Source: Amycolatopsis bartoniae (GTDB lineage Bacteria > Actinomycetota > Actinomycetes > Mycobacteriales > Pseudonocardiaceae). Taken from it: DNA of 64,000 nucleotides. The stretch spans positions 361,001 through 425,000 of the forward strand of contig NZ_JACHWH010000004.1 in the NCBI RefSeq assembly GCF_014191255.1, given 5' to 3'. The position numbers were made by a program, and so were the translations under genes. Positions within the stretch are counted from its first letter, which is position 1; every line of letters begins with the position of its first letter. The notes under the pieces were generated by a model. The model was not told the origin of the DNA. It did not search any database and saw only the letters and a program-made list of their open reading frames with translations. Positions 1 through 64,000 of this stretch are shown in pieces.

Positions 1-55
1 GTGCTCGGACTCGGTGATTTCGTACGGCAGGGAGCTGACCGCGCGCAAGTTCTAG
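1..55 (+). CDS. C-terminal tail of a gene entering from the left
   Basis: Reading in frame from base 2, the codons give a short tail ending ...GRELTARKF and a TAG stop at 53-55. The rest lies outside the window, so no function can be given. The gene converges with the minus-strand ATP-grasp gene that ends at 126. The 70 bases between them show no strong hairpin. Other frames here are also open or nearly so, hence the low confidence. Confidence 0.35.
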   Translation, partial: CSDSVISYGRELTARKF

Positions 56-125
56 TCCTCCTCTGTGTCTTGCGGGACACCCGCACCCGATCGGCCTCGA
101 TGACCGGCTTCGCCATTATCGGTCA

Positions 126-1418
126 TCAGGCCTCTTGGACGTCCTCGAACTCGAAGTGCAGCGAATCGATGGTCCGCTGGTACTTCTCCTTCAGTTCCGC
201 TTCGCTGTCCGCGCCGACGTAGACGAAGGCCAGCTCGTAGCTGTAGCTGTCCTGGGCGTCCATATCGGACAGTCGCTGGCCCTCCTGCGGCACGAGGTCC
301 ACGACCACACCCGGGATGTCCCGCTGGATCCGCTCGATCTCCTCGTCGGTCGGCAGCCTGCGCACGATCCCGTCGGTGAACCGGCGGTGGTACCACTTCG
401 CGCCGATCCGGTACTCGCCCTTCCCGTGCGGCATGTCCGGCCGGTTGCCCAGGCCCAGCTGCACCATGCAGTGGTGGTTGGGCACGCCGTCGACGAACTC
501 GAACATCTCCGCGTGCGACTGCGAGTGCCGCGCGTTGATCTCCAGCACGTTCACCTCGCCCGTGTCGGGGCGGGCGAAGAACTCGATGGAGAACGTCGAG
601 TTGTCGAGGCCCAGCTGCTTGATGACCTTCTTCGACACCTCGATCATCTGCCGCACCACCGGTTCCGGCAGCTGCGAGGGGTACTGGTGGCGCAGGAACG
701 ACGAGCTGTCGGGGTAGTTGATCGAGTCGAGCGCGCCGTTGACGACGACCTCGCCGTTGTAGACGTAACCCTCGGTCGCGGCCTGTTCACCCGTCAGCGA
801 CTCCTCGGCGAGGCACGCGAGCGCGCCCGCGTCGGCCACCTCCGGCGGCAGCTGCAGCTCCGGCGCGTGGTCGAGCACGTACTGGAACGGTTTGCCGACG
901 CGCCCGATGCCGTCCCGGATCTCCGCCACCGCGTCGGCGAAGTCGTCCTCGTTCTTGGCCTGGAACGCCAGTTCCGAGGAGAACGACTTGACGGGCTTGA
1001 GCCACATGGGGAACGACAGGTCGGCGGGCGGTTTCTCGTCGCCGTCGAGGTCGACGAGCGCGAACTTCGGCAGGTTGTCGATCACCTTCGCCTGTTCGAG
1101 GCGGCTCCAGTACTTGTGCTCGGCCTTGATGACGCCTTCCAGGTTGGGGTGCGGCACGCCGTAGCGCTTGCCCAGGATCGGCACGATCGACGTGGACGGG
1201 AAGTCCCAGTAGCCCACGATCGCGTCGATGTTCCCGTCGAAGGCGTCCAGCTGCCGGACCGCCTTGTCGATCAGGTCGGCGATGGGGATTTCGCCTTCCT
1301 GGATCTCGGGCACGGTGAGCAGCGTGTGGTACCGGTAGTTCTCGGCTCCGGGCACCCGCTGCAGGGTTCTCAGGTTGTTCTCGTCCAGTCCTACGACGAA
1401 AATGTTCTTGGTAGTCAC
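126..1418 (-). CDS. ATP-grasp domain protein, carboxylate-amine ligase type
   Basis: A 430-residue cytosolic enzyme of the ATP-grasp fold, which activates a carboxylate as acyl phosphate and joins it to an amine or thiol. The ATP-binding lysine region is visible as WLKPVKSF near residue 150, and the metal-binding segment VLEINARHSQSH near 315 carries the Glu and Asn expected to hold magnesium. The N-terminal part (VTTKNIFVVG, then YWDFPS and GVPHPN) looks like the pre-ATP-grasp fold. The GTG start at 1418 was chosen because the open frame further upstream reads across the divergent LigD-like gene in low-complexity sequence. The substrate cannot be told from sequence. Divergent from 1485, with 66 bp between. 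Confidence 0.85.
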   Translation of the reverse strand: MTTKNIFVVGLDENNLRTLQRVPGAENYRYHTLLTVPEIQEGEIPIADLIDKAVRQLDAFDGNIDAIVGYWDFPSTSIVPILGKRYGVPHPNLEGVIKAEHKYWSRLEQAKVIDNLPKFALVDLDGDEKPPADLSFPMWLKPVKSFSSELAFQAKNEDDFADAVAEIRDGIGRVGKPFQYVLDHAPELQLPPEVADAGALACLAEESLTGEQAATEGYVYNGEVVVNGALDSINYPDSSSFLRHQYPSQLPEPVVRQMIEVSKKVIKQLGLDNSTFSIEFFARPDTGEVNVLEINARHSQSHAEMFEFVDGVPNHHCMVQLGLGNRPDMPHGKGEYRIGAKWYHRRFTDGIVRRLPTDEEIERIQRDIPGVVVDLVPQEGQRLSDMDAQDSYSYELAFVYVGADSEAELKEKYQRTIDSLHFEFEDVQEA

Positions 1419-1471
1419 GCGACTTCGGGTCCCCGGGGGTGATCGCGGGTAAACCAACCCCCCGTCTGGGT

Positions 1472-1477
1472 TAGGGT
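1472..1477 (+). promoter_or_regulatory. Leaderless -10 element TAGGGT
   Basis: TAGGGT lies 7 nt before the GTG at 1485 with no Shine-Dalgarno between. The same spacing recurs before several other genes here, so transcription probably begins at or next to the start codon. Confidence 0.5.
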
Positions 1478-1484
1478 GCTGGGC

Positions 1485-2570
1485 GTGGCGGATTTGAGCG
1501 AGTACCGGCGGAAACGGGATCCGAAGCGGACTCCCGAGCCGGTGCCTGCCGAGGAGGCGCTGCCGAAGGGCGACGACGACACGTTCGTCATCCAGGAGCA
1601 CCACGCCCGCCGCCTGCACTGGGACGTGCGTTTCGAGCGCGAGGGGGTGCTCGTTTCCTGGGCGGTGCCGAAGGGTCTGCCCCCGTTGCCGGACACGCCG
1701 CGCCTCGCCGTGCACACCGAGGACCACCCGTTGGAGTACTCGACCTTCGAGGGCACGATTCCCGCGGGCGAGTACGGCGGCGGCGTGATGAAGATCTGGG
1801 ACCGCGGCTTCTACGAGACGCTGCACTGGGGCGACCACAAGGTCGAGGTGGTCCTGCACGGCTCGCGGGTCAGGGGCAAGTACCTGTTCGTCAACCGGCA
1901 TTCCCAGGAGGAACAACGGGACTGGATCGTCCGACGGCTGGATCCCCCGCAGCGCAAGGATTTCGCGGAGCTGCCGGAGTTCGTGCAACCGATGGTGCCG
2001 CGTAAGGGAAATCTCCCCGCCGATGACGCGGAGTGGGCGTACGAGTTCCTCTGGGCGGGGGAGCGCGCGCAGGCCCGGGTGGAGGGCGGGCGGCTGGAGC
2101 TGCGGGACGCCGACGGGCACGAGATCACGGAGCTGTACCCGGAGCTGAAGGGACTCGGCGAGGAGCTGGGCTCGACGGAGGTGCTGCTCGACGGCGAGCT
2201 GATCGCGATGGAGGACGGCCGCCCGAGCCCCGCGGCGCTGAGCAGGCGTGCGGAGGCCGCGGACGCCCGCGCGGCGAAGCGCCTCGTGACCCGCACGCCG
2301 GTGCTGTACCTGCCGTTCGACGTGCTTCACCTGGACGGCCGGTCGCAGCTCGACCAGCCGTACTCCCGCCGCCGCCAGCGGCTGCGAAAACTCACCCTGG
2401 AGGGGGAGAGCTGGCGCGTTCCGCAACACTACGTGGGCGGCGGAGAGGACGTCCTCGCGGCGGCGCTCGACAACGGCCTGACGGGCATCACGGCGAAACG
2501 CCTGGACTCGCCGTACGAGCCAGGCAAGCGCAGCGTGAACTGGCGAGTGGTGACCCGCAAGGGGCGGTGA
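1485..2570 (+). CDS. LigD-like protein: 3'-phosphoesterase domain plus inactive-looking ligase domain
   Basis: 361 residues. Residues about 20-165 form a LigD-type 3'-phosphoesterase (PE) domain, seen in HHARRLHWDVRFE and in GTIPAGEYGGG. PE domains trim 3' ends during non-homologous end joining. Residues about 170-361 resemble the adenylation domain of ATP-dependent DNA ligases, with LYLPFDVLHLDG, LLDGELIAMEDG and TAKRLDSPYEPGKRS in order. The motif that should be KxDG, carrying the AMP-accepting lysine, reads LWAG at about residue 188, so nucleotidyl transfer by the usual route looks impossible. The OB-fold C-terminus of active ligases is also missing. It may be a PE enzyme with a DNA- or protein-binding pseudo-ligase. 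A GTG at 1476 is an alternative start. Confidence 0.85.
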   Translation: MADLSEYRRKRDPKRTPEPVPAEEALPKGDDDTFVIQEHHARRLHWDVRFEREGVLVSWAVPKGLPPLPDTPRLAVHTEDHPLEYSTFEGTIPAGEYGGGVMKIWDRGFYETLHWGDHKVEVVLHGSRVRGKYLFVNRHSQEEQRDWIVRRLDPPQRKDFAELPEFVQPMVPRKGNLPADDAEWAYEFLWAGERAQARVEGGRLELRDADGHEITELYPELKGLGEELGSTEVLLDGELIAMEDGRPSPAALSRRAEAADARAAKRLVTRTPVLYLPFDVLHLDGRSQLDQPYSRRRQRLRKLTLEGESWRVPQHYVGGGEDVLAAALDNGLTGITAKRLDSPYEPGKRSVNWRVVTRKGR

Positions 2571-2728
2571 TTCGCGCCTTTCGGACACGGGGGCCGGGTC
2601 GGAGGCGATGCGCACTCGTGCCAACCGCCGTGGGCGCGCCAGGCCGGGGGCGCTCCGGCCCCGCCCCCGCCACCCTGGCCCCGCCCCCGGCCAGGTTTCA
2701 CCCGCACGGGCGTGGGCACCCGGGGGCC

Positions 2729-4207
2729 ATGCAGCTGCCCGACCCCCTCTCGCTGTGGGTGGACACCGCACCGGCGCCCGAGCGCGCCGCCCGGCCGTTG
2801 CCCACCGAGGTCGACGTCGTCGTCATCGGGGCCGGCATCGCGGGACTCACCACCGCCTACGCGCTCGCCAACGCGGGCCGCTCGGTGCTCGTCGCCGAGG
2901 CCGGGCAGGTCGCGGGCGGTGTCTCCGGGCACACGACCGCCAAGGTCACCGCCCAGCACGCGCTCAAGTACGCCTCCCTCAAGTCCCGCAAGGGCCTCGC
3001 CGGCGCCCAGCAGTACGCCCGCAGCCAGCTCGACGCCATCGACTGGATAGAGCGCACCGCCGCCGAGCTGAACCTCGACTGCGACTTCGAGCGCCGCGAC
3101 AGTTTCGTCTACTCGACGAAGGACAAGCAGGTCGGCAAGCTCAAGGAAGAGGCCGACGCGGCCCAGGAGGCCGGCCTGCCCGCGAGCTTCGTGTCCGACG
3201 TCGAGCTGCCCATTACCGTCGCGGGCGCCGTCCGCGTCGCGAACCAGGCCCAGTTCCATCCGCGCAAGTGGCTGCTCGGCCTGGCCGCCGCGATCGAGGG
3301 CCTCGGCGGCACGATCATCGAGCAGGCCCGTGTGCAGCGCGTGGACGAGCGCCCCGTCCCGACGGTCCACGTCCGCGGCGACCAGGTCCGCGCCCAGGAC
3401 GTCGTGATCGCCACGCACTACCCGATCCTCGACCGCGGACTGTACTTCGCCCGGCTGGAGCCGACGCGCGACCTCGTGGTGACGGGGGAGGGCGACGCGC
3501 CGGACGGCATGTACCTCGACGCCGACACCCACCACTCCGTGCGCGGCTACGACGGGCTGCTGATCGTCGGTGGCGAGCACTACCGCACCGGCGAGCACGT
3601 GGACGTCGAGGAGCGCTACCAGCGCCTCTCGGAAGTCGCGGCGACGTTCGGCGTCAAGAAGGTCACGCACCGCTGGTCGGCGCACGACATGTCCACATTG
3701 GACGGAGTGCCGTACGTCGGCCGCTACCACCTCGGCACCCGCCACCTGTGGGTCGCCACCGGCTTCGGCCAGTGGGGGATGACCGGCGGCACCGCCGCGG
3801 GACTGTTGCTGGACAAGGAGATCCGCGGTGAAGGCAGCCCTTATGCCGGGCTGTACGACCCCAACCGCTTCGACCTGCGCTCCGGCCTGAAGCTGGCGGA
3901 GAACAACGGCCAGGTCACCAAACACCTGGTGGGCGACCACGTGCGCGCGACCGTCGGCTCCGGCGAGCTGCCCAGCGTCGGCGAGGGCAAGGTGGTCCGC
4001 CGCGGCACGCAGTTCGTCGCCACCTACCGCGCCGACGACGGCAACGTGCGCAGTGTCAACGCCCGCTGCACGCACCTGGGCTGCCTGGTGGCCTTCAACA
4101 ACGCCGAGAAAACCTGGGACTGCCCATGTCACGGATCGCGGTTCGGCACGGACGGCTCGGTCATCCAGGGTCCGGCGACCCGGGACTTGCCACCCGTCGC
4201 GGACTGA
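2729..4207 (+). CDS. FAD-dependent oxidoreductase with C-terminal Rieske domain
   Basis: 492 residues. The N-terminal two thirds are a DAO-type FAD oxidoreductase with the dinucleotide motif VVVIGAGIAGL near residue 35. The C-terminus is a Rieske 2Fe-2S domain with CTHLGC near 446 and CPCHGSRFG near 464, the two Cys/His pairs that ligate the cluster. Such fusions pass electrons between a flavin amine or alcohol dehydrogenase and an iron-sulfur centre; the substrate is unknown. The ATG at 2729 follows GGGGGCC and begins directly before the FAD domain; the much longer open frame upstream overlaps the LigD-like gene and is not used. Its last 82 bp overlap the next gene. Confidence 0.9.
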   Translation: MQLPDPLSLWVDTAPAPERAARPLPTEVDVVVIGAGIAGLTTAYALANAGRSVLVAEAGQVAGGVSGHTTAKVTAQHALKYASLKSRKGLAGAQQYARSQLDAIDWIERTAAELNLDCDFERRDSFVYSTKDKQVGKLKEEADAAQEAGLPASFVSDVELPITVAGAVRVANQAQFHPRKWLLGLAAAIEGLGGTIIEQARVQRVDERPVPTVHVRGDQVRAQDVVIATHYPILDRGLYFARLEPTRDLVVTGEGDAPDGMYLDADTHHSVRGYDGLLIVGGEHYRTGEHVDVEERYQRLSEVAATFGVKKVTHRWSAHDMSTLDGVPYVGRYHLGTRHLWVATGFGQWGMTGGTAAGLLLDKEIRGEGSPYAGLYDPNRFDLRSGLKLAENNGQVTKHLVGDHVRATVGSGELPSVGEGKVVRRGTQFVATYRADDGNVRSVNARCTHLGCLVAFNNAEKTWDCPCHGSRFGTDGSVIQGPATRDLPPVAD

Positions 4208-5277
4208 CCCTCGGCGTCGAGGAGGAGTTCCTGCTCCTCGACCCGGCCACGGGCGCGACGGTGCCGCGTGCGGCCCGCGTGCTCGACGGGCAGCCACCGC
4301 TGCCGGACGGCGCCAGCCTGCAACGGGAACTGCGCGCCACCCAGGTCGAAGCCGCGACCGGGATCTGCACGGACGCGGCAGGCCTGCGCGAGCACCTCGC
4401 CCGCGGCCGGCGCTTCCTGCGTGAGGCGGCGAGCCTGCACGGTGCCGCCATCGCCGCGTCGGGCACCGCCGTCCTGTCCGGGCCCGCGACGCTCGGCGGC
4501 AACGACGGCCGGTTCGGCGAGATCGACGAGCTCTACCGCGGCATGGTCGCCGACTACGAGGCGTGCGGCTGCCACGTGCACGTCGGTGTGCCGGACCGGG
4601 AAACCGCCGTCGCCGTCGTGAACCACCTGCGGCCGTGGCTGCCGGTGCTGCTCGCGCTGTCGGTCAACTCCCCGTTCGACCACGGCCGCGACACCGGCTA
4701 CGGCAGCTGGCGGATCGTGCAGCAGTCGCGGTTCCCCGGCGCCGGAATTCCGCCGTACTTCGCCGATCTCACCGCGTACGACGCGGAGGTCGGGCGGCTC
4801 GTCGACTGCGGTGCGCTGGTGGACGAGTCGATGTCGTTCTGGCTGGTCCGCCCGTCGAAGCGGTTGCCGACGATCGAGTTCCGCGTCGCCGACACGGCAC
4901 TGACCGTCGACGAGGCGGTGCTGCAGGCGTTGTTGTCGCGCGCGCTCGTGCGGCGGGCGCTCGCCGACGTCGAGCGCGGGGTGCCGGCGCCGCGGCTGTC
5001 CGCGCAGGTGGCCGCGGCGGCGGTGTGGACGGCGGCCCGCGACGGACTGGAGGGCGCCGCGGTCGACCCGATCCTGGTTCGGCAGGTGCCCGCGTCCCAG
5101 CGGGTCGACGCCCTCCTCGAACACGTGGGTGAGGCGCTGGCGGAGACCGGCGACCTGGAGTTCGTGCGGGGGCAGGTGGACCGGCTCCTGCACGGGGGCA
5201 CGGGCGCGCACCGGCAGCGGCACGCCGTGGCCGCCGGGCTGCCCGCGCTCCTCACAATGCTGACCGCGCAGGCGTAG
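4126..5277 (+). CDS. YbdK-type carboxylate-amine ligase (glutamate-cysteine ligase GCS2 family)
   Basis: Up to 383 residues. The family signature is clear: LGVEEEFLLLD at the start of the fold, CGCHVHVGV, and RPSKRLPTIEFRVADT near the end. Members catalyse ATP-dependent gamma-glutamylcysteine-type ligation in vitro; the physiological substrate in actinobacteria is unsettled. The only ATG is at 4126, inside the preceding gene, and adds about 26 residues that do not look like the family. No ATG, GTG or TTG occurs in frame between it and LTLGVEEEF; a CTG at 4204 overlapping the upstream TGA would give the usual N-terminus. The true start is therefore uncertain. A second YbdK relative lies at 11024-12160. 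Confidence 0.85.
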   Translation: MSRIAVRHGRLGHPGSGDPGLATRRGLTLGVEEEFLLLDPATGATVPRAARVLDGQPPLPDGASLQRELRATQVEAATGICTDAAGLREHLARGRRFLREAASLHGAAIAASGTAVLSGPATLGGNDGRFGEIDELYRGMVADYEACGCHVHVGVPDRETAVAVVNHLRPWLPVLLALSVNSPFDHGRDTGYGSWRIVQQSRFPGAGIPPYFADLTAYDAEVGRLVDCGALVDESMSFWLVRPSKRLPTIEFRVADTALTVDEAVLQALLSRALVRRALADVERGVPAPRLSAQVAAAAVWTAARDGLEGAAVDPILVRQVPASQRVDALLEHVGEALAETGDLEFVRGQVDRLLHGGTGAHRQRHAVAAGLPALLTMLTAQA

Positions 5278-5294
5278 TAGCAGGACAACGCGGG

Positions 5295-5300
5295 TATTCA
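5295..5300 (+). promoter_or_regulatory. Leaderless -10 element TATTCA
   Basis: TATTCA ends 6 nt before the ATG at 5307, and no ribosome-binding site is present. This is a weaker match than the TAGGGT examples in the window. Confidence 0.35.
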
Positions 5301-5306
5301 CCCGTT

Positions 5307-6290
5307 ATGACGACTGCTGTTGCGGTACTGCCGGACGCGCGCGGCCCGCTGTCCGAGGCCGTGCTGGACTCGCTGCGCCACGACGAGCGCGGCGACTTCC
5401 CCGAGCTGCGGGAGGTCGGGGACGCCGATCCGTTCGGCGAGGACCTCCAGCTGGCGCTGCACGTGTGCTACGAGCTGCACTACCAGGGCTTTCCCGGCGT
5501 GGACCCGGACTGGGAGTGGGACCCGGAGCTGCTGCGCCTGCGTGGCGCGATGGAGCGGGTGTTCCTGGCCGGGCTGCGGGCGGCGGTCGCGGGCGGCGAC
5601 GACGTCCAGGGCGAGCTCGACGAGCTGCTCGTCGAACCCGTCGACGGCACGGGGGTCAGCCACTACCTCGCCGACCGCGGCGAGTGGTGGCAGATGCGGG
5701 AGTACCTGACGCACCGGTCGATCTACCACCTCAAGGAGGCCGACCCGCACGCGTGGGTCATCCCACGGCTGCGGGGCAGGGCGAAGGCCGCGCTGGTGGC
5801 GGTCGAGTTCGACGAGTACGGCGGCGGCCGGGCCGAGCGCGTGCACGCGCAGCTGTACGCGGACCTGCTGGACGCGGCCGGGCTCGACTCGGGCTACCTG
5901 CGGTACCTGGACCAGGCGCCGGGGTGCATGCTCGCGGTGGTCAACCTGATGTCGCTGTTCGGGCTGCACCGGCGGCTGCGCGCCGCGCTCGTGGGTCACT
6001 TCGCGGCCGCGGAGATCACCACCGCGCCGAGCGCGATGCGGATGGAGAAGGCGCTGGACCGCCTCGGCGCCCCGGACGCGTGCAAACTGTTCTACACCGA
6101 GCACATCGAGGCCGACGCCGTGCACGAGCAGGTCATGCGGCACGAGGTGATCGGCGGGCTGCTGGCCGACGAGCCGGAGCTGGCGGAGGACGTGGTGTTC
6201 GGGATCCAGGCCACGAACCTCGTCGAGGCCCGGTTCGCCACGCACGTGCTGTCGGCGTGGCATTCGGGGCAGTCGTCACTGCGGTTCTGA
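5307..6290 (+). CDS. Iron-containing redox enzyme family protein (haem-oxygenase-like fold)
   Basis: 327 residues matching the haem-oxygenase-like diiron oxidase/oxygenase superfamily, all-alpha soluble proteins that bind two irons. Likely metal ligands lie in HVCYELHYQG near residue 52, and in KAALVAVEFDEYGGG followed by ERVHAQLYADLL near 155-190, which reproduce the spaced Glu/His helices of the family. The substrate is unknown; relatives cleave fatty acids or modify amino acids, and many are uncharacterised. Transcribed alone, with a strong terminator immediately after the stop. The start at ATG 5307 agrees with the leaderless -10 element. Confidence 0.75.
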   Translation: MTTAVAVLPDARGPLSEAVLDSLRHDERGDFPELREVGDADPFGEDLQLALHVCYELHYQGFPGVDPDWEWDPELLRLRGAMERVFLAGLRAAVAGGDDVQGELDELLVEPVDGTGVSHYLADRGEWWQMREYLTHRSIYHLKEADPHAWVIPRLRGRAKAALVAVEFDEYGGGRAERVHAQLYADLLDAAGLDSGYLRYLDQAPGCMLAVVNLMSLFGLHRRLRAALVGHFAAAEITTAPSAMRMEKALDRLGAPDACKLFYTEHIEADAVHEQVMRHEVIGGLLADEPELAEDVVFGIQATNLVEARFATHVLSAWHSGQSSLRF

Positions 6291-6297
6291 AAGCGAA

Positions 6298-6324
6298 GGG
6301 GCCTCGCCGATCCGGCGAGGCCCC
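6298..6324. terminator. Bidirectional terminator hairpin
   Basis: GGGGCCTCGCC and GGCGAGGCCCC form a perfect 11-bp stem around a 5-nt loop, followed by TCTTT. It sits between the convergent genes ending at 6290 and 6333. Confidence 0.85.
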
Positions 6325-6332
6325 TCTTTCCG

Positions 6333-6536
6333 TCAGCGGCGGACTTTCCTGCGGTGGCTGGTGTCGCAGAACGGATAGCGCTTGCTCCGGCGGCACGCGC
6401 ACACGGCGACCCGGAACCGGTCCGAGCACACCGTGGTCCCGTCGGGCAGCTCCAGTTCCACCGGCCCGTCGACGAGGATGGGGCCACCCGGTTCGATGGT
6501 CACGCGGCGCGGTTCAGCGTTCGATGCGGTCGGCAC
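6333..6536 (-). CDS. CDGSH iron-sulfur domain protein
   Basis: A 67-residue protein of the CDGSH (mitoNEET-like) family, which binds a redox-active 2Fe-2S cluster through three Cys and one His. The motif is CACRRSKRYPFCDTSH near the C-terminus, with all four ligands present and the CDGSH core written CDTSH. Start at GTG 6536 overlaps the methyltransferase upstream by 23 bp; a GTG at 6503, giving VTIEPGGPILV, is equally reasonable and closer to typical lengths. It is the last gene of a minus-strand operon. Its electron partner is unknown. Confidence 0.85.
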   Translation of the reverse strand: MPTASNAEPRRVTIEPGGPILVDGPVELELPDGTTVCSDRFRVAVCACRRSKRYPFCDTSHRRKVRR

Positions 6537-7164
6537 GGATCACCACCAGCTCCTCGGTCCGCTCGCCCGGCTCGATGAGCCCGGAGCTTTCGAGGTACTC
6601 GACGCGTTCCCGCATCACCGGGCCGAACGGCTCCAGCGCGCGGGCCACGACGGACGACTTCAAACCCTTGTCACGCAGGGATTCCAGGGTCTGGGACACA
6701 CCGCAGAGCGCGGAGTGGACGATGAGCATGGTCCCGTTGGGGGCGAGCAGGTCGGCGGCCCGCTCGCACAGGGTGTCGAGGCACTCGCGCCCGTCGAGCC
6801 CGGCGTCCCAGGCCAGCGCCGCGCCCTGCGCCGGTTCCAGCGACGGGCAGGGCACGTAGGGCGGGTTGGCGGTGATCAGGTCGAACTGGCCCTCCACGGC
6901 GGACAGATCGCCGTGCAGCACGCGGACCGGCAGACCACGCACCCGGGCGTTGAACCGGGCACTCAGCACGGCAGGCAGGTACCGGTCCACTGCGGTCACC
7001 CGCCCGGCACCCTCGCGCGCCGCCGCGATGGCCGCGACGCCCGTCCCGGTGCACAGATCCAAAGCCCGGGCCGAGTGGCCCAGCCGGGCGTCCCGCAACG
7101 CGCTCAACAGCAACCGGGTGTCCGCCTGCGGGCGGTAGACACCGGGCAGTCTCAGCAACCACAC
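6514..7164 (-). CDS. HemK-like class I SAM-dependent methyltransferase
   Basis: About 216 residues with a Rossmann SAM-binding motif ALDLCTGTGVAAIAA near residue 34 and the NPPY catalytic motif (ITANPPYVPCPS) near 98. NPPY methyltransferases modify amide or amino nitrogens of glutamine, adenine or cytosine; short HemK2-like actinobacterial versions often act on unknown protein or small-molecule targets. The start at GTG 7164 is preferred because GGAGG precedes it and it gives the usual VWLLRLPGVYRPQADT N-terminus. An ATG at 7200 overlaps the topoisomerase stop (ATGTTTGA) and could also be used through translational coupling. Confidence 0.85.
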   Translation of the reverse strand: MWLLRLPGVYRPQADTRLLLSALRDARLGHSARALDLCTGTGVAAIAAAREGAGRVTAVDRYLPAVLSARFNARVRGLPVRVLHGDLSAVEGQFDLITANPPYVPCPSLEPAQGAALAWDAGLDGRECLDTLCERAADLLAPNGTMLIVHSALCGVSQTLESLRDKGLKSSVVARALEPFGPVMRERVEYLESSGLIEPGERTEELVVIRADRIER

Positions 7165-7192
7165 TCGAACGTGGTACCTCCAGCAGGAGGGG

Positions 7193-8212
7193 TCAAACAT
7201 GCGGCCGCTTGACGAGCAGCCTGATCACGGCCCGCTCCAGCACTTCGCGGTCCTCGTCCCCGCGGATGCCCGTGTCCCCGAGCCTGCGCAGGGCCCGCTC
7301 GACCGTGGCGCCCTCCTCGTAGGCGGCGACCACCCGCGGATCCACATAGGAGCGCTTCGCGACGGCGGGGGTGTTGCCCAGGTTCTCGGCGACCTCCCGC
7401 ATCACCGCGGCCTGGGTGCGCTGCAGTCCCCGTTTGGACTTGACGGGCCCCGCGGCCGCGAACGCCGCCGCGGCGAGCACCGTCGCGTGCCAGGTCCGCA
7501 GGTCCTTGCCCGTGAACTCCTCGCCCGCGATCTCCTTGAAGCGCTCGTTGATCTGGTCGGCGTGCAGCTCGTGCCACCCCAGCTCGTCCTTGTAGACCAG
7601 CAGCCGGTCCGAACCGGACTCGGTGCGCAGCAGCTTCTTGATGACCTTCGCCAGCTCGGGGTCGGTGATGCTGTGGTTGCGTTCGATGCTGCCCTTGGCG
7701 TTGTAGCAGAAGGTGATTTCGTCACCGCGCACGGCGACGTCGGTCTTGAGCAGCGTGGCCGCGCCCCGGGTCCCGTTGGCCTCGGCGTACTCCTCGCTGC
7801 CGGTGCGGAAGACGCCGCGGTCGAGCATCCGCAGCGCGGCGGCGAGCACGCGTTTCTTGGTCAGCCCGCGTTCGCCGAGGTCGTCGGCGACCTGCTTGCG
7901 CCACGCGGGCAGGCACTTGGCGAGCCGCAGCACGCGGTCGTGCTTGGCCTCGTCGCGCTCGCGGCGCCACTGCTCGTGGTAGAGGTACTGCTTGCGCCCG
8001 GCGTCGTCGATGCCGACGGCCTGGATGTGCCCGTTCGGCCGCGGCGAGATCCAGACCTTGCGCCACGCCGGGGGGATCACCAGGCCCTGTACGCGCTCCA
8101 GCGTCTCCTCGTCCCGCAGCGGCTCGCCTTCGGGCGTGAAGTAGCGGAAGCCCTTTCCGCTCCTGCGGCGCCGGATACCGGGTTTGCCCAGGTCGCTTCT
8201 CGCGAGGCGCAT
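7193..8212 (-). CDS. DNA topoisomerase IB (poxvirus/bacterial type)
   Basis: 339 residues, the usual size for bacterial type IB topoisomerases. These relax supercoils by nicking one strand through a 3'-phosphotyrosine. The nucleophile is the Tyr in RSYVDPRV near residue 288; the preceding catalytic segments KKRVLAAALRMLD, TFCYNAKGS and KDLRTWHATV supply the Arg/Lys/Arg/His pentad. The ATG at 8212 follows the DUF2795 stop by 3 bp, so the two are co-transcribed with the downstream methyltransferase and CDGSH genes. TopIB is an accessory enzyme scattered among bacteria, and this gene does not differ in base composition from its neighbours. Confidence 0.95.
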   Translation of the reverse strand: MRLARSDLGKPGIRRRRSGKGFRYFTPEGEPLRDEETLERVQGLVIPPAWRKVWISPRPNGHIQAVGIDDAGRKQYLYHEQWRRERDEAKHDRVLRLAKCLPAWRKQVADDLGERGLTKKRVLAAALRMLDRGVFRTGSEEYAEANGTRGAATLLKTDVAVRGDEITFCYNAKGSIERNHSITDPELAKVIKKLLRTESGSDRLLVYKDELGWHELHADQINERFKEIAGEEFTGKDLRTWHATVLAAAAFAAAGPVKSKRGLQRTQAAVMREVAENLGNTPAVAKRSYVDPRVVAAYEEGATVERALRRLGDTGIRGDEDREVLERAVIRLLVKRPHV

Positions 8213-8215
8213 GCG

Positions 8216-8410
8216 TCAGCCGGCTTCGGTCAGCGCGTGCGCCACCGCGTCGAGGTTCGGGTACGAGTCGTCGGGCAGGCAGCCGAGATGGCCGAGGGTG
8301 GCGTCGTCGGCGCCGTTCGCGGCCGCCTTCCGCAGCAGTTCGGCACGGTCGCACGGAAAGTCCACTTCGGACAGCAGCGTGCGGAGCCGGTCCTCCTCGG
8401 GCAACGTCAT
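8216..8410 (-). CDS. DUF2795 domain protein
   Basis: A 64-residue acidic, helical protein resembling the DUF2795 family (PCDRAELLRKAAANGA, then LGCLPDDSYPNLDAV). Function is unknown; these small actinobacterial proteins often sit near stress or DNA-related genes. It is the first gene of the operon that continues with topoisomerase IB. The ATG at 8410 lacks a clear Shine-Dalgarno. Confidence 0.8.
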   Translation of the reverse strand: MTLPEEDRLRTLLSEVDFPCDRAELLRKAAANGADDATLGHLGCLPDDSYPNLDAVAHALTEAG

Positions 8411-8502
8411 GTGTCCCAGATACCCCGTGTCCGCAGGGGCAAACCGGGTGGTCAGCGCCGAGCCGGGGAAATAAAACCCCGGCCCACGGGGTTGGCCCCG
8501 TC

Positions 8503-9207
8503 ATGGAACCGGTCAAGGTCGAGCGTGGTGCGAAGCGGGTGCGGGTGGCCTTCGGGGGCAGGGTCATCGCCGACACGATCCGGCCCCTGCTCGTCTGGGA
8601 GCACCAGTACTACCCGGCCTACTACCTGCCCAGGGAGGACTTCGCCGACGGCGTGCTCGTCCCCTCCGGCGACGGCAAGGCGACCGTCCGGGCCGGCGAG
8701 CGCGAGGCGGTCGACGCGGCGGTGTCCTACGACGACCCGCCCGAGCTGCGCGACCACGTCCGCCTCGACTTCGCGGCCATGGACAGCTGGTTCGAGGAGG
8801 ACGAGGAGATCTACGTCCACCCCCGCGACCCGCACAAGCGCGTAGACATCCTGGCCGGCTCGCGGCACGTCCGGATCGAGATCGACGGAGTCACCGTGGC
8901 CGAGTCGCGCAACCCGCGCCTGCTGTTCGAGACGGGCCTGCCGACGCGGTACTACCTGCCGAAGACGGACGTGCGCCTCGACCTGCTCGAACCGAGCGAC
9001 ACGATCACGCGCTGCCCCTACAAGGGCGAGGCGGAGTACTACTCGGTCCGCGTCGGCGACAAGCTGCACGAGGACGTGGTCTGGTACTACCGGACGCCGC
9101 TGCCGGAGAGCCAGAAGGTGCAGGGTCTGGTCTGCTTCTACGACGAGAAGGTGGACGTCTTCGTCGACGGCGTGAAGCAGGAGCGCCCGGAGACGCCGTT
9201 CGCCTGA
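8503..9207 (+). CDS. Tandem DUF427 domain protein
   Basis: 234 residues made of two DUF427 repeats. The first includes GGRVIADTIRPLLVWE and YYPAYYLPREDF; the second has DGVTVAESRNPRLLFE and LPTRYYLPKTDV. The family is a small beta-rich fold common in actinobacteria and fungi with no established reaction. The start at ATG 8503 gives the usual N-terminus. A short hairpin (AACCCCG/CGGGGTT) lies just upstream. No ribosome-binding site is evident. Confidence 0.85.
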   Translation: MEPVKVERGAKRVRVAFGGRVIADTIRPLLVWEHQYYPAYYLPREDFADGVLVPSGDGKATVRAGEREAVDAAVSYDDPPELRDHVRLDFAAMDSWFEEDEEIYVHPRDPHKRVDILAGSRHVRIEIDGVTVAESRNPRLLFETGLPTRYYLPKTDVRLDLLEPSDTITRCPYKGEAEYYSVRVGDKLHEDVVWYYRTPLPESQKVQGLVCFYDEKVDVFVDGVKQERPETPFA

Positions 9208-9221
9208 GGCGTCCGCCCGGA

Positions 9222-9227
9222 TACGCT
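9222..9227 (+). promoter_or_regulatory. Leaderless -10 element TACGCT
   Basis: TACGCT ends 7 nt before the ATG at 9235 and no Shine-Dalgarno intervenes. Confidence 0.5.
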
Positions 9228-9234
9228 GGGCGCC

Positions 9235-9945
9235 ATGCAGGACCGCCTCTACTTCCGCCAGCTGCTGTCCGGCCGCGACTTCGCCGTCGGCGACCCGGTG
9301 GCCACGCAGATGGTCAACTTCGCCTACCTGATCGGGGACCGGGAGACGCGGGAAGCGGTCGTCGTCGACCCGGCCTACGCCGTCGGCGACCTGCTCGACG
9401 TGCTCGCCGCCGACGACATGCGGCTCACCGGCGTGCTGGCCACCCACCACCACCCGGACCACGTCGGCGGCAGCATGATGGGCTTCACCCTCGCCGGGCT
9501 CGCGGAGCTGCTCGCCCGCGAGCCCGTGCCGGTGCACGTCAACCGCAACGAGGCCGAGTGGGTCCAGCGCGTCACCGGCGTGTCCGGCACCGACCTCACC
9601 GGCCACGACCACGACGACGTGGTGCACGTCGGCGACATCCCGATCCGGCTCCTGCACACGCCCGGCCACACCCCGGGCAGCCAGTGCTTCCTCCTCGAAG
9701 ACCGGCTCGTCGCGGGCGACACGCTGTTCCTCGAAGGCTGCGGCCGCACCGACTTCCCGGGCGGCGACGCGGAAGCGATGTACCACAGCCTCCGCGCGCT
9801 GGCGGAACTCCCCGGCGACCCGGTCGTCTTCCCGGGCCACCAGTACTCCGCCGCGCCGTCGGCGAACCTGTCCTCGGTGCGGGAGAACAACTTCGTCTAC
9901 CGCCCCCAGAACCTCGACGAGTGGAAGACGATGTTCGCGGGCTAG
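9235..9945 (+). CDS. MBL-fold metallo-hydrolase, glyoxalase II-like
   Basis: 236 residues. The metal-binding HxHxDH motif is ATHHHPDHVGG near residue 68. Further ligands are the His in HTPGHTPGSQ near 142, the Asp in VAGDTLFLEGCGRTDFPGG near 160, and the His in FPGHQYS near 203. This layout fits the hydroxyacylglutathione-hydrolase or persulfide-dioxygenase group; in an actinobacterium the thiol would more likely be mycothiol (inference). Convergent with glycerate kinase: the two stop codons share the palindrome CTAG at 9942-9945. Confidence 0.9.
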   Translation: MQDRLYFRQLLSGRDFAVGDPVATQMVNFAYLIGDRETREAVVVDPAYAVGDLLDVLAADDMRLTGVLATHHHPDHVGGSMMGFTLAGLAELLAREPVPVHVNRNEAEWVQRVTGVSGTDLTGHDHDDVVHVGDIPIRLLHTPGHTPGSQCFLLEDRLVAGDTLFLEGCGRTDFPGGDAEAMYHSLRALAELPGDPVVFPGHQYSAAPSANLSSVRENNFVYRPQNLDEWKTMFAG

Positions 9946-11027
9946 AGCCAGTCCCTGGCGACGGTGGTGGCCAGCCGCTCCAGCAGGGCCGCCGTGTCGG
10001 TCATGCAGCGCTGCACGTCGGGCTCGATGTCCGTCAGGCCGTACCCCGCCGAAAACCCGTGCCGCCGCAGGGTTTCCACGTCCAGCGCGACGTGCCCCGC
10101 CACCGCCACCACGGGAATTCCGTCCGCCCGCGCGGCGATTCCCGCCGGGCCCTTGCCGCGCAGCGTCTGCTCGTCGAACGAACCCTCGCCGGTGATCACC
10201 AGGTCCGCGCCCGGCAGCTTGTCGGCGAAACCCGTCATCTCCAGCACCACGTCGATCCCCGGCCGGAACGTCGCTCCCAGCAACGCCAGCGCCGCGAACC
10301 CCGTGCCGCCCGCCGCCCCCGCGCCCGGCGCGTCCGCGAACCGAGTGCCGGCCACCGCGGCGAAATGCGCCAGCGCCCGGTCCAGCAGCGCCACGTCCTC
10401 CGGCGTCGCGCCCTTCTGCGGCCCGTACACCGCCGCCGCCCCGTGCTCGCCCAGCAGCGGGTTGTCCACGTCGCTCGCGACCACGACCTCCGCCCGCCGC
10501 AGCCCGCTCAGGTCGATTCTCGCCAGGTCGAGCAAAGCCTTGCCGCCCAACGGGATCTCCGCGCCCGAGGCGTCCAGCAGCCGCGCGCCCAGCCCGCGCA
10601 CGAGACCCGCGCCGCCGTCCGTGCTCGCGCTGCCGCCCAGGCCCAGCACGATCCGGGTGCACCCGTCGTCGAGCGCCTTCGCGATCAGCTCGCCCACCCC
10701 GAGCGTGCTCGAAGTCAACGGAGCCGGCTCGCGCAGCATGCTCAACCCCGACACCGCCGCCAGCTCGACGACCGCCGTGTCACCGCGGCGCGCGTAGCCC
10801 GTCCGCACCCGTTCCCCGGCGGGCCCGGTCGCCTCCGCCGGCACGAACGAGAACCCCGCCGCGACGGCCGCCGCCACCGTGCCGTCGCCGCCGTCGGCGA
10901 TCGGGCACTCCAGCGTCTCGACGTCCGGCACCACCCGCCGCAGCCCCGCGGCGATCGCGTCCGCGACCTCGTCGGCGGGCAGGCTGCCCTTGAACTTGTC
11001 CGGCGCGATCACGACCCTGGGCGTCAC
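9942..11027 (-). CDS. Glycerate 2-kinase (GlxK/GarK family)
   Basis: 361 residues. The family signature is seen at the N-terminus (VIAPDKFKGSL), in the middle (GLGGSASTDGGAG) and near the C-terminus (TGEGSFDEQTLRGKGP). The enzyme phosphorylates D-glycerate to 2-phosphoglycerate, feeding glycolate, glyoxylate or sugar-acid carbon into lower glycolysis. Start GTG 11027 overlaps the stop of the YbdK-type gene by 4 bp (GTGA), so it is translationally coupled as the last of four minus-strand genes. Confidence 0.93.
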   Translation of the reverse strand: MTPRVVIAPDKFKGSLPADEVADAIAAGLRRVVPDVETLECPIADGGDGTVAAAVAAGFSFVPAEATGPAGERVRTGYARRGDTAVVELAAVSGLSMLREPAPLTSSTLGVGELIAKALDDGCTRIVLGLGGSASTDGGAGLVRGLGARLLDASGAEIPLGGKALLDLARIDLSGLRRAEVVVASDVDNPLLGEHGAAAVYGPQKGATPEDVALLDRALAHFAAVAGTRFADAPGAGAAGGTGFAALALLGATFRPGIDVVLEMTGFADKLPGADLVITGEGSFDEQTLRGKGPAGIAARADGIPVVAVAGHVALDVETLRRHGFSAGYGLTDIEPDVQRCMTDTAALLERLATTVARDWL

Positions 11028-12160
11028 TTCGGAATCCCGTCCCGCATCTCCGCCACCAGCGACGCGACCACGGCCTTGAGGCTCCCGTTGTGCTCCTTCG
11101 CCACCGCGCGCTGCCGCTGGTAGCTCGCCCCGTACCGCAGGATCGTCTCGACCCCGCGTAGCTCGGCCACGCAGCCGAGCCGCCGCGCCACGGGCTCCAG
11201 CCGGTCGAGCACGTCCCAGATGTCCTCGGTGACCAGCCGTTCCTTGCCCGCCGCGTCGAGAATCACGATCGCGTCGAGCCCGTAGCGCGCGGCCCGCCAC
11301 TTGTTCTCCTGCACGTGCCACGGCGGAAGGCACGGCAGCTGCTCGCCGTCGTCCAGCCGCCGGCTGAAGTCGTCGACGAGGCACTGGGTGAGCGCCGCGA
11401 TCGCGGTGACCTCCTCCAGCGTGGGCAGCCCGTCGCACACCCGCATCTCGATCGTGCCGAAGTGCGGGGCCGGCCGGATGTCCCAGCGGATCTCGGAGAA
11501 GGCGTCGATCACGCCGGTCTTGAACATGTCGTCGACGTAGTTCTCCAGCTCCGACCACTCGCGGAACTGGAACGGCAGCCCGGCCGTGGGCAGCTGCTGG
11601 AACATCAGCGCCCGGTTCGACGCATACCCGGTGTCCTCCGCGCCCCAGTACGGCGAGGACGCCGACAGCGCCTGCAGGTGCGGCGCGTAGTTCAGCAACG
11701 CGTCGAGCACGGGCAGCACCTTCGCGCGCGAGTCCAGGCCGACGTGCACGTGGACGCCGTAGATCAGCATCTGCCTGCCCCACCACTGGGTGCGGTCGAT
11801 GAGCTTCTGGTACCGCGCCTTGTCGGTGACCTTCTGCTGGTACCACGGCGAGAACGGGTGCGTGCCCGCGCAGAACAGCTCGACGCCCAGCGGGTCGATC
11901 ACCGAGTGCACGGTGTCCAGCGACTCGGTGAGGTCGGCCGCGATCTCACCGACCGTGTCGCACACGCCCGTGATGATCTCGATGGTGTTGAGCAGCAGCT
12001 CCTGCTTGATCTTGGGATGCTCGTCCTGACCGTCGGGACGGACGGCCTCCAGTATCCGCTCGGCGACGGAGGAGAGCTCTCCGCTGCGGCGGTCCACCAG
12101 GGCGAGCTCCCACTCCGCCCCCACCGTCGACCTGCGTGACGGCGAGAAGTCGATGTGCAT
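11024..12160 (-). CDS. YbdK-type carboxylate-amine/glutamate-cysteine ligase
   Basis: 378 residues of the GCS2/YbdK family, orthologous in type to the single mycobacterial copy. Motifs include TVGAEWELALVD at the start, MLIYGVHVHVGLDSR in the middle and HFGTIEMRVCDGLPT. It differs clearly from the window's other YbdK protein at 4126-5277, for example GAEWEL against GVEEEF, so the two belong to separate subfamilies. The reaction is ATP-dependent gamma-glutamyl amide formation in tested relatives. The ATG at 12160 directly abuts the upstream gene's stop. Confidence 0.92.
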   Translation of the reverse strand: MHIDFSPSRRSTVGAEWELALVDRRSGELSSVAERILEAVRPDGQDEHPKIKQELLLNTIEIITGVCDTVGEIAADLTESLDTVHSVIDPLGVELFCAGTHPFSPWYQQKVTDKARYQKLIDRTQWWGRQMLIYGVHVHVGLDSRAKVLPVLDALLNYAPHLQALSASSPYWGAEDTGYASNRALMFQQLPTAGLPFQFREWSELENYVDDMFKTGVIDAFSEIRWDIRPAPHFGTIEMRVCDGLPTLEEVTAIAALTQCLVDDFSRRLDDGEQLPCLPPWHVQENKWRAARYGLDAIVILDAAGKERLVTEDIWDVLDRLEPVARRLGCVAELRGVETILRYGASYQRQRAVAKEHNGSLKAVVASLVAEMRDGIPK

Positions 12161-12625
12161 TCAGACCTGCGCGCCGTTCGTCGGGTCCGCGCCGTCCGGC
12201 GGCCCCTGCTTGACCCGCAACAGCAGGAGCGCGATCGCGGTGGCGAGGCTGAGGATGCCCAGCGGGGTGCCGACGGCCGCGCTGATCCCGATCAGGGTGG
12301 GCGCGATCAGCAGGAACAACCCGACGACGAAGAACAGCAGCACGACGAACGCGCCCTTCCCCGGCCGGGGCAGCGGCGGCGGCTCGGGCGGGACGTAGTG
12401 CTCGTCGTCGTCCGCCGGGTCCTCGCCGAGGACGGTGTCCTCCCACTGCGTGCCACCGCCGCGCCACGACGTCCCGGGCTGCTCGGGCTCGGCGGGCGGC
12501 GTCTTCTCCGGCTTGGGCTCGACCGGCTCGTCGACGAACTCGCCGATGCCCTCCGCGCGCAGGTCCGCGACGATGGCCGCGAACGTCGCGTCCACGTCGT
12601 CGGGGTCGGTACCGTGCGAGCTCAT
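12161..12625 (-). CDS. Actinobacterial membrane protein, unknown function
   Basis: 154 residues. The first about 95 are acidic and proline-rich and presumably cytosolic. Two adjacent hydrophobic segments follow: AFVVLLFFVVGLFLLIA and PLGILSLATAIALLLL. Neither end carries a signal peptide. Its ATG overlaps the hydrolase stop (ATGA), so the two are coupled. I do not recognise a characterised family; it looks like the small DUF308/mycobacterial-type membrane proteins. Confidence 0.75.
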   Translation of the reverse strand: MSSHGTDPDDVDATFAAIVADLRAEGIGEFVDEPVEPKPEKTPPAEPEQPGTSWRGGGTQWEDTVLGEDPADDDEHYVPPEPPPLPRPGKGAFVVLLFFVVGLFLLIAPTLIGISAAVGTPLGILSLATAIALLLLRVKQGPPDGADPTNGAQV

Positions 12626-13377
12626 CGGGATCCCACCTGCTCCTGTGCGAACTCGACGCTGCGCTCGAAGATCAGCGGGGCGTCATGGTCGAGGGTAGCC
12701 ACGTGGAAGCTGTGCTCCAGCACCACCTCGGTGACATTCTCGCTGCGCACGCCCTCCAGGACGAGCCGCGCGTTCACCGGTTCCACCACGTGGTCGACGC
12801 GGGAGCGGAACAGCAGCAGCGGCTGGGTGACCTTCGGCAGGTCGGCGCGCACCAGCCGCCACAGCTGCGCCAGGCTCGCGGCCGCCCGCACCGGGGTGCG
12901 GGGGTAGGCCAGCTCCGTGGCGCCGGGTTTGGCGATGTCGTTCGCGATCGCGGGCACCGACGGCAGCACCCGCCCCAGCAGCGGCAGCAGCTTCGCGTCC
13001 CGCCGCAGCGTCGTCACCGACGGGTTGACCAGCACGAGGCCCGCGATCTGCTCGCCGAAGTCCTGCGCCAGCCGCAGCGCCAGCGTGCCGCCCATGGACA
13101 GCCCGAACACGAACACCGACTCGCACGTCTCCCGCAGCGCGAGCAGCTCCGTGCGCAGGCAGCCGTACCAGTCGGGCCAGGTGGTGCGGTTGAGCTCCGG
13201 CCACGCGGTGCCGTGGCCGGGCAGGCGCGGGCAGCGCACGGTGAAGTCGCGCTCGGCGAGGTACTCGCCCCACGGCCGCATGCTCTGCGGTGTGCTGGTG
13301 AAGCCGTGGCACAGCAGCACACCGGCTTCGACCGATCCGGTGTGCGAGAAAGGCTCCGCACCCGCCAGCACGGGCAT
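12622..13377 (-). CDS. Alpha/beta hydrolase, carboxylesterase/monoacylglycerol lipase type
   Basis: 251 residues. The oxyanion segment is LLCHGFTSTP near residue 20, the nucleophile elbow is VFGLSMGG near 93, the acid is in RSRVDHVVEP near 197, and the His is in EHSFHVATLDHD near 228. This matches the Est30-like carboxylesterases that act on short- or medium-chain acyl esters. ATG 13377 follows GAAGGGCGG. It is the first gene of the minus operon running to glycerate kinase and is divergent from the acyltransferase. Confidence 0.9.
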   Translation of the reverse strand: MPVLAGAEPFSHTGSVEAGVLLCHGFTSTPQSMRPWGEYLAERDFTVRCPRLPGHGTAWPELNRTTWPDWYGCLRTELLALRETCESVFVFGLSMGGTLALRLAQDFGEQIAGLVLVNPSVTTLRRDAKLLPLLGRVLPSVPAIANDIAKPGATELAYPRTPVRAAASLAQLWRLVRADLPKVTQPLLLFRSRVDHVVEPVNARLVLEGVRSENVTEVVLEHSFHVATLDHDAPLIFERSVEFAQEQVGSR

Positions 13378-13484
13378 GTCCGTCCGCCCTTCTTCCCCGA
13401 CCTGACCCGGTCTCCATCGTCGCACGCGCGCACCCGCCAGAACATGCCCGCCTGTGAGATCGCGCGCACCAGGGTGACCGGGCG

Positions 13485-13514
13485 TTGTGCTCGCCCGGCC
13501 GGGATTCGTACCCT
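13485..13514 (+). promoter_or_regulatory. Candidate promoter for the acyltransferase gene
   Basis: TTGTGC (13485-13490) and TACCCT (13509-13514) are 18 bp apart, followed 37 bp later by the GTG start with a GGAGG ribosome-binding site. Confidence 0.4.
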
Positions 13515-13551
13515 GGACGGCGGCCGATCGGCGGTGGGAGGGCGGAGCGCA

Positions 13552-14310
13552 GTGCTGTACCGGTTGCTCAAGTGGGTGCTGCTGGGTCCGCTGCTCCGCA
13601 CGCTGTGGCCCACCAAGGTCACCGGCACGGAGCACATCCCCGAGACCGGTGGCGCGATCCTGGCCAGCAACCACCTCGCGGTCGCCGACTCGTTCTTCAT
13701 GCCGCTGCGCGTGCGCCGGCGCGTCACGTTCCCCGCGAAGTCCGAGTACTTCACCGAGAAGGGGATCAAGGGCCGGCTGAAGAAGTGGTTCTTCACCGGG
13801 GTGGGTCAGATCCCCATCGACCGTTCGGGTGGCACCGCGGCGCAGGCCGCGCTGGACACCGCGATCCGGCTGCTGCGTGAGGGCAACCTGCTGGGCATCT
13901 ACCCCGAGGGCACGCGTTCGCCGGACGGGCGGCTGCACAAGGGCAAGACCGGGGTCGCGCGCATCGCGCTGGAGGCCGGGGTGCCGGTGATCCCGGTGGC
14001 GATGATCGGCACCGACAAGGTCAACCCGATCGGCTCGAAGATGTGGCGCCCGCGCCGGCTGGAGATCCGGTTCGGCAGGCCGCTGGACTTCTCGCGGTAC
14101 GAGGGGCTGCAGGGCGACCGGTTCGTGGAGCGCTCGATCACCGACGAGATCATGTACGCGCTGATGGAGCTGTCGGGCCAGGAGTACGTCGACATCTACG
14201 CGGCGCGCGCGAAGGAGCTGATGGCGGCGGAGGCCGCGGGCGTGCGTCCCGCCGTGCCCGTGCAGACGGCGCGCGAAGCGGACCGGGTACCGGAGACGAA
14301 GGCGTCCTGA
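13552..14310 (+). CDS. 1-acyl-sn-glycerol-3-phosphate acyltransferase (PlsC family)
   Basis: 252 residues. The HX4D catalytic motif is SNHLAVADSF near residue 45, and the phosphate-binding motif is IYPEGTRSPDG near 120. VPVIPVAMIGTDKV follows as the third block. The protein adds a fatty acyl chain to lysophosphatidate at the membrane, a step in phospholipid synthesis. The N-terminal LLKWVLLGPLL is hydrophobic and probably membrane-associated. The GTG at 13552 is preceded by GGAGGGCGG. The long open frame upstream overlaps the divergent hydrolase and was not used. Confidence 0.92.
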   Translation: MLYRLLKWVLLGPLLRTLWPTKVTGTEHIPETGGAILASNHLAVADSFFMPLRVRRRVTFPAKSEYFTEKGIKGRLKKWFFTGVGQIPIDRSGGTAAQAALDTAIRLLREGNLLGIYPEGTRSPDGRLHKGKTGVARIALEAGVPVIPVAMIGTDKVNPIGSKMWRPRRLEIRFGRPLDFSRYEGLQGDRFVERSITDEIMYALMELSGQEYVDIYAARAKELMAAEAAGVRPAVPVQTAREADRVPETKAS

Positions 14311-14312
14311 CC

Positions 14313-14318
14313 TAGGGT
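14313..14318 (+). promoter_or_regulatory. Leaderless -10 element TAGGGT
   Basis: TAGGGT ends 6 nt before the GTG at 14325. The preceding gene stops only at 14310, so this gives the exonuclease its own start. Confidence 0.5.
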
Positions 14319-14324
14319 GCTTCG

Positions 14325-14813
14325 GTGCGATTCTTCTACGACACCGAGTTCATCGAGGACGGCGTGACGATCGATTTGGTGTCGATCGGTGTCGTGGACG
14401 AGCGGGGCCGGGAGTTCTACGCGGTTTCCACGGACTTCGACCCGGGCAGGGCCGGGCAGTGGGTGCGCGAGAACGTGCTGCCGAAGCTCCCGTCGCCCGC
14501 CGACCCGGCGTGGCGCAGCCGGGAGAAGATCCGCGCCGACCTGCTGGACTTCTTCGGCAAACCGCCGGGTGGGATCGAGCTGTGGGCCTGGTACGCGGCC
14601 TACGACCACGTCGCGCTGGCGCAGCTGTGGGGCCCGATGCCCGCCCTGCCGCGGCAGCTGCCGCGCTTCACGCGTGACCTGAGGCAACGCTGGGAGGACG
14701 CGGGCAAGCCCAAGCTGCCCGCCCCACCCGCCGACGCGCACGACGCCCTCGCCGACGCGCGCTTCAACCTGGAGCGGTGGCGGATCATCGAAGAGGTCCG
14801 GACGCGCCGCTGA
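14325..14813 (+). CDS. Polyadenylate-specific 3'-exoribonuclease AS type
   Basis: 162 residues of the DEDDh exonuclease fold. Catalytic acidic residues are in FFYDTEFIEDG near residue 6, in WYAAYDHVAL near 90, and HDALADARFN near 146 with the final His/Asp pair. Mycobacterial Rv2179c is a characterised relative that degrades RNA 3' ends with a preference for adenine tracts. It is cytosolic. A strong hairpin terminates it against the convergent DAHP synthase gene. Confidence 0.9.
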   Translation: MRFFYDTEFIEDGVTIDLVSIGVVDERGREFYAVSTDFDPGRAGQWVRENVLPKLPSPADPAWRSREKIRADLLDFFGKPPGGIELWAWYAAYDHVALAQLWGPMPALPRQLPRFTRDLRQRWEDAGKPKLPAPPADAHDALADARFNLERWRIIEEVRTRR

Positions 14814-14815
14814 GC

Positions 14816-14844
14816 GGTGGACCCGGGACGCGCCCGGGTCCACC
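14816..14844. terminator. Bidirectional terminator hairpin
   Basis: GGTGGACCCGGG pairs perfectly with CCCGGGTCCACC around a 5-nt loop. There is no T-tract, as is common in actinobacteria. It lies between stops at 14813 and 14851. Confidence 0.8.
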
Positions 14845-14850
14845 TCGCGC

Positions 14851-15933
14851 TCAGCGCCGCGCCACCGCGCCCGCCAGCTCGTCCAGCAGCTCCGCCGTGG
14901 TGGGCCAGTCGAGGCAGGCGTCGGTGATGGACTGCCCGTAGGTCAGCTCCGCCGCCTGCCCCAGCACCAGGTCCTGCCGCCCGGCCTCCAGGAAGCTCTC
15001 CAGCATCACGCCGACGATCCCGCGTTCCCCGGCACCGATGCGCACCGCCAGCTCCCGCACGACCTCCGCCTGCCGCACGTGGTCCTTGCCGCTGTTGCCG
15101 TGCGAAGCGTCGACGATCACGCGCTCCGGCAACCCGCCACGGCGCAGCCGCGCGAGGGTGTCGGCCACGGTCTCCGCGTCGTAGTTGGGGCCGCCCGCGT
15201 GGCCGCGCAGGATCACGTGGCAGTCCGGGTTCCCCGCGGTCGTGACCAGCGCCGCCAGCCCGTCCGCGTTGATGCCGGGGAACACGTGGCTCGCCGCCGC
15301 CGCGCGGGTCGCGTCCACCGCCACCTGCACGTCGCCCTCGGTGGAGTTCTTGATGCCCACCGGCATGGACAGCGCGCTGCACAGCTGCCGGTGCACCTGG
15401 CTCGCCGCCGTCCGCGCGCCGATCGAGCCCCAGCTGACGGTGTCGGCGATGAACTGCGGCGTGATCGGGTCCAGGAACTCGCACCCCACCGGCAGCCCGA
15501 GCGCGGAGATGTCGAGCAGGAGCCTGCGGGCCAGCCGCAGGCCCTGGTTGACCGCGTAGCTGCCGTCCAGCCCAGGGTCGTTGATCAGGCCCTTCCAGCC
15601 CAGCGTGGTGCGCGGCTTCTCGAAGTACACCCGCATGATCACGTGCAGCCGGTCGCGCAGCGCGCCGGCTTTCTCGGCGAGCCGGAGCGCGTAGTCGACG
15701 GCCGCTTCGGGGTCGTGCACCGAGCACGGGCCCACGACGACGAGCAGTCGGTCGTCGGTCCCGTTGAGGATGTCGACGGTGGCGGCCCGGCCTTCGGCGA
15801 CGGTCTTCGCGACGGCGGCGTCCATCGGGTGCTCCTGGCGGAGCAGGGCGGGGGGAATCAGCGGGCTGATGCCGACGGTGCGCTGGTCGTCGAGCGACGC
15901 CAGGGTTTCCGCGGGGCCTGCGGCGAGCTGCAT
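14851..15933 (-). CDS. 3-deoxy-7-phosphoheptulonate (DAHP) synthase, class I
   Basis: 360 residues, matching AroF/G/H-type enzymes that condense PEP with erythrose 4-phosphate as the first step of aromatic amino acid synthesis. Motifs in order: VVVGPCSVHDPE, FEKPRTTLGWKG, GCEFLDPITPQ, GIKNSTEGDVQVAVDA and VDASHGNSGKDH with the metal-binding Cys/His/Glu/Asp set. The ATG at 15933 gives MQLAAGPAETLAS; the open frame continues another 56 codons but reads like leader sequence. The gene diverges from phosphofructokinase across a 259-bp region holding a shared imperfect palindrome. Confidence 0.94.
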   Translation of the reverse strand: MQLAAGPAETLASLDDQRTVGISPLIPPALLRQEHPMDAAVAKTVAEGRAATVDILNGTDDRLLVVVGPCSVHDPEAAVDYALRLAEKAGALRDRLHVIMRVYFEKPRTTLGWKGLINDPGLDGSYAVNQGLRLARRLLLDISALGLPVGCEFLDPITPQFIADTVSWGSIGARTAASQVHRQLCSALSMPVGIKNSTEGDVQVAVDATRAAAASHVFPGINADGLAALVTTAGNPDCHVILRGHAGGPNYDAETVADTLARLRRGGLPERVIVDASHGNSGKDHVRQAEVVRELAVRIGAGERGIVGVMLESFLEAGRQDLVLGQAAELTYGQSITDACLDWPTTAELLDELAGAVARR

Positions 15934-16114
15934 GGCGGGTTTCGGTCCTTTCGCGACCGGCCGCCGTGTCGTGCCACCGAGCCGGTCTTCGTTCTCCGGC
16001 TCGTGGGTGGCTGGTTCAGCGCGCGGCGAGTTCGCCGGCTGGCCCACCCAGGGCCGGTCCGCCAAACCAGAAATACCGCTGCACGGACGCGACCCTACCA
16101 AAGGCCCTGGGCCC

Positions 16115-16145
16115 TTGACCGATCAAGGCGGGATCCGGCTACGCT
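16115..16145 (+). promoter_or_regulatory. Candidate promoter for phosphofructokinase
   Basis: TTGACC (16115-16120) and TACGCT (16140-16145) are 19 bp apart, about 47 bp before the ATG. The -35 is part of TTGACCGATCAA, an imperfect palindrome. Its reverse strand also offers TTGATC in the direction of DAHP synthase. Confidence 0.45.
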
Positions 16146-16192
16146 GGCGCCGAGAAGTGTGACCAGGACAACTTTCGAAAGGGCGGGTACCC

Positions 16193-17218
16193 ATGCGAGT
16201 CGGGGTGCTGACCGGTGGCGGCGACTGCCCCGGGCTGAACGCGGTGATCCGGGCGGTCGTGCGCAAGGGCATCGAGGTCCACGACTGGGAGGTCGTCGGC
16301 TTCCGCAGCGGCTGGCGGGGCCCGATGACCGGGGACAGCAGGCCGCTCGGCCTCGACGACGTCGAGGAGATCCTCACGCGCGGCGGCACCATCCTCGGCT
16401 CGTCCCGTACCAACCCGTACAAGGAGGAGGGCGGGGTCGAGAAGATCAAGGCGACCCTGGCCGAGCAGGGCATCGACGCGCTGGTCGCGATCGGCGGCGA
16501 GGACACCCTCGGCGTCGCGAAGCGGCTGACCGACGACGGGGTGGGCGTCGTCGGCGTGCCCAAGACGATCGACAACGACCTCGCCGCCACCGACTACACG
16601 TTCGGCTTCGACACCGCGGTGCACATCGCCACCGAGGCGATCGACCGGCTGCGCACCACGGCGGAGTCGCACTACCGCGCCATCGTCGTCGAGGTCATGG
16701 GCCGGCACGCGGGCTGGATCGCGCTGCACTCCGGCCTCGCCGGTGGCGCGAACGTGATCCTGGTGCCGGAGCGGCCGTTCTCGGTCGACCAGGTCGTGGA
16801 GTGGGTGGAGCGCCGGTTCGAGCGCATGTACGCGCCGATCATCGTGGTCGCGGAGGGCGCGCTGCCCGAGGGCGGCGCGGAAGTGCTGACCAGCGGCGAG
16901 AAGGACGCGTTCGGGCATGTCCGGCTCGGCGGTATCGGCACCTGGCTGGCCGACGAGATCGCGGAGCGCACGGGCAAGGAGTCCCGCGCCGTGGTGCTCG
17001 GGCACGTCCAGCGCGGCGGCACGCCGACGGCGTACGACCGGGTGCTGGCCACGCGCTTCGGCCTGCACGCGGTGGACGCGGTGCGCGACGGCGACTTCGG
17101 CGTGATGGTCGCCCTGCGCGGGACCGACATCGTCCGCGTGAAGCTGGCGGAGGCGACGGCGGAGCTGAAGACCGTGCCGTCGGAGCGTTACCAGGAGGCC
17201 GAGGTCTTCTTCGGCTGA
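16193..17218 (+). CDS. 6-phosphofructokinase, PPi-dependent signature
   Basis: 341 residues of the PfkA family. The active-site base is in VPKTIDNDL near residue 121, and substrate contacts include VMGRHAGWIA and GHVQRGGTP. The phosphoryl-donor motif is IGGEDT near 103, with Asp where ATP enzymes have Gly, and the TIDND motif is preceded by Lys rather than Gly. This pair marks pyrophosphate-dependent enzymes such as that of Amycolatopsis methanolica. It therefore probably catalyses the reversible PPi-linked step, allowing use in gluconeogenesis too. The ATG at 16193 follows GAAAGGGCGG. Confidence 0.92.
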   Translation: MRVGVLTGGGDCPGLNAVIRAVVRKGIEVHDWEVVGFRSGWRGPMTGDSRPLGLDDVEEILTRGGTILGSSRTNPYKEEGGVEKIKATLAEQGIDALVAIGGEDTLGVAKRLTDDGVGVVGVPKTIDNDLAATDYTFGFDTAVHIATEAIDRLRTTAESHYRAIVVEVMGRHAGWIALHSGLAGGANVILVPERPFSVDQVVEWVERRFERMYAPIIVVAEGALPEGGAEVLTSGEKDAFGHVRLGGIGTWLADEIAERTGKESRAVVLGHVQRGGTPTAYDRVLATRFGLHAVDAVRDGDFGVMVALRGTDIVRVKLAEATAELKTVPSERYQEAEVFFG

Positions 17219-17229
17219 GTTCTTCCCCG

Positions 17230-17269
17230 GAACGGGCCGCCACCGCCATCGCGGTGACGGCCCGTTCCG
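17230..17269 (+). terminator. Terminator hairpin after phosphofructokinase
   Basis: GGAACGGGCC pairs with GGCCCGTTCC, with an inner CACCGC/GCGGTG pairing. It starts 12 bp after the stop and has no T-tract. Confidence 0.7.
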
Positions 17270-17314
17270 CTGCCGGTGACGGTTCGTGTTCCCGGTGCTA
17301 CTTTCGTCGGGAAT

Positions 17315-17351
17315 AGTGGACTGGACCATTGAGCTACTGGTCTAGTCCAAA
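17315..17351 (+). promoter_or_regulatory. Two DasR-like dre operators upstream of chitinase
   Basis: AGTGGACTGGACCATT (17315-17330) and ACTGGTCTAGTCCAAA (17336-17351) both resemble the DasR element built on TGGTCTAGACCA; the second matches it closely. Their centres are 21 bp apart, two helical turns. In streptomycetes the GntR regulator DasR binds such sites and releases them on N-acetylglucosamine-derived signals. The sites lie 44-80 bp before the chitinase start. Confidence 0.75.
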
Positions 17352-17394
17352 TTAACGTGCTGTTCGTCCCTTTCCCTCCGGTCGGGGAGGAAGC

Positions 17395-18591
17395 ATGTTC
17401 CGGAACCGCAAGCTGTTCGCCGCCGCGGGAGTGCTCGCGGCCGCGCTGATCACGGTCACGTTCGCCCCGCAGGCCTCGTCCGCTCCCGTCGGCAAGGTCG
17501 TCGGCTACTTCACCGAATGGGGCGTGTACGACCGCAACTACCACGTGAAGAACGTCGAGACGAGCGGCTCGGCGGCCAAGCTGACCCACATCAACTACTC
17601 GTTCGGCAACGTGACGAACGGTCAGTGCGCGATCGGCGACACCTACGCCGCCTATGACAAGGCGTACTCCGCCGCCGACAGCGTCGACGGGGTCGCCGAC
17701 ACCTGGGACGCCGGTGCCCTGCGGGGCAACTTCGGACAGCTCAAACGCCTCAAGGCGATGCACCCCGGGCTCAAGGTGATCTACTCGTTCGGCGGCTGGA
17801 CCTGGTCCGGCGGCTTCGCGCAGGCCGCGCAGAACCCCGCTGCGTTCGCCGACTCCTGCTACAACCTGCTCAACGACCCGCGCTGGGCCGGGGTCTTCGA
17901 CGGGATCGACATCGACTGGGAGTACCCGAACGCGTGCGGGCTCTCCTGCGACACCAGCGGTGCGGCCGCGTTCAAGAACCTGATGGCGGCGCTGCGGGCG
18001 AAGTTCGGCAGCAAGCTCGTCACGGCCGCGATCACCGGTGACGGCACGTCGGGCGGCAAGCTCGACGCGGCCGACTACGCCGGCGCCGCGCAGTACGTCG
18101 ACTGGTACAACGTCATGACCTACGACTACTTCGGTGCCTGGGCCACCACCGGCCCGACCGCCCCGCACTCGCCGCTGACGTCCTACGACGGCATTCCCAC
18201 CGCGGATTTCTACTCCGACGCCGCGATCCAGAAGCTGAAGTCGAAGGGCGTGCCGTCGAGCAAGCTCCTGCTGGGCATCGGGTTCTACGGCCGCGGCTGG
18301 ACCGGGGTCACGCAGGCCGCGCCGGGCGGCACGGCCACGGGCGCCGCGCAGGGCAAGTACGAGGCGGGCATCGAGGACTACAAGCTCCTCAAGACCCGCT
18401 GCCCGGCCACCGGCACGGTCGCGGGCACGGCGTACGCCTTCTGCGGCAACGAATGGTGGAGCTACGACACCCCGAGCACCATCGCGGGCAAGATCAGTTA
18501 CGCCCGCAACCAGGGGCTCGGCGGCGCGTTCTTCTGGGAACTGTCGGGTGACACCAGCAACGGCGAGCTGATCACCGCGATCGCGAGCTGA
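17395..18591 (+). CDS. Secreted GH18 chitinase
   Basis: 398 residues. An N-terminal Sec signal peptide (RNRKLF, then AAAGVLAAALITVTFA, cleavage near QASSA) precedes a single glycoside hydrolase 18 domain. The catalytic signature DGIDIDWEYP near residue 170 includes the proton-donor Glu. IYSFGGWTWSGG and YNVMTYDYFGAW complete the fold. There is no carbohydrate-binding module, so it is a minimal enzyme cleaving chitin outside the cell. Control by DasR is likely from the two sites upstream. A perfect 11-bp terminator follows. Confidence 0.95.
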   Translation: MFRNRKLFAAAGVLAAALITVTFAPQASSAPVGKVVGYFTEWGVYDRNYHVKNVETSGSAAKLTHINYSFGNVTNGQCAIGDTYAAYDKAYSAADSVDGVADTWDAGALRGNFGQLKRLKAMHPGLKVIYSFGGWTWSGGFAQAAQNPAAFADSCYNLLNDPRWAGVFDGIDIDWEYPNACGLSCDTSGAAAFKNLMAALRAKFGSKLVTAAITGDGTSGGKLDAADYAGAAQYVDWYNVMTYDYFGAWATTGPTAPHSPLTSYDGIPTADFYSDAAIQKLKSKGVPSSKLLLGIGFYGRGWTGVTQAAPGGTATGAAQGKYEAGIEDYKLLKTRCPATGTVAGTAYAFCGNEWWSYDTPSTIAGKISYARNQGLGGAFFWELSGDTSNGELITAIAS

Positions 18592-18606
18592 AGCACGGAT
18601 TCCCGA

Positions 18607-18636
18607 GGGGCGGCAGGGGACACCTGCCGCCCCTTT
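18607..18636 (+). terminator. Terminator after chitinase
   Basis: GGGGCGGCAGG and CCTGCCGCCCC form an 11-bp perfect stem with a 5-nt loop, followed by TTT. Confidence 0.85.
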
Positions 18637-18652
18637 CCCGTTTCCGGCGGAT

Positions 18653-19146
18653 GCGGTCGCGCCGAACCAGCGCGGCTACGGCCCGGATAAACCCGCGGCG
18701 ATCGAGGACTACGACCTGTTCCACCTGGTCGGCGACGCCGTCGGGCTCATCACGGAACTCGGCGCGCCGGACGCACTGGTGGTGGGCCACGAGTGGGGCG
18801 CCCCGATCGCCTGGCACACCGCGTTGTTCCGCCCAGACCTGGTGCGTGGCGCGGCGGGGCTCAGCGTGCCGTACATCGGCCGCCCGGCCGCGCTCACGCT
18901 GGAGCCCGCCCGCGGGGTGTTCGGGCCGGACTACTACCAGCTCTCCTTCCAGGAGCCCGGCGTCGCGGACAAGGAGCTCGCCGCCGACCTCGACGACACG
19001 TTCCGCCGTTTCCTGCACGGGCTTTCGCGCGTGCCCCGCCTGCAGAGCGTCGAGCTGGTGCCCGCGCCGGTCACTGGGTGCAGCAGGAGCGGCCGGAGGA
19101 GACGAACCGCGCGCTCGTCGGGTTCGCGCGGTCGACGCTGACATGA
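18653..19146 (+). pseudogene. Epoxide hydrolase-type alpha/beta hydrolase remnant
   Basis: Fragments of an alpha/beta hydrolase are readable without a start codon. From 18653 one frame gives AVAPNQRGYGPDKP, then VVGHEWGAPIAWHTAL with the nucleophile elbow GHEWG (Asp/Glu-type epoxide hydrolase pattern), ending near VELVPAPV. At about 19065 the reading frame changes, and the other frame gives the typical C-terminus AGHWVQQERPEETNRAL with the catalytic His, stopping at 19146. The N-terminal about 40 residues and a central block are missing. I infer two deletions in a formerly full-length gene. Confidence 0.75.
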
Positions 19147-19178
19147 GAAGGGCCGGGCAGGCGCCCTGCCCGGCCTTC
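19147..19178. terminator. Bidirectional terminator hairpin
   Basis: GAAGGGCCGGGCAG and CTGCCCGGCCTTC form a 13-bp stem (one bulge), followed by TTCCC. It lies between the pseudogene and the convergent antitoxin-like gene. Confidence 0.8.
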
Positions 19179-19221
19179 TTCCCTGTACCGGAAGGCCTTC
19201 GGGACGCCTTCCGTAGCCCCG

Positions 19222-19413
19222 TCAGGCAGGCGGCTGCTGGCCCTCCTGGCCCTGCTGGCGCGAGAAGTCCTTCGCCTTCTGCGCGGCCTTGTCGATCTGG
19301 TCGCCGTGCTCGCCCCACTTGCCCTTGGCGGCGTCGGCGGCCTTGTCGATGCCCTGGTCGGCCTGGTCCGGGTGCTGGCCGAGTGCTTCCTTGGCCTTGT
19401 CGAACAGACTCAC
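19222..19413 (-). CDS. MT0933-like antitoxin family protein
   Basis: A 63-residue, highly charged helical protein beginning VSLFDKAKEALGQ and continuing with QGIDKAADAAKGKWGEHGDQ. This matches the actinobacterial MT0933/Rv0909-type antitoxin-like family. No partner toxin gene lies next to it, so an antitoxin role is doubtful; many orphan members look like small stress proteins. The start is GTG 19413, preceded by AAGGGG; the upstream open codons are not family-like. Confidence 0.8.
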   Translation of the reverse strand: MSLFDKAKEALGQHPDQADQGIDKAADAAKGKWGEHGDQIDKAAQKAKDFSRQQGQEGQQPPA

Positions 19414-19506
19414 GGTCGTTCCCCTTCCGTTCGGATAGGACACCCGAGCGGTTCCCGGCGGCACGGGGAGGCCAAACCGCGCGTCACCCGTACCAGTGAA
19501 CGTGGT

Positions 19507-19512
19507 TATGGT
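19507..19512 (+). promoter_or_regulatory. Leaderless -10 element TATGGT
   Basis: TATGGT ends 7 nt before the GTG at 19520 and supports that start over the ATG at 19508. Confidence 0.45.
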
Positions 19513-19519
19513 TCCCGCC

Positions 19520-20185
19520 GTGACGTTCTCCGGCTTCGGGGAGCACGCCGTCGAGTTCTACGACGGGCTGCTCGCCGACAACTCCAAGGCGTACTGGGAC
19601 GACAACCTGCGGCTGTACCGCGAGCACGTGCGGCAGCCGATGGAGGCCCTGCTCGCCGAGCTGACCTCCGAGTTCGGGCCGGACTTCGGCGAGGGCAAGG
19701 TCTTCCGGCCGTACCGCGACGTGCGGTTCGCCAAGGACAAGACCCCGTACAAGACGCACTGCGGCGCGGTGATCGAGCAGGGCCGCGGCGGCGGCGCGTT
19801 CTACGTCGAGCTGTCCTCCGCCGGCCTGCGGGTCGGCGGCGGGTGCTTCCACCTGGAGTCCGACCAGCTGGCGCGGTACCGCCAGGCCGTGGACACCGAG
19901 GTGCACGGCGCGGCGCTGGAGCGAATTCTCGCGAAACTCCGCAAGACCGGGTGGGAGATCGCCGGTGACGTGTTGCGGACGCGACCTCGTGGGTATGCCG
20001 AGGAGCACCCGCGGCTGGGGTTGCTGAAACACCGGTCGCTGTACGCCGTCCGGAGCTGGGAACCCGACGACACGCTGCACGAAAGGGCGTGCCTCGACCG
20101 GGTCCGCAGGGCCTGGCGGCAGGTGCGCGACTTCAACGAGTGGGCGCGCGACCACGTGGGGTCGAGCGAGAAGCCACGCCGCTGA
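19520..20185 (+). CDS. DUF2461 domain protein
   Basis: 221 residues of the DUF2461 family (FSGFGEHAVEFYDGLLADNS at the start, YRDVRFAKDKTPYKTH near residue 60, and GGGCFHLESDQLARYR near 110). The function is unknown; members occur singly in many bacteria. The start at GTG 19520 gives the normal VTFSGFG N-terminus; ATG 19508 and GTG 19496 are alternatives. The gene runs into pyruvate kinase 50 bp later but that gene has its own promoter-like sequence. Confidence 0.85.
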   Translation: MTFSGFGEHAVEFYDGLLADNSKAYWDDNLRLYREHVRQPMEALLAELTSEFGPDFGEGKVFRPYRDVRFAKDKTPYKTHCGAVIEQGRGGGAFYVELSSAGLRVGGGCFHLESDQLARYRQAVDTEVHGAALERILAKLRKTGWEIAGDVLRTRPRGYAEEHPRLGLLKHRSLYAVRSWEPDDTLHERACLDRVRRAWRQVRDFNEWARDHVGSSEKPRR

Positions 20186-20235
20186 CTCGATCTCGGGATC
20201 GGTACAGACGAAACGCCAAGGAAGGTCTACGCTGT

Positions 20236-21666
20236 ATGAACGTGAGCCGACGCGCGAAGATCGTTTGTACGCTTGGTCCCGCCACCGCCACCGCGGAGAA
20301 GGTGCGGGCCCTCGTCGACGCCGGGATGGACGTGGCGAGGATGAACTTCAGCCACGGCAGCCACGGCGACCACAAGGAGGTCTACGACCTCGTCCGTGAG
20401 GCCGCCGCGGCCACCGGCCGCGCGGTGGGCATCATGGCCGACCTCCAGGGCCCCAAGATCCGCCTCGGCACCTTCGCCGGTGGCCCGGTCGAGTGGCGCA
20501 CCGGGGACGTCGTCCGCATCACGGTCGAGGACGTCACCGGCACGCACGACCGCGTGTCCACCACGTACAAGGGCCTCGCGAAGGACGCCAAGCCCGGTGA
20601 CCGGCTGCTCGTCGACGACGGCAACATCGGCCTGGTCGTCAAGGGCGTCGAGGGCCCGGACGTGGTCTGCGAGGTCACCGAGGGCGGGCCGGTCAGCAAC
20701 AACAAGGGCGTCTCGCTGCCGGGCATGGACGTGTCCGTGCCCGCGATGTCGGACAAGGACATCGAGGACCTGGAGTTCGCGCTCTCGCTGGGCGTGGACT
20801 TCGTGGCGCTGTCGTTCGTGCGCTCCCCGGCGGACATCGACCTGGTGCACCAGGTGATGGACCGCGTCGGCAAGGGCCGCCTGCCGGTCATCGCCAAGCT
20901 GGAGAAGCCCGAGGCGGTCTACAACCTCGAAGCGATCGTGCTGGCGTTCGACGGCGTGATGGTCGCCCGCGGTGACCTCGGCGTGGAGCTGCCGCTGGAG
21001 CAGGTGCCGCTGGTGCAGAAGCGCGCGATCCAGATCGCGCGGGAGAACGCCAAGCCGGTCATCGTCGCCACGCAGATGCTCGACTCGATGATCAACAACT
21101 CGCGCCCGACCCGCGCCGAGGTGTCGGACGTCGCCAACGCGGTGCTCGACGGCGCCGACGCGGTGATGCTGTCGGGCGAGAGCAGCGTCGGGCGCTATCC
21201 GATCGAGACCGTGCAGACCATGGGCCGGATCGTCGAGGCCGTGGAGACCGACTCGCCGACCGTGCCGCCGCTGTCGCACGTGCCGCGGACGAAGCGGGGC
21301 GTGATCTCCTACGCCGCGCGCGACATCGGCGAGCGGCTCAACGCCAAGGCACTGGTCGCGTTCACGCAGTCGGGTGACACGGTGCGCCGCCTCGCGCGGC
21401 TGCACACGCGCCTGCCGCTGCTGGCGTTCACGCCCGAGGAGAGCGTGCGCAGCCAGCTGTCGATGACGTGGGGCACGGTCACGCACATCGTGCCGAAGGT
21501 CGACTCCACCGACCAGATGATCCAGCAGGTGGACCACGCGATGCTGGAGATGGGCCGGTACCAGCCGGGCGATCTCGTCGTCATCGTCGCCGGTTCCCCG
21601 CCGGGCACCGTCGGCACCACCAACCTCATCCGCGTCCACCGTCTCGGTGAGGACGACCACGCCTGA
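20236..21666 (+). CDS. pyk: Pyruvate kinase
   Basis: 476 residues. The N-terminal RRAKIVCTLGPAT, ARMNFSHG, DLQGPKIRLG and the signature IAKLEKPEAVYNL near residue 220 with MVARGDLGVELP identify the enzyme that converts PEP and ADP to pyruvate and ATP. The C-terminal domain carries the allosteric site region (VAFTQSGDTVRRLARL). The ATG at 20236 has AAGGAAGG 10 nt upstream; a GTG at 20242 is closer to mycobacterial starts and fits the -10 element TACGCT at 20228 if the mRNA is leaderless. It shares PEP metabolism with the DAHP synthase nearby. Confidence 0.96.
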   Translation: MNVSRRAKIVCTLGPATATAEKVRALVDAGMDVARMNFSHGSHGDHKEVYDLVREAAAATGRAVGIMADLQGPKIRLGTFAGGPVEWRTGDVVRITVEDVTGTHDRVSTTYKGLAKDAKPGDRLLVDDGNIGLVVKGVEGPDVVCEVTEGGPVSNNKGVSLPGMDVSVPAMSDKDIEDLEFALSLGVDFVALSFVRSPADIDLVHQVMDRVGKGRLPVIAKLEKPEAVYNLEAIVLAFDGVMVARGDLGVELPLEQVPLVQKRAIQIARENAKPVIVATQMLDSMINNSRPTRAEVSDVANAVLDGADAVMLSGESSVGRYPIETVQTMGRIVEAVETDSPTVPPLSHVPRTKRGVISYAARDIGERLNAKALVAFTQSGDTVRRLARLHTRLPLLAFTPEESVRSQLSMTWGTVTHIVPKVDSTDQMIQQVDHAMLEMGRYQPGDLVVIVAGSPPGTVGTTNLIRVHRLGEDDHA

Positions 21667-21715
21667 CGGTCCCGCTCGTGCGGCGGCGGTCCCGCGCCTG
21701 GTTGGATCGGGAGAT

Positions 21716-22621
21716 ATGACCGACTTGGCGAAGGAAGCCGCTGCCGGGCTCGACAGCTCCGCGGGGCTGGGCGGGCAGGTGGTGCTCGACCAGCTGGTCG
21801 ACCTGCTCGACCTGGAGAAGATCGAGGAGAACATCTTCCGGGGCGTCAGCCCGGCGCTCTCACCCGTGCGCGTGTTCGGCGGGCAGGTCGCCGGGCAGGC
21901 GCTCGTGGCCGCCGGGCGGACGGTGCCGAGCGAGCGGAAGGTGCACTCGCTGCACGCGTACTTCATCCGCCCCGGTGACCCCCGTATCCCCATCGTGTAC
22001 GAGGTTGACCGCATCCGCGACGGGCGTTCGTTCACCACGCGCCGGGTGGTCGCCGTGCAGCACGGGAAGGCGATCTTCGCGCTGTCGGCGTCGTTCCAGA
22101 CGCCCGAGCCGGGGCTGGAGCACGCGGACGAGATGCCGGACGTGCCGGCGCCCGAGACGCTGCCGACGTTCGCCGAACGGGTGAGCGAGGTCCCTGGCAT
22201 CGCCGAGATGTGGCGCCGCCCGCGCCCGATCGACGTCCGCTACGTGAACGACCCGCCGTGGCTGACCCGCGGCAAGGGCACCACCGAGGCACGCAACCAG
22301 GTGTGGATGCGCGCGGACGGCCGGCTGCCGGACGAGGACCTGCTGCACGTGTGCGTGCTCACGTACGCGTCGGATATGACGCTGCTCGACTCCCCGCTCG
22401 CGCGCCACGGCGTGTACTGGGAGCTGGACGAGGTGCGGGGCGCCAGCCTGGACCACGCGCTGTGGTTCCACCGGCCGTTCCGCGCCGACGAGTGGTTCCT
22501 GTACGACACCGCGTCCCCGTCCGCCTCGGGCGGCCGCGGCCTGGCCACGGGCCGGTTCTTCGCGGCCGACGGGACGCTCATCGCGACCGTCGTGCAGGAA
22601 GGGCTGCTGCGGGTCCGCTGA
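21716..22621 (+). CDS. Acyl-CoA thioesterase II (TesB family)
   Basis: 301 residues with two hotdog domains. The first includes VFGGQVAGQALVAAGRTVP and HSLHAYFIRPGDP; the second has YASDMTLLDSPL, the catalytic Asp region, then DHALWFHRPFRADEW. TesB hydrolyses medium- and long-chain acyl-CoA to free fatty acid and CoA. The ATG at 21716 follows GGGAGAT. It stands alone and converges on the small CxxC protein. It is probably tied to fatty acid turnover with the acyl-CoA genes elsewhere in the window. Confidence 0.92.
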   Translation: MTDLAKEAAAGLDSSAGLGGQVVLDQLVDLLDLEKIEENIFRGVSPALSPVRVFGGQVAGQALVAAGRTVPSERKVHSLHAYFIRPGDPRIPIVYEVDRIRDGRSFTTRRVVAVQHGKAIFALSASFQTPEPGLEHADEMPDVPAPETLPTFAERVSEVPGIAEMWRRPRPIDVRYVNDPPWLTRGKGTTEARNQVWMRADGRLPDEDLLHVCVLTYASDMTLLDSPLARHGVYWELDEVRGASLDHALWFHRPFRADEWFLYDTASPSASGGRGLATGRFFAADGTLIATVVQEGLLRVR

Positions 22622-22631
22622 CGGGCGGTGC

Positions 22632-22991
22632 TCAGCTCACCGAGTGCAGGTGCGTCGCCCGGTGCCGCTTCAGGCGGGGGCGCCGCGAGGCCGCCGCTTC
22701 GATCGTGCCGAGGCGCAGCTGCACCGCGAGGTACGCGCGGCAGGGCATCGAGGGGCGGCGCCGGAACGGCAGCCGTGGCGACTGGTCGCGGCACACCGGG
22801 CAGCGGCCGTGTTCGTCGGGCTCGTGTGCGGCGAGCACGGAGCGTAACGCCTGCACCAGGAGTGGGATCTCCCTTCGGGCGAGTTCGGTCGCCCTGCCCG
22901 AGTCGCACAGGCCCGCGGAGCGGGTGAGATCGTCCAGGCGCTGGTGCACAGAAGTCTGCAGTGGGCCGGTCGGTGAATCGCTGTCGAGCAC
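22632..22991 (-). CDS. Small CxxC protein beside the XRE regulator
   Basis: 119 residues, no family recognised. The middle is helical (ARREIPLLVQALRSVLAAHE), followed by GRCPVCRDQ, a CxxC that may bind zinc, and a lone Cys in SMPCRAYLAVQL. The C-terminus is Arg/His-rich. The start at GTG 22991 is decided by GGAGGAAGC directly upstream; the frame stays open for another 77 codons. It is divergent from an XRE/DUF5753 gene across 225 bp with two palindromes, and similar small proteins accompany such regulators in related genera (my recollection), so it may belong to the same unit. Confidence 0.7.
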   Translation of the reverse strand: MLDSDSPTGPLQTSVHQRLDDLTRSAGLCDSGRATELARREIPLLVQALRSVLAAHEPDEHGRCPVCRDQSPRLPFRRRPSMPCRAYLAVQLRLGTIEAAASRRPRLKRHRATHLHSVS

Positions 22992-23073
22992 GCTTCCTCC
23001 AGGGGGAGCTGCCACGTTCCGGTGCCTTGGACCACCCGAAACGGACGCAGGATGCCACCGTACATCCGCAGAG

Positions 23074-23118
23074 TGCAATTTGCATTCCACCGATCCGGGG
23101 AAACTAACCCGTCCGGGT
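23074..23118. promoter_or_regulatory. Two palindromes in the divergent XRE control region
   Basis: TGCAATTTGCA (23074-23084) is a perfect 11-bp palindrome that extends outward as GA..TC. ACCCGTCCGGGT (23107-23118) is a second inverted repeat. Both lie between the small CxxC gene and the XRE gene and are candidate operators. Confidence 0.45.
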
Positions 23119-23216
23119 AGGTCGGGCACCGTGCGACGTGAGAATCGGCTGGTTAGATGTAGTACGGCGAACAACGCCTTGGCGGAATGGCGCGGACCAA
23201 TACGGAGGTGCGACAA

Positions 23217-24068
23217 ATGCAACGGGGTCAGGGTCCCACCATTCGCCGTCGGCGGCTGGCCAGCGAGTTGCGCCGGTTACGCGAAGCCGCCGATCTGACC
23301 ATCGACGAGGTGGGCGAAAAGCTCGAATGCTCCGCGTCCAAGGTGAGCCGTATCGAGACCGGCCACGTCGGGGTCACTCCCCGTGACGCCAGGGACATGC
23401 TGGAGCTGTACGGCATCACCGGCGACGAACGCGAGGCGCTCGTCCAGCTCGCCCGCGAGGCCCGCAAGCCCGGCTGGTGGCACGCCTACAAGGAGGTGTT
23501 CACCGGCACGTTCGTCGGGCTCGAAGCGGACGCCAGCTCGCTGCGCGCGTTCCAGGCGCTGCTCGTGCCGGGCCTGCTGCAGACCGAGCCGTACGCGCGC
23601 GCCGTCATCCGCGCCATGCGCCCGGACTCCGACGAGACGGAGATCCAGCGGCGCGTCGCCGCCCGCACCGCCCGCCAGCAGCTGCTCTCCGACCCGAACC
23701 CGCCCGAGTACTGGGCAGTGATCGACGAGGCCGTGCTGCACCGCGAGGTCGGCGGCGCCGGAGTGATGGCGAAGCAGGCGCAGCGGCTGCTGGAGCTCGG
23801 GCAGCTGCCCCACGTGACGATCCAGGTGGTGCCGTTCTCAGCCGGGGCGCACCCGGGCATGGAGGGCCCGTTCCTCATCCTCGGCTTCCCGGAGCAGGCC
23901 GACCCGGACGTGGTGTACGTCGACAGCACCTCCGGCGGTTTCTTTCTCGAACTGCCCCCCGACGTACGCCGCTATTCGCTCATGTTCGATCATCTGCGTG
24001 CCGCGGCTCTCAAACCGGACGACTCGCTAGCGTTGATCGCCCAGGCCGCGGAACGATATTCCGCCTGA
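23217..24068 (+). CDS. XRE-family regulator with DUF5753 (Scr1-type)
   Basis: 283 residues. A helix-turn-helix covers about residues 10-65 (ELRRLREAADLTIDEVGEKL, then CSASKVSRIETGHVGV). The rest is a DUF5753 sensor or partner-binding domain (FQALLVPGLLQTEPYARAVI; PHVTIQVVPFSAGAHPGMEG). These regulators pair with small DUF397 proteins and influence development or antibiotic production in streptomycetes. The ATG at 23217 is fixed by GGAGGTGCGACAA. A DUF397 gene follows 58 bp downstream, as in the usual pair. Confidence 0.92.
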   Translation: MQRGQGPTIRRRRLASELRRLREAADLTIDEVGEKLECSASKVSRIETGHVGVTPRDARDMLELYGITGDEREALVQLAREARKPGWWHAYKEVFTGTFVGLEADASSLRAFQALLVPGLLQTEPYARAVIRAMRPDSDETEIQRRVAARTARQQLLSDPNPPEYWAVIDEAVLHREVGGAGVMAKQAQRLLELGQLPHVTIQVVPFSAGAHPGMEGPFLILGFPEQADPDVVYVDSTSGGFFLELPPDVRRYSLMFDHLRAAALKPDDSLALIAQAAERYSA

Positions 24069-24126
24069 TGGCGGGGTATTCCAGCCGGAGAAACACCACC
24101 GCGTGAAAAGTGAGGAGCGGGGAGCT

Positions 24127-24315
24127 ATGGCGAAAGTTGAATTTCCCGGGGGAGCCTGGCGCAAGAGCAGCTACAGCGGCGGCGGCAACGACTGCGTCGA
24201 GGTCGCTCTGCTCGCCGAGCGGGTGGGCGTCCGGGACTCCAAGAACCCCGACGCCGGCGCGCTGAGCGTCTCCCCGTCGGGCTGGCGCGGCCTGCTGGGC
24301 GCGGTCCGCGACTGA
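24127..24315 (+). CDS. DUF397 domain protein, partner of the XRE regulator
   Basis: 62 residues with the DUF397 pattern: AWRKSSYSGGGNDCVEVAL at the start, GVRDSKNPDAGALSVSP in the middle and the terminal GWRGLLGAVRD. In Streptomyces relatives these small proteins bind the adjacent XRE protein and change its DNA binding, sometimes described as antitoxin-like. The ATG at 24127 has GGGGAG upstream; a GTG at 24103 would add eight residues. A long terminator hairpin closes the unit. Confidence 0.92.
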   Translation: MAKVEFPGGAWRKSSYSGGGNDCVEVALLAERVGVRDSKNPDAGALSVSPSGWRGLLGAVRD

Positions 24316-24326
24316 GTGCTCCACCC

Positions 24327-24375
24327 AGACCCCTTACACCGCCGAGCAGGGGCTAGGCGGGGTAAGGGGTCTTCT
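24327..24375 (+). terminator. Terminator after DUF397 gene
   Basis: AGACCCCTTAC and GTAAGGGGTCT pair perfectly. An inner CCGCC/GGCGG extends the stem past one A/G mismatch. The hairpin is followed by TCTT. Confidence 0.85.
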
Positions 24376-24470
24376 TGTGCCCGGAACTGGGTGATCGCCC
24401 GATGCCGCGGCCCCTCCCTCAGGACGACTCTGAAGCTCACCGGAAGACGACTGAGTGGAAGAGGGATCCC

Positions 24471-24665
24471 ATGCGCAACGACTGGATCTTCGACGCGGTG
24501 CAGGCCGAGGTGGCGTACCGGACCGAGGAGCTGCACAAGGCGTGGTCGGCGGGCCCGAAGCGGCGGCGCTGGCGGATCGGCAGGAAGACCCCGGAGGTCG
24601 CGGTACCGCAGCAGCGGGGCCCGAGCCGGGACGAGGTGGCGCTCTCCCGCGTTCAGGCGCGCTGA
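24471..24665 (+). CDS. Small basic protein, unknown
   Basis: 64 residues beginning MRNDWIFDAVQAEVAYRTE, followed by a basic stretch (GPKRRRWRIGRK). No domain is recognised. The ATG at 24471 is supported by GAGGG at 6-nt spacing. It has no membrane segment or signal peptide. It lies between the DUF397 unit and the large LuxR regulator, with its own short intergenic region on each side. It could be a nucleic-acid or protein-binding small protein; this is a guess from charge only. Confidence 0.55.
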   Translation: MRNDWIFDAVQAEVAYRTEELHKAWSAGPKRRRWRIGRKTPEVAVPQQRGPSRDEVALSRVQAR

Positions 24666-24804
24666 AGAGGGAGGCCGAGGGGTGAGCTGGCTGATGCGCG
24701 CTCCGAACCGCGGGGTGGTTTGCGCCCGGCGTAGCGGGAGTCACGCCGTGTTCGCGGAGAGCGCGTCGAAAACCGTTCCGGAACTGTCGGTGGGGTAGGC
24801 GACA

Positions 24805-27800
24805 ATGCGTCTCGTGCCCCGTCTAGGTTCCGGTATCCCCTTGGTCGCGCGTGTCGACGAGATGCGCCGCCTCCGCGCCGGCTTCACCCGCGCCGAGCGT
24901 GGTGAGGCCGGCGCGATCCTGCTCGCGGGTGACGCGGGCGTGGGCAAGACGAGGTTGCTGGCCGAGCTGGCCGAGTTCGCGGGCAGCCGCGGGGCGCTCG
25001 TGCTGACGGGCCGCTGCCTCGACGTGCGCGAGGGCGGTCTGCCGTACCTGCCGTTCGCGGAGGCGCTGGGGCCGCTCGCGACGGCGGACGACGCGGCGGT
25101 CGTCGAAGCGGTGCGCATCCGGCCCGCGCTCTCGCGGCTGCTGCCGCTCGCGCAGCCGGGGCCCGTGTCCGACGTCGAGTACGCGCCGATGACGTCCGAG
25201 CACGAGGGGCCGTACCGGCCGCGCCCGGAGCAGGACCTGGGGCAGCTGCAGCTGTTCGACGCGGTGCTGGGGGTGCTCACCGAGATCGCGGAGCACCGCC
25301 CGGTGCTGCTGGTGCTGGAGGACCTGCACTGGGCGGACGGTTCGACGCGGAACCTGTTGTCGTTCTTGTCTTCCCGGCTCCGCGCGCAGCGGCTGCTGGT
25401 GGTGGCGAGCTACCGCGAGGAGGACGTGCACCGGCGGCATCCGCTGCGCGGCCTGCTCGTCGAGCTGGTCCGGTTGCCCGCCGTCACGCAGATCGAGCTG
25501 CACCCGCTCAAGGAGGCCGACGCGCGGGCCTTCGTCGAGGCGCTCGCGGACGGCCCGCTGACGCCCGAGGTGATCACCAGCGTCGTGGAGCGGTCGGAGG
25601 GCAACCCGTTCTTCGCCGAGGAGCTGCTCGCGTCGTGTTCGGACTGCACCGACATCCCCGCCGGGCTCGCCGAGGTGCTGCTGGCGCGGCTGGAGAGGCT
25701 GTCGCCGGACGCGCGGCGGGTGCTGCGGGCGATCGCGGTCGCGGGGGAGTCGGTGGCGCACGCGGCGCTCGCGGAGGTGTCAGGGCTCGGGGAGGACCAG
25801 CTCGACGAGGCACTGCGGGAGGCGGTGCAGCACCACGTGCTGGTGGTCGAGAAGGGGGCGTACGCGTTCCGGCACGCGTTGCTGCAGGAAGCGGTGTACG
25901 GGGATCTGCTGCCGGGCGAGCGCACCCGCATGCACGCTGCCTACGCGGCGCGCATCCGGCGCACCCCGCAGGGCCGCGGGCACGACGCGAAGCTGGCGTA
26001 CCACAGCCTCCAGAGCCGGGACTTCGCCACGGCGCTGCCCGCGCTGCTGTCGGCCGCGGACGAAGCGGAGCGGCTGGGTGCGCCCGGGGCCGCGCTGCGT
26101 CACGTCGAGCAGGCGCTGGAGATCTGGGACGCGGTGCCGCCCGCGGCGCGGCCGCCGGAGGTCGACGAGCTGCAGCTGCTGAAGGAGGCTTCGTACTTTG
26201 CCGGCACCTCGGGTGAGCCGGAGCGGGCGATCGCGTACGCGCGCTCGGCCGTGCAGGAGCTGCGCGAGGACACCGACGTCGAGCTGGCGACCAAGACGTG
26301 GCGGCGGCTGGCCGAGGCGCTGATGAACGTCGAGGGCCGCCTCGACGAGGCGCAGGAGGCGATCGACAGGGCGTGGGACCTGATCGACGGAGCCCGGCCG
26401 AGCCGCACCACCAGTTGGGTGCTCGCCACCAGGGCGGCGATCCTGCGCGGTACCGACCACCACTCCGACGCGCGCTTCTGCGCGCAGGTCGCGGTCGCCG
26501 AGGCCCAGACCGTCGGCGCCGCGGGTGCGGAGGCGTCAGCCCTGATCACGCTCGGCGCGCTCGCGGACAACGTCGGCGACTTCGAGGAGGCGCGAGCCCG
26601 GCTGCGGGACGCCGAACAGAAGGCGCGCGAGGCCGGCTCGCCGGACGTCGAGCTGCGGGCGTTGTGCTTCCTCGGGTTCAGCTACGAGGACCAGGGCGAG
26701 ATCGAGCCGGCGGTCGAGGCGTTCGGGCGCGGCATCAAGCGAGCCGAGGAGACGGGGCTGACGTGGAGCGCCTACGGCCTGGAGCAGCGGGCCCGGCACC
26801 TGCGGCTGCGGTACCAGAGCGGCGACTGGCCCGCGGAGTCCGTCACCGCGGTGCCGGCGCGGGGTGTGTCCAGCGTGCTCACTGCCCGGATGACCGCGGA
26901 GTGGCTGCCGATCGTCGTGGCGCGCGGCCGGTTCACGGCGGCGGGCAAGCTGCTGGCCGAGCTGCGCTCGCACTGGCGCGCGGAGCCGCTCACGGCCATC
27001 GCCGCCGGTGGGGCGGGTGCCGAGCTGGCGTACTGGCAGGGCGACCACGAGGCGGTGGTGAAGCGAGCGGTTGAGGCGATGGACTTCCTCCGTGCGCTCG
27101 ACCAGGGCTACCGGCTGAGCGAGATCCGGCTCAGCGCCGGTGCCCTCAGCGGTGCCGCCGCGAAGGCGGCCGCGGCCCGGCTCCGCGGTGACGAGGAGGC
27201 GGTGCGGGCGGCGGCCGAGGTGGGGGAGGAGCTGGTCGAGCGGGCACGCTCCGCGGCGGCGAAGGGCAGGCCGCGGTCGGGCATCCTCGGACCGGAGGGG
27301 CGGGCGTGGCTGGCCCGCGCGGAGGCGGCGGCGACGTGTGTGCGGGGAGCGCCGGATCCGGAGCTGTGGGCGCGGGCGGTGGCCGAGTTCGGGTACGGGC
27401 AGGTGTACGAGCAGGCCATCTGCCGGTGGCAGCACGCGGAAGCGCTGCTCGCGGTGAGCGAGCCCGGGCGCGCGGCGGACGAGCTGGCGAAGGCACACAA
27501 GACGGCGGAGCACCTGAGGGCCCTGCCCCTGCGCGACGCGGTCCGCGACCTCGCGCGCCGCGCGCGGATCGACCTGCCGGGCGTGGTGGAGGCGGCGCAG
27601 CCTCAGCGGGACACGGTGGATCCGCTGACGGAGCGGGAGCGGGCGGTGCTGGAGCGGGTGGCGCTGGGCCGCACCAACAGGCAGGTGGGGGAGGAGCTGT
27701 ACATCAGTGAGAAGACGGTGAGCGTGCACCTGTCCCGCCTGATGGCGAAACTGGGCGCAACCCGCCGCGCGGAAGCGGTGGCCCTCGCGTACGACCGCGG

Positions 27801-27843
27801 CCTGCTGGCTCGCCCCACCCCCCAGTCCCCCGCCCACACCTAG
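24805..27843 (+). CDS. LAL-type LuxR transcriptional regulator with AAA ATPase domain
   Basis: 1012 residues, the size expected for large ATP-binding regulators of the LuxR family. An N-terminal STAND/AAA ATPase has Walker A GDAGVGKTRL near residue 45 and Walker B LLVLEDLHWAD near 170. The middle 400 residues are TPR-like helical repeats with repeated Ala/Glu-rich pairs (for example EASALITLGALADNVGDFEE). The C-terminus (about 930-1000) is the LuxR helix-turn-helix, LTERERAVLERVALGRTN with SEKTVSVHLSRLMAKL. Such proteins are pathway-specific or maltose-type activators triggered by a ligand in the TPR region. The target is unknown; no biosynthetic cluster adjoins it. Confidence 0.93.
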   Translation: MRLVPRLGSGIPLVARVDEMRRLRAGFTRAERGEAGAILLAGDAGVGKTRLLAELAEFAGSRGALVLTGRCLDVREGGLPYLPFAEALGPLATADDAAVVEAVRIRPALSRLLPLAQPGPVSDVEYAPMTSEHEGPYRPRPEQDLGQLQLFDAVLGVLTEIAEHRPVLLVLEDLHWADGSTRNLLSFLSSRLRAQRLLVVASYREEDVHRRHPLRGLLVELVRLPAVTQIELHPLKEADARAFVEALADGPLTPEVITSVVERSEGNPFFAEELLASCSDCTDIPAGLAEVLLARLERLSPDARRVLRAIAVAGESVAHAALAEVSGLGEDQLDEALREAVQHHVLVVEKGAYAFRHALLQEAVYGDLLPGERTRMHAAYAARIRRTPQGRGHDAKLAYHSLQSRDFATALPALLSAADEAERLGAPGAALRHVEQALEIWDAVPPAARPPEVDELQLLKEASYFAGTSGEPERAIAYARSAVQELREDTDVELATKTWRRLAEALMNVEGRLDEAQEAIDRAWDLIDGARPSRTTSWVLATRAAILRGTDHHSDARFCAQVAVAEAQTVGAAGAEASALITLGALADNVGDFEEARARLRDAEQKAREAGSPDVELRALCFLGFSYEDQGEIEPAVEAFGRGIKRAEETGLTWSAYGLEQRARHLRLRYQSGDWPAESVTAVPARGVSSVLTARMTAEWLPIVVARGRFTAAGKLLAELRSHWRAEPLTAIAAGGAGAELAYWQGDHEAVVKRAVEAMDFLRALDQGYRLSEIRLSAGALSGAAAKAAAARLRGDEEAVRAAAEVGEELVERARSAAAKGRPRSGILGPEGRAWLARAEAAATCVRGAPDPELWARAVAEFGYGQVYEQAICRWQHAEALLAVSEPGRAADELAKAHKTAEHLRALPLRDAVRDLARRARIDLPGVVEAAQPQRDTVDPLTERERAVLERVALGRTNRQVGEELYISEKTVSVHLSRLMAKLGATRRAEAVALAYDRGLLARPTPQSPAHT

Positions 27844-27847
27844 TCGG

Positions 27848-27886
27848 GCCCGGTAGCCGCCGGATGGGGTGCGGCGGCCACCGGGC
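27848..27886. terminator. Terminator after LuxR gene
   Basis: GCCCGGT/ACCGGGC and GCCGCC/GGCGGC form a two-part stem around an 11-nt loop, starting 5 bp after the stop. The hairpin also faces the repeat array from the other side. Confidence 0.75.
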
Positions 27887-28127
27887 TCACCCAGATTTCC
27901 TTAAGGGACAACGGTTTCCGCGAACACGAACTCATCTTCCGCAGCGAAGAGCCGAGCCCGCGCGCAGCGAACCCGCGGGCGCGCCGCGATCCGCCGACCG
28001 TCCCGCACACTGCCGACCAGAGCCACTACCACCCACCCGGCCGGCTTCACCCCTTTTTTGGACCGCGCCGCCGATCCGCCGCAGCCCAACGGCCAAGCCA
28101 CGGGCTAAAAGCATGGGTGACGCAACG

Positions 28128-29231
28128 CGCAGCCGCTACAGCCACAACCCGCGCCCCTCTCCTCCACCCGGCCACTCGGCGATCCGGCAACCCGCGCCGC
28201 CGTCCAGCGCCTGCACTCCAGCAGCCGCGGCCCGATGGCCATCCCACGGGGCGCCACCACGCATGGCGGCTGCCACCGGAACCCGCGCCACCTGGTTCAC
28301 CCCGCCACTCGGGGACGTAGCGAGCCGCGCCGCTGTCAGCGAATCCGCCCCAACACCCGCAGTTCCGATGGTCATCCCGCAGGCGGCATGACATGTGGCG
28401 CCGTTGCCGGTATCCGCGCCACCTGGTTCACCCCGCCACTCGGCGGCGTGGCGAACCGCGCCGCTGTCAGCGAATCCGCCCCAGCCGCTGCGGCCCGGTG
28501 GTCGTCCTGTGGGTGGCATGACATGTGGCGTCGCCGCCGGAACCCGCGCTCGCCAGGTTCCCCCCCGCTCGGCGGCGTAGCGAACCGCGCCGCTGTCAGC
28601 GAATCCGCCCCAGCCGCCGCGGCCCGGTGGTCGTCCTGCGGGCGGCATGACACGCGGCGCCGCCGCCGGTACCCGCCACCGCGTTCACCACGCTGCTCGG
28701 CAATGCGCTGGATTGCGCCGCTGTCAGCGGGTGCGCCCAAGCAGCCGCAGCCCGGGGGCATCCTGCGGGCGGCATGACACCTGGCGCCGTTGCCGGTATC
28801 CGCGCCACCTGGTTTACCCCCCGCTCGGCGGCGTGGCGAACCGCGCCGCTGTCAGTGAATCGCCCCAACACGCGCAGCCCCGATGGTCATCCCGCAGGCG
28901 GCATGACACGTGGCGCCGCCGCCGGAACCCGCGCCACCGCGTTCACCACGCTGCTCGGCAATGCGGCGAACCGCGGCGCTGTCAGCGGATGCGCCCAGCA
29001 GGCGCAGCCCGATGGTCATCCCGCAGGCAGCACCACACGTGGCACCGCCGCCGGAACCCCCGCCCCACCACGTTCACCCACACCCGACGACGCGCCAAAC
29101 CGCCCGCTGTCAGCGAATCCGCCCCCGCCGCCGCCCGATGGCGTCCCGCGGGCGGCACCACGCGCGCCGGCCCCGCAGCCGGGGCCCGTGCCCCACCCCG
29201 CCACCCGCCGGCGTGGCGGCCCGCGCCGCCG
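28128..29231. repeat. Tandem array of about 128-bp units containing copies of the gabD2-like 3' end
   Basis: Eight units start with GCTGTCAGCG or variants at 28198, 28332, 28463, 28592, 28720, 28848, 28978 and 29106; the next equivalent point, 29228, is inside the end of the dehydrogenase gene. Spacings are 122-134 bp. A decayed half-unit precedes 28198 and traces may reach back to about 28020. On the minus strand each unit holds a degenerate copy of the dehydrogenase's last about 45 bp; the unit at 28978 still reads GMTIGLRLLG against GMTVGLRLLG in the gene, and several others end RIR-stop in a shifted frame. About 80 bp of non-coding sequence completes each unit. The array fills the 1.35 kb between two convergent genes, with no credible gene inside. 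Confidence 0.8.
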
Positions 29232-30836
29232 TTACCGGATCCGCCCCAGCAGCCGCAGTCCGACCGTCATTCCGCGGGCCCACAGCTTCGGCGGCACCAC
29301 CCGCGGCGGCCGCAACCGCAGGCCGCGCTGGGCCGCGATCGACTGGGACTCCGTGTACTTGAGCAGTCCCTCGGCGCCGTTGCGGCGTCCGTAGCCCGAC
29401 TCCTTCATGCCGCCCATCGGCAGTGCGACGGACCCGAACGTGGCCGCGTAGCCCTCGTTGACGTTCACCGTCCCCGCCTTGATTCGCGACGCCACCGCCC
29501 ACCCGGCCGCGACATTGCCCGTCCACACGCTCGCGTTCAAGCCGAAAGCCGTGTCGTTGGCGCGCTCGATCGCGTCCTCCACATCGGTGTAGCCGTAGAT
29601 CGACACCACCGGCCCGAACGTCTCGCCCGCGAACAGGTCCGCCGTCTCGGGGACATCCGTCAGCACCGTCGGCTCGTAGAACAGCGGCCCCAGATCCGGC
29701 CGCGGCCGCCCGCCGGTCAGCACCGTCGCGCCCTTCGCCCGCGCGTCCTCCACGTGCGCCGAGATCGTCGCCAGCTGACTCTCCGACGTCAGCGACCCCA
29801 TCTCCGCGCCGTACCCCAGCTCGGCGCCCAGCCGCAACGCCTTCGTCTTCGCCACGAACGCCCGCGTGAACTCCTCGCGCACGCTCTCGTGCACGTAGAT
29901 CCGCTCGACCGACACGCACAGCTGCCCCGCCGACGAGAAACACGCCGACACCGCACCCGCGGCGGCCTTCGCGATCGGCGCGTCGGGCAGCACGATCATC
30001 GGGTTCTTGCCGCCGAGCTCCAGCGAGTACCCGGTCAGCCGCGACGCCACCTTCGCCGCCAGGTCCTTGCCCGTCGGCGTGGAACCGGTGAAGCACAGGT
30101 AGTCCGACTCCTCCACCAGCGCGTCGCCGATCCGCGAACCGCGTCCGAGCACGATCCGCCACACCCCGGCGGGCAGCCCGGCCTCCTCGGCGAGCTCGTG
30201 CAGCCACAACGCGGACAACGCCGTCTGGTTGTCCGGCTTCTGCACCACGGCGTTGCCCGCCACCAGCGCGGGCAGGACGTCCATCGAGGTCAGCGCGAGC
30301 GGATAGTTCCACGGCGAGATCACCCCGACGACACCCTTCGGGTGATGCAGCACCCGGGCCTTCGTCAGCCCCGGGATCACCCCGGCCGCGCGCCGCGAAC
30401 CGAGGATCCGCGCGCTGTGCTTGCCGTAGTACCCGGCGACCAGCGCGGTGGCGCTCACCTCGTCGAACGCGTCGAGCCGCGCCTTGCCCGCTTCGAGCTG
30501 GACGAGGTCGAGGATCTCCTCCTGGCGATCGAGGATCAGCCGGTGCAGGCGGGTCAGGACCTGCTGCCGCTCGCGGACCGGCCGCGCCGCCCAGAGCCGC
30601 TGCGCTTCGCGGGCCTCACCGAACACCTTCCGCACGTCGGCGTCGGTCGCCTGCGGCAGGGTCGCGGTGACGAGCCCGGTGAACGGCGCGGTGATCTCGA
30701 CGGGCGCCGAGTCCTGGCCGCCGGCCGCGCGGCGGGCCAGCTGGGCGGCCCGCGCCGCCGACGGCGCCCCGACGACCCCACCCACGGTGGTCGGCTTGCT
30801 GGCTTCGTGCCCGGTGGTCGCGGCAGTGCTCGTCAT
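29232..30836 (-). CDS. Succinate-semialdehyde dehydrogenase (GabD2-like)
   Basis: 534 residues of the NAD(P)-dependent aldehyde dehydrogenase superfamily. PWNYPLAL near residue 172 binds the cofactor. LELGGKNPMI near 268 carries the general-base Glu, and SAGQLCVSVER near 305 the nucleophilic Cys. The N-terminal 45-residue extension and overall sequence resemble mycobacterial GabD2 (Rv1731), which oxidises succinic semialdehyde to succinate. The ATG at 30836 follows GGAGGGGCC. Its promoter carries a perfect palindrome, so it is probably repressed by a TetR-type protein. Its 3' end is the source of the downstream repeat array. Confidence 0.92.
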   Translation of the reverse strand: MTSTAATTGHEASKPTTVGGVVGAPSAARAAQLARRAAGGQDSAPVEITAPFTGLVTATLPQATDADVRKVFGEAREAQRLWAARPVRERQQVLTRLHRLILDRQEEILDLVQLEAGKARLDAFDEVSATALVAGYYGKHSARILGSRRAAGVIPGLTKARVLHHPKGVVGVISPWNYPLALTSMDVLPALVAGNAVVQKPDNQTALSALWLHELAEEAGLPAGVWRIVLGRGSRIGDALVEESDYLCFTGSTPTGKDLAAKVASRLTGYSLELGGKNPMIVLPDAPIAKAAAGAVSACFSSAGQLCVSVERIYVHESVREEFTRAFVAKTKALRLGAELGYGAEMGSLTSESQLATISAHVEDARAKGATVLTGGRPRPDLGPLFYEPTVLTDVPETADLFAGETFGPVVSIYGYTDVEDAIERANDTAFGLNASVWTGNVAAGWAVASRIKAGTVNVNEGYAATFGSVALPMGGMKESGYGRRNGAEGLLKYTESQSIAAQRGLRLRPPRVVPPKLWARGMTVGLRLLGRIR

Positions 30837-30876
30837 GGCCCCTCCGTTGGTGCGGCTACGTTACCGACGAGTACAT

Positions 30877-30891
30877 CATACCGCCGGTATG
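30877..30891 (-). promoter_or_regulatory. Palindromic operator overlapping the dehydrogenase promoter
   Basis: CATACCGCCGGTATG is a perfect 7-1-7 palindrome. Reading toward the dehydrogenase gene, its right arm contains most of TATGAT, a good -10, so a bound repressor would block RNA polymerase. The distance to the ATG is about 40 bp. Confidence 0.6.
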
Positions 30892-31016
30892 CGAAACCAG
30901 GGTTTTCCCAGCGAAGGGAACGAGCCGGTCGCCCCGCCAGCTCCCGCATGACCCTCTCGGGTGACGATCACCACCGTTGCGTCACCGGCCCCACCGGTGG
31001 GCGTCCCACGGGCGTC

Positions 31017-31051
31017 GCGAGCCGGCCCGAGTGAGGGCCGGGCCGGCTCGC
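31017..31051 (-). terminator. Terminator after the TetR gene
   Basis: GCGAGCCGGCCC and GGGCCGGCTCGC form a perfect 12-bp stem just past the TetR stop, separating it from the dehydrogenase unit. Confidence 0.8.
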
Positions 31052-31054
31052 GTC

Positions 31055-31654
31055 TCAGCCTTCCGAGTCGCGCACCGCGATGCGCTTCCACTCCTCCAAC
31101 AGCTGCTTCCGCCGCGCCGGGGCACCGCCCAGCTCCGCGTCCAGCGCCAGGCCGCGCGTCAGGTTCACCGTCAGCCAGAACAGCTTCTCCACCCGCTCCG
31201 GCGGCAGATCCACCACCGACTGCACGCTCTCCAGCGCTGTGCGCCCCAAAGCCCGGTCCACCGGGCGGATCGCCGCGCGCAACGCGGAATCCGTGCGTGC
31301 CGCGATCCACAACTCCGTCGACGCCGTGGCCAGCGCGCCCGAGTACCCGGCCCACAGCATGTCGACCGCCGCCGGGATCGCGTCCACCCCGCGTGGCAAC
31401 GACTCCAGCGACTCAGCGAGCGCGGCCATCCGCTTCGTCGTCAGGTGCTCGACCGCGGCCGCCATCAGCTCGGCCTTGTCCGCGAAGTGGTGCTGCGCCG
31501 CGCCCTTCGACACCCCGGCCCGCGAGCAGATCTCCTGCATCGACGTGCGCGCGTAGCCCAGCTCGACCAGGCAGTCGATCGTCGCGTCGAGCAGGGCCGT
31601 GCGCGTCTGCTCGCGGCGCTGCGCCTGCGTTCGGTGCCCTCGGGGCTCGACCAC
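31055..31654 (-). CDS. TetR-family transcriptional regulator
   Basis: 199 residues. The helix-turn-helix is near residues 15-60 (RTALLDATIDCLVELGYART, then SMQEICSRAGVSKGAAQHHF). The C-terminal ligand domain is helical. GTG 31654 has GGGAGGCACC upstream and was preferred over the longer open frame. It diverges from the acyl-CoA dehydrogenase operon across 70 bp, so it probably regulates that operon; the ligand may be an acyl-CoA (inference). It may also act on the dehydrogenase downstream. Confidence 0.9.
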   Translation of the reverse strand: MVEPRGHRTQAQRREQTRTALLDATIDCLVELGYARTSMQEICSRAGVSKGAAQHHFADKAELMAAAVEHLTTKRMAALAESLESLPRGVDAIPAAVDMLWAGYSGALATASTELWIAARTDSALRAAIRPVDRALGRTALESVQSVVDLPPERVEKLFWLTVNLTRGLALDAELGGAPARRKQLLEEWKRIAVRDSEG

Positions 31655-31662
31655 GGTGCCTC

Positions 31663-31717
31663 CCGGATGTACATTCCGAACAGAACTTACCTTCCGCGCG
31701 TAATGTTTTCTAGGAGG
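31663..31717 (+). promoter_or_regulatory. Divergent control region of the acyl-CoA dehydrogenase operon
   Basis: An imperfect palindrome centred on TGTACA (CGGATGTACATTCCG, from about 31663) could be the TetR site. TAATGT at 31701-31706 is a possible -10. AGGAGG at 31712-31717 is the ribosome-binding site for GTG 31725. Confidence 0.35.
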
Positions 31718-31724
31718 CCGCGCC

Positions 31725-32870
31725 GTGCCACTGCCAACACCGAAGAGCGCCTGGGCCGAGGGGCTGGACGACGTCCGCGAGCTCGCCCGGACGTTCTGCC
31801 AGAAGGAGCTCGCGCCCAACGAAGAGCGCTGGAGTGCGCAGAAGCACGTCGAGCGCGAGCTGTGGAACAAGGCGGGCGAGGTGGGGCTGCTCGCACTGTC
31901 GATCCCCGAGGAGTACGGCGGCGGTGGCGGCACCTTCGCCCACGAGGCCGTCCTCTACGAGGAGCAGGCGCGCTCCGGCGACAGCGCGTGGGGCGTCACC
32001 GTGCACAACGGGATCGTCGCGCACTACATCCTCGCCTACGCCTCCGAGGAGAAAAAGCGCGAGTGGCTGCCGAAGTTCGCCAGCGGCGAGATGGTCGGCG
32101 CCATCGGGATGACCGAACCCGGCACGGGCTCGGACCTGCAGGGCATCAAGACGCGCGCGGTTCGCGACGGCGACTACTACGTCATCAACGGCGCCAAGAC
32201 GTTCATCACCAACGGCGGCCTCGCCGACCTCGTGGTGGTGGCTGTCAAGACCGACCCGGACGCGGGCGCCCAGGGCGTGTCGCTGATCGGCGTGCCCACC
32301 GACACGCCCGGTTTCCGCCGCGGCCGCGTGCTCGACAAGGTCGGTCTCAAGGGCCAGGACACCGCCGAGCTGTTCTTCGACGACGTGCGCGTGCCCGCGG
32401 CGAACCTGCTCGGCGAGGAGGGCCAGGGCTTCATCCAGATGATGCAGCAGCTGCCCCAGGAGCGGCTGATCATCGCCGTCACCGCGGTGGCGGGCATGGA
32501 GGCGGCGATCGACCAGACCATCGCCTACACCAAGGAGCGCACGGCGTTCGGCAGGCCGATCTTCAAGTTCCAGAACACGAAGTTCAAGCTCGCCGAGGCC
32601 GCGACCGAGGCCGTCGTCGCGCGGGCGTTCCTCGACCAGTGCGTCGAACGGCACCTGCGGGGTGAGCTGGACGTGCAGGGCGCGGCGATGGCGAAGCTGT
32701 GGACCACGGAACGGGTCAACAAGGTGGTCGACGACTGCCTGCAGCTGTTCGGTGGCTACGGCTACATGACCGAGTACCCGATCGCGCGGGCGTGGACCGA
32801 CGTCCGGATCAACCGGATCTTCGGCGGCACCAGCGAAATCATGAAGGAAGTCATCTCCCGCACGCTCTGA
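31725..32870 (+). CDS. Acyl-CoA dehydrogenase
   Basis: 381 residues, the normal length of a soluble FAD acyl-CoA dehydrogenase introducing a trans double bond alpha-beta to the thioester. Family motifs: AIGMTEPGTGSDLQGIKTRA near residue 127, TKERTAFGRPIFKFQ near 267, and the C-terminal QLFGGYGYMTEYP with IFGGTSEIMKEVISRTL; the catalytic Glu should be the one in YMTEYP. It is co-transcribed with the CoA-transferase 14 bp downstream. The natural substrate is not evident; the pairing suggests activation and breakdown of a branched or dicarboxylic acid. Confidence 0.93.
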   Translation: MPLPTPKSAWAEGLDDVRELARTFCQKELAPNEERWSAQKHVERELWNKAGEVGLLALSIPEEYGGGGGTFAHEAVLYEEQARSGDSAWGVTVHNGIVAHYILAYASEEKKREWLPKFASGEMVGAIGMTEPGTGSDLQGIKTRAVRDGDYYVINGAKTFITNGGLADLVVVAVKTDPDAGAQGVSLIGVPTDTPGFRRGRVLDKVGLKGQDTAELFFDDVRVPAANLLGEEGQGFIQMMQQLPQERLIIAVTAVAGMEAAIDQTIAYTKERTAFGRPIFKFQNTKFKLAEAATEAVVARAFLDQCVERHLRGELDVQGAAMAKLWTTERVNKVVDDCLQLFGGYGYMTEYPIARAWTDVRINRIFGGTSEIMKEVISRTL

Positions 32871-32884
32871 GAAGGGGAACTGCC

Positions 32885-34027
32885 ATGAAGTCAGGTCCCT
32901 TGCGGGGGCTGAAGGTCGTCGAGCTGGCCGGGCTGGCGCCCGCGCCGTTCGCCGCGACGATGCTGGCCGACCTCGGCGCCGACGTCGTGCGGGTCGACCG
33001 CGCGAAGCCGGGGCAGGACGTGCTCGGGATCGCCGGTGACCCGCTGATGCGCGGGCGCCGCACGATCGGCGTCGACACGAAGCAGCCCGAGGGCGTCGAG
33101 GTGGTCTTGCGGCTGGCCGAACGGTCTGACGTGTTCATCGAAGGGTTCCGGCCCGGCGTCGCCGAGCGCATGGGCCTCGGACCGGAGCAGGTGCACGCTC
33201 GCAATCCGCGGGTTGTCTACGGCAGGCTCACCGGCTGGGGCCAGGACGGGCCGCTCGCGTCCGCCGCCGGGCACGACATCAACTACGCCGGGATCGCCGG
33301 GGCGCTCGAACCCATCGGGCGCGCCGGGGAGCCGCCGGTGCCGCCGCTGAACCTGGTCGCGGACTTCGCCGGCGGCGGGATGCTGCTGGCGATGGGCGTC
33401 CTCGCCGCGCTGTACGAACGGGCGGCGTCGGGCCGCGGGCAGGTGGTGGACGCGGCGATGGTTGACGGAGCGGCGCTGCTCACCACCCAGCTGCACGGGA
33501 TGCGCGCGGCCGGGTTGTGGCCGGGCGAGCGGGGCACGAACCTCCTCGACGGCGGCGCCCCGTTCTACGACACCTACGAGACCGCCGACGGCAAGTACGT
33601 GGCGCTGGGTGCGATCGAGATGCGGTTCTGGGCCGACCTGGTCAAGGTGCTGGGGCTCGAAGGCGAGGACTTGCCGGTGCACGTCGACGCCACCGAGTGG
33701 CCGCGGCTGCGGAAGATCCTCGCCGACGCGGTCCGCAAGCACACCCGGGACGAGCTCGTCGCGAAAGCCGAGGGCACGGACGCGTGCCTGACGCCGGTGC
33801 TGAGCCCGTGGGAGGCGGCGGAACACCCGCACAACGCCGCTCGCGGCACGTTCGTCGACATCGGCGGCGTCGTGCAGCCCGCGCCCGCGCCGCGGTTCGA
33901 CCGCACCCCGCCGCGGGTGCCGGAGGCGCCGCACGAGAAGGGCGCGGACACCGCCGAGGTGCTCGCCGAGCTCGGCTACGACGAGCCCACGCTCGCCTCC
34001 CTGCGGGAGTCCGCAGTCATCGCGTAA
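32885..34027 (+). CDS. CaiB/BaiF family CoA-transferase or alpha-methylacyl-CoA racemase
   Basis: 380 residues. The family III CoA-transferase fold is marked by LKVVELAGLAPAPFAATMLA at the N-terminus and by FIEGFRPGVAERMGLG. It resembles alpha-methylacyl-CoA racemase of mycobacteria, with GHDINYAGIAGAL carrying the Asp used in racemisation and YGRLTGWGQDGPL before it. As a racemase it would epimerise 2-methylacyl-CoA for oxidation by an acyl-CoA dehydrogenase, matching its partner gene. The ATG at 32885 follows GAAGGGGAACTGCC. A strong terminator ends the operon. Confidence 0.9.
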   Translation: MKSGPLRGLKVVELAGLAPAPFAATMLADLGADVVRVDRAKPGQDVLGIAGDPLMRGRRTIGVDTKQPEGVEVVLRLAERSDVFIEGFRPGVAERMGLGPEQVHARNPRVVYGRLTGWGQDGPLASAAGHDINYAGIAGALEPIGRAGEPPVPPLNLVADFAGGGMLLAMGVLAALYERAASGRGQVVDAAMVDGAALLTTQLHGMRAAGLWPGERGTNLLDGGAPFYDTYETADGKYVALGAIEMRFWADLVKVLGLEGEDLPVHVDATEWPRLRKILADAVRKHTRDELVAKAEGTDACLTPVLSPWEAAEHPHNAARGTFVDIGGVVQPAPAPRFDRTPPRVPEAPHEKGADTAEVLAELGYDEPTLASLRESAVIA

Positions 34028-34032
34028 CCGCT

Positions 34033-34062
34033 GCCGGGGAGGCCGTCATCGGCCTCCCCGGC
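34033..34062 (+). terminator. Terminator after the CoA-transferase gene
   Basis: GCCGGGGAGGCC and GGCCTCCCCGGC form a perfect 12-bp stem with a 6-nt loop, 6 bp after the stop. Confidence 0.8.
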
Positions 34063-34233
34063 ATGTCGTCCGGGAGCCTCGCGGGCCGGAAGTTACTCTG
34101 GGGTGGACACGGAGAGTCAGAGACGACCGCCATCCGGGTGAAGGCCTGTCTAAATGCCGTGCTCCGGGGCAGGATGACGGGTGTTCCGGGGGCGGCCGTG
34201 GCAGCGGTCCCGCGAACCGATCGGATGGAGCGT

Positions 34234-34401
34234 ATGTCGGCGAACACCAAGAAGATCGTCATTGTCGCCGTCGTCGCGTTCGCCTTGTTCTTCCTGATCA
34301 CCAGGCCCACGCAGTCGGCGGAGGTCGTGCACAACGTCCTCGGCTGGCTGCGCGACGGCGCGGAGGCGATCGTGACGTTCGTGCGGACGCTCTTCGCCTG
34401 A
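34234..34401 (+). CDS. Small single-pass membrane protein
   Basis: 55 residues, MSANTKKI then IVAVVAFALFFLITRP as one transmembrane helix, followed by an amphipathic tail ending VTFVRTLFA. No family is recognised. The ATG at 34225 would add MER. A possible -10 (TTACTCT) lies 140 bp upstream, suggesting its own transcript. Codon usage is typical of the region. It may be a membrane-anchored regulator or stress peptide; nothing in the sequence settles this. Confidence 0.65.
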   Translation: MSANTKKIVIVAVVAFALFFLITRPTQSAEVVHNVLGWLRDGAEAIVTFVRTLFA

Positions 34402-34694
34402 CGCTGTGACAGACCTTTCCGGCATCGCGTGGGCGGTGCCGCCCTTTGGCATGTCTCCCGGTGGGAAATCACGGACAGTCACGATTCTCGGCATCCGAGC
34501 GGCCACATTCAGCCATCCGGGTGGATCAAGGGGATTAAGGCCCTGGTCGCCCAACTCGTCGGCGAAAGGGTCTGGCGCGACGACCGTATCTGCCCTTACG
34601 GTGCTCACATTGCGTGACCAGCTGGTTCTGGCACGCCCCATCGTTCGATCATCGCGTTTCAGTGACTTGTCGGTTGGGGCACGAGGAGGCAAGG
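34402..34694. other. Gene-free region with two inverted repeats
   Basis: This 293-bp stretch has lower GC than its surroundings and no convincing gene. It contains ACCGTA(N8)TACGGT at 34583-34602 and the palindrome ACCAGCTGGT at 34617-34626. Both lie 70-110 bp before the ATG at 34695 and may be operators. Confidence 0.5.
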
Positions 34695-35177
34695 ATGACC
34701 GGAGATCCGGGAGTCGATGCGGTTATCGCCCAGTGGGCGGCCGAGCGGGAGCAGACGGCGGAAGAGCAGGAGATCAGCCGCATCACGTCCGCGTGGCTCG
34801 CCGAAGCGCCGCAGCCCTCGCCAGGGATCCCCGGTCAGCGCGCCCGTTCCGGTGCCCGCGGCTGGAAGCCGGTCGAATCGGCCGACCCGGACTACCTCGA
34901 CGCGATGCGTGCCCGGCTGCCGGGTGTGCCGCTCGAACTGCTCGTCGCCGCCGCGGGCTGGTGGCAGATGCTCGGCGACGTCAGCGAAGCGGAGAAGTGG
35001 TGGGACGCCGGGATCAGCCCGCTGGACCAGCGCGCGCTCGACTACCGCGCGGCCGGCCTCGCGCCGTCCGACCTGAGCCGCCGCCTCGGCCCGATGACCG
35101 TGCTGCAGCACCTGCGCCGCGGCAGCGCCCCGGCGTGGTGCGTCGCCCGGCTCGCCCGGCAGCAGAAGGCCAGCTAG
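34695..35177 (+). CDS. Conserved actinobacterial hypothetical protein
   Basis: 160 residues, soluble, with Trp-rich helices (VDAVIAQWAAEREQTAEEQE; AAAGWWQMLGDVSEAEKWWD; DYRAAGLAPSDL). No characterised domain is recognised. The ATG at 34695 has GAGGAGGCAAGG in front, which outweighs the 27 open codons upstream. It lies 69 bp before the lytic transglycosylase gene, which has its own promoter-like sequence. Confidence 0.75.
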   Translation: MTGDPGVDAVIAQWAAEREQTAEEQEISRITSAWLAEAPQPSPGIPGQRARSGARGWKPVESADPDYLDAMRARLPGVPLELLVAAAGWWQMLGDVSEAEKWWDAGISPLDQRALDYRAAGLAPSDLSRRLGPMTVLQHLRRGSAPAWCVARLARQQKAS

Positions 35178-35194
35178 TTCACAGCCGTAACGTG

Positions 35195-35227
35195 GGTGTC
35201 CGTACGCTCGTTGACCGGACGGACACC
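35195..35227 (+). promoter_or_regulatory. Inverted repeat at the lytic transglycosylase promoter
   Basis: GGTGTCCGT (35195-35203) and ACGGACACC (35219-35227) are a perfect 9-bp inverted repeat. The -10 candidate TACGCT (35203-35208) lies at the start of the 15-nt loop. It may act as an operator or a leader hairpin, 20 bp before the TTG start. Confidence 0.5.
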
Positions 35228-35246
35228 GTTGCGGGAGGCAGGATTC

Positions 35247-36122
35247 TTGAGCACTGAGCAGGACGAGCACGAAACCTCCGCAGTGCCTCGGGAACCCAAG
35301 CCGCGCCGGGCCGGGCTCGCCGTACTGGGGCGGCTCGGCATCGTCGTCGCCGTGCTCGCGGTGGGGGCCACCGCCGTGCTGGTCGCCACCCGCGTGAGCA
35401 CCCCCGAAGCGGGGCAGACCACCACGGACATCCCCGCGCTGTCCGTGCCCGCGGTGGACGTGCAGCCGGGCTCGACGGCTCCGGTCAACGCCACCGTCGC
35501 GGGCAACCCGGTGGCCGACACGCAGCCCACCCGGCAGCCGCAACAGCAACAGCAGTCCGGCAAGGACCTGCTGTCGACGTGGGCGAGCAAGGTGTCCGAC
35601 GTCACGGGCATCCCCGCCCGGGCGCTCGTCGCCTACGGCAACGCCGACCTCGCCCTGCGTGACAGCCAGCCGAGCTGCCGGATCTCGTGGGCGACGCTCG
35701 CGGGCATCGGCCGGATCGAGTCCAACCACGGGCAGTACGCCGGCGCGGTCCTGCAGTCCAACGGCTACCCGTCGAAGCCCATCGTCGGCGTGCCGCTCGA
35801 CGGTTCCACCGGGGTGCGGGCCATCGGCGACACCGACGGCGGCCGCTTCGACGGCGACCCGAACTACGACCGCGCCGTCGGGCCCATGCAGTTCATCCCC
35901 GCGACGTGGGCGAAGTGGGGCGGCGGGTACGACCCGCAGCAGATCGACGCCGCCGCGCTGGCCGCCGCGAAGTACCTGTGCGCGGGCGGGCGCGACATGG
36001 CGAGCGCGCAGGGCTGGTGGCAGGGGATCCTGTCGTACAACAACTCGGTCGAGTACGGGCAGAAGGTGTTCGGGCTCGCCGACTCCTACGCCAGGGCCGC
36101 GCAGGCGGTCAAGGTCTCGTGA
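35247..36122 (+). CDS. Membrane-anchored lytic murein transglycosylase
   Basis: 291 residues. A short cytosolic tail is followed by one transmembrane helix (LGIVVAVLAVGATAVLVATR, about 30-50). A Thr/Pro/Gln-rich linker (TQPTRQPQQQQQ) leads to a lytic transglycosylase domain from about 110. The catalytic Glu is in AGIGRIESNHGQY, and NYDRAVGPMQFIPATWAKWG is the conserved substrate-groove segment. It cleaves peptidoglycan glycan strands outside the membrane during wall growth. The TTG at 35247 has GGGAGG upstream; other in-frame starts would enter the promoter repeat. Confidence 0.9.
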   Translation: MSTEQDEHETSAVPREPKPRRAGLAVLGRLGIVVAVLAVGATAVLVATRVSTPEAGQTTTDIPALSVPAVDVQPGSTAPVNATVAGNPVADTQPTRQPQQQQQSGKDLLSTWASKVSDVTGIPARALVAYGNADLALRDSQPSCRISWATLAGIGRIESNHGQYAGAVLQSNGYPSKPIVGVPLDGSTGVRAIGDTDGGRFDGDPNYDRAVGPMQFIPATWAKWGGGYDPQQIDAAALAAAKYLCAGGRDMASAQGWWQGILSYNNSVEYGQKVFGLADSYARAAQAVKVS

Positions 36123-36136
36123 AGTGCGGCGAGTGC

Positions 36137-36142
36137 TAGCGT
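36137..36142 (+). promoter_or_regulatory. Leaderless -10 element TAGCGT
   Basis: TAGCGT ends 6 nt before the GTG at 36149, 15 bp after the preceding stop. Confidence 0.45.
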
Positions 36143-36148
36143 CGGGGT

Positions 36149-36547
36149 GTGCCAGCCGGGTTCTTCACGCCACGCCGAATCAGCATCGGCGTGCTGTGCG
36201 TGCTCAGCCTGGCGGTGTGCTGCGGGCTCGCCTGGTGGCAGTGGAACCGTTTCGAGTCGGCCAGCGGCACGTTCCAGAACCTGGGTTACGTGCTGCAGTG
36301 GCCGCTGTTCGGGCTGTTCCCGGCGTTCATGGTGCTGCGCATCCGCAAGCTGCGGCGGGAAGCCGCCGAGGCGGACGAGGCCGCTGAGCCGCAGCCGCGC
36401 CGGGAGTGGGGCCGCAAGCCGGTCACCGAGGTGCCCCGCCCGCGGCCCGCGCACCCGGTCATCGCCGCCGCCGAAGAGGACGACGAGCTGGCCGCCTACA
36501 ACCGCTACCTCGCCGAACTGCACGCGCGAGACCAAGAGGAACGCTAG
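36149..36547 (+). CDS. Two-helix membrane protein, unknown
   Basis: 132 residues. Hydrophobic segments are ISIGVLCVLSLAVCCGLAWW and GYVLQWPLFGLFPAFMVL, followed by a charged cytosolic tail. It lies 12 bp before a DUF3817 gene, and the two small membrane proteins form a conserved-looking actinobacterial pair. The function is unknown. A transport or respiratory assembly role has been suggested for similar neighbours but nothing here confirms it. Confidence 0.8.
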   Translation: MPAGFFTPRRISIGVLCVLSLAVCCGLAWWQWNRFESASGTFQNLGYVLQWPLFGLFPAFMVLRIRKLRREAAEADEAAEPQPRREWGRKPVTEVPRPRPAHPVIAAAEEDDELAAYNRYLAELHARDQEER

Positions 36548-36559
36548 GAGAAGCCTCGA

Positions 36560-36898
36560 ATGGTGAGCAGCACTGAAGGCACCACGAAGGTCTCGCTGAA
36601 GGGACCGCTGCTGCGTTACCGGGTCCTGGCGTACGCCACCGGTGTCGCGCTGCTGTGCCTGACCGCCGCGTTCATCCTCAAGTACGCCGCCGACTCGCCG
36701 GGCATGATGAGCTGGGCCGGGGTCACCCACGGCGTGTTCTACATGGTCTACCTGGTGATGGCCGTCGACCTCGCGCTCAAGGCCCGCTGGTCGATCAAGG
36801 GCACCATCCTGGTACTGCTGGCGGGCACCATCCCGTTCCTGTCGTTCGTCGCCGAGCGGGCGGTCACGCACCGGGTCCAGCAGGGCCGGAAGCTCTGA
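36560..36898 (+). CDS. DUF3817 integral membrane protein
   Basis: 112 residues with three hydrophobic segments (RVLAYATGVALLCLTAAFIL; GVTHGVFYMVYLVMAVDLAL; GTILVLLAGTIPFLSFV), typical of DUF3817. The HG motif in the second segment and ERAVTHR at the end are conserved family features. The function is unknown. The ATG at 36560 follows GGAGAAGCCTCGA. It converges on the polyamine operon with its last 35 bp overlapping that gene's 3' end. Confidence 0.88.
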   Translation: MVSSTEGTTKVSLKGPLLRYRVLAYATGVALLCLTAAFILKYAADSPGMMSWAGVTHGVFYMVYLVMAVDLALKARWSIKGTILVLLAGTIPFLSFVAERAVTHRVQQGRKL

Positions 36899-38069
36899 TC
36901 CGCAGCGGCGGGACGGTGTTGCCGCGCAACGCCGTCGCGTCCACGGTCTCCGGGCGGTAGGCGAGCTTCCGCAGGTCGAGGTCCGCTTCGCCCGGTTCGA
37001 GGCGGCCGGACAGGAACGCCCACTCGTGCTCGTCGGAGCCGTAGTAGACGACGGTGCCGAACGCCTCGGTGAACCGCCGCCACGCCGAGATCAGCGTGTC
37101 GTTGCGCCACATCGTCGGGCAGCCCGCCTGTGTGGACACCACGCCGCCCGGCGCGAGCACCCCCGTGCACCGCGCCAGGAACTCGTCGCCGTAGAGCCGG
37201 TTGTGCTGCGCCCGCGGGTCGTCGTTCTCGTCGGGCAGGTCGATCACCACCACGTCGTAGCCCGGTTCGGCGGCGGCCAGGAACTCCCAGCCGTCACGGT
37301 AGTGCACGCGGATGGGGCCGTCGCCGCGTTCGGCGGCGGCCAGCTCCCCGGGCGTGTAGCCGTAGGGCAGGTGCTCGGCGCAGGCCAGGACGGCCTCGCG
37401 GTCGATGTCGACGTGGTCCACGTAGGCACCGGCGGCGGCCGCGATCTGGCTGGCCACCCCCTCGCTGGACCCGATGACCAGCACCCGCCGCACCCTTCGC
37501 GCGAGCAGCAGCGGCGGCACCATCAGTGCCTCGTGATAGGTCAGCTGCGTCGCCTGCGTGCTCTGCCGCTCGCCGTCGCAGAACAGCGAAATCCCCTGCT
37601 CGGTGCGCCCGATCAGCAGGTGCTGGAACTCGGTGCGGGTCTCGAACAGCACCTCCGACACCGCCCAGGACCGGGTGAGCCCCCGCCCGACGGGCTCGGT
37701 CACCTGCCGCGCGCCGTGCCCGCGCCCGACGGTCGTCGTGCGCACCGACTCCGTGCCCAGCGCACGGGCGAGCAGGCGCACGGCCAGCTCCGGATCCGCC
37801 CGTTCCCCGCACGTGAACACGTCCGCGAAGGCCGCGCCGATTTCGGGATAGGCGTGCACCGACGCGTGGGACTCCGCGAGCAGCGCCAGCACCGTGACGC
37901 CGTGCGGTTCGAAGCGGTGGGCCAGCACATCGACCACCGTCGCCCCGGCCTGCGCGACGGCCGACCGCAGCGCTTCGCGCAGGAAGCCGGCGTCGTCGAG
38001 GAGCCGGGGCTCGATGCCGTCGAGCTCGGCGAGCACGTGCCGGCCGGAGAAGGCGCCGATCTCAGTCAA
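36864..38069 (-). CDS. Fused S-adenosylmethionine decarboxylase-spermidine synthase-like protein
   Basis: 401 residues. Residues 1 to about 115 are a SpeD-type AdoMet decarboxylase; LAESHASVHAYPEIG is the self-cleavage site that makes the pyruvoyl serine, and ADVFTCG follows. The remainder (about 130-390) is an aminopropyltransferase-like Rossmann domain with VLVIGSSEGVASQIA near 215 and VVVIDLPDENDD near 290, followed by RLYGDEFL. The two activities together would make decarboxylated AdoMet and transfer its aminopropyl group to a diamine. TTG 38069 overlaps the decarboxylase stop by 8 bp (TTGACTGA), so translation is coupled. The glycine-rich loop GSSEG differs from the usual GGGDG. Confidence 0.85.
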   Translation of the reverse strand: MTEIGAFSGRHVLAELDGIEPRLLDDAGFLREALRSAVAQAGATVVDVLAHRFEPHGVTVLALLAESHASVHAYPEIGAAFADVFTCGERADPELAVRLLARALGTESVRTTTVGRGHGARQVTEPVGRGLTRSWAVSEVLFETRTEFQHLLIGRTEQGISLFCDGERQSTQATQLTYHEALMVPPLLLARRVRRVLVIGSSEGVASQIAAAAGAYVDHVDIDREAVLACAEHLPYGYTPGELAAAERGDGPIRVHYRDGWEFLAAAEPGYDVVVIDLPDENDDPRAQHNRLYGDEFLARCTGVLAPGGVVSTQAGCPTMWRNDTLISAWRRFTEAFGTVVYYGSDEHEWAFLSGRLEPGEADLDLRKLAYRPETVDATALRGNTVPPLRIRASGPAGPGA

Positions 38070-39165
38070 GGCAGTACGTCCGCAGCGGTTCGATGCCGTT
38101 GAACGCCACCGAGGAGTAGCTGGCCGTGTAGGCGCCGGCGTCGAGGATGTCGACGCGGTCACCCGGCTGCAGCGCGAGCGGCAGTTCGCAGGGCGTGTGT
38201 TGGTAGAGCACGTCGTCACCATCGCACGTCGGCCCGGCGAGGACGACCGGCCCCCGCTCGCCGTCGCCGGCGTCCAACCGGTACGGGATCGCCTCGTTCT
38301 CCGTCTCGGCCAGCCCGTTGTAGCGCCCGACGTCCAGGTAGACCCACCGCCGCCCGCCACGCCACGCGACCAGGACGACCTCGGCGCGGATCAGCCCGGC
38401 CTCGGCGACGACGGCGCGGCCCGGTTCGAGCGCGAGCTGCGGCGGTGTGGGGAAGTGGGCCGCGAGCGAGGCGCGCACGGCGGCCGCGTACTCGGCGAGC
38501 GAGGGCACCAGCTCGCGGTAGCGGATGCCGAAACCACCGCCGATGTTCAGGCGCCGCAACCGAATCCCCGCCTCGGCGGCGACCTTCGCGGCGGTGGCGA
38601 TCCCGGTGTCCCACGCCGACGGGTCCGGCTGCTGCGAGCCGACGTGGAAGGCGAGGCCGGGCACCAGCCCGAGGTCGGCGGCCAGGCGCAGCAGCGAGAC
38701 GGCCTCGGCGGGGACGCAGCCGAACTTGTGGCCGAACGGGGTCGCCGACGCCGGCCCGTCGACGAGGATTCGCACCGACACCGCGGAGCCGGGCGCGAGC
38801 CGGGCGAGCTGCCGCAGGTCGGACTCCGCGTCCGTGGTGAACTCGCGGACGCCGTGGGAGAAGGCGAACGCGACGTCGGCCGCCTTCTTGATCGGGTTGC
38901 CGTAGGACAGCGACTCCGGCCGCGCCCCTTCGGCGAGGCACGCGGTGATCTCGCCGGGGCTCGCCACGTCGAACCCGCCGCCCGCGGCCAGCACCGCACG
39001 CAGCACGGCGGGTTCCGGGTTCGCCTTGACGGCGTAGAAAAGGCGCGAGCCCGGGAGCTCGTTCGCGAACTCCCGGACCCGCGCCGTGACCACAGCGGGA
39101 TCGACGACCAGGAACGGCGTCGGCGGTGCCTGCGCCAGGAAGCGGCGGATCCGGTCGGTGCTCAC
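38062..39165 (-). CDS. Type III PLP-dependent decarboxylase, ornithine decarboxylase-like
   Basis: 367 residues of the alanine-racemase-fold (fold III) decarboxylases. The PLP lysine is in FYAVKANPEPAVL near residue 48, the phosphate glycines in NIGGGFGIRY near 188, and the second active site carries GPTCDGDDVL near 312, the Cys-Asp pair typical of eukaryotic-type ornithine decarboxylase. Ornithine or lysine would give putrescine or cadaverine. It sits directly upstream of and overlaps the SpeD-SpeE fusion, making a two-gene polyamine operon. Start GTG 39165, possibly leaderless. Confidence 0.88.
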   Translation of the reverse strand: MSTDRIRRFLAQAPPTPFLVVDPAVVTARVREFANELPGSRLFYAVKANPEPAVLRAVLAAGGGFDVASPGEITACLAEGARPESLSYGNPIKKAADVAFAFSHGVREFTTDAESDLRQLARLAPGSAVSVRILVDGPASATPFGHKFGCVPAEAVSLLRLAADLGLVPGLAFHVGSQQPDPSAWDTGIATAAKVAAEAGIRLRRLNIGGGFGIRYRELVPSLAEYAAAVRASLAAHFPTPPQLALEPGRAVVAEAGLIRAEVVLVAWRGGRRWVYLDVGRYNGLAETENEAIPYRLDAGDGERGPVVLAGPTCDGDDVLYQHTPCELPLALQPGDRVDILDAGAYTASYSSVAFNGIEPLRTYCLD

Positions 39166-39178
39166 GCCACCCAGCGTG

Positions 39179-40774
39179 TCAGGTGCCGATGCCGGTCAGC
39201 GACCGGACCTCCATCTCGGCCTGCTTCGCCGGGTCGATCTCCTTGCGGCCGACGAACGTGCCGATGAACCCGCACAGGAACGAGAACGGGATCGACACCA
39301 GACCCGGGTTCGACAGCGGGAACCAGTGGAAGTCGAGGCTCTTGATGATCGACGTCGAGCTGCCCGACACCACCGGCGAGAAGAGCACCAGCACCACCGA
39401 GCAGATGAGCCCGCCGTACATGCCCCACAGCGTGCCCGTGGTGTTGAAGCGCTTCCAGAACAGCGTGTACAGCAGCGTCGACAGGTTCGTCGAGGCGGCG
39501 ACCGCGAACGCCAGCGCCACCAGGAACGCGACGTTCTGGCCGTTGGCGAGGATCCCGCCGAGGATCGCCAGCAGGCCGATGCAGATCGCGGTGCGGCGCG
39601 CGACGCGCACCTCGTCCTCCGGTTCCGCGTTGCCGTGCTTGAAGATGCTGGCGTACACGTCGTGCGCGAAGGACGCCGACGCCGTGATCGTCAGACCGGC
39701 CACCACGGCGAGGATCGTGGCGAACGCCACGGCCGAGATGATGCCCAGCAGCACCGTGCCGCCGATGTGCAGCGCGAGCAGCGGCGCCGCCGAGTTCTCG
39801 CCACCCGGGGCGGACTTGATCTCGTCGGTGCCGACGAGCGCGGCCGCGCCGAAGCCGATGACCAGGGTGCACAGGTAGAACACGAACATCGCCGACGTGG
39901 CCCACACCACCGACCGGCGGGCCTCGGTGGCGTTGGGCACGGTGTAGAAGCGCATCAGCACGTGCGGCAGGCACGCGATGCCCAGGATCAGCGTGACCCC
40001 CAGCGACACGAAGTCGAGCTTCGTGGTGCCGTTCTTGCCGTACTGCGCGCCCGGTTCGAGCAGCTTCTCGCCCAGCGGGCTGTGGTAGGCCGCCTGGGAG
40101 AGCAGGTTCGACAGGCTGAAACCGAACTTGCCGAACAGGAACACCGTCATCAGCACGACGGCCAGGATCAGGATGGTCGCCTTGATGATCTGCACCCACG
40201 TGGTGCCCTTCATGCCGCCGACCAGCACGTAGAGCACCATGACCACGCCGACGACGACGAGCACGATCGACTGGCCGAAGCGGCTGTGGACGTTGAGCAG
40301 CAGCGCGATGAGCGCGCCGGCGCCCGCCATCTGCGCGAGCATGTAGAACAGCGAGATGACCAGCGTCGACGTGGCCGCGGCGGCGCGGACCGGGCGCTGC
40401 TTCATCCGGAACGCGAGCACGTCGCCCATCGTGAAGCGGCCGGTGTTGCGCAGCAGCTCGGCGACCAGCAGCAGGTCGACCAGCCAGGCCACCAGGAAGC
40501 CGATCGAGTAGAGGAAGCCGTCGTAGCCGTTGACGGCGATGGCACCCGCGATGCCCAGGAACGAGGCGGCGGACAGGAAGTCGCCGGAGAGCGCGATGCC
40601 GTTCTGCCTGCCGGTGAACGCGCTGCTCGCCGCGTAGTAGTCGGCGCGGGAGGACTTGCCGCTGCTGGCGCGGTACACGACGAAGAGCGTGATCGCGACG
40701 AAGATCGCGAACACCGCGGTGTTGAGGATCGGGTTGCTGCCGGCGCTGTCGGCCGCCGCGAGCGCTTTCATCAT
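39179..40774 (-). CDS. Cation/acetate symporter (ActP, SSS family)
   Basis: 531 residues with about 13 hydrophobic segments, the normal SSS-family layout. Diagnostic pieces are RADYYAASSAFTGRQNGIA near residue 45, ALSGDFLSAASFLGIAGAI near 62, and VGGMKGTTWVQIIKA near 190. ActP carries acetate and other short monocarboxylates into the cell with sodium. It starts 5 bp downstream of a DUF485 gene, the usual partner. Acetate taken up would feed the acyl-CoA network represented elsewhere in the window. The second ATG at 40771 is an equivalent start. Confidence 0.95.
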   Translation of the reverse strand: MMKALAAADSAGSNPILNTAVFAIFVAITLFVVYRASSGKSSRADYYAASSAFTGRQNGIALSGDFLSAASFLGIAGAIAVNGYDGFLYSIGFLVAWLVDLLLVAELLRNTGRFTMGDVLAFRMKQRPVRAAAATSTLVISLFYMLAQMAGAGALIALLLNVHSRFGQSIVLVVVGVVMVLYVLVGGMKGTTWVQIIKATILILAVVLMTVFLFGKFGFSLSNLLSQAAYHSPLGEKLLEPGAQYGKNGTTKLDFVSLGVTLILGIACLPHVLMRFYTVPNATEARRSVVWATSAMFVFYLCTLVIGFGAAALVGTDEIKSAPGGENSAAPLLALHIGGTVLLGIISAVAFATILAVVAGLTITASASFAHDVYASIFKHGNAEPEDEVRVARRTAICIGLLAILGGILANGQNVAFLVALAFAVAASTNLSTLLYTLFWKRFNTTGTLWGMYGGLICSVVLVLFSPVVSGSSTSIIKSLDFHWFPLSNPGLVSIPFSFLCGFIGTFVGRKEIDPAKQAEMEVRSLTGIGT

Positions 40775-40778
40775 GGTG

Positions 40779-41195
40779 TTACTGGACTCCTGCCTGCTGC
40801 CGCACGGTCTCGATCTGCGGGTCGAGCCTGCGCCGGGCGAACCGCAGATAGGCGATCGTGATGAGGGCGGTCGAGACGAACTGCAGGACGCCCAGCACGA
40901 TCGCGACGTTGATCTCGCCGTAGACCTTCTTGCTCATGAAGTCGTGCGCGTACGCGGCGAGGACGACGTACACGAGGTACCAGAGGATGAACAGCAGGGT
41001 CATCGGGAACGCGAACCGGCGGAAGCGGCTGCGCAAGGTCTTGAACTCGGGACTGCGCTGGATCGCGACGAAGTCGATCTCGGCGGCGCGGGGACTGGGC
41101 TGCGGTGCCTCTTCGCCCGGCCCGAACAGTGCCGGCGCGTGCGCGGCGTTCTCGGCAGAGGTTCTCGTCGCTGGATTCTGGACGACGTTCTGCAT
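40779..41195 (-). CDS. DUF485 membrane protein, partner of ActP
   Basis: 138 residues. An N-terminal 60-residue soluble tail precedes the DUF485 domain: FVAIQRSPEFKTLRSRFRRF, then FPMTLLFILWYLVYVVLAAY and AIVLGVLQFVSTALITIAYL as two membrane helices. In many bacteria this small protein precedes actP in one operon and probably helps assemble or regulate the symporter. ATG 41195 is supported by GGGAGGCAGCC. Confidence 0.92.
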   Translation of the reverse strand: MQNVVQNPATRTSAENAAHAPALFGPGEEAPQPSPRAAEIDFVAIQRSPEFKTLRSRFRRFAFPMTLLFILWYLVYVVLAAYAHDFMSKKVYGEINVAIVLGVLQFVSTALITIAYLRFARRRLDPQIETVRQQAGVQ

Positions 41196-41957
41196 GGCTG
41201 CCTCCCGGCGAGCTGGCGAACCTTGAGCGGCACATGCTAGCCACGGCAAGATCGGGCCCCCGAAGCAGGCCGGGTTCACTGCGTGAGCGGCCGTTGGTGC
41301 TTTTACCTGCTGTGATGGGCCGTTCAGGCTAGCCGCGGTAGGAAGCGCTTTCTGCCGGTGTCACAATGAGTAACGGCGAAGCGTAGACACCACTCGATTG
41401 AGTGATAGGTGAACCTTTGACCAACTCGGAGTGTGAAAACGTGAAAGCTACCCGGATAAGCCCTGCTCAGCCTGGTTCCGGCGAAGTTGACCTACCGCCA
41501 AAAGCCACATGATCGGGCGTTATTCTTCTGCAACTCACCCGGTGGCAGCACGGTCAGTACGCCTCTGCCGGACCGCTCAGGCCACCCCTGGGCTATGTGG
41601 GTGAACGCGGATGAAAGCGGTCTCACCAGGGCTGTCACGCATCCGGAGGTTGCCCGGCGCCACTCTGCCTACTCGCCGGTCAATAGCTTGTAACAAAGGG
41701 TATTTCCGCAGGTCGGAGCCACTTTTTCCGCCCGGGTCAACTTCCGCCCCATTGGTGTACGCTTCCTTGGCCACGTTGACTCGCTGTGATCGAAGGTAAC
41801 CGACCTTGTTCCGACTTCGGTGCACATCGCATGATGCAGAACCAGCGCGGAACGGCGGGTCGACGCGGCCGGGGACAGCGGCGGCGGCCCGGGCGGGGCA
41901 CACACGGACGAACGTCGCAGGACGCGCACACGAGATGCCGGACAGGGAGTCACTTTC
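41196..41957. other. 762-bp gene-free control region
   Basis: No convincing gene on either strand; GC is lower than in neighbouring genes. It holds a 5-bp inverted repeat CACTC(GATT)GAGTG at 41391-41404 and a TTGACT at 41776-41781 that could be a -35 for the conservon. The 134-codon minus-strand frame at 41577-41981 lacks domain features or a ribosome-binding site. A long leader for cvnA and the symporter promoter presumably lie here. Confidence 0.55.
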
Positions 41958-44900
41958 GTGACCGTTGCAGGACAAGGCCAAGTGCCGGTGGGACAGCTAC
42001 TGGGCCAGCAACCGCGGCGACCAGCCAAGTGGCGCGCGATCACGAGATGGCGTGACTGGAGCATCGCGGGCAAGCTGGCCGCCGTCACGCTGGTCCCCAT
42101 CATCATCGCGCTGGTGCTCGGTGGCATCACCATCAGCAACCAGGTGCAGCGGTCCACCGACTTCGAACGGATCGACCGCCTGGTCGTGCTCAGCAGCGAC
42201 GTGCGGGGGCTCGTCGACGCGTTGCAGCAGGAGCGCACGCGCACCGCGGCCCTGCTCAGCCAGGGCACGGTCGGCAGCTCGCCCGAGCTGGACGCCGCCC
42301 GCGCCGCCACCGACACCGCGCTCAAGCCGCTGAGCACCGACACCACGCGCGTCACCCAGGTGGACAGCGCGGTATCCGCCCCCGGCGCCGCGAGCAACAA
42401 CGCGCTCGCCCGGCTCGGCGAGGTGCGCCAGCAGGTCGCCGCGGGCCAGCTCGACTCCGTGCAGGCGCTCGACGCGTACTCCGCGATGACCACCGCGCTG
42501 CTGAGCCTCGACACCACGCTCGTCGCGGGCATGGGCGACCCGTCGATCAGCGGCACCGCCAACGCGCTGCACGACCTGCAGGTCGCCAAGGAGGAGGTCT
42601 CGACCTCCCAGGTGCTGGTCACCTACGGCATCGCGCGCGGCAACCTCACCCCCACCCAGCTCAACCAGCTGCGCACGGCGGAGGTCCGCCTCGCCGACCG
42701 GCTGGAGGACTTCCGCGCCGCCGCGACCGGGACGCAGGGCCAGGACTTCGACCGCACCGTCACCGGGCAGGACTTCGACACCCGCAGCCGGCTGGTCGCC
42801 AGCGTGCTGGCCGCGCAGGGCGTCACCGCGAGCGACGCGCTCGACGCGATCTCCGGTGAGCAGTGGACCGCGGTGTCCAACGCGGTCGTCGACTCGCTGC
42901 GCGCGGTCAGCACCCGCCTCGGCGACCAGGTCGCCAGCACGTCGGAAGACCTCGTCGACACCTCCGGTACCGACGCGGGCCTGCTCGCCGTGCTGCTGTT
43001 CGCCGCGCTGGTCGTCACCGCCGCGGTGGTCTTCCTGATCACCCGCCAGCTGCTGCGCTCGCTGCGGCTGCTGCGCACCAGCGCCCTCGACGTCGCCGAC
43101 AAGCAGCTGCCCGCGGCGGTGCGGAACATCCAGGAGGGCCGCGAGCAGAGCGCCGAGGTCACGCCGGTTCGGGTCGGCACCGCCGACGAGATCGGCCAGG
43201 TGGCCAAGGCGTTCGACGCGGTGCACAGCCAGGCGCTGCGCCTGGCGATCGAGCAGGCCGCGATGCGGACCGGCTACTCGAGCGTGTTCGTCAACCTCTC
43301 CCGCCGCAGCCAGAGCCTCGTGCAGCGGCAGCTGCAGCTCATCGAGCGGCTGGAGCGCGACGAGGAGGACGCCGACCAGCTGGCCACCCTGTTCCAGCTC
43401 GACCACCTCGCCACCCGCATGCGGCGCAACAACGAGAACCTGATGGTCCTCTCCGGCGCGGAGCCGGGCCGCCGCTCCGGTCAGCCGATCACCATCGCCG
43501 ACGTGCTGCGTGCCGCGGTGTCGGAGATCGAGCAGTACCAGCGCGTCGTGGTGCAGCCGCCGCCCGACGGCCGGATCGTCGGCTACGCGGCCAGCGACCT
43601 GATGCGCCTGATCGCGGAGCTGCTCGACAACGCCACCGCGTTCTCGGCGCCCGAGACGCAGGTGACCGTGGCGACCCGCGTGGCGGACAACGGCGCGCTG
43701 GTCGTCGACATCATGGACAAGGGCATCGGCATGAACGAGGCCGAGGTCGCCGAGGCGAACGCGCGGCTGACCGAGGCCGCGACCGTCGACCTCGCCACCT
43801 CGCGCCGCATGGGCCTGTTCGTCGTCGGGCGCCTCGCCGGGCGTCACCGCATCGGGGTCACACTGCACGGTGGCAAGGACATCGTCGGCGTGCGGGCCAC
43901 CGTCACGGTGCCCGCGGACCTGGTGATGGGCCTGCCGCAGGCCGTGCCCGCGCCCGCCCCGGAGTTCCCGCAGGACCCGGCGCTGCCGCGGCGGCGCACC
44001 GTCAACGGCGCGGGCCGCGCGGGCGCGCTGACCAGCCTGGCCGGGACGGCGGGCACGCTCGGCGACGGCGCGGCCGCGCCGGAACCGTGGACGCAGAACG
44101 GGCACACCGGCCTGCTGCCACCGCGGCCGTCGGACGTCGAGGTCTCGGGCACCGCGTTGTTCAGCCCGATCCAGCCGGACGAGCAGGACGTGCCCGCGCA
44201 GCCGGAGTCGCCGGAGGACCTGCCGGGCGGCGCGCTGCCCGCGGGCAAGGCGCTGTTCGAGGCGAACACGAGCTCCGGTGCGCTGACGGAGTGGTGGAGC
44301 GCGGCGGCGGCCGAGCCCGCGCCGCCGCCCCCGCCGCCTTCGCCGCGCGAGACGACGCCGATCTTCGACGAGACGCTGTCCGCGTGGTTCCGGAGTGACC
44401 GCCCGGCGCCTGCTCCTGCGGCTGGGGCTTCGGGGAAGGCCGCGGAGGCTACTGCTTCGGCCGCGTCGCCCGCGGAAGCGGAGGAGACCGCCGAGGACAC
44501 GAAGGCGAGCACCGGCTGGGACTTCGCGGTCGACGAGAACTTCCGCGCGGTGCAGGCGGTGTCGCAGGCGGAGCCGACGAGCTTCACCGAGGCCGGGCTG
44601 CCGCGGCGTCGTCGTGGCGAGCAGCTCATGCCGGGCAGCGCGACGTCGGCCGAGCCGGAGAGCACGGAGAGCGCGCCCGCGTCGTCGGTGCTGCCGACCC
44701 GCGATCCGGCCGACATCCGGGGCCGGTTGAGCAGCTTCCAGCGGGGCATCAGCCGCGCCCGGCACGCTGCCCGCGACGACAGCGCGACCCAGGCTGGTGG
44801 GCCGGAGCGGCCCGCGGGTGCCTCGGGGCTGTCCCAGGGGTCGGCGGGTGCTGGCGCTTCGGGGCTGACCCAGGGACCAGCGGGTGCCGGTGCGTCGGGC

Positions 44901-46475
44901 CTGCCCCAGCGCAGCCCGGCGGAGCAGTCCTGGCCGGACGCGGACCAGGCGGCCGCGGCGGAGGCGAACCCGCTGCCGCAGCGCCGTCCGGCCGGGGAGT
45001 CGCGGCGGCCGGAGGGTGGCCTGCCGCAACGCCAGCCGGGTGGAGAAGGTGCGCTACCCCGGCGCCAGCCGGGTGGGAGCGCGGCCTTCGCGTTGCCGCA
45101 GCCGAGCGGCGAAAGCCTTTTCTCGACCGGGGGGCGGGGCGGCGAGAGCACGTCCCGGCAGTCTGGCGGGGAGGATGCCTTGTCGCAGCGGCAGTCTCGT
45201 GGGGAGAGCGCCCTCTCGAAGCGGCAGCCCGGCGGGGAAGGTGCGCCGGAGCGGCAGTCTGGTGGGGAAGGCGCCCTGCCGCAGCGGCAGTCCGGTGAGG
45301 ACGGTGCACGCCGGTCGGAGGGTGGGGACGGCTCGCTTTCCCAACGGCGACCGGCGGGTGAGGGCGACCTCGCGCGGCGTGGACAGGAGGCGGGAGAAAG
45401 CGCTTCCTCGGACGGCGAGCACGGCGAAGAAAGCGCTCTCCCGCGGCGGCAGCGGAGGGAAAGCGCTTTCTCGCCGGGGAACGAGGAGGAGCTGCCCCAG
45501 CGCCAGGGGGGCGAGGGTGGCCTTCCGCGCCGCAAGCCGACCGCGGGAAGCGACCTCCCGCAGCAGGGCGACGAGAGCGGTCTGCCTCGGCGGCGGGGCA
45601 GCGAGGCTGGCCTTCCGCAGCGGCAGGGTAGCGAGAGCGGCCTGGCCCAGGAGGGCGACGAGCAGGGCTTGCCCCAGCGGCAGGGCGGCGAGAGCGGTCT
45701 GCCCCAGCGGCAGGGCGCGGAAAGTGGCCTGTCCGAGCAGGGCTTGCCCCAGCGAGGCGGCGACACCGGTCTGCCTCGGCGGCGGGGCGGCGAGAGCGGC
45801 CTGCCTCAGGAGAGCACCGACACCGGCCTGCCCCAGCGGCGTGGCGGCGAGAGCGGCCTCCCGCAGCGCCAGACCGGCGCCACCGGCCTTCCGCAGCGGC
45901 AGGGCAGCGACACCGGCCTTCCGCGCCGCCAGCCGACCGGCGTCACCGGCGAGACTCCGCTGCCCCGCAGGCAGCCCCCGCCGGACCGGACCGCAACACC
46001 CGCCGCCGGAGCAGGAAACCCGCCGCGGCGGCACGTGAACGAGCCCCCTCGGCGGCTGGAGCCGCCGGAGGAGCCCGCCGAGACCTCCGGGGCCTTCCTG
46101 TGGCGCAAGCCCCAGGAGTTCCCCGAGGACAGCCAGGCCCCGCTGCCCCGACGGCAGCAGGGCGAACCCCAACCGGAGGCCGTCGGCGCGGAGCCGGCTT
46201 GGTCCTTCGCCACCGACGAGAGCTGGCGGACCGTGGAAGCGGTTTCCCAGTCCGCTCCGGTGAGCTACACGGCGGCCGGGCTCCCGCGCCGCCGGCGTGG
46301 CGAGCAGCTGCTCCCGGGCAGTGCGTCTTCCGCGGGGGTGCCGGGTGCCCGCACCCAGCGCGACCCGCAGGATGTGCGCGGCAGGCTGAACAGTTTCCAG
46401 CAAGGTGTCCGGCGTGGACGGCACCGCACGGCTCAGCCCGCCGAGTCTGATCACGAAACGATGGAGGGTGAATGA
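41958..46475 (+). CDS. cvnA: Conservon histidine kinase-like sensor CvnA with giant repeat tail
   Basis: 1505 residues; relatives are commonly 700-1000 (my estimate). Order: TM helix near 43-58 (VTLVPIIIALVLGGITI), an extracellular nitrate/nitrite-sensor-like helical domain to about 335, TM helix 340-358, HAMP, then a kinase-like domain with LFQLDHLATRMRRNN near 480 and ATPase boxes ELLDNATAFS near 553 and MDKGIGMN near 590. From about 660 the chain is disordered and Pro/Gly/Glu-rich. Residues about 955-1343 repeat LPQRQ/LPRR-type units. The conserved C-terminal module occurs twice, near 855-935 and 1413-1495. In streptomycetes Cvn proteins form a membrane complex resembling a G-protein-coupled system. 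GTG 41958 follows GACAGGGAG. Confidence 0.9.
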   Translation: MTVAGQGQVPVGQLLGQQPRRPAKWRAITRWRDWSIAGKLAAVTLVPIIIALVLGGITISNQVQRSTDFERIDRLVVLSSDVRGLVDALQQERTRTAALLSQGTVGSSPELDAARAATDTALKPLSTDTTRVTQVDSAVSAPGAASNNALARLGEVRQQVAAGQLDSVQALDAYSAMTTALLSLDTTLVAGMGDPSISGTANALHDLQVAKEEVSTSQVLVTYGIARGNLTPTQLNQLRTAEVRLADRLEDFRAAATGTQGQDFDRTVTGQDFDTRSRLVASVLAAQGVTASDALDAISGEQWTAVSNAVVDSLRAVSTRLGDQVASTSEDLVDTSGTDAGLLAVLLFAALVVTAAVVFLITRQLLRSLRLLRTSALDVADKQLPAAVRNIQEGREQSAEVTPVRVGTADEIGQVAKAFDAVHSQALRLAIEQAAMRTGYSSVFVNLSRRSQSLVQRQLQLIERLERDEEDADQLATLFQLDHLATRMRRNNENLMVLSGAEPGRRSGQPITIADVLRAAVSEIEQYQRVVVQPPPDGRIVGYAASDLMRLIAELLDNATAFSAPETQVTVATRVADNGALVVDIMDKGIGMNEAEVAEANARLTEAATVDLATSRRMGLFVVGRLAGRHRIGVTLHGGKDIVGVRATVTVPADLVMGLPQAVPAPAPEFPQDPALPRRRTVNGAGRAGALTSLAGTAGTLGDGAAAPEPWTQNGHTGLLPPRPSDVEVSGTALFSPIQPDEQDVPAQPESPEDLPGGALPAGKALFEANTSSGALTEWWSAAAAEPAPPPPPPSPRETTPIFDETLSAWFRSDRPAPAPAAGASGKAAEATASAASPAEAEETAEDTKASTGWDFAVDENFRAVQAVSQAEPTSFTEAGLPRRRRGEQLMPGSATSAEPESTESAPASSVLPTRDPADIRGRLSSFQRGISRARHAARDDSATQAGGPERPAGASGLSQGSAGAGASGLTQGPAGAGASGLPQRSPAEQSWPDADQAAAAEANPLPQRRPAGESRRPEGGLPQRQPGGEGALPRRQPGGSAAFALPQPSGESLFSTGGRGGESTSRQSGGEDALSQRQSRGESALSKRQPGGEGAPERQSGGEGALPQRQSGEDGARRSEGGDGSLSQRRPAGEGDLARRGQEAGESASSDGEHGEESALPRRQRRESAFSPGNEEELPQRQGGEGGLPRRKPTAGSDLPQQGDESGLPRRRGSEAGLPQRQGSESGLAQEGDEQGLPQRQGGESGLPQRQGAESGLSEQGLPQRGGDTGLPRRRGGESGLPQESTDTGLPQRRGGESGLPQRQTGATGLPQRQGSDTGLPRRQPTGVTGETPLPRRQPPPDRTATPAAGAGNPPRRHVNEPPRRLEPPEEPAETSGAFLWRKPQEFPEDSQAPLPRRQQGEPQPEAVGAEPAWSFATDESWRTVEAVSQSAPVSYTAAGLPRRRRGEQLLPGSASSAGVPGARTQRDPQDVRGRLNSFQQGVRRGRHRTAQPAESDHETMEGE
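44820..45985 (+). repeat. Short-period coding repeat inside cvnA
   Basis: About 390 codons built from irregular units of roughly 9-13 residues around GLPQRQ or GLPRR followed by GGES. The central part (about 45,480-45,930) is the most regular. Units are not identical at DNA level, so this is old or diverging expansion rather than a fresh microsatellite. Confidence 0.85.
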
Positions 46476-46915
46476 CCTCGCCGCAGCCACAACACAACCA
46501 GTTCGGATGGCTGGTCAACGACTTCGCCGAGCGCGTCCCCGGTGTCGCGCACGCCGTGGTCGTGTCGGCCGACGGGCTGCTGCTGACCGCGTCGAACCGC
46601 TTGCCCCTCGACCGTGCCGACCAGCTCGCCGCGGTCGCCTCCGGCCTCGTCAGCCTCACGCAGGGGGCGGCGCGCTGCTTCGAAGCCGGAGCGGTCAACG
46701 AGACCGTGGTGGAGATGGAGCTCGGCATCATGGTGCTGATGTCCATCAGCGACGGGTCGTGCCTGGCCGTGCTCGCGGCACCCAACTGCGACATCGGTCA
46801 GGTGGCCTACGAGATGACCATGCTGGTCGACCGCGTCGGCCAGATCCTGACCCCGGAACTGCGCGCCCAGCTGCAGGGTTCCGGGGGTGCCCTGATCGGC
46901 GAACCGGTGGGATGA
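46472..46915 (+). CDS. cvnB: Roadblock/LC7 domain protein CvnB
   Basis: 147 residues of the roadblock/LC7 fold, which often acts as an activator or scaffold for small GTPases. GWLVNDFAERVPGVAHAVVV leads into VSADGLLLTASNRLP, and GSCLAVLAAPNCDIGQVAYE is the second strand-helix block. It overlaps cvnA by 4 bp (ATGA). In streptomycete conservons this protein associates with CvnA and CvnD at the membrane. Confidence 0.95.
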   Translation: MTSPQPQHNQFGWLVNDFAERVPGVAHAVVVSADGLLLTASNRLPLDRADQLAAVASGLVSLTQGAARCFEAGAVNETVVEMELGIMVLMSISDGSCLAVLAAPNCDIGQVAYEMTMLVDRVGQILTPELRAQLQGSGGALIGEPVG

Positions 46916-46922
46916 TGCCGCG

Positions 46923-47618
46923 ATGACCCCTCCTGCCGAGGACGACGACGCGACCTTCGCGGACGTCCTCAACGGCTTCACCTTGGATTCCGGCCGCGCG
47001 CGCCGGAAGCGCAGGAAGGCCAAGGAGTCCGAAGCCGAGGCGCCGGCCGCGCAGCAGGACGAGCCGGCGCCCGGTCCGGCCCAGGCGCAGCCGCACGAGC
47101 CGTCCCAGTACCCCTCACCCGTGCCGCGGACGGGGTACTTCGAGCCCGAGCAGGGGTCGGGTTACTTCCAACCGGCCCGGGGCACGGACTTCGGCACCGG
47201 CTACTTCGAGCCCGCCGTGTCCGGCAGCGTCGTGCCGGAGCGCCCCGAGCCAGGGCCCGTCGAGGACGAGACCGCGGCCGTGCGCCCGTACGCTCTGACG
47301 GGTGGCCGCACACGGGCCAGTTACGCACTGGAGCTGGAGACCCTCGTCTCCGTGAAGAACACCGTCGCCGCCCGCCTGGACGCGGGGCTCGCGATGCAGT
47401 TCGAGCACCGTCAGATAGTGGAAGAATGCCGGACGCCACGTTCGGTCGCGGAGATCGCGGCGCTGCTGCGGGTTCCCGTCGGCGTGGCCCGGGTGCTCAT
47501 CAGTGACACGGCCGACGCCGGCTTGATCACCGTGCACAAGACCGTGTCCGGCAGTGACAACGCCGAGGCGCATCTCAATTTGATGGAAAGGGTGTTGAGT
47601 GGACTCCGTCGGCTTTAA
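46923..47618 (+). CDS. cvnC: DUF742 protein CvnC
   Basis: 231 residues. The conserved DUF742 domain occupies about residues 120-231 (RPYALTGGRTRASYALELET, then IVEECRTPRSVAEIAALLRVP and GVARVLISDTADAGLITVH), with a winged-helix-like pattern. The N-terminal half is disordered and has three GYFEP/GYFQP repeats (near 71, 79, 92), an extension beyond the usual about 120-residue family length. Its end overlaps cvnD by 20 bp. It belongs to the four-gene conservon. Confidence 0.92.
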   Translation: MTPPAEDDDATFADVLNGFTLDSGRARRKRRKAKESEAEAPAAQQDEPAPGPAQAQPHEPSQYPSPVPRTGYFEPEQGSGYFQPARGTDFGTGYFEPAVSGSVVPERPEPGPVEDETAAVRPYALTGGRTRASYALELETLVSVKNTVAARLDAGLAMQFEHRQIVEECRTPRSVAEIAALLRVPVGVARVLISDTADAGLITVHKTVSGSDNAEAHLNLMERVLSGLRRL

Positions 47619-48210
47619 GGCACCGCGGCCTGCCGCGCCGCAGACCATGACCTCGGCCAAGATCGTGGTCGCCGGTGGCTTCGGCGCCGGCAAGACCACC
47701 TTCGTCGGGTCGGTGTCGGAGATCGTGCCTCTCACCACCGAGGCGATGATGACCGACGCCAGCCGTGGCATCGACAACCTCGACAACACCCCGAACAAGG
47801 CCACCACCACGGTGGCCATGGACTTCGGCCGGGTGTCGCTGGACGAGGACCTGATCCTGTACCTGTTCGGGACGCCGGGCCAGCAGCGGTTCTGGTTCAT
47901 GTGGGACGACCTCGTGCGCGGGGCGATCGGTGCCGTCGTGCTCGCGGACACCCGCCGGCTCGCGGACTCGTTCGCGCCCGTCGACTTCTTCGAGGACCGC
48001 AGGCTGCCGTACATCATTGGCGTGAACACGTTCGACGGGGTGCTCAGCCACGACCTCAACGACGTGCGCGAGGCGCTGGCGGTGGACTCGAGCGTGCCGA
48101 TCGTGCGCTGCGACGCCCGGGACCGCGAGTCGACCAAGCAGACGCTGATCACGCTGGTCGAGTACGCCATGCGCCAGTGGATCCAGCTGCGGGCGGCCAA
48201 CGCCCGCTGA
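47599..48210 (+). CDS. cvnD: Small GTP-binding protein CvnD
   Basis: 203 residues. P-loop VVAGGFGAGKTTFVGSVSE near residue 23, switch region MDFGRVSLDEDLILYLFGTPGQQRFWFMWDDL near 75-105 with the G3 segment FGTPGQ, and a guanine-specificity-like segment GVNTFDGVLSHDL near 141. Conservon GTPases cycle between cvnB- and cvnA-bound states in Streptomyces. GTG 47599 lies inside cvnC, a coupled start. Last gene of the conservon. Confidence 0.95.
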   Translation: MDSVGFKAPRPAAPQTMTSAKIVVAGGFGAGKTTFVGSVSEIVPLTTEAMMTDASRGIDNLDNTPNKATTTVAMDFGRVSLDEDLILYLFGTPGQQRFWFMWDDLVRGAIGAVVLADTRRLADSFAPVDFFEDRRLPYIIGVNTFDGVLSHDLNDVREALAVDSSVPIVRCDARDRESTKQTLITLVEYAMRQWIQLRAANAR

Positions 48211-48270
48211 CGGGTGCCCCGTGGTCCACGTCACGTCGACGCTCGGGTTTAAAACAGTAGGAAGTCCGAG

Positions 48271-48276
48271 TATTTT
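48271..48276 (+). promoter_or_regulatory. Leaderless -10 element TATTTT
   Basis: TATTTT ends 6 nt before the ATG at 48283. The intervening AGGGGT also looks like a weak Shine-Dalgarno, so leadered initiation cannot be excluded. Confidence 0.45.
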
Positions 48277-48282
48277 AGGGGT

Positions 48283-51200
48283 ATGAACGCGCCCCTGTAC
48301 AAAGCTGTGCACCCGGTCCGGTTCGTGACGGCGTCGAGCCTGTTCGACGGGCACGACGCGTCCATCAACATCATGCGCCGCATCCTGCAGTCGCAGGGCG
48401 CGGAGGTCGTGCACCTCGGCCACAACCGGTCGGTGGACGAGGTCGTGACGGCCGTCATCGCCGAGGACGCCCAGGGCGTGGCGATCAGCGCCTACCAGGG
48501 CGGCCACGTCGAGTACTTCTCGTACCTGGTCGAGCTGCTGTGTGAGCGCGGCGCCGGGCACGTGCGCGTGTACGGCGGCGGGGGCGGCGTCATCGTGCGC
48601 GACGAGATCGAGCTGCTGCACTCGCGGGGCGTCGCGCGCATCTTCTCCCCGGACGACGGCCTGGAGCTGGGCCTGCCCGGGATGATCAACCTGATGATCC
48701 GCGAGTGCGACGTCGACCTGGCGCGGCAGCAGGCCGGCTCGGTGGACGAACTGCTCTCCGGCGATGTCCGCACGCTCGCCAGGGCCATCACGCAGCTGCA
48801 GGCGGGCGCGCTGCCCGAAGACTGGCGGAACGCGATCGCCGACGCGGCGAAGTCCCGCACGGTTCCGGTCCTGGGCATCACGGGCACCGGTGGCTCGGGC
48901 AAGTCGTCGCTGACGGACGAGCTGATCCGCCGGTTCCGGCTGGACCAGCAGGACAAGCTGCGCATCGCGGTGCTCGCGGTGGACCCGACGCGGCGGCGGG
49001 GCGGCGGCGCGCTGCTCGGCGACCGCATCCGGATGAACTCCCTCGGTTCGGCGGTGTACTTCCGTTCGCTGGCCACGCGCGGCTCCACCGGCGAGATTCC
49101 CGAGGGGCTCGACGACGCGATCCTCGCGTGCAAGGCGGCCGGCTACGACCTGGTGATCGTGGAGACGCCGGGCATCGGGCAGGGCGACGCGGGCATCGTC
49201 GACCACGTCGACCACTCGCTGTACGTGATGACGCCGGAGTTCGGCGCGGCCTCGCAGCTGGAGAAGATCGACATGCTCGACTTCGCCGACGCGGTGGCCA
49301 TCAACAAGTTCGAGCGCCGGGGCGCCGAGGACGCGCGCCGCGACGTGGCGCGCCAGCTGGTGCGCAACCGCGAGGAGTTCGGCGCCTCGCCGGACGACAT
49401 GCCGGTGTTCGGGACCAGCGCGGCGAAGTTCAACGACGACGGCGTGACCGCGCTCTACCAGTTCCTGCGGGACCTGTTGGCGGGCAAGGGCCTTCCGGTC
49501 ACGGCGGGCACGCTGCCGCACGTCGAGGGCAAGGTGTCCAGCGGCGCGAGCACGATCATCCCGACCTCGCGCACGCGTTACCTCGCGGAGATCGCGGACA
49601 CGGTCCGGAGCTACCACCGGCACACGCAAGAGCAGGTCGAGGCGGTCCGCGAGCGTGACCAGCTGGCCGCGGCGAAGGCGGCGTTGGAGCGCGTGAACGC
49701 CGACACGACGGCGATTTCCGAACTGCTCGACGAGGCGGAGTCGCGTGTGGACGGTGAGACGCGACGGCTGCTGGAGCACTGGCAGGAGCTGGCGGAGTCC
49801 TACCGCGGCGAGGAGCTCGTGTTTAAGGTGCGCGACAAGGAGCTGCGCACCCAGCTGTGGCGGGAAACCCTGTCCGGCAACCGAATTCCGCGCGTGGCGC
49901 TGCCGCGGTACGGTGAGAACGGCGAGCTGCTGTCGTTCCTGCGCCGCGAGCACCTGCCGGGCTACTTCCCTTACACCGCAGGGGTTTTCCCGTTCAAGCG
50001 GGAGGGTGAGGACCCGGCGCGGATGTTCGCGGGCGAGGGCGACGCGTTCCGCACCAACCGGCGGTTCAAGTACCTGTCGGCGGAGTCCGAGGCGAAGCGG
50101 CTGTCCACCGCGTTCGACTCGGTCACCCTCTACGGACACGACCCGGACACGCGGCCGGACATCTACGGCAAGGTCGGCACCTCCGGCGTGTCGATCGCGT
50201 CGCTGGACGACATGAAGGCGCTCTACGACGGGTTCGACCTGACCGCGCCGAACACGTCCGTCTCCATGACCATCAACGGCCCCGCGCCGACCATCCTCGC
50301 GTTCTTCCTCAACACCGCGATCGACCAGCGGGTGGACGCCTTCCGCGCCGAGCACGGCCGCGAGCCGACGCCGGAGGAGTTCGCCGAGCTGCGCGAGTGG
50401 ACGCTGCACCAGGTGCGCGGCACGGTGCAGGCCGACATCCTCAAGGAGGACCAGGGGCAGAACACCTGCATCTTCTCCACCGAGTTCTCGCTGCGGATGA
50501 TGGCCGACATCCAGGAGTGGTTCATCGAGCACGGGGTGCGCAACTTCTACTCGGTCTCGATCTCCGGCTACCACATCGCCGAGGCCGGGGCGAACCCGAT
50601 CTCGCAGCTGGCGTTCACGCTGGCCAACGGGTTCACCTACGTCGAGTCGTACCTCGCGCGCGGGATGCACATCGACGACTTCGCGCCGAACCTGTCGTTC
50701 TTCTTCTCCAACGGGATGGACGCGGAGTACTCGGTGCTGGGCCGGGTGGCGCGGCGCATCTGGGCGACGGCGATGCGGGAGCGCTACGGCGCGAACGAGC
50801 GCTCGCAGAAACTCAAGTACCACGTGCAGACCTCGGGCCGCTCGCTGCATGCGCAGGAGATGAGCTTCAACGACATCCGCACCACGCTGCAGGCGCTGTG
50901 TGCGCTCTACGACAACGCGAACTCCTTGCACACCAACGCTTTCGACGAGGCGATCACCACGCCGACGGAGAACTCGGTGCGCCGCGCGATGGCGATCCAG
51001 ATGATCATCAACAAGGAGTGGGGCCTGTCGAAGAACGAGAACCCGCTGCAGGGCTCGTTCGTCATCGACGAGCTGACCGACCTGGTCGAGGAGGCCGTGC
51101 TCACGGAGTTCGACCGGATCTCCGAGCGCGGCGGCGTGCTGGGCGCAATGGAGACGGGCTACCAGCGCGGCCGGATCCAGGACGAGTCGATGCTGTACGA

Positions 51201-51516
51201 GCGGCTCAAGCACGACGGCACGCTGCCGATCGTCGGGGTCAACACGTTCCGCAACCCGCATCCGGAGGAGGACGAGGTCGAGGTCGAGCTCGCGCGGGCC
51301 ACGGAGGAGGAGAAGCAGTCGCAGCTGCGGCGCGTCGAGGACTTCCAGAAGCGCCACCGCGCGGAGGCCGAGCAGGCGCTGAAGGCGTTGCGGGAGGCGG
51401 CGACCAGCGGGGAGAACGTGTTCGGAGTGCTGATGGACGCGGCACGCGTGTGCACGCTCGGGCAGATCACCGACGCGTTCTTCGAGGTGGGCGGCCAGTA
51501 CCGGCGCAACGTGTAG
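48283..51516 (+). CDS. icmF: Fused isobutyryl-CoA mutase IcmF
   Basis: 1077 residues, matching IcmF, where the B12-binding domain, the G-protein chaperone and the mutase barrel are one chain. B12 binding is marked by SSLFDGHDASINIMRR near residue 20 with the cobalt-ligand His in DGHD. The chaperone P-loop is GITGTGGSGKSSLTDELIRR near 198, with DPTRRRGGGALLGDRIRMNS near 230. The large C-terminal barrel runs from about 560. The enzyme interconverts isobutyryl-CoA and n-butyryl-CoA (and some act on isovaleryl-CoA), linking valine breakdown to fatty acid or polyketide precursors. A 12-bp terminator follows. Confidence 0.95.
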   Translation: MNAPLYKAVHPVRFVTASSLFDGHDASINIMRRILQSQGAEVVHLGHNRSVDEVVTAVIAEDAQGVAISAYQGGHVEYFSYLVELLCERGAGHVRVYGGGGGVIVRDEIELLHSRGVARIFSPDDGLELGLPGMINLMIRECDVDLARQQAGSVDELLSGDVRTLARAITQLQAGALPEDWRNAIADAAKSRTVPVLGITGTGGSGKSSLTDELIRRFRLDQQDKLRIAVLAVDPTRRRGGGALLGDRIRMNSLGSAVYFRSLATRGSTGEIPEGLDDAILACKAAGYDLVIVETPGIGQGDAGIVDHVDHSLYVMTPEFGAASQLEKIDMLDFADAVAINKFERRGAEDARRDVARQLVRNREEFGASPDDMPVFGTSAAKFNDDGVTALYQFLRDLLAGKGLPVTAGTLPHVEGKVSSGASTIIPTSRTRYLAEIADTVRSYHRHTQEQVEAVRERDQLAAAKAALERVNADTTAISELLDEAESRVDGETRRLLEHWQELAESYRGEELVFKVRDKELRTQLWRETLSGNRIPRVALPRYGENGELLSFLRREHLPGYFPYTAGVFPFKREGEDPARMFAGEGDAFRTNRRFKYLSAESEAKRLSTAFDSVTLYGHDPDTRPDIYGKVGTSGVSIASLDDMKALYDGFDLTAPNTSVSMTINGPAPTILAFFLNTAIDQRVDAFRAEHGREPTPEEFAELREWTLHQVRGTVQADILKEDQGQNTCIFSTEFSLRMMADIQEWFIEHGVRNFYSVSISGYHIAEAGANPISQLAFTLANGFTYVESYLARGMHIDDFAPNLSFFFSNGMDAEYSVLGRVARRIWATAMRERYGANERSQKLKYHVQTSGRSLHAQEMSFNDIRTTLQALCALYDNANSLHTNAFDEAITTPTENSVRRAMAIQMIINKEWGLSKNENPLQGSFVIDELTDLVEEAVLTEFDRISERGGVLGAMETGYQRGRIQDESMLYERLKHDGTLPIVGVNTFRNPHPEEDEVEVELARATEEEKQSQLRRVEDFQKRHRAEAEQALKALREAATSGENVFGVLMDAARVCTLGQITDAFFEVGGQYRRNV

Positions 51517-51522
51517 CCCGGT

Positions 51523-51553
51523 GGGAGGGGGCGCGCACCCTGCGCCCCCTCCC
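51523..51553. terminator. Bidirectional terminator after icmF
   Basis: GGGAGGGGGCGC and GCGCCCCCTCCC form a perfect 12-bp stem with a 7-nt loop, between convergent genes. Confidence 0.85.
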
Positions 51554-51564
51554 GCCCTGCCGCC

Positions 51565-51903
51565 TCAACCGAGGGGCTGCGGTTTTCCCCCGTCGAGCAG
51601 GCCGTAGGGCAGGATGCTGTCCGGGGTTCCGGTGATGGCTCCGGCCGGGTTGTTCATCAACCCGGTGACGAAGTTCGCACCACTGCCGTTGGGTGAGGGC
51701 AGCAGGAAGCTCAGCGTGCCTGCCCCACCGGCCAGGCTGTTGACCAGGTCACCGACGCCGCCCAGCCCAGCGGGGTTTTCGGCGCGCGGCCCCGGGTCGG
51801 TGACGCGCGTGCCGCTGTCGGCGGCGAAAGCGGGGGCGGACGTGGCCGCGGCCAGTCCCGCGGCGAGCACGGCGGCGCCTGCCCACCGGCTGATCTTCGG
51901 CAT
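51565..51903 (-). CDS. Small secreted protein
   Basis: 112 residues. A Sec signal peptide is obvious: KISRW, then AGAAVLAAGLAAATSAPAFA with cleavage after FAA. The mature part is Gly/Pro/Asn-rich (GLGGVGDLVNSLAGGAGTLS) and contains no cysteine, so it is not a lipoprotein. It is probably an exported structural or cell-wall associated protein of actinobacterial type; no family recognised. ATG 51903 follows GAGGAGAACCGGAAA, a good ribosome-binding site. Confidence 0.75.
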   Translation of the reverse strand: MPKISRWAGAAVLAAGLAAATSAPAFAADSGTRVTDPGPRAENPAGLGGVGDLVNSLAGGAGTLSFLLPSPNGSGANFVTGLMNNPAGAITGTPDSILPYGLLDGGKPQPLG

Positions 51904-52053
51904 TTTCCGGTTCTCCTCAGTGTCAGTGTCGGTGTTGCTGGGGCTTCAATCGTTGTGCCGCCTGCTGAAACGGACCACTCGAAACGGCCTCCCGCACCCG
52001 ATCGGGCGGTGCGGGCGGGAATACGCGGCGGAACCGGGGAGTTGCGCGCAGGT

Positions 52054-52872
52054 ATGGAGTACGGCATCGCGACGTTCGTGACCGACGAGACCATCCAGCC
52101 GGCCCCGCTGGCGCGTGCCCTGGAGGAACGCGGCTTCGACTCGGTGTTCCTCGCCGAGCACTCGCACATCCCGGTCAGCCGGGAAACCCCGTACGAGGGC
52201 GGCGGCGAGCTGCCCCGCCAGTACTACCGCACGCTGGACCCGTTCGTGGCGCTGGCCGCGATGGCGCCGGTCACCGAGCGCCTGCTGCTGGCCACCGGGG
52301 TGGCGCTGCAGATCCAGCGCGACGTGATCCACACCGCGAAGGAGGTCGCGAGCCTCGACCTGATCTCCGGCGGCCGCGTGCTGTTCGGCGTGGGCGTGGG
52401 CTGGAACCGCGAGGAGATGCGCAACCACGGCACCGACCCGCGCACGCGTGGCGCGCTGCTGAACGAGCAGATCGAGGCGCTCAAGGCGATCTGGACACAG
52501 GACCAGGCGACATACTCCGGTGAACACATCTCGTTCGACCCGATCTTCTCCTGGCCCAAGCCGGTGCAGAAGCCGCACCCGCCGGTCTACGTCGGCGGGG
52601 AGAGCCCCAAGGCGCTGGACCGGCTGCTCAAGCACGGCGACGCCTGGCTGCTGCGTGGCTGGACCGACCCCGCCGAGGTCAAGCGGGTCCGGTCGTGGCT
52701 CGCCGACAACGGCAGGCCGGATGTGCCGTTCACCGTCTTCGCCGCCGATCCGGACAGGGCCAAGGTCGAGCAGTACGCCGAGGCCGGCGTGGAGCGGGTC
52801 ACGTTCCTGCTGCCGAGCCTGCCCGAGGCCGGGACGCTCGCCAAGCTCGACGAGTTCGCGGCGCTGCGGTGA
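52054..52872 (+). CDS. F420-dependent LLM-class oxidoreductase (first of three)
   Basis: 272 residues of the luciferase-like monooxygenase (LLM) fold, typically using F420 or FMN. GFDSVFLAEHSHIPVSRET near residue 30 and GVGVGWNREEMRNHGTDPRT near 112 are the strongest conserved blocks. The ATG at 52054 begins MEYGIATFVTDET. It shares its C-terminal codons with the next gene by a GTGA overlap. The next protein is a close paralogue; the two are probably a tandem duplication. The substrate is unknown. Confidence 0.9.
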   Translation: MEYGIATFVTDETIQPAPLARALEERGFDSVFLAEHSHIPVSRETPYEGGGELPRQYYRTLDPFVALAAMAPVTERLLLATGVALQIQRDVIHTAKEVASLDLISGGRVLFGVGVGWNREEMRNHGTDPRTRGALLNEQIEALKAIWTQDQATYSGEHISFDPIFSWPKPVQKPHPPVYVGGESPKALDRLLKHGDAWLLRGWTDPAEVKRVRSWLADNGRPDVPFTVFAADPDRAKVEQYAEAGVERVTFLLPSLPEAGTLAKLDEFAALR

Positions 52873-53723
52873 AGCTGGGCATCAGCACCTTCGTCACCGA
52901 CGAGAGCATGTCCGCGGCCGCGCTGGCGCGGGCGGCCGAGGAGCGCGGGTTCGACGCGTTGTTCCTCGCCGAGCACTCGCACATCCCGGTCAGCCGCGAG
53001 ACGCCGTACCCGCTCGGCAGCGAGCTGCCCCGGCAGTACTTCCGCGCCGCGGACCCGTTCGTGGCGCTGGCCGCGGCCGCGTCGGTGACCACCACGCTGC
53101 GTCTGGGCACGGGCGTGAGCCTGCTGGTCCAGCGTGACGTGATCCACACCGCGAAGGCCGTCGCGAGCCTGGACCTCGTGTCCGGCGGGCGGGTGATCTA
53201 CGGCGTCGGCGTGGGCTGGAACCGTGAGGAGATGCGCAACCACGGCACCGACCCGCGTACCCGCGGGCGGCTGCTCGACGAGCGCATCGAAGCCCTGCGC
53301 GCGATCTGGAAGAACGACGAGGCGAGCTACTCCGGGCAGTACGTCCGCTTCGACCCGATCTTCTCCTGGCCCAAGCCTTCGCCGCTCCCACCGGTCTACA
53401 TCGGAGGCAACAGCGAGGCCGCCGCGGACCGCGCCCGGCGGCTCGGCGACGGCTGGCTGCCCAACGCCGTGCGCGATCCCGCGCAGGTTCCCGCCCAGCT
53501 CGCTCTGGTGGCGGACACTGGGTTGCCGGTGACCGCGACTTCGGCGCCGCCGGACGAGCGGTTGCTCGCCGCCTACGCCGAGGCGGGCGCCGAGCGCGTC
53601 ACCTTCTCGGTGGCGCCGGCACCGGAAGCGGACACGCTGCGCAGGCTCGACGAGCTCGCGCCGCTGCTCCGGAAAGTGGGTAGGTTGGGCACATCCGCAG
53701 TCAGAAAGGTTGATGAGGCGTGA
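52869..53723 (+). CDS. F420-dependent LLM-class oxidoreductase (second of three)
   Basis: 284 residues, close to the preceding protein along its whole length, with identical AEHSHIPVSRETPY and VGVGWNREEMRNHGTDPRTR. A divergent C-terminal extension follows (ELAPLLRKVGRLGTSAVRK). The GTG at 52869 overlaps the first LLM gene by 4 bp, and its own stop overlaps the third gene by 4 bp. This is a three-gene coupled operon, so the products are probably co-expressed. Substrate unknown. Confidence 0.9.
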   Translation: MKLGISTFVTDESMSAAALARAAEERGFDALFLAEHSHIPVSRETPYPLGSELPRQYFRAADPFVALAAAASVTTTLRLGTGVSLLVQRDVIHTAKAVASLDLVSGGRVIYGVGVGWNREEMRNHGTDPRTRGRLLDERIEALRAIWKNDEASYSGQYVRFDPIFSWPKPSPLPPVYIGGNSEAAADRARRLGDGWLPNAVRDPAQVPAQLALVADTGLPVTATSAPPDERLLAAYAEAGAERVTFSVAPAPEADTLRRLDELAPLLRKVGRLGTSAVRKVDEA

Positions 53724-54709
53724 GTGACGTTCAGATCGGCATCGCGGCGGCGCTGGAGCAGTTCTCGCCGCGCGAGTCCATCGAGCTGGCCGCGCTGGCC
53801 GAGCAGCACGGGTTCTCCGGGCAGATGGCCGCCGACCACTTCCAGCCGTGGGTGCCGCAGCAGGGGCAGGCGTCGTTCGTGTGGAGCGTGCTCGCCTCGC
53901 TCGCCGAGAACACCACCGGTGACCTCGGTCCCGGTGTGACGTGCCCGTCGTTCCGGCTGCACCCGGCGATGGTCGCGCAGGCCGCCGCCACGCTCGAAGC
54001 CACGTACCCCGGCCGCACGTGGCTGGGCATCGGCTCCGGCGAGGCGCTCAACGAGCACATCATCGGCGGCTACTGGCCGGAGGCGCCGGAGCGCGTGCGC
54101 CGCATGTTCGAGGCGCTGGAGATCATCCGCAAGCTGTTCACCGGCAAGGACGTCAAGCACTCCGGCGAGTTCTTCAAGCTGCACACCACGCGGCTGTGGA
54201 CGCTGCCGGACACCCCGCCGCCGGTGTACATCGCCTCCGCGGGCCCGTACACCTCACGCAAGACCGGCGAGCTGGCCGACGGGCTCATCACGCCCGGCGC
54301 CTCGATCGACAAGCTGGCCGGCATCCTCGACAACTTCGGCCAGGGCGCGCGCAAGGCGGGCAAGGACCCCGACACCATGCCGAAGCTGCTGCAGGTGCAC
54401 CTGTCGTGGGCGCCCACCGACGAGGAGGCGCTGGCCAACGCGATGGACCAGTGGCCCAACGGCGGGATGAAGTTCCCGAAGGCCGACGTGCGCTCCCCGT
54501 TCGACTTCGCGCAGATGGCGAAGCTGGTGCGCGAGGAGGACTTCGAGGGCCGCATGGTCATCTCGTCCGACCCCGACGTGCACCGCGCCTCGCTGCAGAA
54601 GTACGTCGACGCCGGGTTCAACCGGATCTACGTGCACAACGTGGGCCGCAACCAGAAGGAGTGGATCGAGGTCTTCGGCCGCGAAGTGCTGCCGAAGCTC
54701 AAGGGCTGA
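53720..54709 (+). CDS. F420-dependent LLM oxidoreductase, F420-G6PD-like (third of three)
   Basis: 329 residues of a different LLM subfamily, close to F420-dependent glucose-6-phosphate dehydrogenase relatives. Conserved blocks: GFSGQMAADHFQPWVPQQGQ near residue 34, TWLGIGSGEALNEHIIGGYW near 98, and PVYIASAGPYTSRKTGELADG near 172. True Fgd1 supplies reduced F420; whether this one takes a sugar phosphate is not clear. The GTG at 53720 overlaps the previous stop (GTGA). Its 3' end overlaps the convergent serine hydrolase by 11 bp. Confidence 0.9.
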   Translation: MSDVQIGIAAALEQFSPRESIELAALAEQHGFSGQMAADHFQPWVPQQGQASFVWSVLASLAENTTGDLGPGVTCPSFRLHPAMVAQAAATLEATYPGRTWLGIGSGEALNEHIIGGYWPEAPERVRRMFEALEIIRKLFTGKDVKHSGEFFKLHTTRLWTLPDTPPPVYIASAGPYTSRKTGELADGLITPGASIDKLAGILDNFGQGARKAGKDPDTMPKLLQVHLSWAPTDEEALANAMDQWPNGGMKFPKADVRSPFDFAQMAKLVREEDFEGRMVISSDPDVHRASLQKYVDAGFNRIYVHNVGRNQKEWIEVFGREVLPKLKG

Positions 54710-55634
54710 CCACGGACGCGAGCTGGGCGGTGCCGTTCGTGAGGGCTCTGCCCAGCGCGCGGTAGTAGCCCAGCGGCGCCGAGGTCAGCACCACCACGAC
54801 GTAGCGGGAGTCCTGCCCGACCAGCCCGGTGGTGTTGTAGTAGGCCGTCGAGCCGCTGCTGCCCCAGCCCTGCTTGATCGCCCACGTGGTGCCGGGCAGG
54901 CCGTCGGGGATGCCGAAGTACTGGTCGGTGCCGTCCGCGCCGTCGCGTGACGCGTGGTACAGCGCGTCGTAGATCAGGTCGTGCGCGGCGGCCGGGACGT
55001 CGTCGGCGAGGTACCGGTAGACGGTGACGAGGTCGGCGGCGGTCACCTTCGTGTCGCCCCACTCACCGGCCGTCGCGGGCGAGCTCGTGCTGGTCAGGCC
55101 CATCAGCTCCACGTCACGCGTGATGATCGCGGACCCGCCGTCGCCGACCCAGAACGAGCTGGCGATGGCGTCGTCGCTGGCCGAGAGCATCCGGGTGATC
55201 CGGTTCCGCGTCGCGGTGTCGGGCAGGGCCCAGTCGTTCCGCGCGAGCAGGTCGATGGCGATCAGCAGCTTGACCACGGACATGCTGGAGAACGTGGCGT
55301 CGGCGTTCAGGCTGGTCACCGTGGTGCCCGTGGCCCGGTCGAACACCTCCAGGCCGACCTTCGCGCCGGGCACCGACCGCCGGACGGCCTGCTGGACGCG
55401 TTCGGCGAGCGCCGCCGACTCCGCGGGCGAGAGGGCCGGGGTGGGCGTGGGTGTCGGCGTCGACTGGGTCTTCAGCGCCGGGGCGGTGGTTTCCGTGGTG
55501 GGTTCGGCCGTGGTCACCTGTGCGCTCGCCGCCGCCACCTGAGCCGGGTCGTGCACGACCGAGACCACCAGCATGACGGCGGCGCCGACGGCGACCGCTC
55601 CGAGGACGGCCCGGGCGGCCGCTGCGCGTTTCAC
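54699..55634 (-). CDS. Membrane-anchored serine hydrolase, beta-lactamase/DD-peptidase type
   Basis: 311 residues. An N-terminal transmembrane or uncleaved signal segment (AAARAVLGAVAVGAAVMLVVSVV) is followed by a Thr/Pro-rich linker (QSTPTPTPTP) and a penicillin-binding-fold domain. The SxxK motif is MSVVKLLIAI near residue 115, and a K-x-G-like segment IKQGWGSSG appears near 262. Such secreted serine hydrolases modify cell-wall peptides or hydrolyse beta-lactams; they are common in Pseudonocardiaceae. Two Cys are absent, so it is not a lipoprotein. Upstream 115 bp lead to kstR. Confidence 0.85.
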   Translation of the reverse strand: MKRAAAARAVLGAVAVGAAVMLVVSVVHDPAQVAAASAQVTTAEPTTETTAPALKTQSTPTPTPTPALSPAESAALAERVQQAVRRSVPGAKVGLEVFDRATGTTVTSLNADATFSSMSVVKLLIAIDLLARNDWALPDTATRNRITRMLSASDDAIASSFWVGDGGSAIITRDVELMGLTSTSSPATAGEWGDTKVTAADLVTVYRYLADDVPAAAHDLIYDALYHASRDGADGTDQYFGIPDGLPGTTWAIKQGWGSSGSTAYYNTTGLVGQDSRYVVVVLTSAPLGYYRALGRALTNGTAQLASVVSP

Positions 55635-55749
55635 ACCCGGTCAAACTCGTCACCCGATCGGCTTGTTGCCGCTTCCCGGAGATACAAACGCAATGCTCAG
55701 GGGACTGACAGCGCGCACACAGGCAAGATCACCTTCCGCGCGCGGATGA

Positions 55750-56376
55750 TCACTGCGCGGCGGGACGGTCCAGCAACAGGTGCACCGACAGCTCCAGCCG
55801 CGCGGCGACGTCGGCCGCCGAAGCGCGCCGGGTGACCCAGGCGACGAGGTTCGCCATCCACACGTCGGCGATGAGGTGGAAGACCGCCCTGTCGTGCTCC
55901 GTCGGGTCCTCGATCCGCATCGCCTTGGCGAACATGTCCTCCATGAGCCTGCCGACCTGCTCGACCTCGGCCGCGGCGGTGGTGTCGGCGAACATGAACG
56001 CGCGCACCATCGCCTCGGTCAGGTGCGGGTCGCGCTGCATCATCCGCGTGTTGCGGTTGAGCACGAACACGAGCCGCTCACCCGGGGTCTCGCCGGGGAT
56101 GGCGCTGCGCTCCAGCTTCTCCTTGGCGCGCTCGAACTCCCGGGACAGTCCCGACACCAGCAGGTGGATCTTCGACGGGAAGTACCGGTACAGCGTGCCC
56201 AGCGCGACGTCGGCCTTGTCGGCGACCGCGCGCATCTGCACCGCGTCGTAGCCGCCCTTGGAGGCCAGCGCCAGCGTGGCGTCGATGATGCGCCGGCGCC
56301 GGTCCCGCTGCGCGGCGGAACCCAGCTCGTCGCCCAGCCCGTTCCTGGTCTGGGATGTCCTCGTCCTACCGGCCAT
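55750..56376 (-). CDS. kstR: KstR, TetR-family repressor of sterol catabolism
   Basis: 208 residues. The helix-turn-helix region IIDATLALASKGGYDAVQMR with AVADKADVALGTLYRYFPSK is nearly as in mycobacterial KstR, as is EAMVRAFMFADTTAAAEVEQ and the ending WVTRRASAADVAARLELSVHLL. KstR represses the large cholesterol regulon and is released by a 3-oxo-cholestenoyl-CoA-type ligand. It is divergent from the double acyl-CoA dehydrogenase and has a 13-of-14 match to its own box just upstream, so it is probably autoregulated. ATG 56376. Confidence 0.93.
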   Translation of the reverse strand: MAGRTRTSQTRNGLGDELGSAAQRDRRRRIIDATLALASKGGYDAVQMRAVADKADVALGTLYRYFPSKIHLLVSGLSREFERAKEKLERSAIPGETPGERLVFVLNRNTRMMQRDPHLTEAMVRAFMFADTTAAAEVEQVGRLMEDMFAKAMRIEDPTEHDRAVFHLIADVWMANLVAWVTRRASAADVAARLELSVHLLLDRPAAQ

Positions 56377-56388
56377 CGACCTCTACTC

Positions 56389-56459
56389 CGAAACTTGTTC
56401 CACTGTCTGCGCACAGCTTACCTAACGGACCTTCTTCGAAAAAACTGAAACACGTTCTA
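56389..56459. promoter_or_regulatory. Two KstR boxes in the kstR-fadE34 intergenic region
   Basis: CGAAACTTGTTCCA (56389-56402) and TGAAACACGTTCTA (56446-56459) fit TNNAACNNGTTNNA, the second at all positions and the first except its first base. The second directly overlaps the -10 of the dehydrogenase gene. Confidence 0.85.
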
Positions 56460-56463
56460 TAGT
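56458..56463 (+). promoter_or_regulatory. Leaderless -10 element TATAGT
   Basis: TATAGT ends 6 nt before the ATG at 56470 and overlaps the downstream KstR box, so repressor and polymerase compete. Confidence 0.55.
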
Positions 56464-56469
56464 TGGTTC

Positions 56470-58479
56470 ATGGCCATCGCGGTAACGGCGGAGCAACGGG
56501 CGTGGGCGGAGTCGGTCGGCAGCGGTGCGGTCGGCGAGCTGTGCTCGGTGGCGCTGCCCGAGGAGCTGGGCGGAGCGGGCGGCACGGTGACCGACCTCGC
56601 GGTGGGGCTCGAAGCCGCGGCCGCCGCGCTGGCGCCCGGACCGCTGTTCGGGACCGTCCTCGCCGGACTGGTCCTGGCCCGCGAACCGGACTCGACGCCG
56701 GCGAAGGAGCTGGTCCCGGCGCTCGCGGACGGCAGCGCGCGGGCGGCTGTCGCGTTCGGACCGGGTTCGGTCATCGCGACGCCGACCGAGGACGGGTTCC
56801 GGGTGTGCGGCCGGACGGACCCGGTGCTGGACGCGGATTCCGCGGCACACCTCGTCCTGGCGGCGGACTCCGCGGGCGAGACGGTCTGGTTCGTCCTGCC
56901 GCCGCGGTCGGTCGAGACGGCCGAGGGGTTCGACCTGACCCGCGAGGTCGGATTCCTGGTGCTGGACGAGGAAGTGCCACGCTCGGCGGTGCTGGCCGGC
57001 CCGCCGGTCGCGGAGCTGGCCGCGACGCTCGCCGCGGCCGAGGCGGCCGGTATCGCGGGCTGGTGCGTGCGGACAGCGAGCGAGTACGCGAAGGTGCGTG
57101 AGCAGTTCGGCAAGCCCATCGGCTCGTTCCAGGCGGTCAAGCACCTGTGTGCGGAGATGCTGTGCCGCGCGGAGCTCGCCGCGGCGCTGGCGTGGGACGC
57201 GGCCGAGGCCGGCGGGGCGCATCCGCTCGCGTCGGCGGTCGCGGCCGCGGGTGCGCTGGACGCCGCGGTCGACAACGCGAAGGACTGCATCCAGGTCCTC
57301 GGCGGCATCGGCTTCACGTGGGAGCACGACGCGCACCGGTACCTGCGGCGCGCGGTCACGCTGCGGCAGCTGCTCGGTGGCTCCGGGCGGTGGCGCCGCC
57401 GTGCCGCGGAGCTGGCGCTCGCCGGTGAGCGGCGGGAGCTGGGGCTGGTCGTGGACTCGGATCCCGTTGTGCGGGAAGAGGTCGCGAAGATCGTGGCTTC
57501 GCCCGAACGGCTGGCCGAAAGCGGTTACCTGATGCCGCACTGGCCGCGGCCGTACGGGCTCGGCGCGGATCCTGCGCGGCAGCTGGTGATCGACGCCGAA
57601 CTGCGCCGGGCCGGGGTCCGGCGCCCGGACCTGGTGATCGGCGCGTGGGCGGTGCCCACGATCCTCGAACACGGCACCGACGAGCAACGCGCACGGTTCG
57701 CCGGGCCGACGTTGCGGGGCGAGATCACGTGGTGCCAGCTGTTCTCCGAACCCGAGGCGGGTTCGGACCTCGCGTCGTTGCGCACCAAAGCGACCAAAGT
57801 GGACGGTGGCTGGCGGCTGTCCGGGCAGAAGGTGTGGACCTCGCTGGCCCACGAGGCGGACTGGGCGATCTGCCTCGCCCGGACCGACCCGGAAGCGCCG
57901 AAGCACCGCGGGATCACGTATTTCCTTGTCGACATGACGTCTCCGGGGATCGAGATCCGGCCGTTGCGGGAGATCACCGGGGACGTGATGTTCAACGAGG
58001 TGTTCCTCGACGACGTGTTCGTGCCCGACTCCGACGTCGTCGGCGAGGTGCACGGCGGCTGGCGCCTGGCTCGGACGACGCTCGCCAACGAGCGGGTGGC
58101 GATGGGCAGCGGCACCTCGGTCGGCGAGGCGGTGGAGGAGTTGCTGTCCGCGGTGAGCTCGCCGGACGCCGCCGGGCTGGAACGGCTGGGCGCGCTGGTG
58201 GTCGAGGGCACGGCCTGTTCGCTGCTCGACCTGCGGGCCACACTCCGGCGGCTCGCGGGACAGGACCCGGGCGCGGAGTCGAGCGTGCGCAAGCTCGTCG
58301 GCGTGCGGCACCGGCAGGCCGTCGCCGAGGCGGCACTGGACCTGCGCGGCCCGGCGGGTGCCGTGGACGCGGCGGCGCAGCACGAGTTCCTGCTGACGCG
58401 GTGCCTGAGCATCGCGGGCGGCACCACGCAGGTGCTGCTCACCGTGGCGGCGGAGCGGCTGCTCGGACTGCCTCGCTGA
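56470..58479 (+). CDS. Double-domain acyl-CoA dehydrogenase (FadE34-like)
   Basis: 669 residues containing two acyl-CoA dehydrogenase units. The first has REQFGKPIGSFQAVKH near residue 212 and IGFTWEHDAHRYLRRA near 277; the second has LFSEPEAGSDLASLRTKA near 427 and IAGGTTQVLLTVAAERLLG at the end. Mycobacterial FadE34 has the same two-domain build and sits next to kstR. There it acts on the steroid C5 side chain as CoA thioester. The linkage here suggests the same role in bile acid or sterol side-chain oxidation. Its promoter is under KstR control by sequence. Confidence 0.92.
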   Translation: MAIAVTAEQRAWAESVGSGAVGELCSVALPEELGGAGGTVTDLAVGLEAAAAALAPGPLFGTVLAGLVLAREPDSTPAKELVPALADGSARAAVAFGPGSVIATPTEDGFRVCGRTDPVLDADSAAHLVLAADSAGETVWFVLPPRSVETAEGFDLTREVGFLVLDEEVPRSAVLAGPPVAELAATLAAAEAAGIAGWCVRTASEYAKVREQFGKPIGSFQAVKHLCAEMLCRAELAAALAWDAAEAGGAHPLASAVAAAGALDAAVDNAKDCIQVLGGIGFTWEHDAHRYLRRAVTLRQLLGGSGRWRRRAAELALAGERRELGLVVDSDPVVREEVAKIVASPERLAESGYLMPHWPRPYGLGADPARQLVIDAELRRAGVRRPDLVIGAWAVPTILEHGTDEQRARFAGPTLRGEITWCQLFSEPEAGSDLASLRTKATKVDGGWRLSGQKVWTSLAHEADWAICLARTDPEAPKHRGITYFLVDMTSPGIEIRPLREITGDVMFNEVFLDDVFVPDSDVVGEVHGGWRLARTTLANERVAMGSGTSVGEAVEELLSAVSSPDAAGLERLGALVVEGTACSLLDLRATLRRLAGQDPGAESSVRKLVGVRHRQAVAEAALDLRGPAGAVDAAAQHEFLLTRCLSIAGGTTQVLLTVAAERLLGLPR

Positions 58480-58499
58480 AAACTGTCGGTGGTCCCGCC

Positions 58500-58505
58500 T
58501 AGGGT
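58500..58505 (+). promoter_or_regulatory. Leaderless -10 element TAGGGT
   Basis: TAGGGT ends 7 nt before the GTG at 58513, with no Shine-Dalgarno, as at 1472 and 14313. Confidence 0.5.
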
Positions 58506-58512
58506 GGGGCCC

Positions 58513-61041
58513 GTGCAGCTCACCTCGGACACCAGGGCGGTCTTCGTGCCCTCGGACCCGCCGCGCGACGGCGTGCTCGCGCTGTGGGGGGATGACGCCG
58601 GACCCGTGCCGGTGGAGTTCGTGCTGCCCAGGGGAAGGGCGTTCGAGCGGACCAAAGTGGACGCTCATGTGCTGCCGCTGGCCGAGGCGATCCCGCTGTT
58701 GTTGTCGGCGCCCGAACCGGTCGCACCCGGCGTCGCGGCGTTGTCGGAGGCGGTGCGGGCCGCGCTCACCCTCGTCGACTCCGGGCGGTTGTCCCCCGGT
58801 GGCGTGCTCGACCGTGAAGACGAGGCGCTGCTGCGGGATCTCGCGGCCGCGTTGCCGCCCGAGGCGCACGCGTTGCCGTTGTCGGGGTTGAAAAAGGTCC
58901 GCCTGCACTCGCCGGAGACGCTGGTCCGCGCGCTGTGGGACGCGACGGCCGAGGTGCTCGCGCAGCCGGCTGCCCAGTTGCAGCTGCGCATCGAGGTGCG
59001 TGAGGAGTCCTTCGTTGCCGTCGTGGCGTGGCGCAGTGCGGCCGATCCGAGCCTGGTCCTCGACGCGGCGGACCTGGCGGAGGCGCCGGAGGTGGTGCTG
59101 GCCCGGTTCGGTGACCTGTCTCTTGCCCTGCGGCGAGCGGCCCGGGCGTGGCCGCCGCTGGGCCGGGCGTCCGACGAGGTGGTGCTGACCGACGACGAGG
59201 TGCTGGAGCTGCTCGACACGGGCGGGCCGCCCGGGGTGGAAGTGCTGTGGCCGCGCGGGATGTTCGCCGAGGACGTGCGGGTCACTGCGAGCGTCACGCT
59301 CGGTGGTGAGCCGGGTGCCTTCCGGCTGACGGATCTGCTCCGGTTCCGCTGGCAGCTCAGCGTCGAGGGGGAGACACTGACCGACGCGGAGGTCACGGTG
59401 CTGGCCGAGGCCAAGCGGCCACTGGTCCGGTTGCGGGGCCGGTGGGTGCGTGCCGACGGGTTCGCGCGGTTGCGCCGTCCACTTCGGACGGTTCGGGCCG
59501 CGGAAGCGCTGGCCGCGGCGTTGACCGGGACGCTGGAGGTCGAGGGCGAGGAGCTGGACTTCGCGCCGCCGCCGGTGTTGTCGGGGTTGCTGGAGCGGAT
59601 TCGCGAGAGCCCGTCCACGCGGGTCGAGGTGCCTGCCGATTTGAAGGCGACGTTGCGGCCGTACCAGCGTGCCGGGCTGGCGTGGCTCGCGCGGATGACG
59701 GAGCTCGGTCTCGGCGGCGTCCTCGCCGACGACATGGGGCTGGGCAAGACGATCCAGCTCATCGCGCTGCACCTGCACCGGCGTGCGCTCGCCGCGGGGC
59801 CGACGCTCGTGCTGTGCCCGGCTTCGCTGCTGGGCAACTGGGAACGCGAGTTCGGGCGGTTCGCGCCGTCGGTCCCGGTGCGCCGGTTCCACGGCGGCAG
59901 GCGGCATCTCGACGAGGTGGGGCCGGACGAGGTGGTGCTCGCGACGTACGGGGTGCTCAGGCGGGATCGGGAGGCGCTGGCGGAGGTGGGCTGGGGGCTG
60001 GTCGCGGCGGACGAGGCGCAGCACGTGAAGAACCCGCTTTCGGTGACGGCGAAGGAACTCCGGCGGATTCCCGCGGCCGCTCGCGTGGCACTCACCGGTA
60101 CGCCGATGGAGAACAGGCTCACCGAGCTCTGGTCCATTGTGGACTGGACGACGCCGGGGCTGCTCGGTTCGCTGGAGCACTTCCGCCGCACGGTCGCGCG
60201 GGCCGTCGAACGTCACCGGGACAGGGAGAGCACCGAACGGCTGGCGGCCACCGTGCGCCCGTTCCTGTTGCGGCGGCGGAAGAGTGATCCGGACATCGCG
60301 CCGGAGCTGCCGGGCAAGACCGAGACCGACCGGTTCGTGCCGTTGACCGCCGAGCAGGCCACGCTGTACGAGGCGGTGGTGCGGGAGAACCTGGCGGTGA
60401 TCCGCGAGTCGCGGGGCGTGCAGCGGCGGGGGCAGGTGCTGAAGCTGCTCACGGAGCTCAAGCAGATCTGCAACCACCCGGCGCAGTACCTGAAGCAGAG
60501 CGGGCCGCTGGCGGGCCGGTCCGGGAAGCTCGCGGCGTTCGAGGAGCTGCTCGACGTGATCCTCGACGAGGGCGAGAGCGTGCTGGTGTTCAGCCAGTAC
60601 GTGCAGCTGGGGAAGTTGTTGCTGGCGCGACTGGCCGAGCGGGGGTTGCCTTCGGAGCTGCTGTCGGGCTCGACACCGGTGAGCCACCGGGACGAGTTGG
60701 TGCGCCGGTTCCAGGCCGGGGACATCCCGGTGTTCGTGCTGTCGCTCAAGGCGGGTGGCGTGGGCCTCAACCTCACCCGGGCGACGCACGTGATCCACTA
60801 CGACCGCTGGTGGAACCCGGCGGTGGAGGACCAGGCGACCGACAGGGCGTACCGGATCGGCCAGACCCACCCCGTGCAGGTGCACAGGCTGATCGCGGAG
60901 GGCACGCTGGAGGAGCGCATCGCCACGCTGCTGGCGACGAAACGCACCCTGGCGGACGCCGTGGTGGGCGCGGGGGAGGACTGGCTGACAGAGCTGTCGG
61001 ACGAACAACTGGCCGACCTGGTGCGGTTGGGAGGCCGATAG
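58513..61041 (+). CDS. SNF2-family DEAD/DEAH helicase (SWI/SNF-like)
   Basis: 842 residues. After a non-catalytic N-terminal half, the SNF2 ATPase begins near 380: LRPYQRAGLAWLARM, GVLADDMGLGKTIQLIALHL (Walker A), VAADEAQHVKNP (DEAQ box) and ALTGTPMENRLTELWSI. The C-terminal helicase lobe has VFSQYVQLGKLLLARL and the arginine-finger motif ATDRAYRIGQTHPVQVHRL. It resembles the bacterial SNF2 proteins of the mycobacterial Rv2101 kind. It remodels DNA-protein complexes or RNA polymerase; its role in the cell is unknown. GTG 58513 is preferred; a 24-bp longer start would lie upstream of the -10. Confidence 0.93.
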   Translation: MQLTSDTRAVFVPSDPPRDGVLALWGDDAGPVPVEFVLPRGRAFERTKVDAHVLPLAEAIPLLLSAPEPVAPGVAALSEAVRAALTLVDSGRLSPGGVLDREDEALLRDLAAALPPEAHALPLSGLKKVRLHSPETLVRALWDATAEVLAQPAAQLQLRIEVREESFVAVVAWRSAADPSLVLDAADLAEAPEVVLARFGDLSLALRRAARAWPPLGRASDEVVLTDDEVLELLDTGGPPGVEVLWPRGMFAEDVRVTASVTLGGEPGAFRLTDLLRFRWQLSVEGETLTDAEVTVLAEAKRPLVRLRGRWVRADGFARLRRPLRTVRAAEALAAALTGTLEVEGEELDFAPPPVLSGLLERIRESPSTRVEVPADLKATLRPYQRAGLAWLARMTELGLGGVLADDMGLGKTIQLIALHLHRRALAAGPTLVLCPASLLGNWEREFGRFAPSVPVRRFHGGRRHLDEVGPDEVVLATYGVLRRDREALAEVGWGLVAADEAQHVKNPLSVTAKELRRIPAAARVALTGTPMENRLTELWSIVDWTTPGLLGSLEHFRRTVARAVERHRDRESTERLAATVRPFLLRRRKSDPDIAPELPGKTETDRFVPLTAEQATLYEAVVRENLAVIRESRGVQRRGQVLKLLTELKQICNHPAQYLKQSGPLAGRSGKLAAFEELLDVILDEGESVLVFSQYVQLGKLLLARLAERGLPSELLSGSTPVSHRDELVRRFQAGDIPVFVLSLKAGGVGLNLTRATHVIHYDRWWNPAVEDQATDRAYRIGQTHPVQVHRLIAEGTLEERIATLLATKRTLADAVVGAGEDWLTELSDEQLADLVRLGGR

Positions 61042-61314
61042 AGCGGAAGCGATAACGGCCCCACCTCCGCCGCCCGGTGCCCGCTGCCCGCATCGCGGTG
61101 CGCGGCGTCCGGCACCGTCCCGCCGCTCGTCCGCCACCACGTGCTTGGCCTCCGCCGCCCGGCCTGTGGCACCGGCCGCCAGCTACCCGCCACCGGCCGC
61201 CAGCCACGGGGCATCCGGCAGGTGCCCTCCACCCGCCGCCCGTAACGACCGGCGCCTGCCGTCCCAACCACCCCCGCCCCGAGACCACCCCGCCCCACCT
61301 CCTCAAAACGGGAC
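61042..61314. other. Gene-free region with a short tandem repeat
   Basis: No gene is visible. CACCGGCCGCCAGC occurs at 61170-61183 and 61191-61204, a 21-bp period. Open frames in this stretch have a proline/arginine-rich composition typical of random GC-rich DNA. Confidence 0.4.
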
Positions 61315-61735
61315 CGACCGCTGGCCAGTGTCACCCAGCGCAGGTCTGTGACTCCTCCATCGCGAACGTCACCCCGACCGGCCCCAGCCGCTGTCCTTCA
61401 CGCCTCCGAAGGGCATTTGCGGCTCGTGATTGATGGGCTGGTCGTTGACGTGCACGATGCCCGCCTCCAGCCGGTCCGCCAGCGCCAGCCGCGCTCCGGG
61501 TCGCCCGTCAGCACGCCCGCCGTCAGCCCGTACCGCGAGTCGTTCGCCTGCCGGACCGCCTCGTCGTCGTCCACCGCCGCCGCGAGCACCACCGGGCCGA
61601 ACGTCTCGTGCCGCGCCAACTCCGCCGACTCCGGCACGTCCACCAACACCGTCGCCGGATAACACCGGCCCCGCGCCCGGCCCCCGGCGAGCACCCGCGC
61701 GCCATCGGCCACCGGTGAGGTTGATTCCGCCGGCG
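61315..61735 (-). pseudogene. Aldehyde dehydrogenase C-terminal remnant
   Basis: On the minus strand fragments of an aldehyde dehydrogenase C-terminus are legible: VADGARVLAGGR, TVLVDVPESAELARHETFGP and LTAGVLTGDPERGWR in one frame, ALADRLEAGIVHVNDQPINH and GGVKDSGWGRSG in another, and TDLRWVT in a third. The sequence needs at least two frame changes. It lacks the catalytic half entirely. It probably came from a benzaldehyde- or vanillin-type dehydrogenase. Confidence 0.75.
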
Positions 61736-62186
61736 CCGGCGGAAGCGGGAAGGTGTTGAAGATTTCGCAGTTCTCCGCCTTGAACCGGGCGATTTGTGCC
61801 GAGTAGGCGACGGCTGCCCCTCCTTGGCGCCGCGGCCGAAGTACCAGGTCTCCCAAGGGTGTTGGTCGACCTGCGGGGCATACCGGCGGCTTCGCACGCG
61901 TCGGAGGCGGGGTTGACCGTCTCCGGGGTCGAGGTCGCGAGCAGCAGGTCCACGCCGTTGCTGTTGATCAGGTCGTTGGTCACCTGGGCGCTGCGCTGCC
62001 GTCCGACTCGCCGAACGCCGCGGTGGATCCCGTGCGCGGGCTGACGAACCCGATGGTGATCTTGTCGCCGCTGCCGGAGGAACTGCCGAGACCACCGGAA
62101 CAGGAGGCGGCGAGCGGACCGGAGACGGCGAGCCCGGCGGTGCCGAGCAGGCACGACCTTCGGTTCGAGGGCGTGGGAGAGCGCAC
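61736..62186 (-). pseudogene. ABC transporter substrate-binding protein remnant
   Basis: A GTG at 62186 with GGAGGTGTCGCG upstream starts a lipoprotein-like N-terminus (RRSCLLGTAGLAVSG, then PLAASCSGG) and DKITIGFVSPRTGSTAAFGE, the beginning of a Leu/Ile/Val-type binding protein. After about 60 residues the frame shifts into QVTNDLINSNGVDLLLATST, ETVNPASDACEAAGMP, then to WETWYFGRG, then SAQIARFKAENCEIFNTFPL. Large portions are missing, and the last piece runs directly into the aldehyde dehydrogenase remnant. The gene is clearly broken. Confidence 0.75.
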
Positions 62187-62313
62187 CGCGACACCTCCGT
62201 CGTCGCAGGTCACCGGGAGGTCGCGAAGCATTGCACCGCGGGTCGGGACTGTCAATACTGCGGTTCGACCATGCGGAACCCGTGATCTGCTCGATGCCGG
62301 AATGGGGGCGCCG

Positions 62314-63129
62314 ATGCCCGTCGAGGACCAGAGTCACCGGAGCCAGTCCCAGTCCCTCGAACGGGGACTCGCCATCCTGGCGTGTTTCGGCGAGTCCCGG
62401 CCCGTGCTCGGCGCGATCGAACTGGCGCGGCTGGCCGGGCTGAACAAGAGCACCGCGCACCGCTACCTGACGACGTTGACGAATCTCGGGTACCTGCAAC
62501 AGGAACCGGGCAGCCGCAAGTACCGGCTCGGCCCGCGCGTGGTCGACCTCGGGTTCGCGGCGCTGAACTCCATGGAGATCACCAAGGTCGCGGGACCACA
62601 CCTGCAAGCGCTTTCCAACGAGACCGGGTACGCCGTCAGCATGGCGATCCTCGACGGCACGGAAGTCCTCTACATCCAGCGGTGCCGCAGCACCCGGGAG
62701 GGCCGGTGCGGCATCGACCTGAACCTGCACGTAGGTTCGCGCCTGCCCGCGTACTGCACCGCGATGGGCAAGGTGCTGCTGGCCTACCGCAAGGCCGACG
62801 AGCTGCGCGCGCTGCTCGACCGCATCGACCTCGCCCGCCGCGGCCCCAACACGATGACCGCGCGCGAGGCTCTCCTCATCGCGCTCGGGCAGGTGCGCGC
62901 GACCGGGCTCGCGGTCAACGACGAGGAGCTCGCCGCCGGCCTGCGTTCGCTCGCGGTACCGGTCCGCGACGGCTTCGGGCAGGTGCTCGCCGCCGTGAAC
63001 GTCGCGGTGCACCTGTCGATCTGGCACGCGTCCATGGAGTCCATCCAGCGCCGCCTGGAACACCCGTTGCGGCACACCGCCGACCAGATCAGCAAGCGGA
63101 TGGGTTATCCGGCCAGCGACCGCAGATAG
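62314..63129 (+). CDS. IclR-family transcriptional regulator (PcaR/PobR-like)
   Basis: 271 residues. An N-terminal winged helix (SQSLERGLAILACFGES; GLNKSTAHRYLTTLTNLGYL) is followed by an effector domain with RCGIDLNLHVGSRLPAYCTA and MGKVLLAY, close to the beta-ketoadipate-pathway regulators PcaR, PcaU and PobR. The start at ATG 62314 has GGGGG upstream; ATG 62302 is an alternative. It diverges from the decayed binding-protein gene, which may have been its target. Its 3' end overlaps the convergent esterase by 25 bp. Confidence 0.88.
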   Translation: MPVEDQSHRSQSQSLERGLAILACFGESRPVLGAIELARLAGLNKSTAHRYLTTLTNLGYLQQEPGSRKYRLGPRVVDLGFAALNSMEITKVAGPHLQALSNETGYAVSMAILDGTEVLYIQRCRSTREGRCGIDLNLHVGSRLPAYCTAMGKVLLAYRKADELRALLDRIDLARRGPNTMTAREALLIALGQVRATGLAVNDEELAAGLRSLAVPVRDGFGQVLAAVNVAVHLSIWHASMESIQRRLEHPLRHTADQISKRMGYPASDRR

Positions 63130-64000
63130 GCCCACTCCAGGAAACGCTCCACCCCGCGGACGACGTGCGCGCTGCGGATCGACGGGAAGACGTCGAAAGC
63201 GTGTTGCGCGCCGGAGATCTCCGCGTACGCCACCGGGTTCGGCGACGCCTCCCGCAGTCGCCGGACGAACTCGCGGGCCTCGGCGACCGGCACCATCGTG
63301 TCGCGCTCGCCGTGGATGACGAAGAACGGCGGCGCCTTGTCGTTGATGCGGTCAAGCGGGGAGGCGGCGATGTAGTCGTCCAGGAACTGCACCGGGTCCT
63401 TGCCGACGACGTAGCGCGCGAGCAATGTCTTGAGCCGGTACTCGCTGGCGCTGGCCCCGCTGGTGGCCGCGAAGTCGTACACGCCGTAGTGCGGGGCGCA
63501 CGCCTGGATCGTCGTGTCCGCGTCCTCGAAGCCGGGTTGCAACGAGGGGTCGTTCGGCGTCAACGCGAGCAGCGCCGCGAGGTGCCCGCCCGCGGACCCG
63601 CCGGTGGCGGCGAGGAACGCCGGGTCGCCGCCGTAGCCGTCGATGTGCTCGCGGACCCACGCCACGGCGCGCTTGACCGCGACGATGTGGTCCGGCCAGC
63701 GCGCCTTGGGGGACAGCGGGTAGTTGACCGCCACGCACACCCAGCCGCGCTGCGCCATGTGCTGCATGAGCGGGATGCCCTGGTGGTCCTTGCTGTCGAC
63801 CATCCACGCCCCGCCGTGGATCTGCAGCAGCACCGGCCTGCCCTGGACGAGCTCGCGGGGGCGGTAGATGTCGAGCAGGAAACGCCTGCCGCCGGGTGCG
63901 TACGCCACGTTCCGGTCGCGGCGGACCTCCGGGTTGTGCATCCGGAACGGCAGCACGAGCTGACCCCACGGCGTCGCGAGGTCCTTCGGGTCCGGCGGCC
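63105..64000 (-). CDS. Alpha/beta hydrolase (HSL/esterase type), N-terminus outside the window
   Basis: At least 297 residues and open to the window edge, so it is partial. The oxyanion motif is LLQIHGGAWMVDS; the nucleophile elbow is TGGSAGGHLAAL. The acid residue lies in FVIHGERDTMVPVA and the His in ISGAQHAFDVFPS, all typical of hormone-sensitive-lipase-like esterases (LipN/LipQ group). The codons before the GTG at 63956 (DLATPWGQLVL) read as coding sequence, so that GTG is not taken as the start. Likely a carboxylesterase on small or medium acyl esters. It converges with the IclR gene. Confidence 0.85.
   Translation of the reverse strand, partial: PPDPKDLATPWGQLVLPFRMHNPEVRRDRNVAYAPGGRRFLLDIYRPRELVQGRPVLLQIHGGAWMVDSKDHQGIPLMQHMAQRGWVCVAVNYPLSPKARWPDHIVAVKRAVAWVREHIDGYGGDPAFLAATGGSAGGHLAALLALTPNDPSLQPGFEDADTTIQACAPHYGVYDFAATSGASASEYRLKTLLARYVVGKDPVQFLDDYIAASPLDRINDKAPPFFVIHGERDTMVPVAEAREFVRRLREASPNPVAYAEISGAQHAFDVFPSIRSAHVVRGVERFLEWAYLRSLAG

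Follow-up and report, generated by a model that had tools for sequence, protein, structure and literature searches.

The window analysed here, a 64,000-nucleotide stretch of the genome of Amycolatopsis bartoniae, contains a pair of convergent genes with a tandem array between them. The first gene encodes a LuxR-family regulator of 1012 residues with an AAA ATPase domain (24805–27843, + strand; Pfam AAA_16 and GerE). The second encodes a GabD2-like succinic semialdehyde dehydrogenase of 534 residues (29232–30836, − strand), which matches NCBIfam NF006916 with 772 bits against a cut-off of 521. TRF reports the array at 28192–29279, with a period of 129 bp, 8.5 copies, 75% matches and a score of 930, and it gives overlapping rows with periods of 256 and 385. 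By TRF, unit alignment and a sequence profile, the array consists of eight head-to-tail units of 122–131 bp (28201–29227) on the − strand, in the orientation of the dehydrogenase gene. This confirms the eight consecutive units described in an earlier, sequence-only reading of this DNA. The array proper begins near 28201, however, and not at 28128 as was then thought, and it does not fill the whole gap between the two genes. The spacer beside the LuxR gene (27844–28200) is non-repetitive in the profile search, except for a doubtful remnant at 28074–28197 (E = 0.022, where the next best match elsewhere in the window has E = 0.11).

On the + strand the units are anchored at 28332, 28463, 28592, 28720, 28848, 28978 and 29106, and the stop region of the gene itself lies at 29228. 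The outermost unit, U0 (28201–28331), is decayed, and its left edge was placed by hand. The profile used for the window search was built from the seven units from 28332 on, and it recovers U0 at 28205–28330 with an E value of 2.2e-17. The other units are U1 (28332–28462), U2 (28463–28591), U3 (28592–28719), U4 (28720–28847), U5 (28848–28977), U6 (28978–29105) and U7 (29106–29227), the last of which adjoins the dehydrogenase gene; all of them are on the − strand. U7 is 122 bp long, and the remaining units measure 128, 128, 128, 129, 130, 131 and 131 bp. Pairwise identity is 68–88% among the units from 28332 on and 68–76% between U0 and the others. In the alignment, U1, U2 and U3 end in RIR-stop, as had been noticed from the sequence, and U7 does likewise. 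U6 encodes GMTIGLRLLG, also as described before, and has lost one base ahead of its RIR-stop.

The array is continuous with the final ~86 coding bases of the dehydrogenase gene. This real 3′ end of the gene (29231–29328, − strand) matches the unit profile with an E value of 5.9e-8. It scores 28.5 bits, and the best of 1000 dinucleotide shuffles reaches 5.7 bits, so that the comparison of units with the gene end, which the sequence-only reading had named among its checks, gives a similarity far above random. The last 45 bp of the gene are also over-represented in the gap, where none of 150 shuffles scores as high. Each unit, read in the dehydrogenase orientation, consists of ~86 bp that resemble the gene end, followed by ~45 bp that resemble the sequence directly after the gene; the division first proposed, about 45 bp of gene and 80 bp of non-coding sequence, is wrong. 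Inside the ~86 bp copied part, the units have a gap of ~13 bp relative to the gene. Their similarity to the gene is 0.69–0.83 in the gene-like part and 0.40–0.50 in the remainder. In having a head-to-tail unit of ~10–200 bp (period 129, 8.5 copies), the array fits a VNTR or minisatellite; its unit also crosses the stop of the intact gene next to it, as expected of an array seeded by a gene end.

The C-terminal motif GMTxGxRxLxRIR is common to most close relatives, whose dehydrogenase genes end at the same residues. The array itself is absent from the 18 other species of the genus that were searched at the DNA level: matches of 24–89 bp only were found in 10 of these genomes and none in the other 8. 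The dehydrogenase gene is present in 17 of the 18. Because the relatives share the gene end without the array, the dehydrogenase gene end is judged to be the source of the units, which supports the earlier proposal that a gene end was duplicated and that the copies then expanded and drifted.

The units and the gene beside them share GGG-CGG, encoding the GR of LLGR, and an R is found at the position of this G in all seven of the close relatives that were aligned. This is suggestive of a duplication younger than the split from the sister species G011. The dating is not firm, because G at this position recurs in more distant members of the genus (L037 and others). Several units have GGG, ACC and CGC-TGA, like most close relatives, where the gene itself now has GGA, ACG and CGG-TAA. 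As the units retain the codons of the relatives, the dehydrogenase gene apparently went on changing, largely synonymously, after the copies arose.

Identity between units is nearly flat with distance along the array, going from 0.77 to 0.75. The closest pairs are U1 and U4 (88% identical) and U3 and U5 (86%), and U0 is among the least similar units. The flat identity, the likeness within these two pairs and the TRF periods of 256 and 385 point to repeated unequal exchange rather than a single series of duplications. Between-unit identity is higher in the gene-like part (0.795) than in the rest of the unit (0.722), a difference that is not predicted by plain decay.

The convergent LuxR/dehydrogenase pair is found in all 31 distinct relative loci in which both genes were identified, five duplicate loci having been left out. 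The gap between the genes measures 3–141 bp in 20 of these loci, 151–412 bp in 7 and 644–1393 bp in 4. The sister species G011 has a repeat-rich gap of 854 bp at the same place, made of other sequence, and the gaps of other species contain repeats of 18, 21 or 58 bp. Since G011 and other species carry different repeats at the same place, the LuxR/dehydrogenase gap seems to have been opened and refilled repeatedly. The end of the LuxR gene was not found in the gap of the window, where 110 of 150 shuffles score as high, and it was therefore rejected as a second component of the unit. No relative shows the dehydrogenase/LuxR junction copied in the way seen at the other loci described below.

Two further observations were made on this gap in relatives. 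The gap that follows the dehydrogenase gene contains, in L060, L066 and to some extent L133, 21-bp direct repeats and then inverted 21-bp repeats that could form long hairpin arms. Matched against the dehydrogenase end in reverse complement, the G011 gap (L131) scores 85, compared with sense shuffles only (150, maximum 82), and it possibly contains inverted copies.

The structure of the array had been regarded as singular. This proved wrong, as several unrelated arrays of the same build are present elsewhere in the genome. Two of them, unrelated to it in sequence, have a period of 123: the one at a ROK-family gene has 4.3 copies, and the one at an Fpg-family gene has 2.4. A shared period of about 125 bp, considered in view of the values of 129 here and 123 at the ROK and Fpg genes, was dropped because copy distances spread over 73–166 bp. 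The ROK gene end is accompanied by copies of itself in G017 as well and weakly in G005, and none were found in G011. Downstream of the ROK gene, G000 and G017 have only a 23-bp match in common, so the copies in the two genomes seem to have arisen separately.

At three other junctions, sequence comparison suggests that a tandem duplication of the junction separated abutting or overlapping genes. The first lies between a histidine kinase gene and an epimerase gene. Among 13 relatives, the distance between these genes is −8 to 4 bp in seven, 19 bp in one and 245–636 bp in four; the partner was not found in the remaining one. Here the gap is 427 bp and is filled with copies of both gene ends (0 of 150 shuffles as high for each), and in the units the kinase stop is still followed, after two bases, by the epimerase stop. 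The 440-bp gap of G003 contains copies of the G003 kinase end (0 of 150 shuffles); the evidence is weaker in G001 and G002 (2 of 150 each). No kinase-end copies were found in the G006 gap (90 of 150 shuffles as high), and the epimerase end was not found in the gaps of G003, G001, G002 and G006 (119, 78, 82 and 101 of 150 shuffles, respectively). In the gap downstream of the histidine kinase gene at L264 and L272, 0 and 2 of 150 shuffles, respectively, equal the score of the kinase end, from which these other species appear to have made a spacer of their own.

The second junction lies between a SLAC1-family gene and its neighbor. These genes overlap by 22–29 bp in 8 of 10 relatives; another relative has the locus at a contig end, and in G011 the genes are 131 bp apart, with a match only to residue 200. 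Here they are 133 bp apart, and the junction is present twice. At the third junction, an ATP-grasp/CoA-binding gene and an AMP-binding enzyme gene have a 17-bp overlap in G011 and G012, where the last few residues of the partner do not align; the remaining 16 of 18 genomes have other gaps (9–1199 bp) or no partner. In the present genome the two genes are 128 bp apart with two copies. Set against these three junctions, the dehydrogenase/LuxR pair has short gaps (3–141 bp) in 20 of the 31 relative loci, and the LuxR end was not found in its gap.

Recurrence was counted in a genome sample of 2,056,745 bases (26.5%), with genes from our own codon-usage caller and with loci L317–L337 excluded from all counts. 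A tandem copy was counted as stop-crossing if it extended at least 12 bp on each side, lay within 500 bp and scored at least 50 bits. This rule was set after a looser list was known, which contained 20 of 1713 3′ ends and 5 of 1710 starts. Thirteen 3′ ends in the looser list crossed the stop within 500 bp, and one of them, C4a|91, was dropped because it reached 6 bp past the stop. Under the rule, stop-crossing tandem copies are present at 12 of 1714 3′ ends, compared with 0 of 1712 starts (Fisher p = 4.8e-4). That no start qualifies depends on the limits chosen, which two loci just miss: at C2_224 a start-crossing copy lies at 533 bp, beyond the 500-bp limit, and at L152 an 83-bp duplication reaches ~8 bp into the gene start, under the 12-bp limit.

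The nearest passing copies lie 73–166 bp away in 11 of the 12 cases. The exception is the window array, where the nearest passing copy is at 251 bp and a nearer copy falls below the cut. A Pfam or NCBIfam family was identified in 11 of the 12 host genes, the Fpg host gene having been tested as a 109-residue part. The remaining host, L207:9158-9481, gave no match in Pfam and is possibly not a real gene.

A convergent neighbor is present at 10 of the 12 stop-crossing ends (two of these hits share one gap), compared with 595 of 1804 genes overall. When gaps of at least 50 bp are considered, stop-crossing copies are found in 9 of 113 convergent and 2 of 549 co-directional gaps (p = 3.8e-6); for all junctions, the corresponding values are 9 of 298 and 2 of 1214 (p = 1.5e-5). 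TRF arrays are present in 15 of 145 convergent, 23 of 715 co-directional and 5 of 295 divergent gaps, with 75.7, 34.7 and 13.7 array bases per kb, respectively. The gene caller was retrained for the stop-crossing and gap tests, which shifts the gap counts slightly; the earlier gene calls gave TRF arrays in 15 of 143 convergent, 24 of 712 co-directional and 4 of 293 divergent gaps.

As a control, ten draws of 1714 random positions gave 8–18 matches each, with a mean of 12.8, of which 5–13 were intergenic. Random positions thus show tandem copies as often as 3′ ends, so stop codons are not hot as such, and the idea of a hot spot at stop codons was rejected. The non-random signal is the type of gap: arrays concentrate in convergent gaps.

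The same counts were made in small samples (200–400 kb) of G003, G011, Nonomuraea and Nocardia. Nonomuraea gerenzanensis, which belongs to another order, has TRF arrays in 11 of 36 convergent, 14 of 123 co-directional and 4 of 51 divergent gaps. Its array bases per kb are 62.6, 33.6 and 65.8, respectively, and the convergent bias is therefore seen by gap count but not by bases per kb. Five of 273 3′ ends in Nonomuraea are crossed, with the nearest copies 18–29 bp away, which is a shorter kind of repeat. In G011, arrays are present in 2 of 21 convergent, 3 of 55 co-directional and 2 of 38 divergent gaps. No convergent bias was seen in the small samples of Nocardia farcinica (0 of 17, 1 of 68 and 1 of 28, in the same order) and G003 (0 of 10, 0 of 72 and 0 of 30). 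Start-crossing matches number 1 of 176 in G011, 1 of 274 in Nonomuraea, 1 of 145 in Nocardia and 0 of 182 in G003. No stop-crossing 3′ ends were found in the tested relative loci, neither in 100 from Pseudonocardiaceae nor in 288 from other taxa.

The array in the window is most probably a degenerate minisatellite that arose from the duplicated end of the dehydrogenase gene, and one case of a recurrent duplication in convergent gaps. A stretch reaching from ~86 bp inside the gene to ~45 bp past its stop would have been duplicated head to tail. Unequal exchange or slippage would then have multiplied the copies and made them partly uniform, and the copies would have decayed, whereas selection on the protein would have preserved the gene's own end. 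Slippage or unequal exchange would be the likely molecular step. Tandem duplications would pile up in convergent (3′–3′) gaps, where they disturb neither a promoter nor a start codon, and selection would remove the events that do disturb starts and promoters. Where a breakpoint falls inside a gene, the unit would take along the end of that gene; where the two genes abut or overlap, the event would leave one copy of the junction beside each gene and so separate them. We read the window array as an old, long example that took up the end of the dehydrogenase gene but not that of the LuxR gene. It probably has no strong function, and it looks like the natural making of spacer DNA rather than a device.

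Alternatively, the array could be kept as an insulator that lengthens the gap, absorbs read-through, or offers repeated processing or Rho-dependent stop sites. Such a role would fit the observation that convergent gaps are the ones most often bearing arrays, both here and, by gap count, in Nonomuraea, and that this convergent gap is occupied by different repeats in other species. The convergent bias, however, is explained without any function by the lack of promoters in convergent gaps. Several results make insulation unlikely. None of the eight units folds markedly better than shuffled sequence (z from −1.45 to +0.78); U7, which contains a 7-bp perfect inverted repeat (GGCCCCG/CGGGGCC), has a z of −0.61. 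The covariation term of the consensus structure is unfavorable (+1.11), with double changes in 3 of 35 pairs. No terminator-like or sigma-70-like sites were found in 27600–29500, and no Rfam family was found in the window. The gap is merely 3–141 bp long in 20 of the 31 distinct relative loci, the divergent gaps of Nonomuraea equal the convergent ones in array bases (65.8 and 62.6 per kb), and in Nocardia 0 of 17 convergent gaps bear an array. A structured 3′ UTR RNA or an array of terminators likewise receives no support from folding energy, covariation, the terminator scan or Rfam, and the RNA device that the sequence-only reading had offered as an option finds none in the folding and covariation results.

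It is very improbable that the array is coding, or that it is a former, longer C-terminal repeat of the dehydrogenase or of an antisense protein. Long open frames do span parts of the array on both strands, but these are expected at 75% G+C. The unit lengths of 122–131 bp do not hold a frame, the RIR-stop taken over from the gene is present in four units, and the dehydrogenases of close relatives end at the same residues. That the array is an active or inactive mobile or phage-derived repeat that landed beside the gene is barely credible: only the repeat structure points to it, no related sequence was found elsewhere in the 7.76-Mb genome or in 72,556 plasmid records, the matches in the genus are limited to 24–89 bp, and the unit holds the end of the neighboring gene itself.

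Three named classes of repeat were also rejected. IS, MITE and REP-like repeats do not apply because no copies are found at unrelated places in the genome, the genus or the plasmids. The MIRU family proper was set aside on the dispersal criterion only, as no second locus was found in the genome, and a CRISPR array because the whole unit repeats, at 68–88% identity among the units from 28332 on.

Beyond the minisatellite at this locus, duplication of convergent junctions may be a regular process, as yet without a name, by which abutting or overlapping convergent genes are separated in Amycolatopsis and perhaps in other high-GC actinobacteria, with the extra copies serving as an expanding and decaying spacer; the window array would then be an old, much-expanded case involving one gene end. 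We offer this generalization tentatively, as a possibility that falls somewhat short of being probable. The origin of bacterial spacers and the loss of overlaps are usually told in terms of point mutations and the loss or gain of stop codons. Repeats of the neighbors' own ends would be fossils of the junction and would allow the origin of a spacer to be dated. Should the process prove general, many actinobacterial "intergenic repeats" would need no functional explanation, and convergent junctions would allow species-specific VNTR markers to be predicted.

VNTRs are well known in actinobacteria. In the open-licence literature we found no account of gene-end-seeded arrays in bacteria, nor of tandem duplication separating overlapping convergent genes, although this is weak evidence of absence. 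In the refactored phage T7.1, overlaps were reportedly undone by duplicating the shared stretch. As in the junction copies described here, each gene thereby gets its own copy of the shared end, but T7.1 is engineered and not natural.

A natural parallel is VNTR3239 (ETR-F), located between rnc and fpg1 in the Mycobacterium tuberculosis complex (PMC2734929). The junction measures 279–358 bp in the complex; outside it, the junction is 1–20 bp in 10 of 11 listed mycobacteria and 54 bp in M. leprae (PMC2734929). Like the array here, VNTR3239 consists of lineage-specific tandem repeats near gene ends that have grown in a junction (PMC2734929). In contrast to the convergent pair here, its genes are co-directional, and an effect on expression is reported for it (PMC2734929). 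Its repeat begins 40 bp beyond the rnc stop and, in the part of PMC2734929 on which we draw, is not described as a copy of a gene end, whereas the unit here contains one. It is made of exact copies of 37-bp and smaller elements, compared with 68–88% identity here (PMC2734929).

The tandem repeats of archaeal Borg elements arise independently, and their first units may lie within gene ends (PMC9879509). In both respects, independent origin and a beginning within gene ends, they are like the array here, but they are perfect, A-rich copies on extrachromosomal elements (PMC9879509). The relevant part of that paper describes no tie of the repeats to convergent junctions or to the separation of overlapping genes (PMC9879509). 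For the formation and loss of gene overlaps, the sections of PMC3843671 and PMC2478687 used here name point mutation, frameshift, loss of a stop codon and misannotation, and the word "duplication" is absent from the main texts of both papers. As compared with these accounts, tandem duplication of the junction appears to be responsible at the three loci described above.

Repeats of other kinds were noted in the course of this work. At L152 (positions 3565–3741; G000:C2), about two identical 83-bp copies lie between co-directional genes and are seemingly very recent. An 876-bp convergent gap downstream of a GntR/FCD regulator gene (L212, positions 14211–15086; G000:C2) contains a 21-bp repeat in ~17 copies and, after these, stretches that resemble its inverted counterpart. 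Within the window, overlapping tandem repeats with periods of 30–87 bp are found at 45156–45950, in the 1505-residue + strand frame at 41958–46475, which has NIT and histidine-kinase ATPase domains; these C-terminal repeats are coding, unlike the array.
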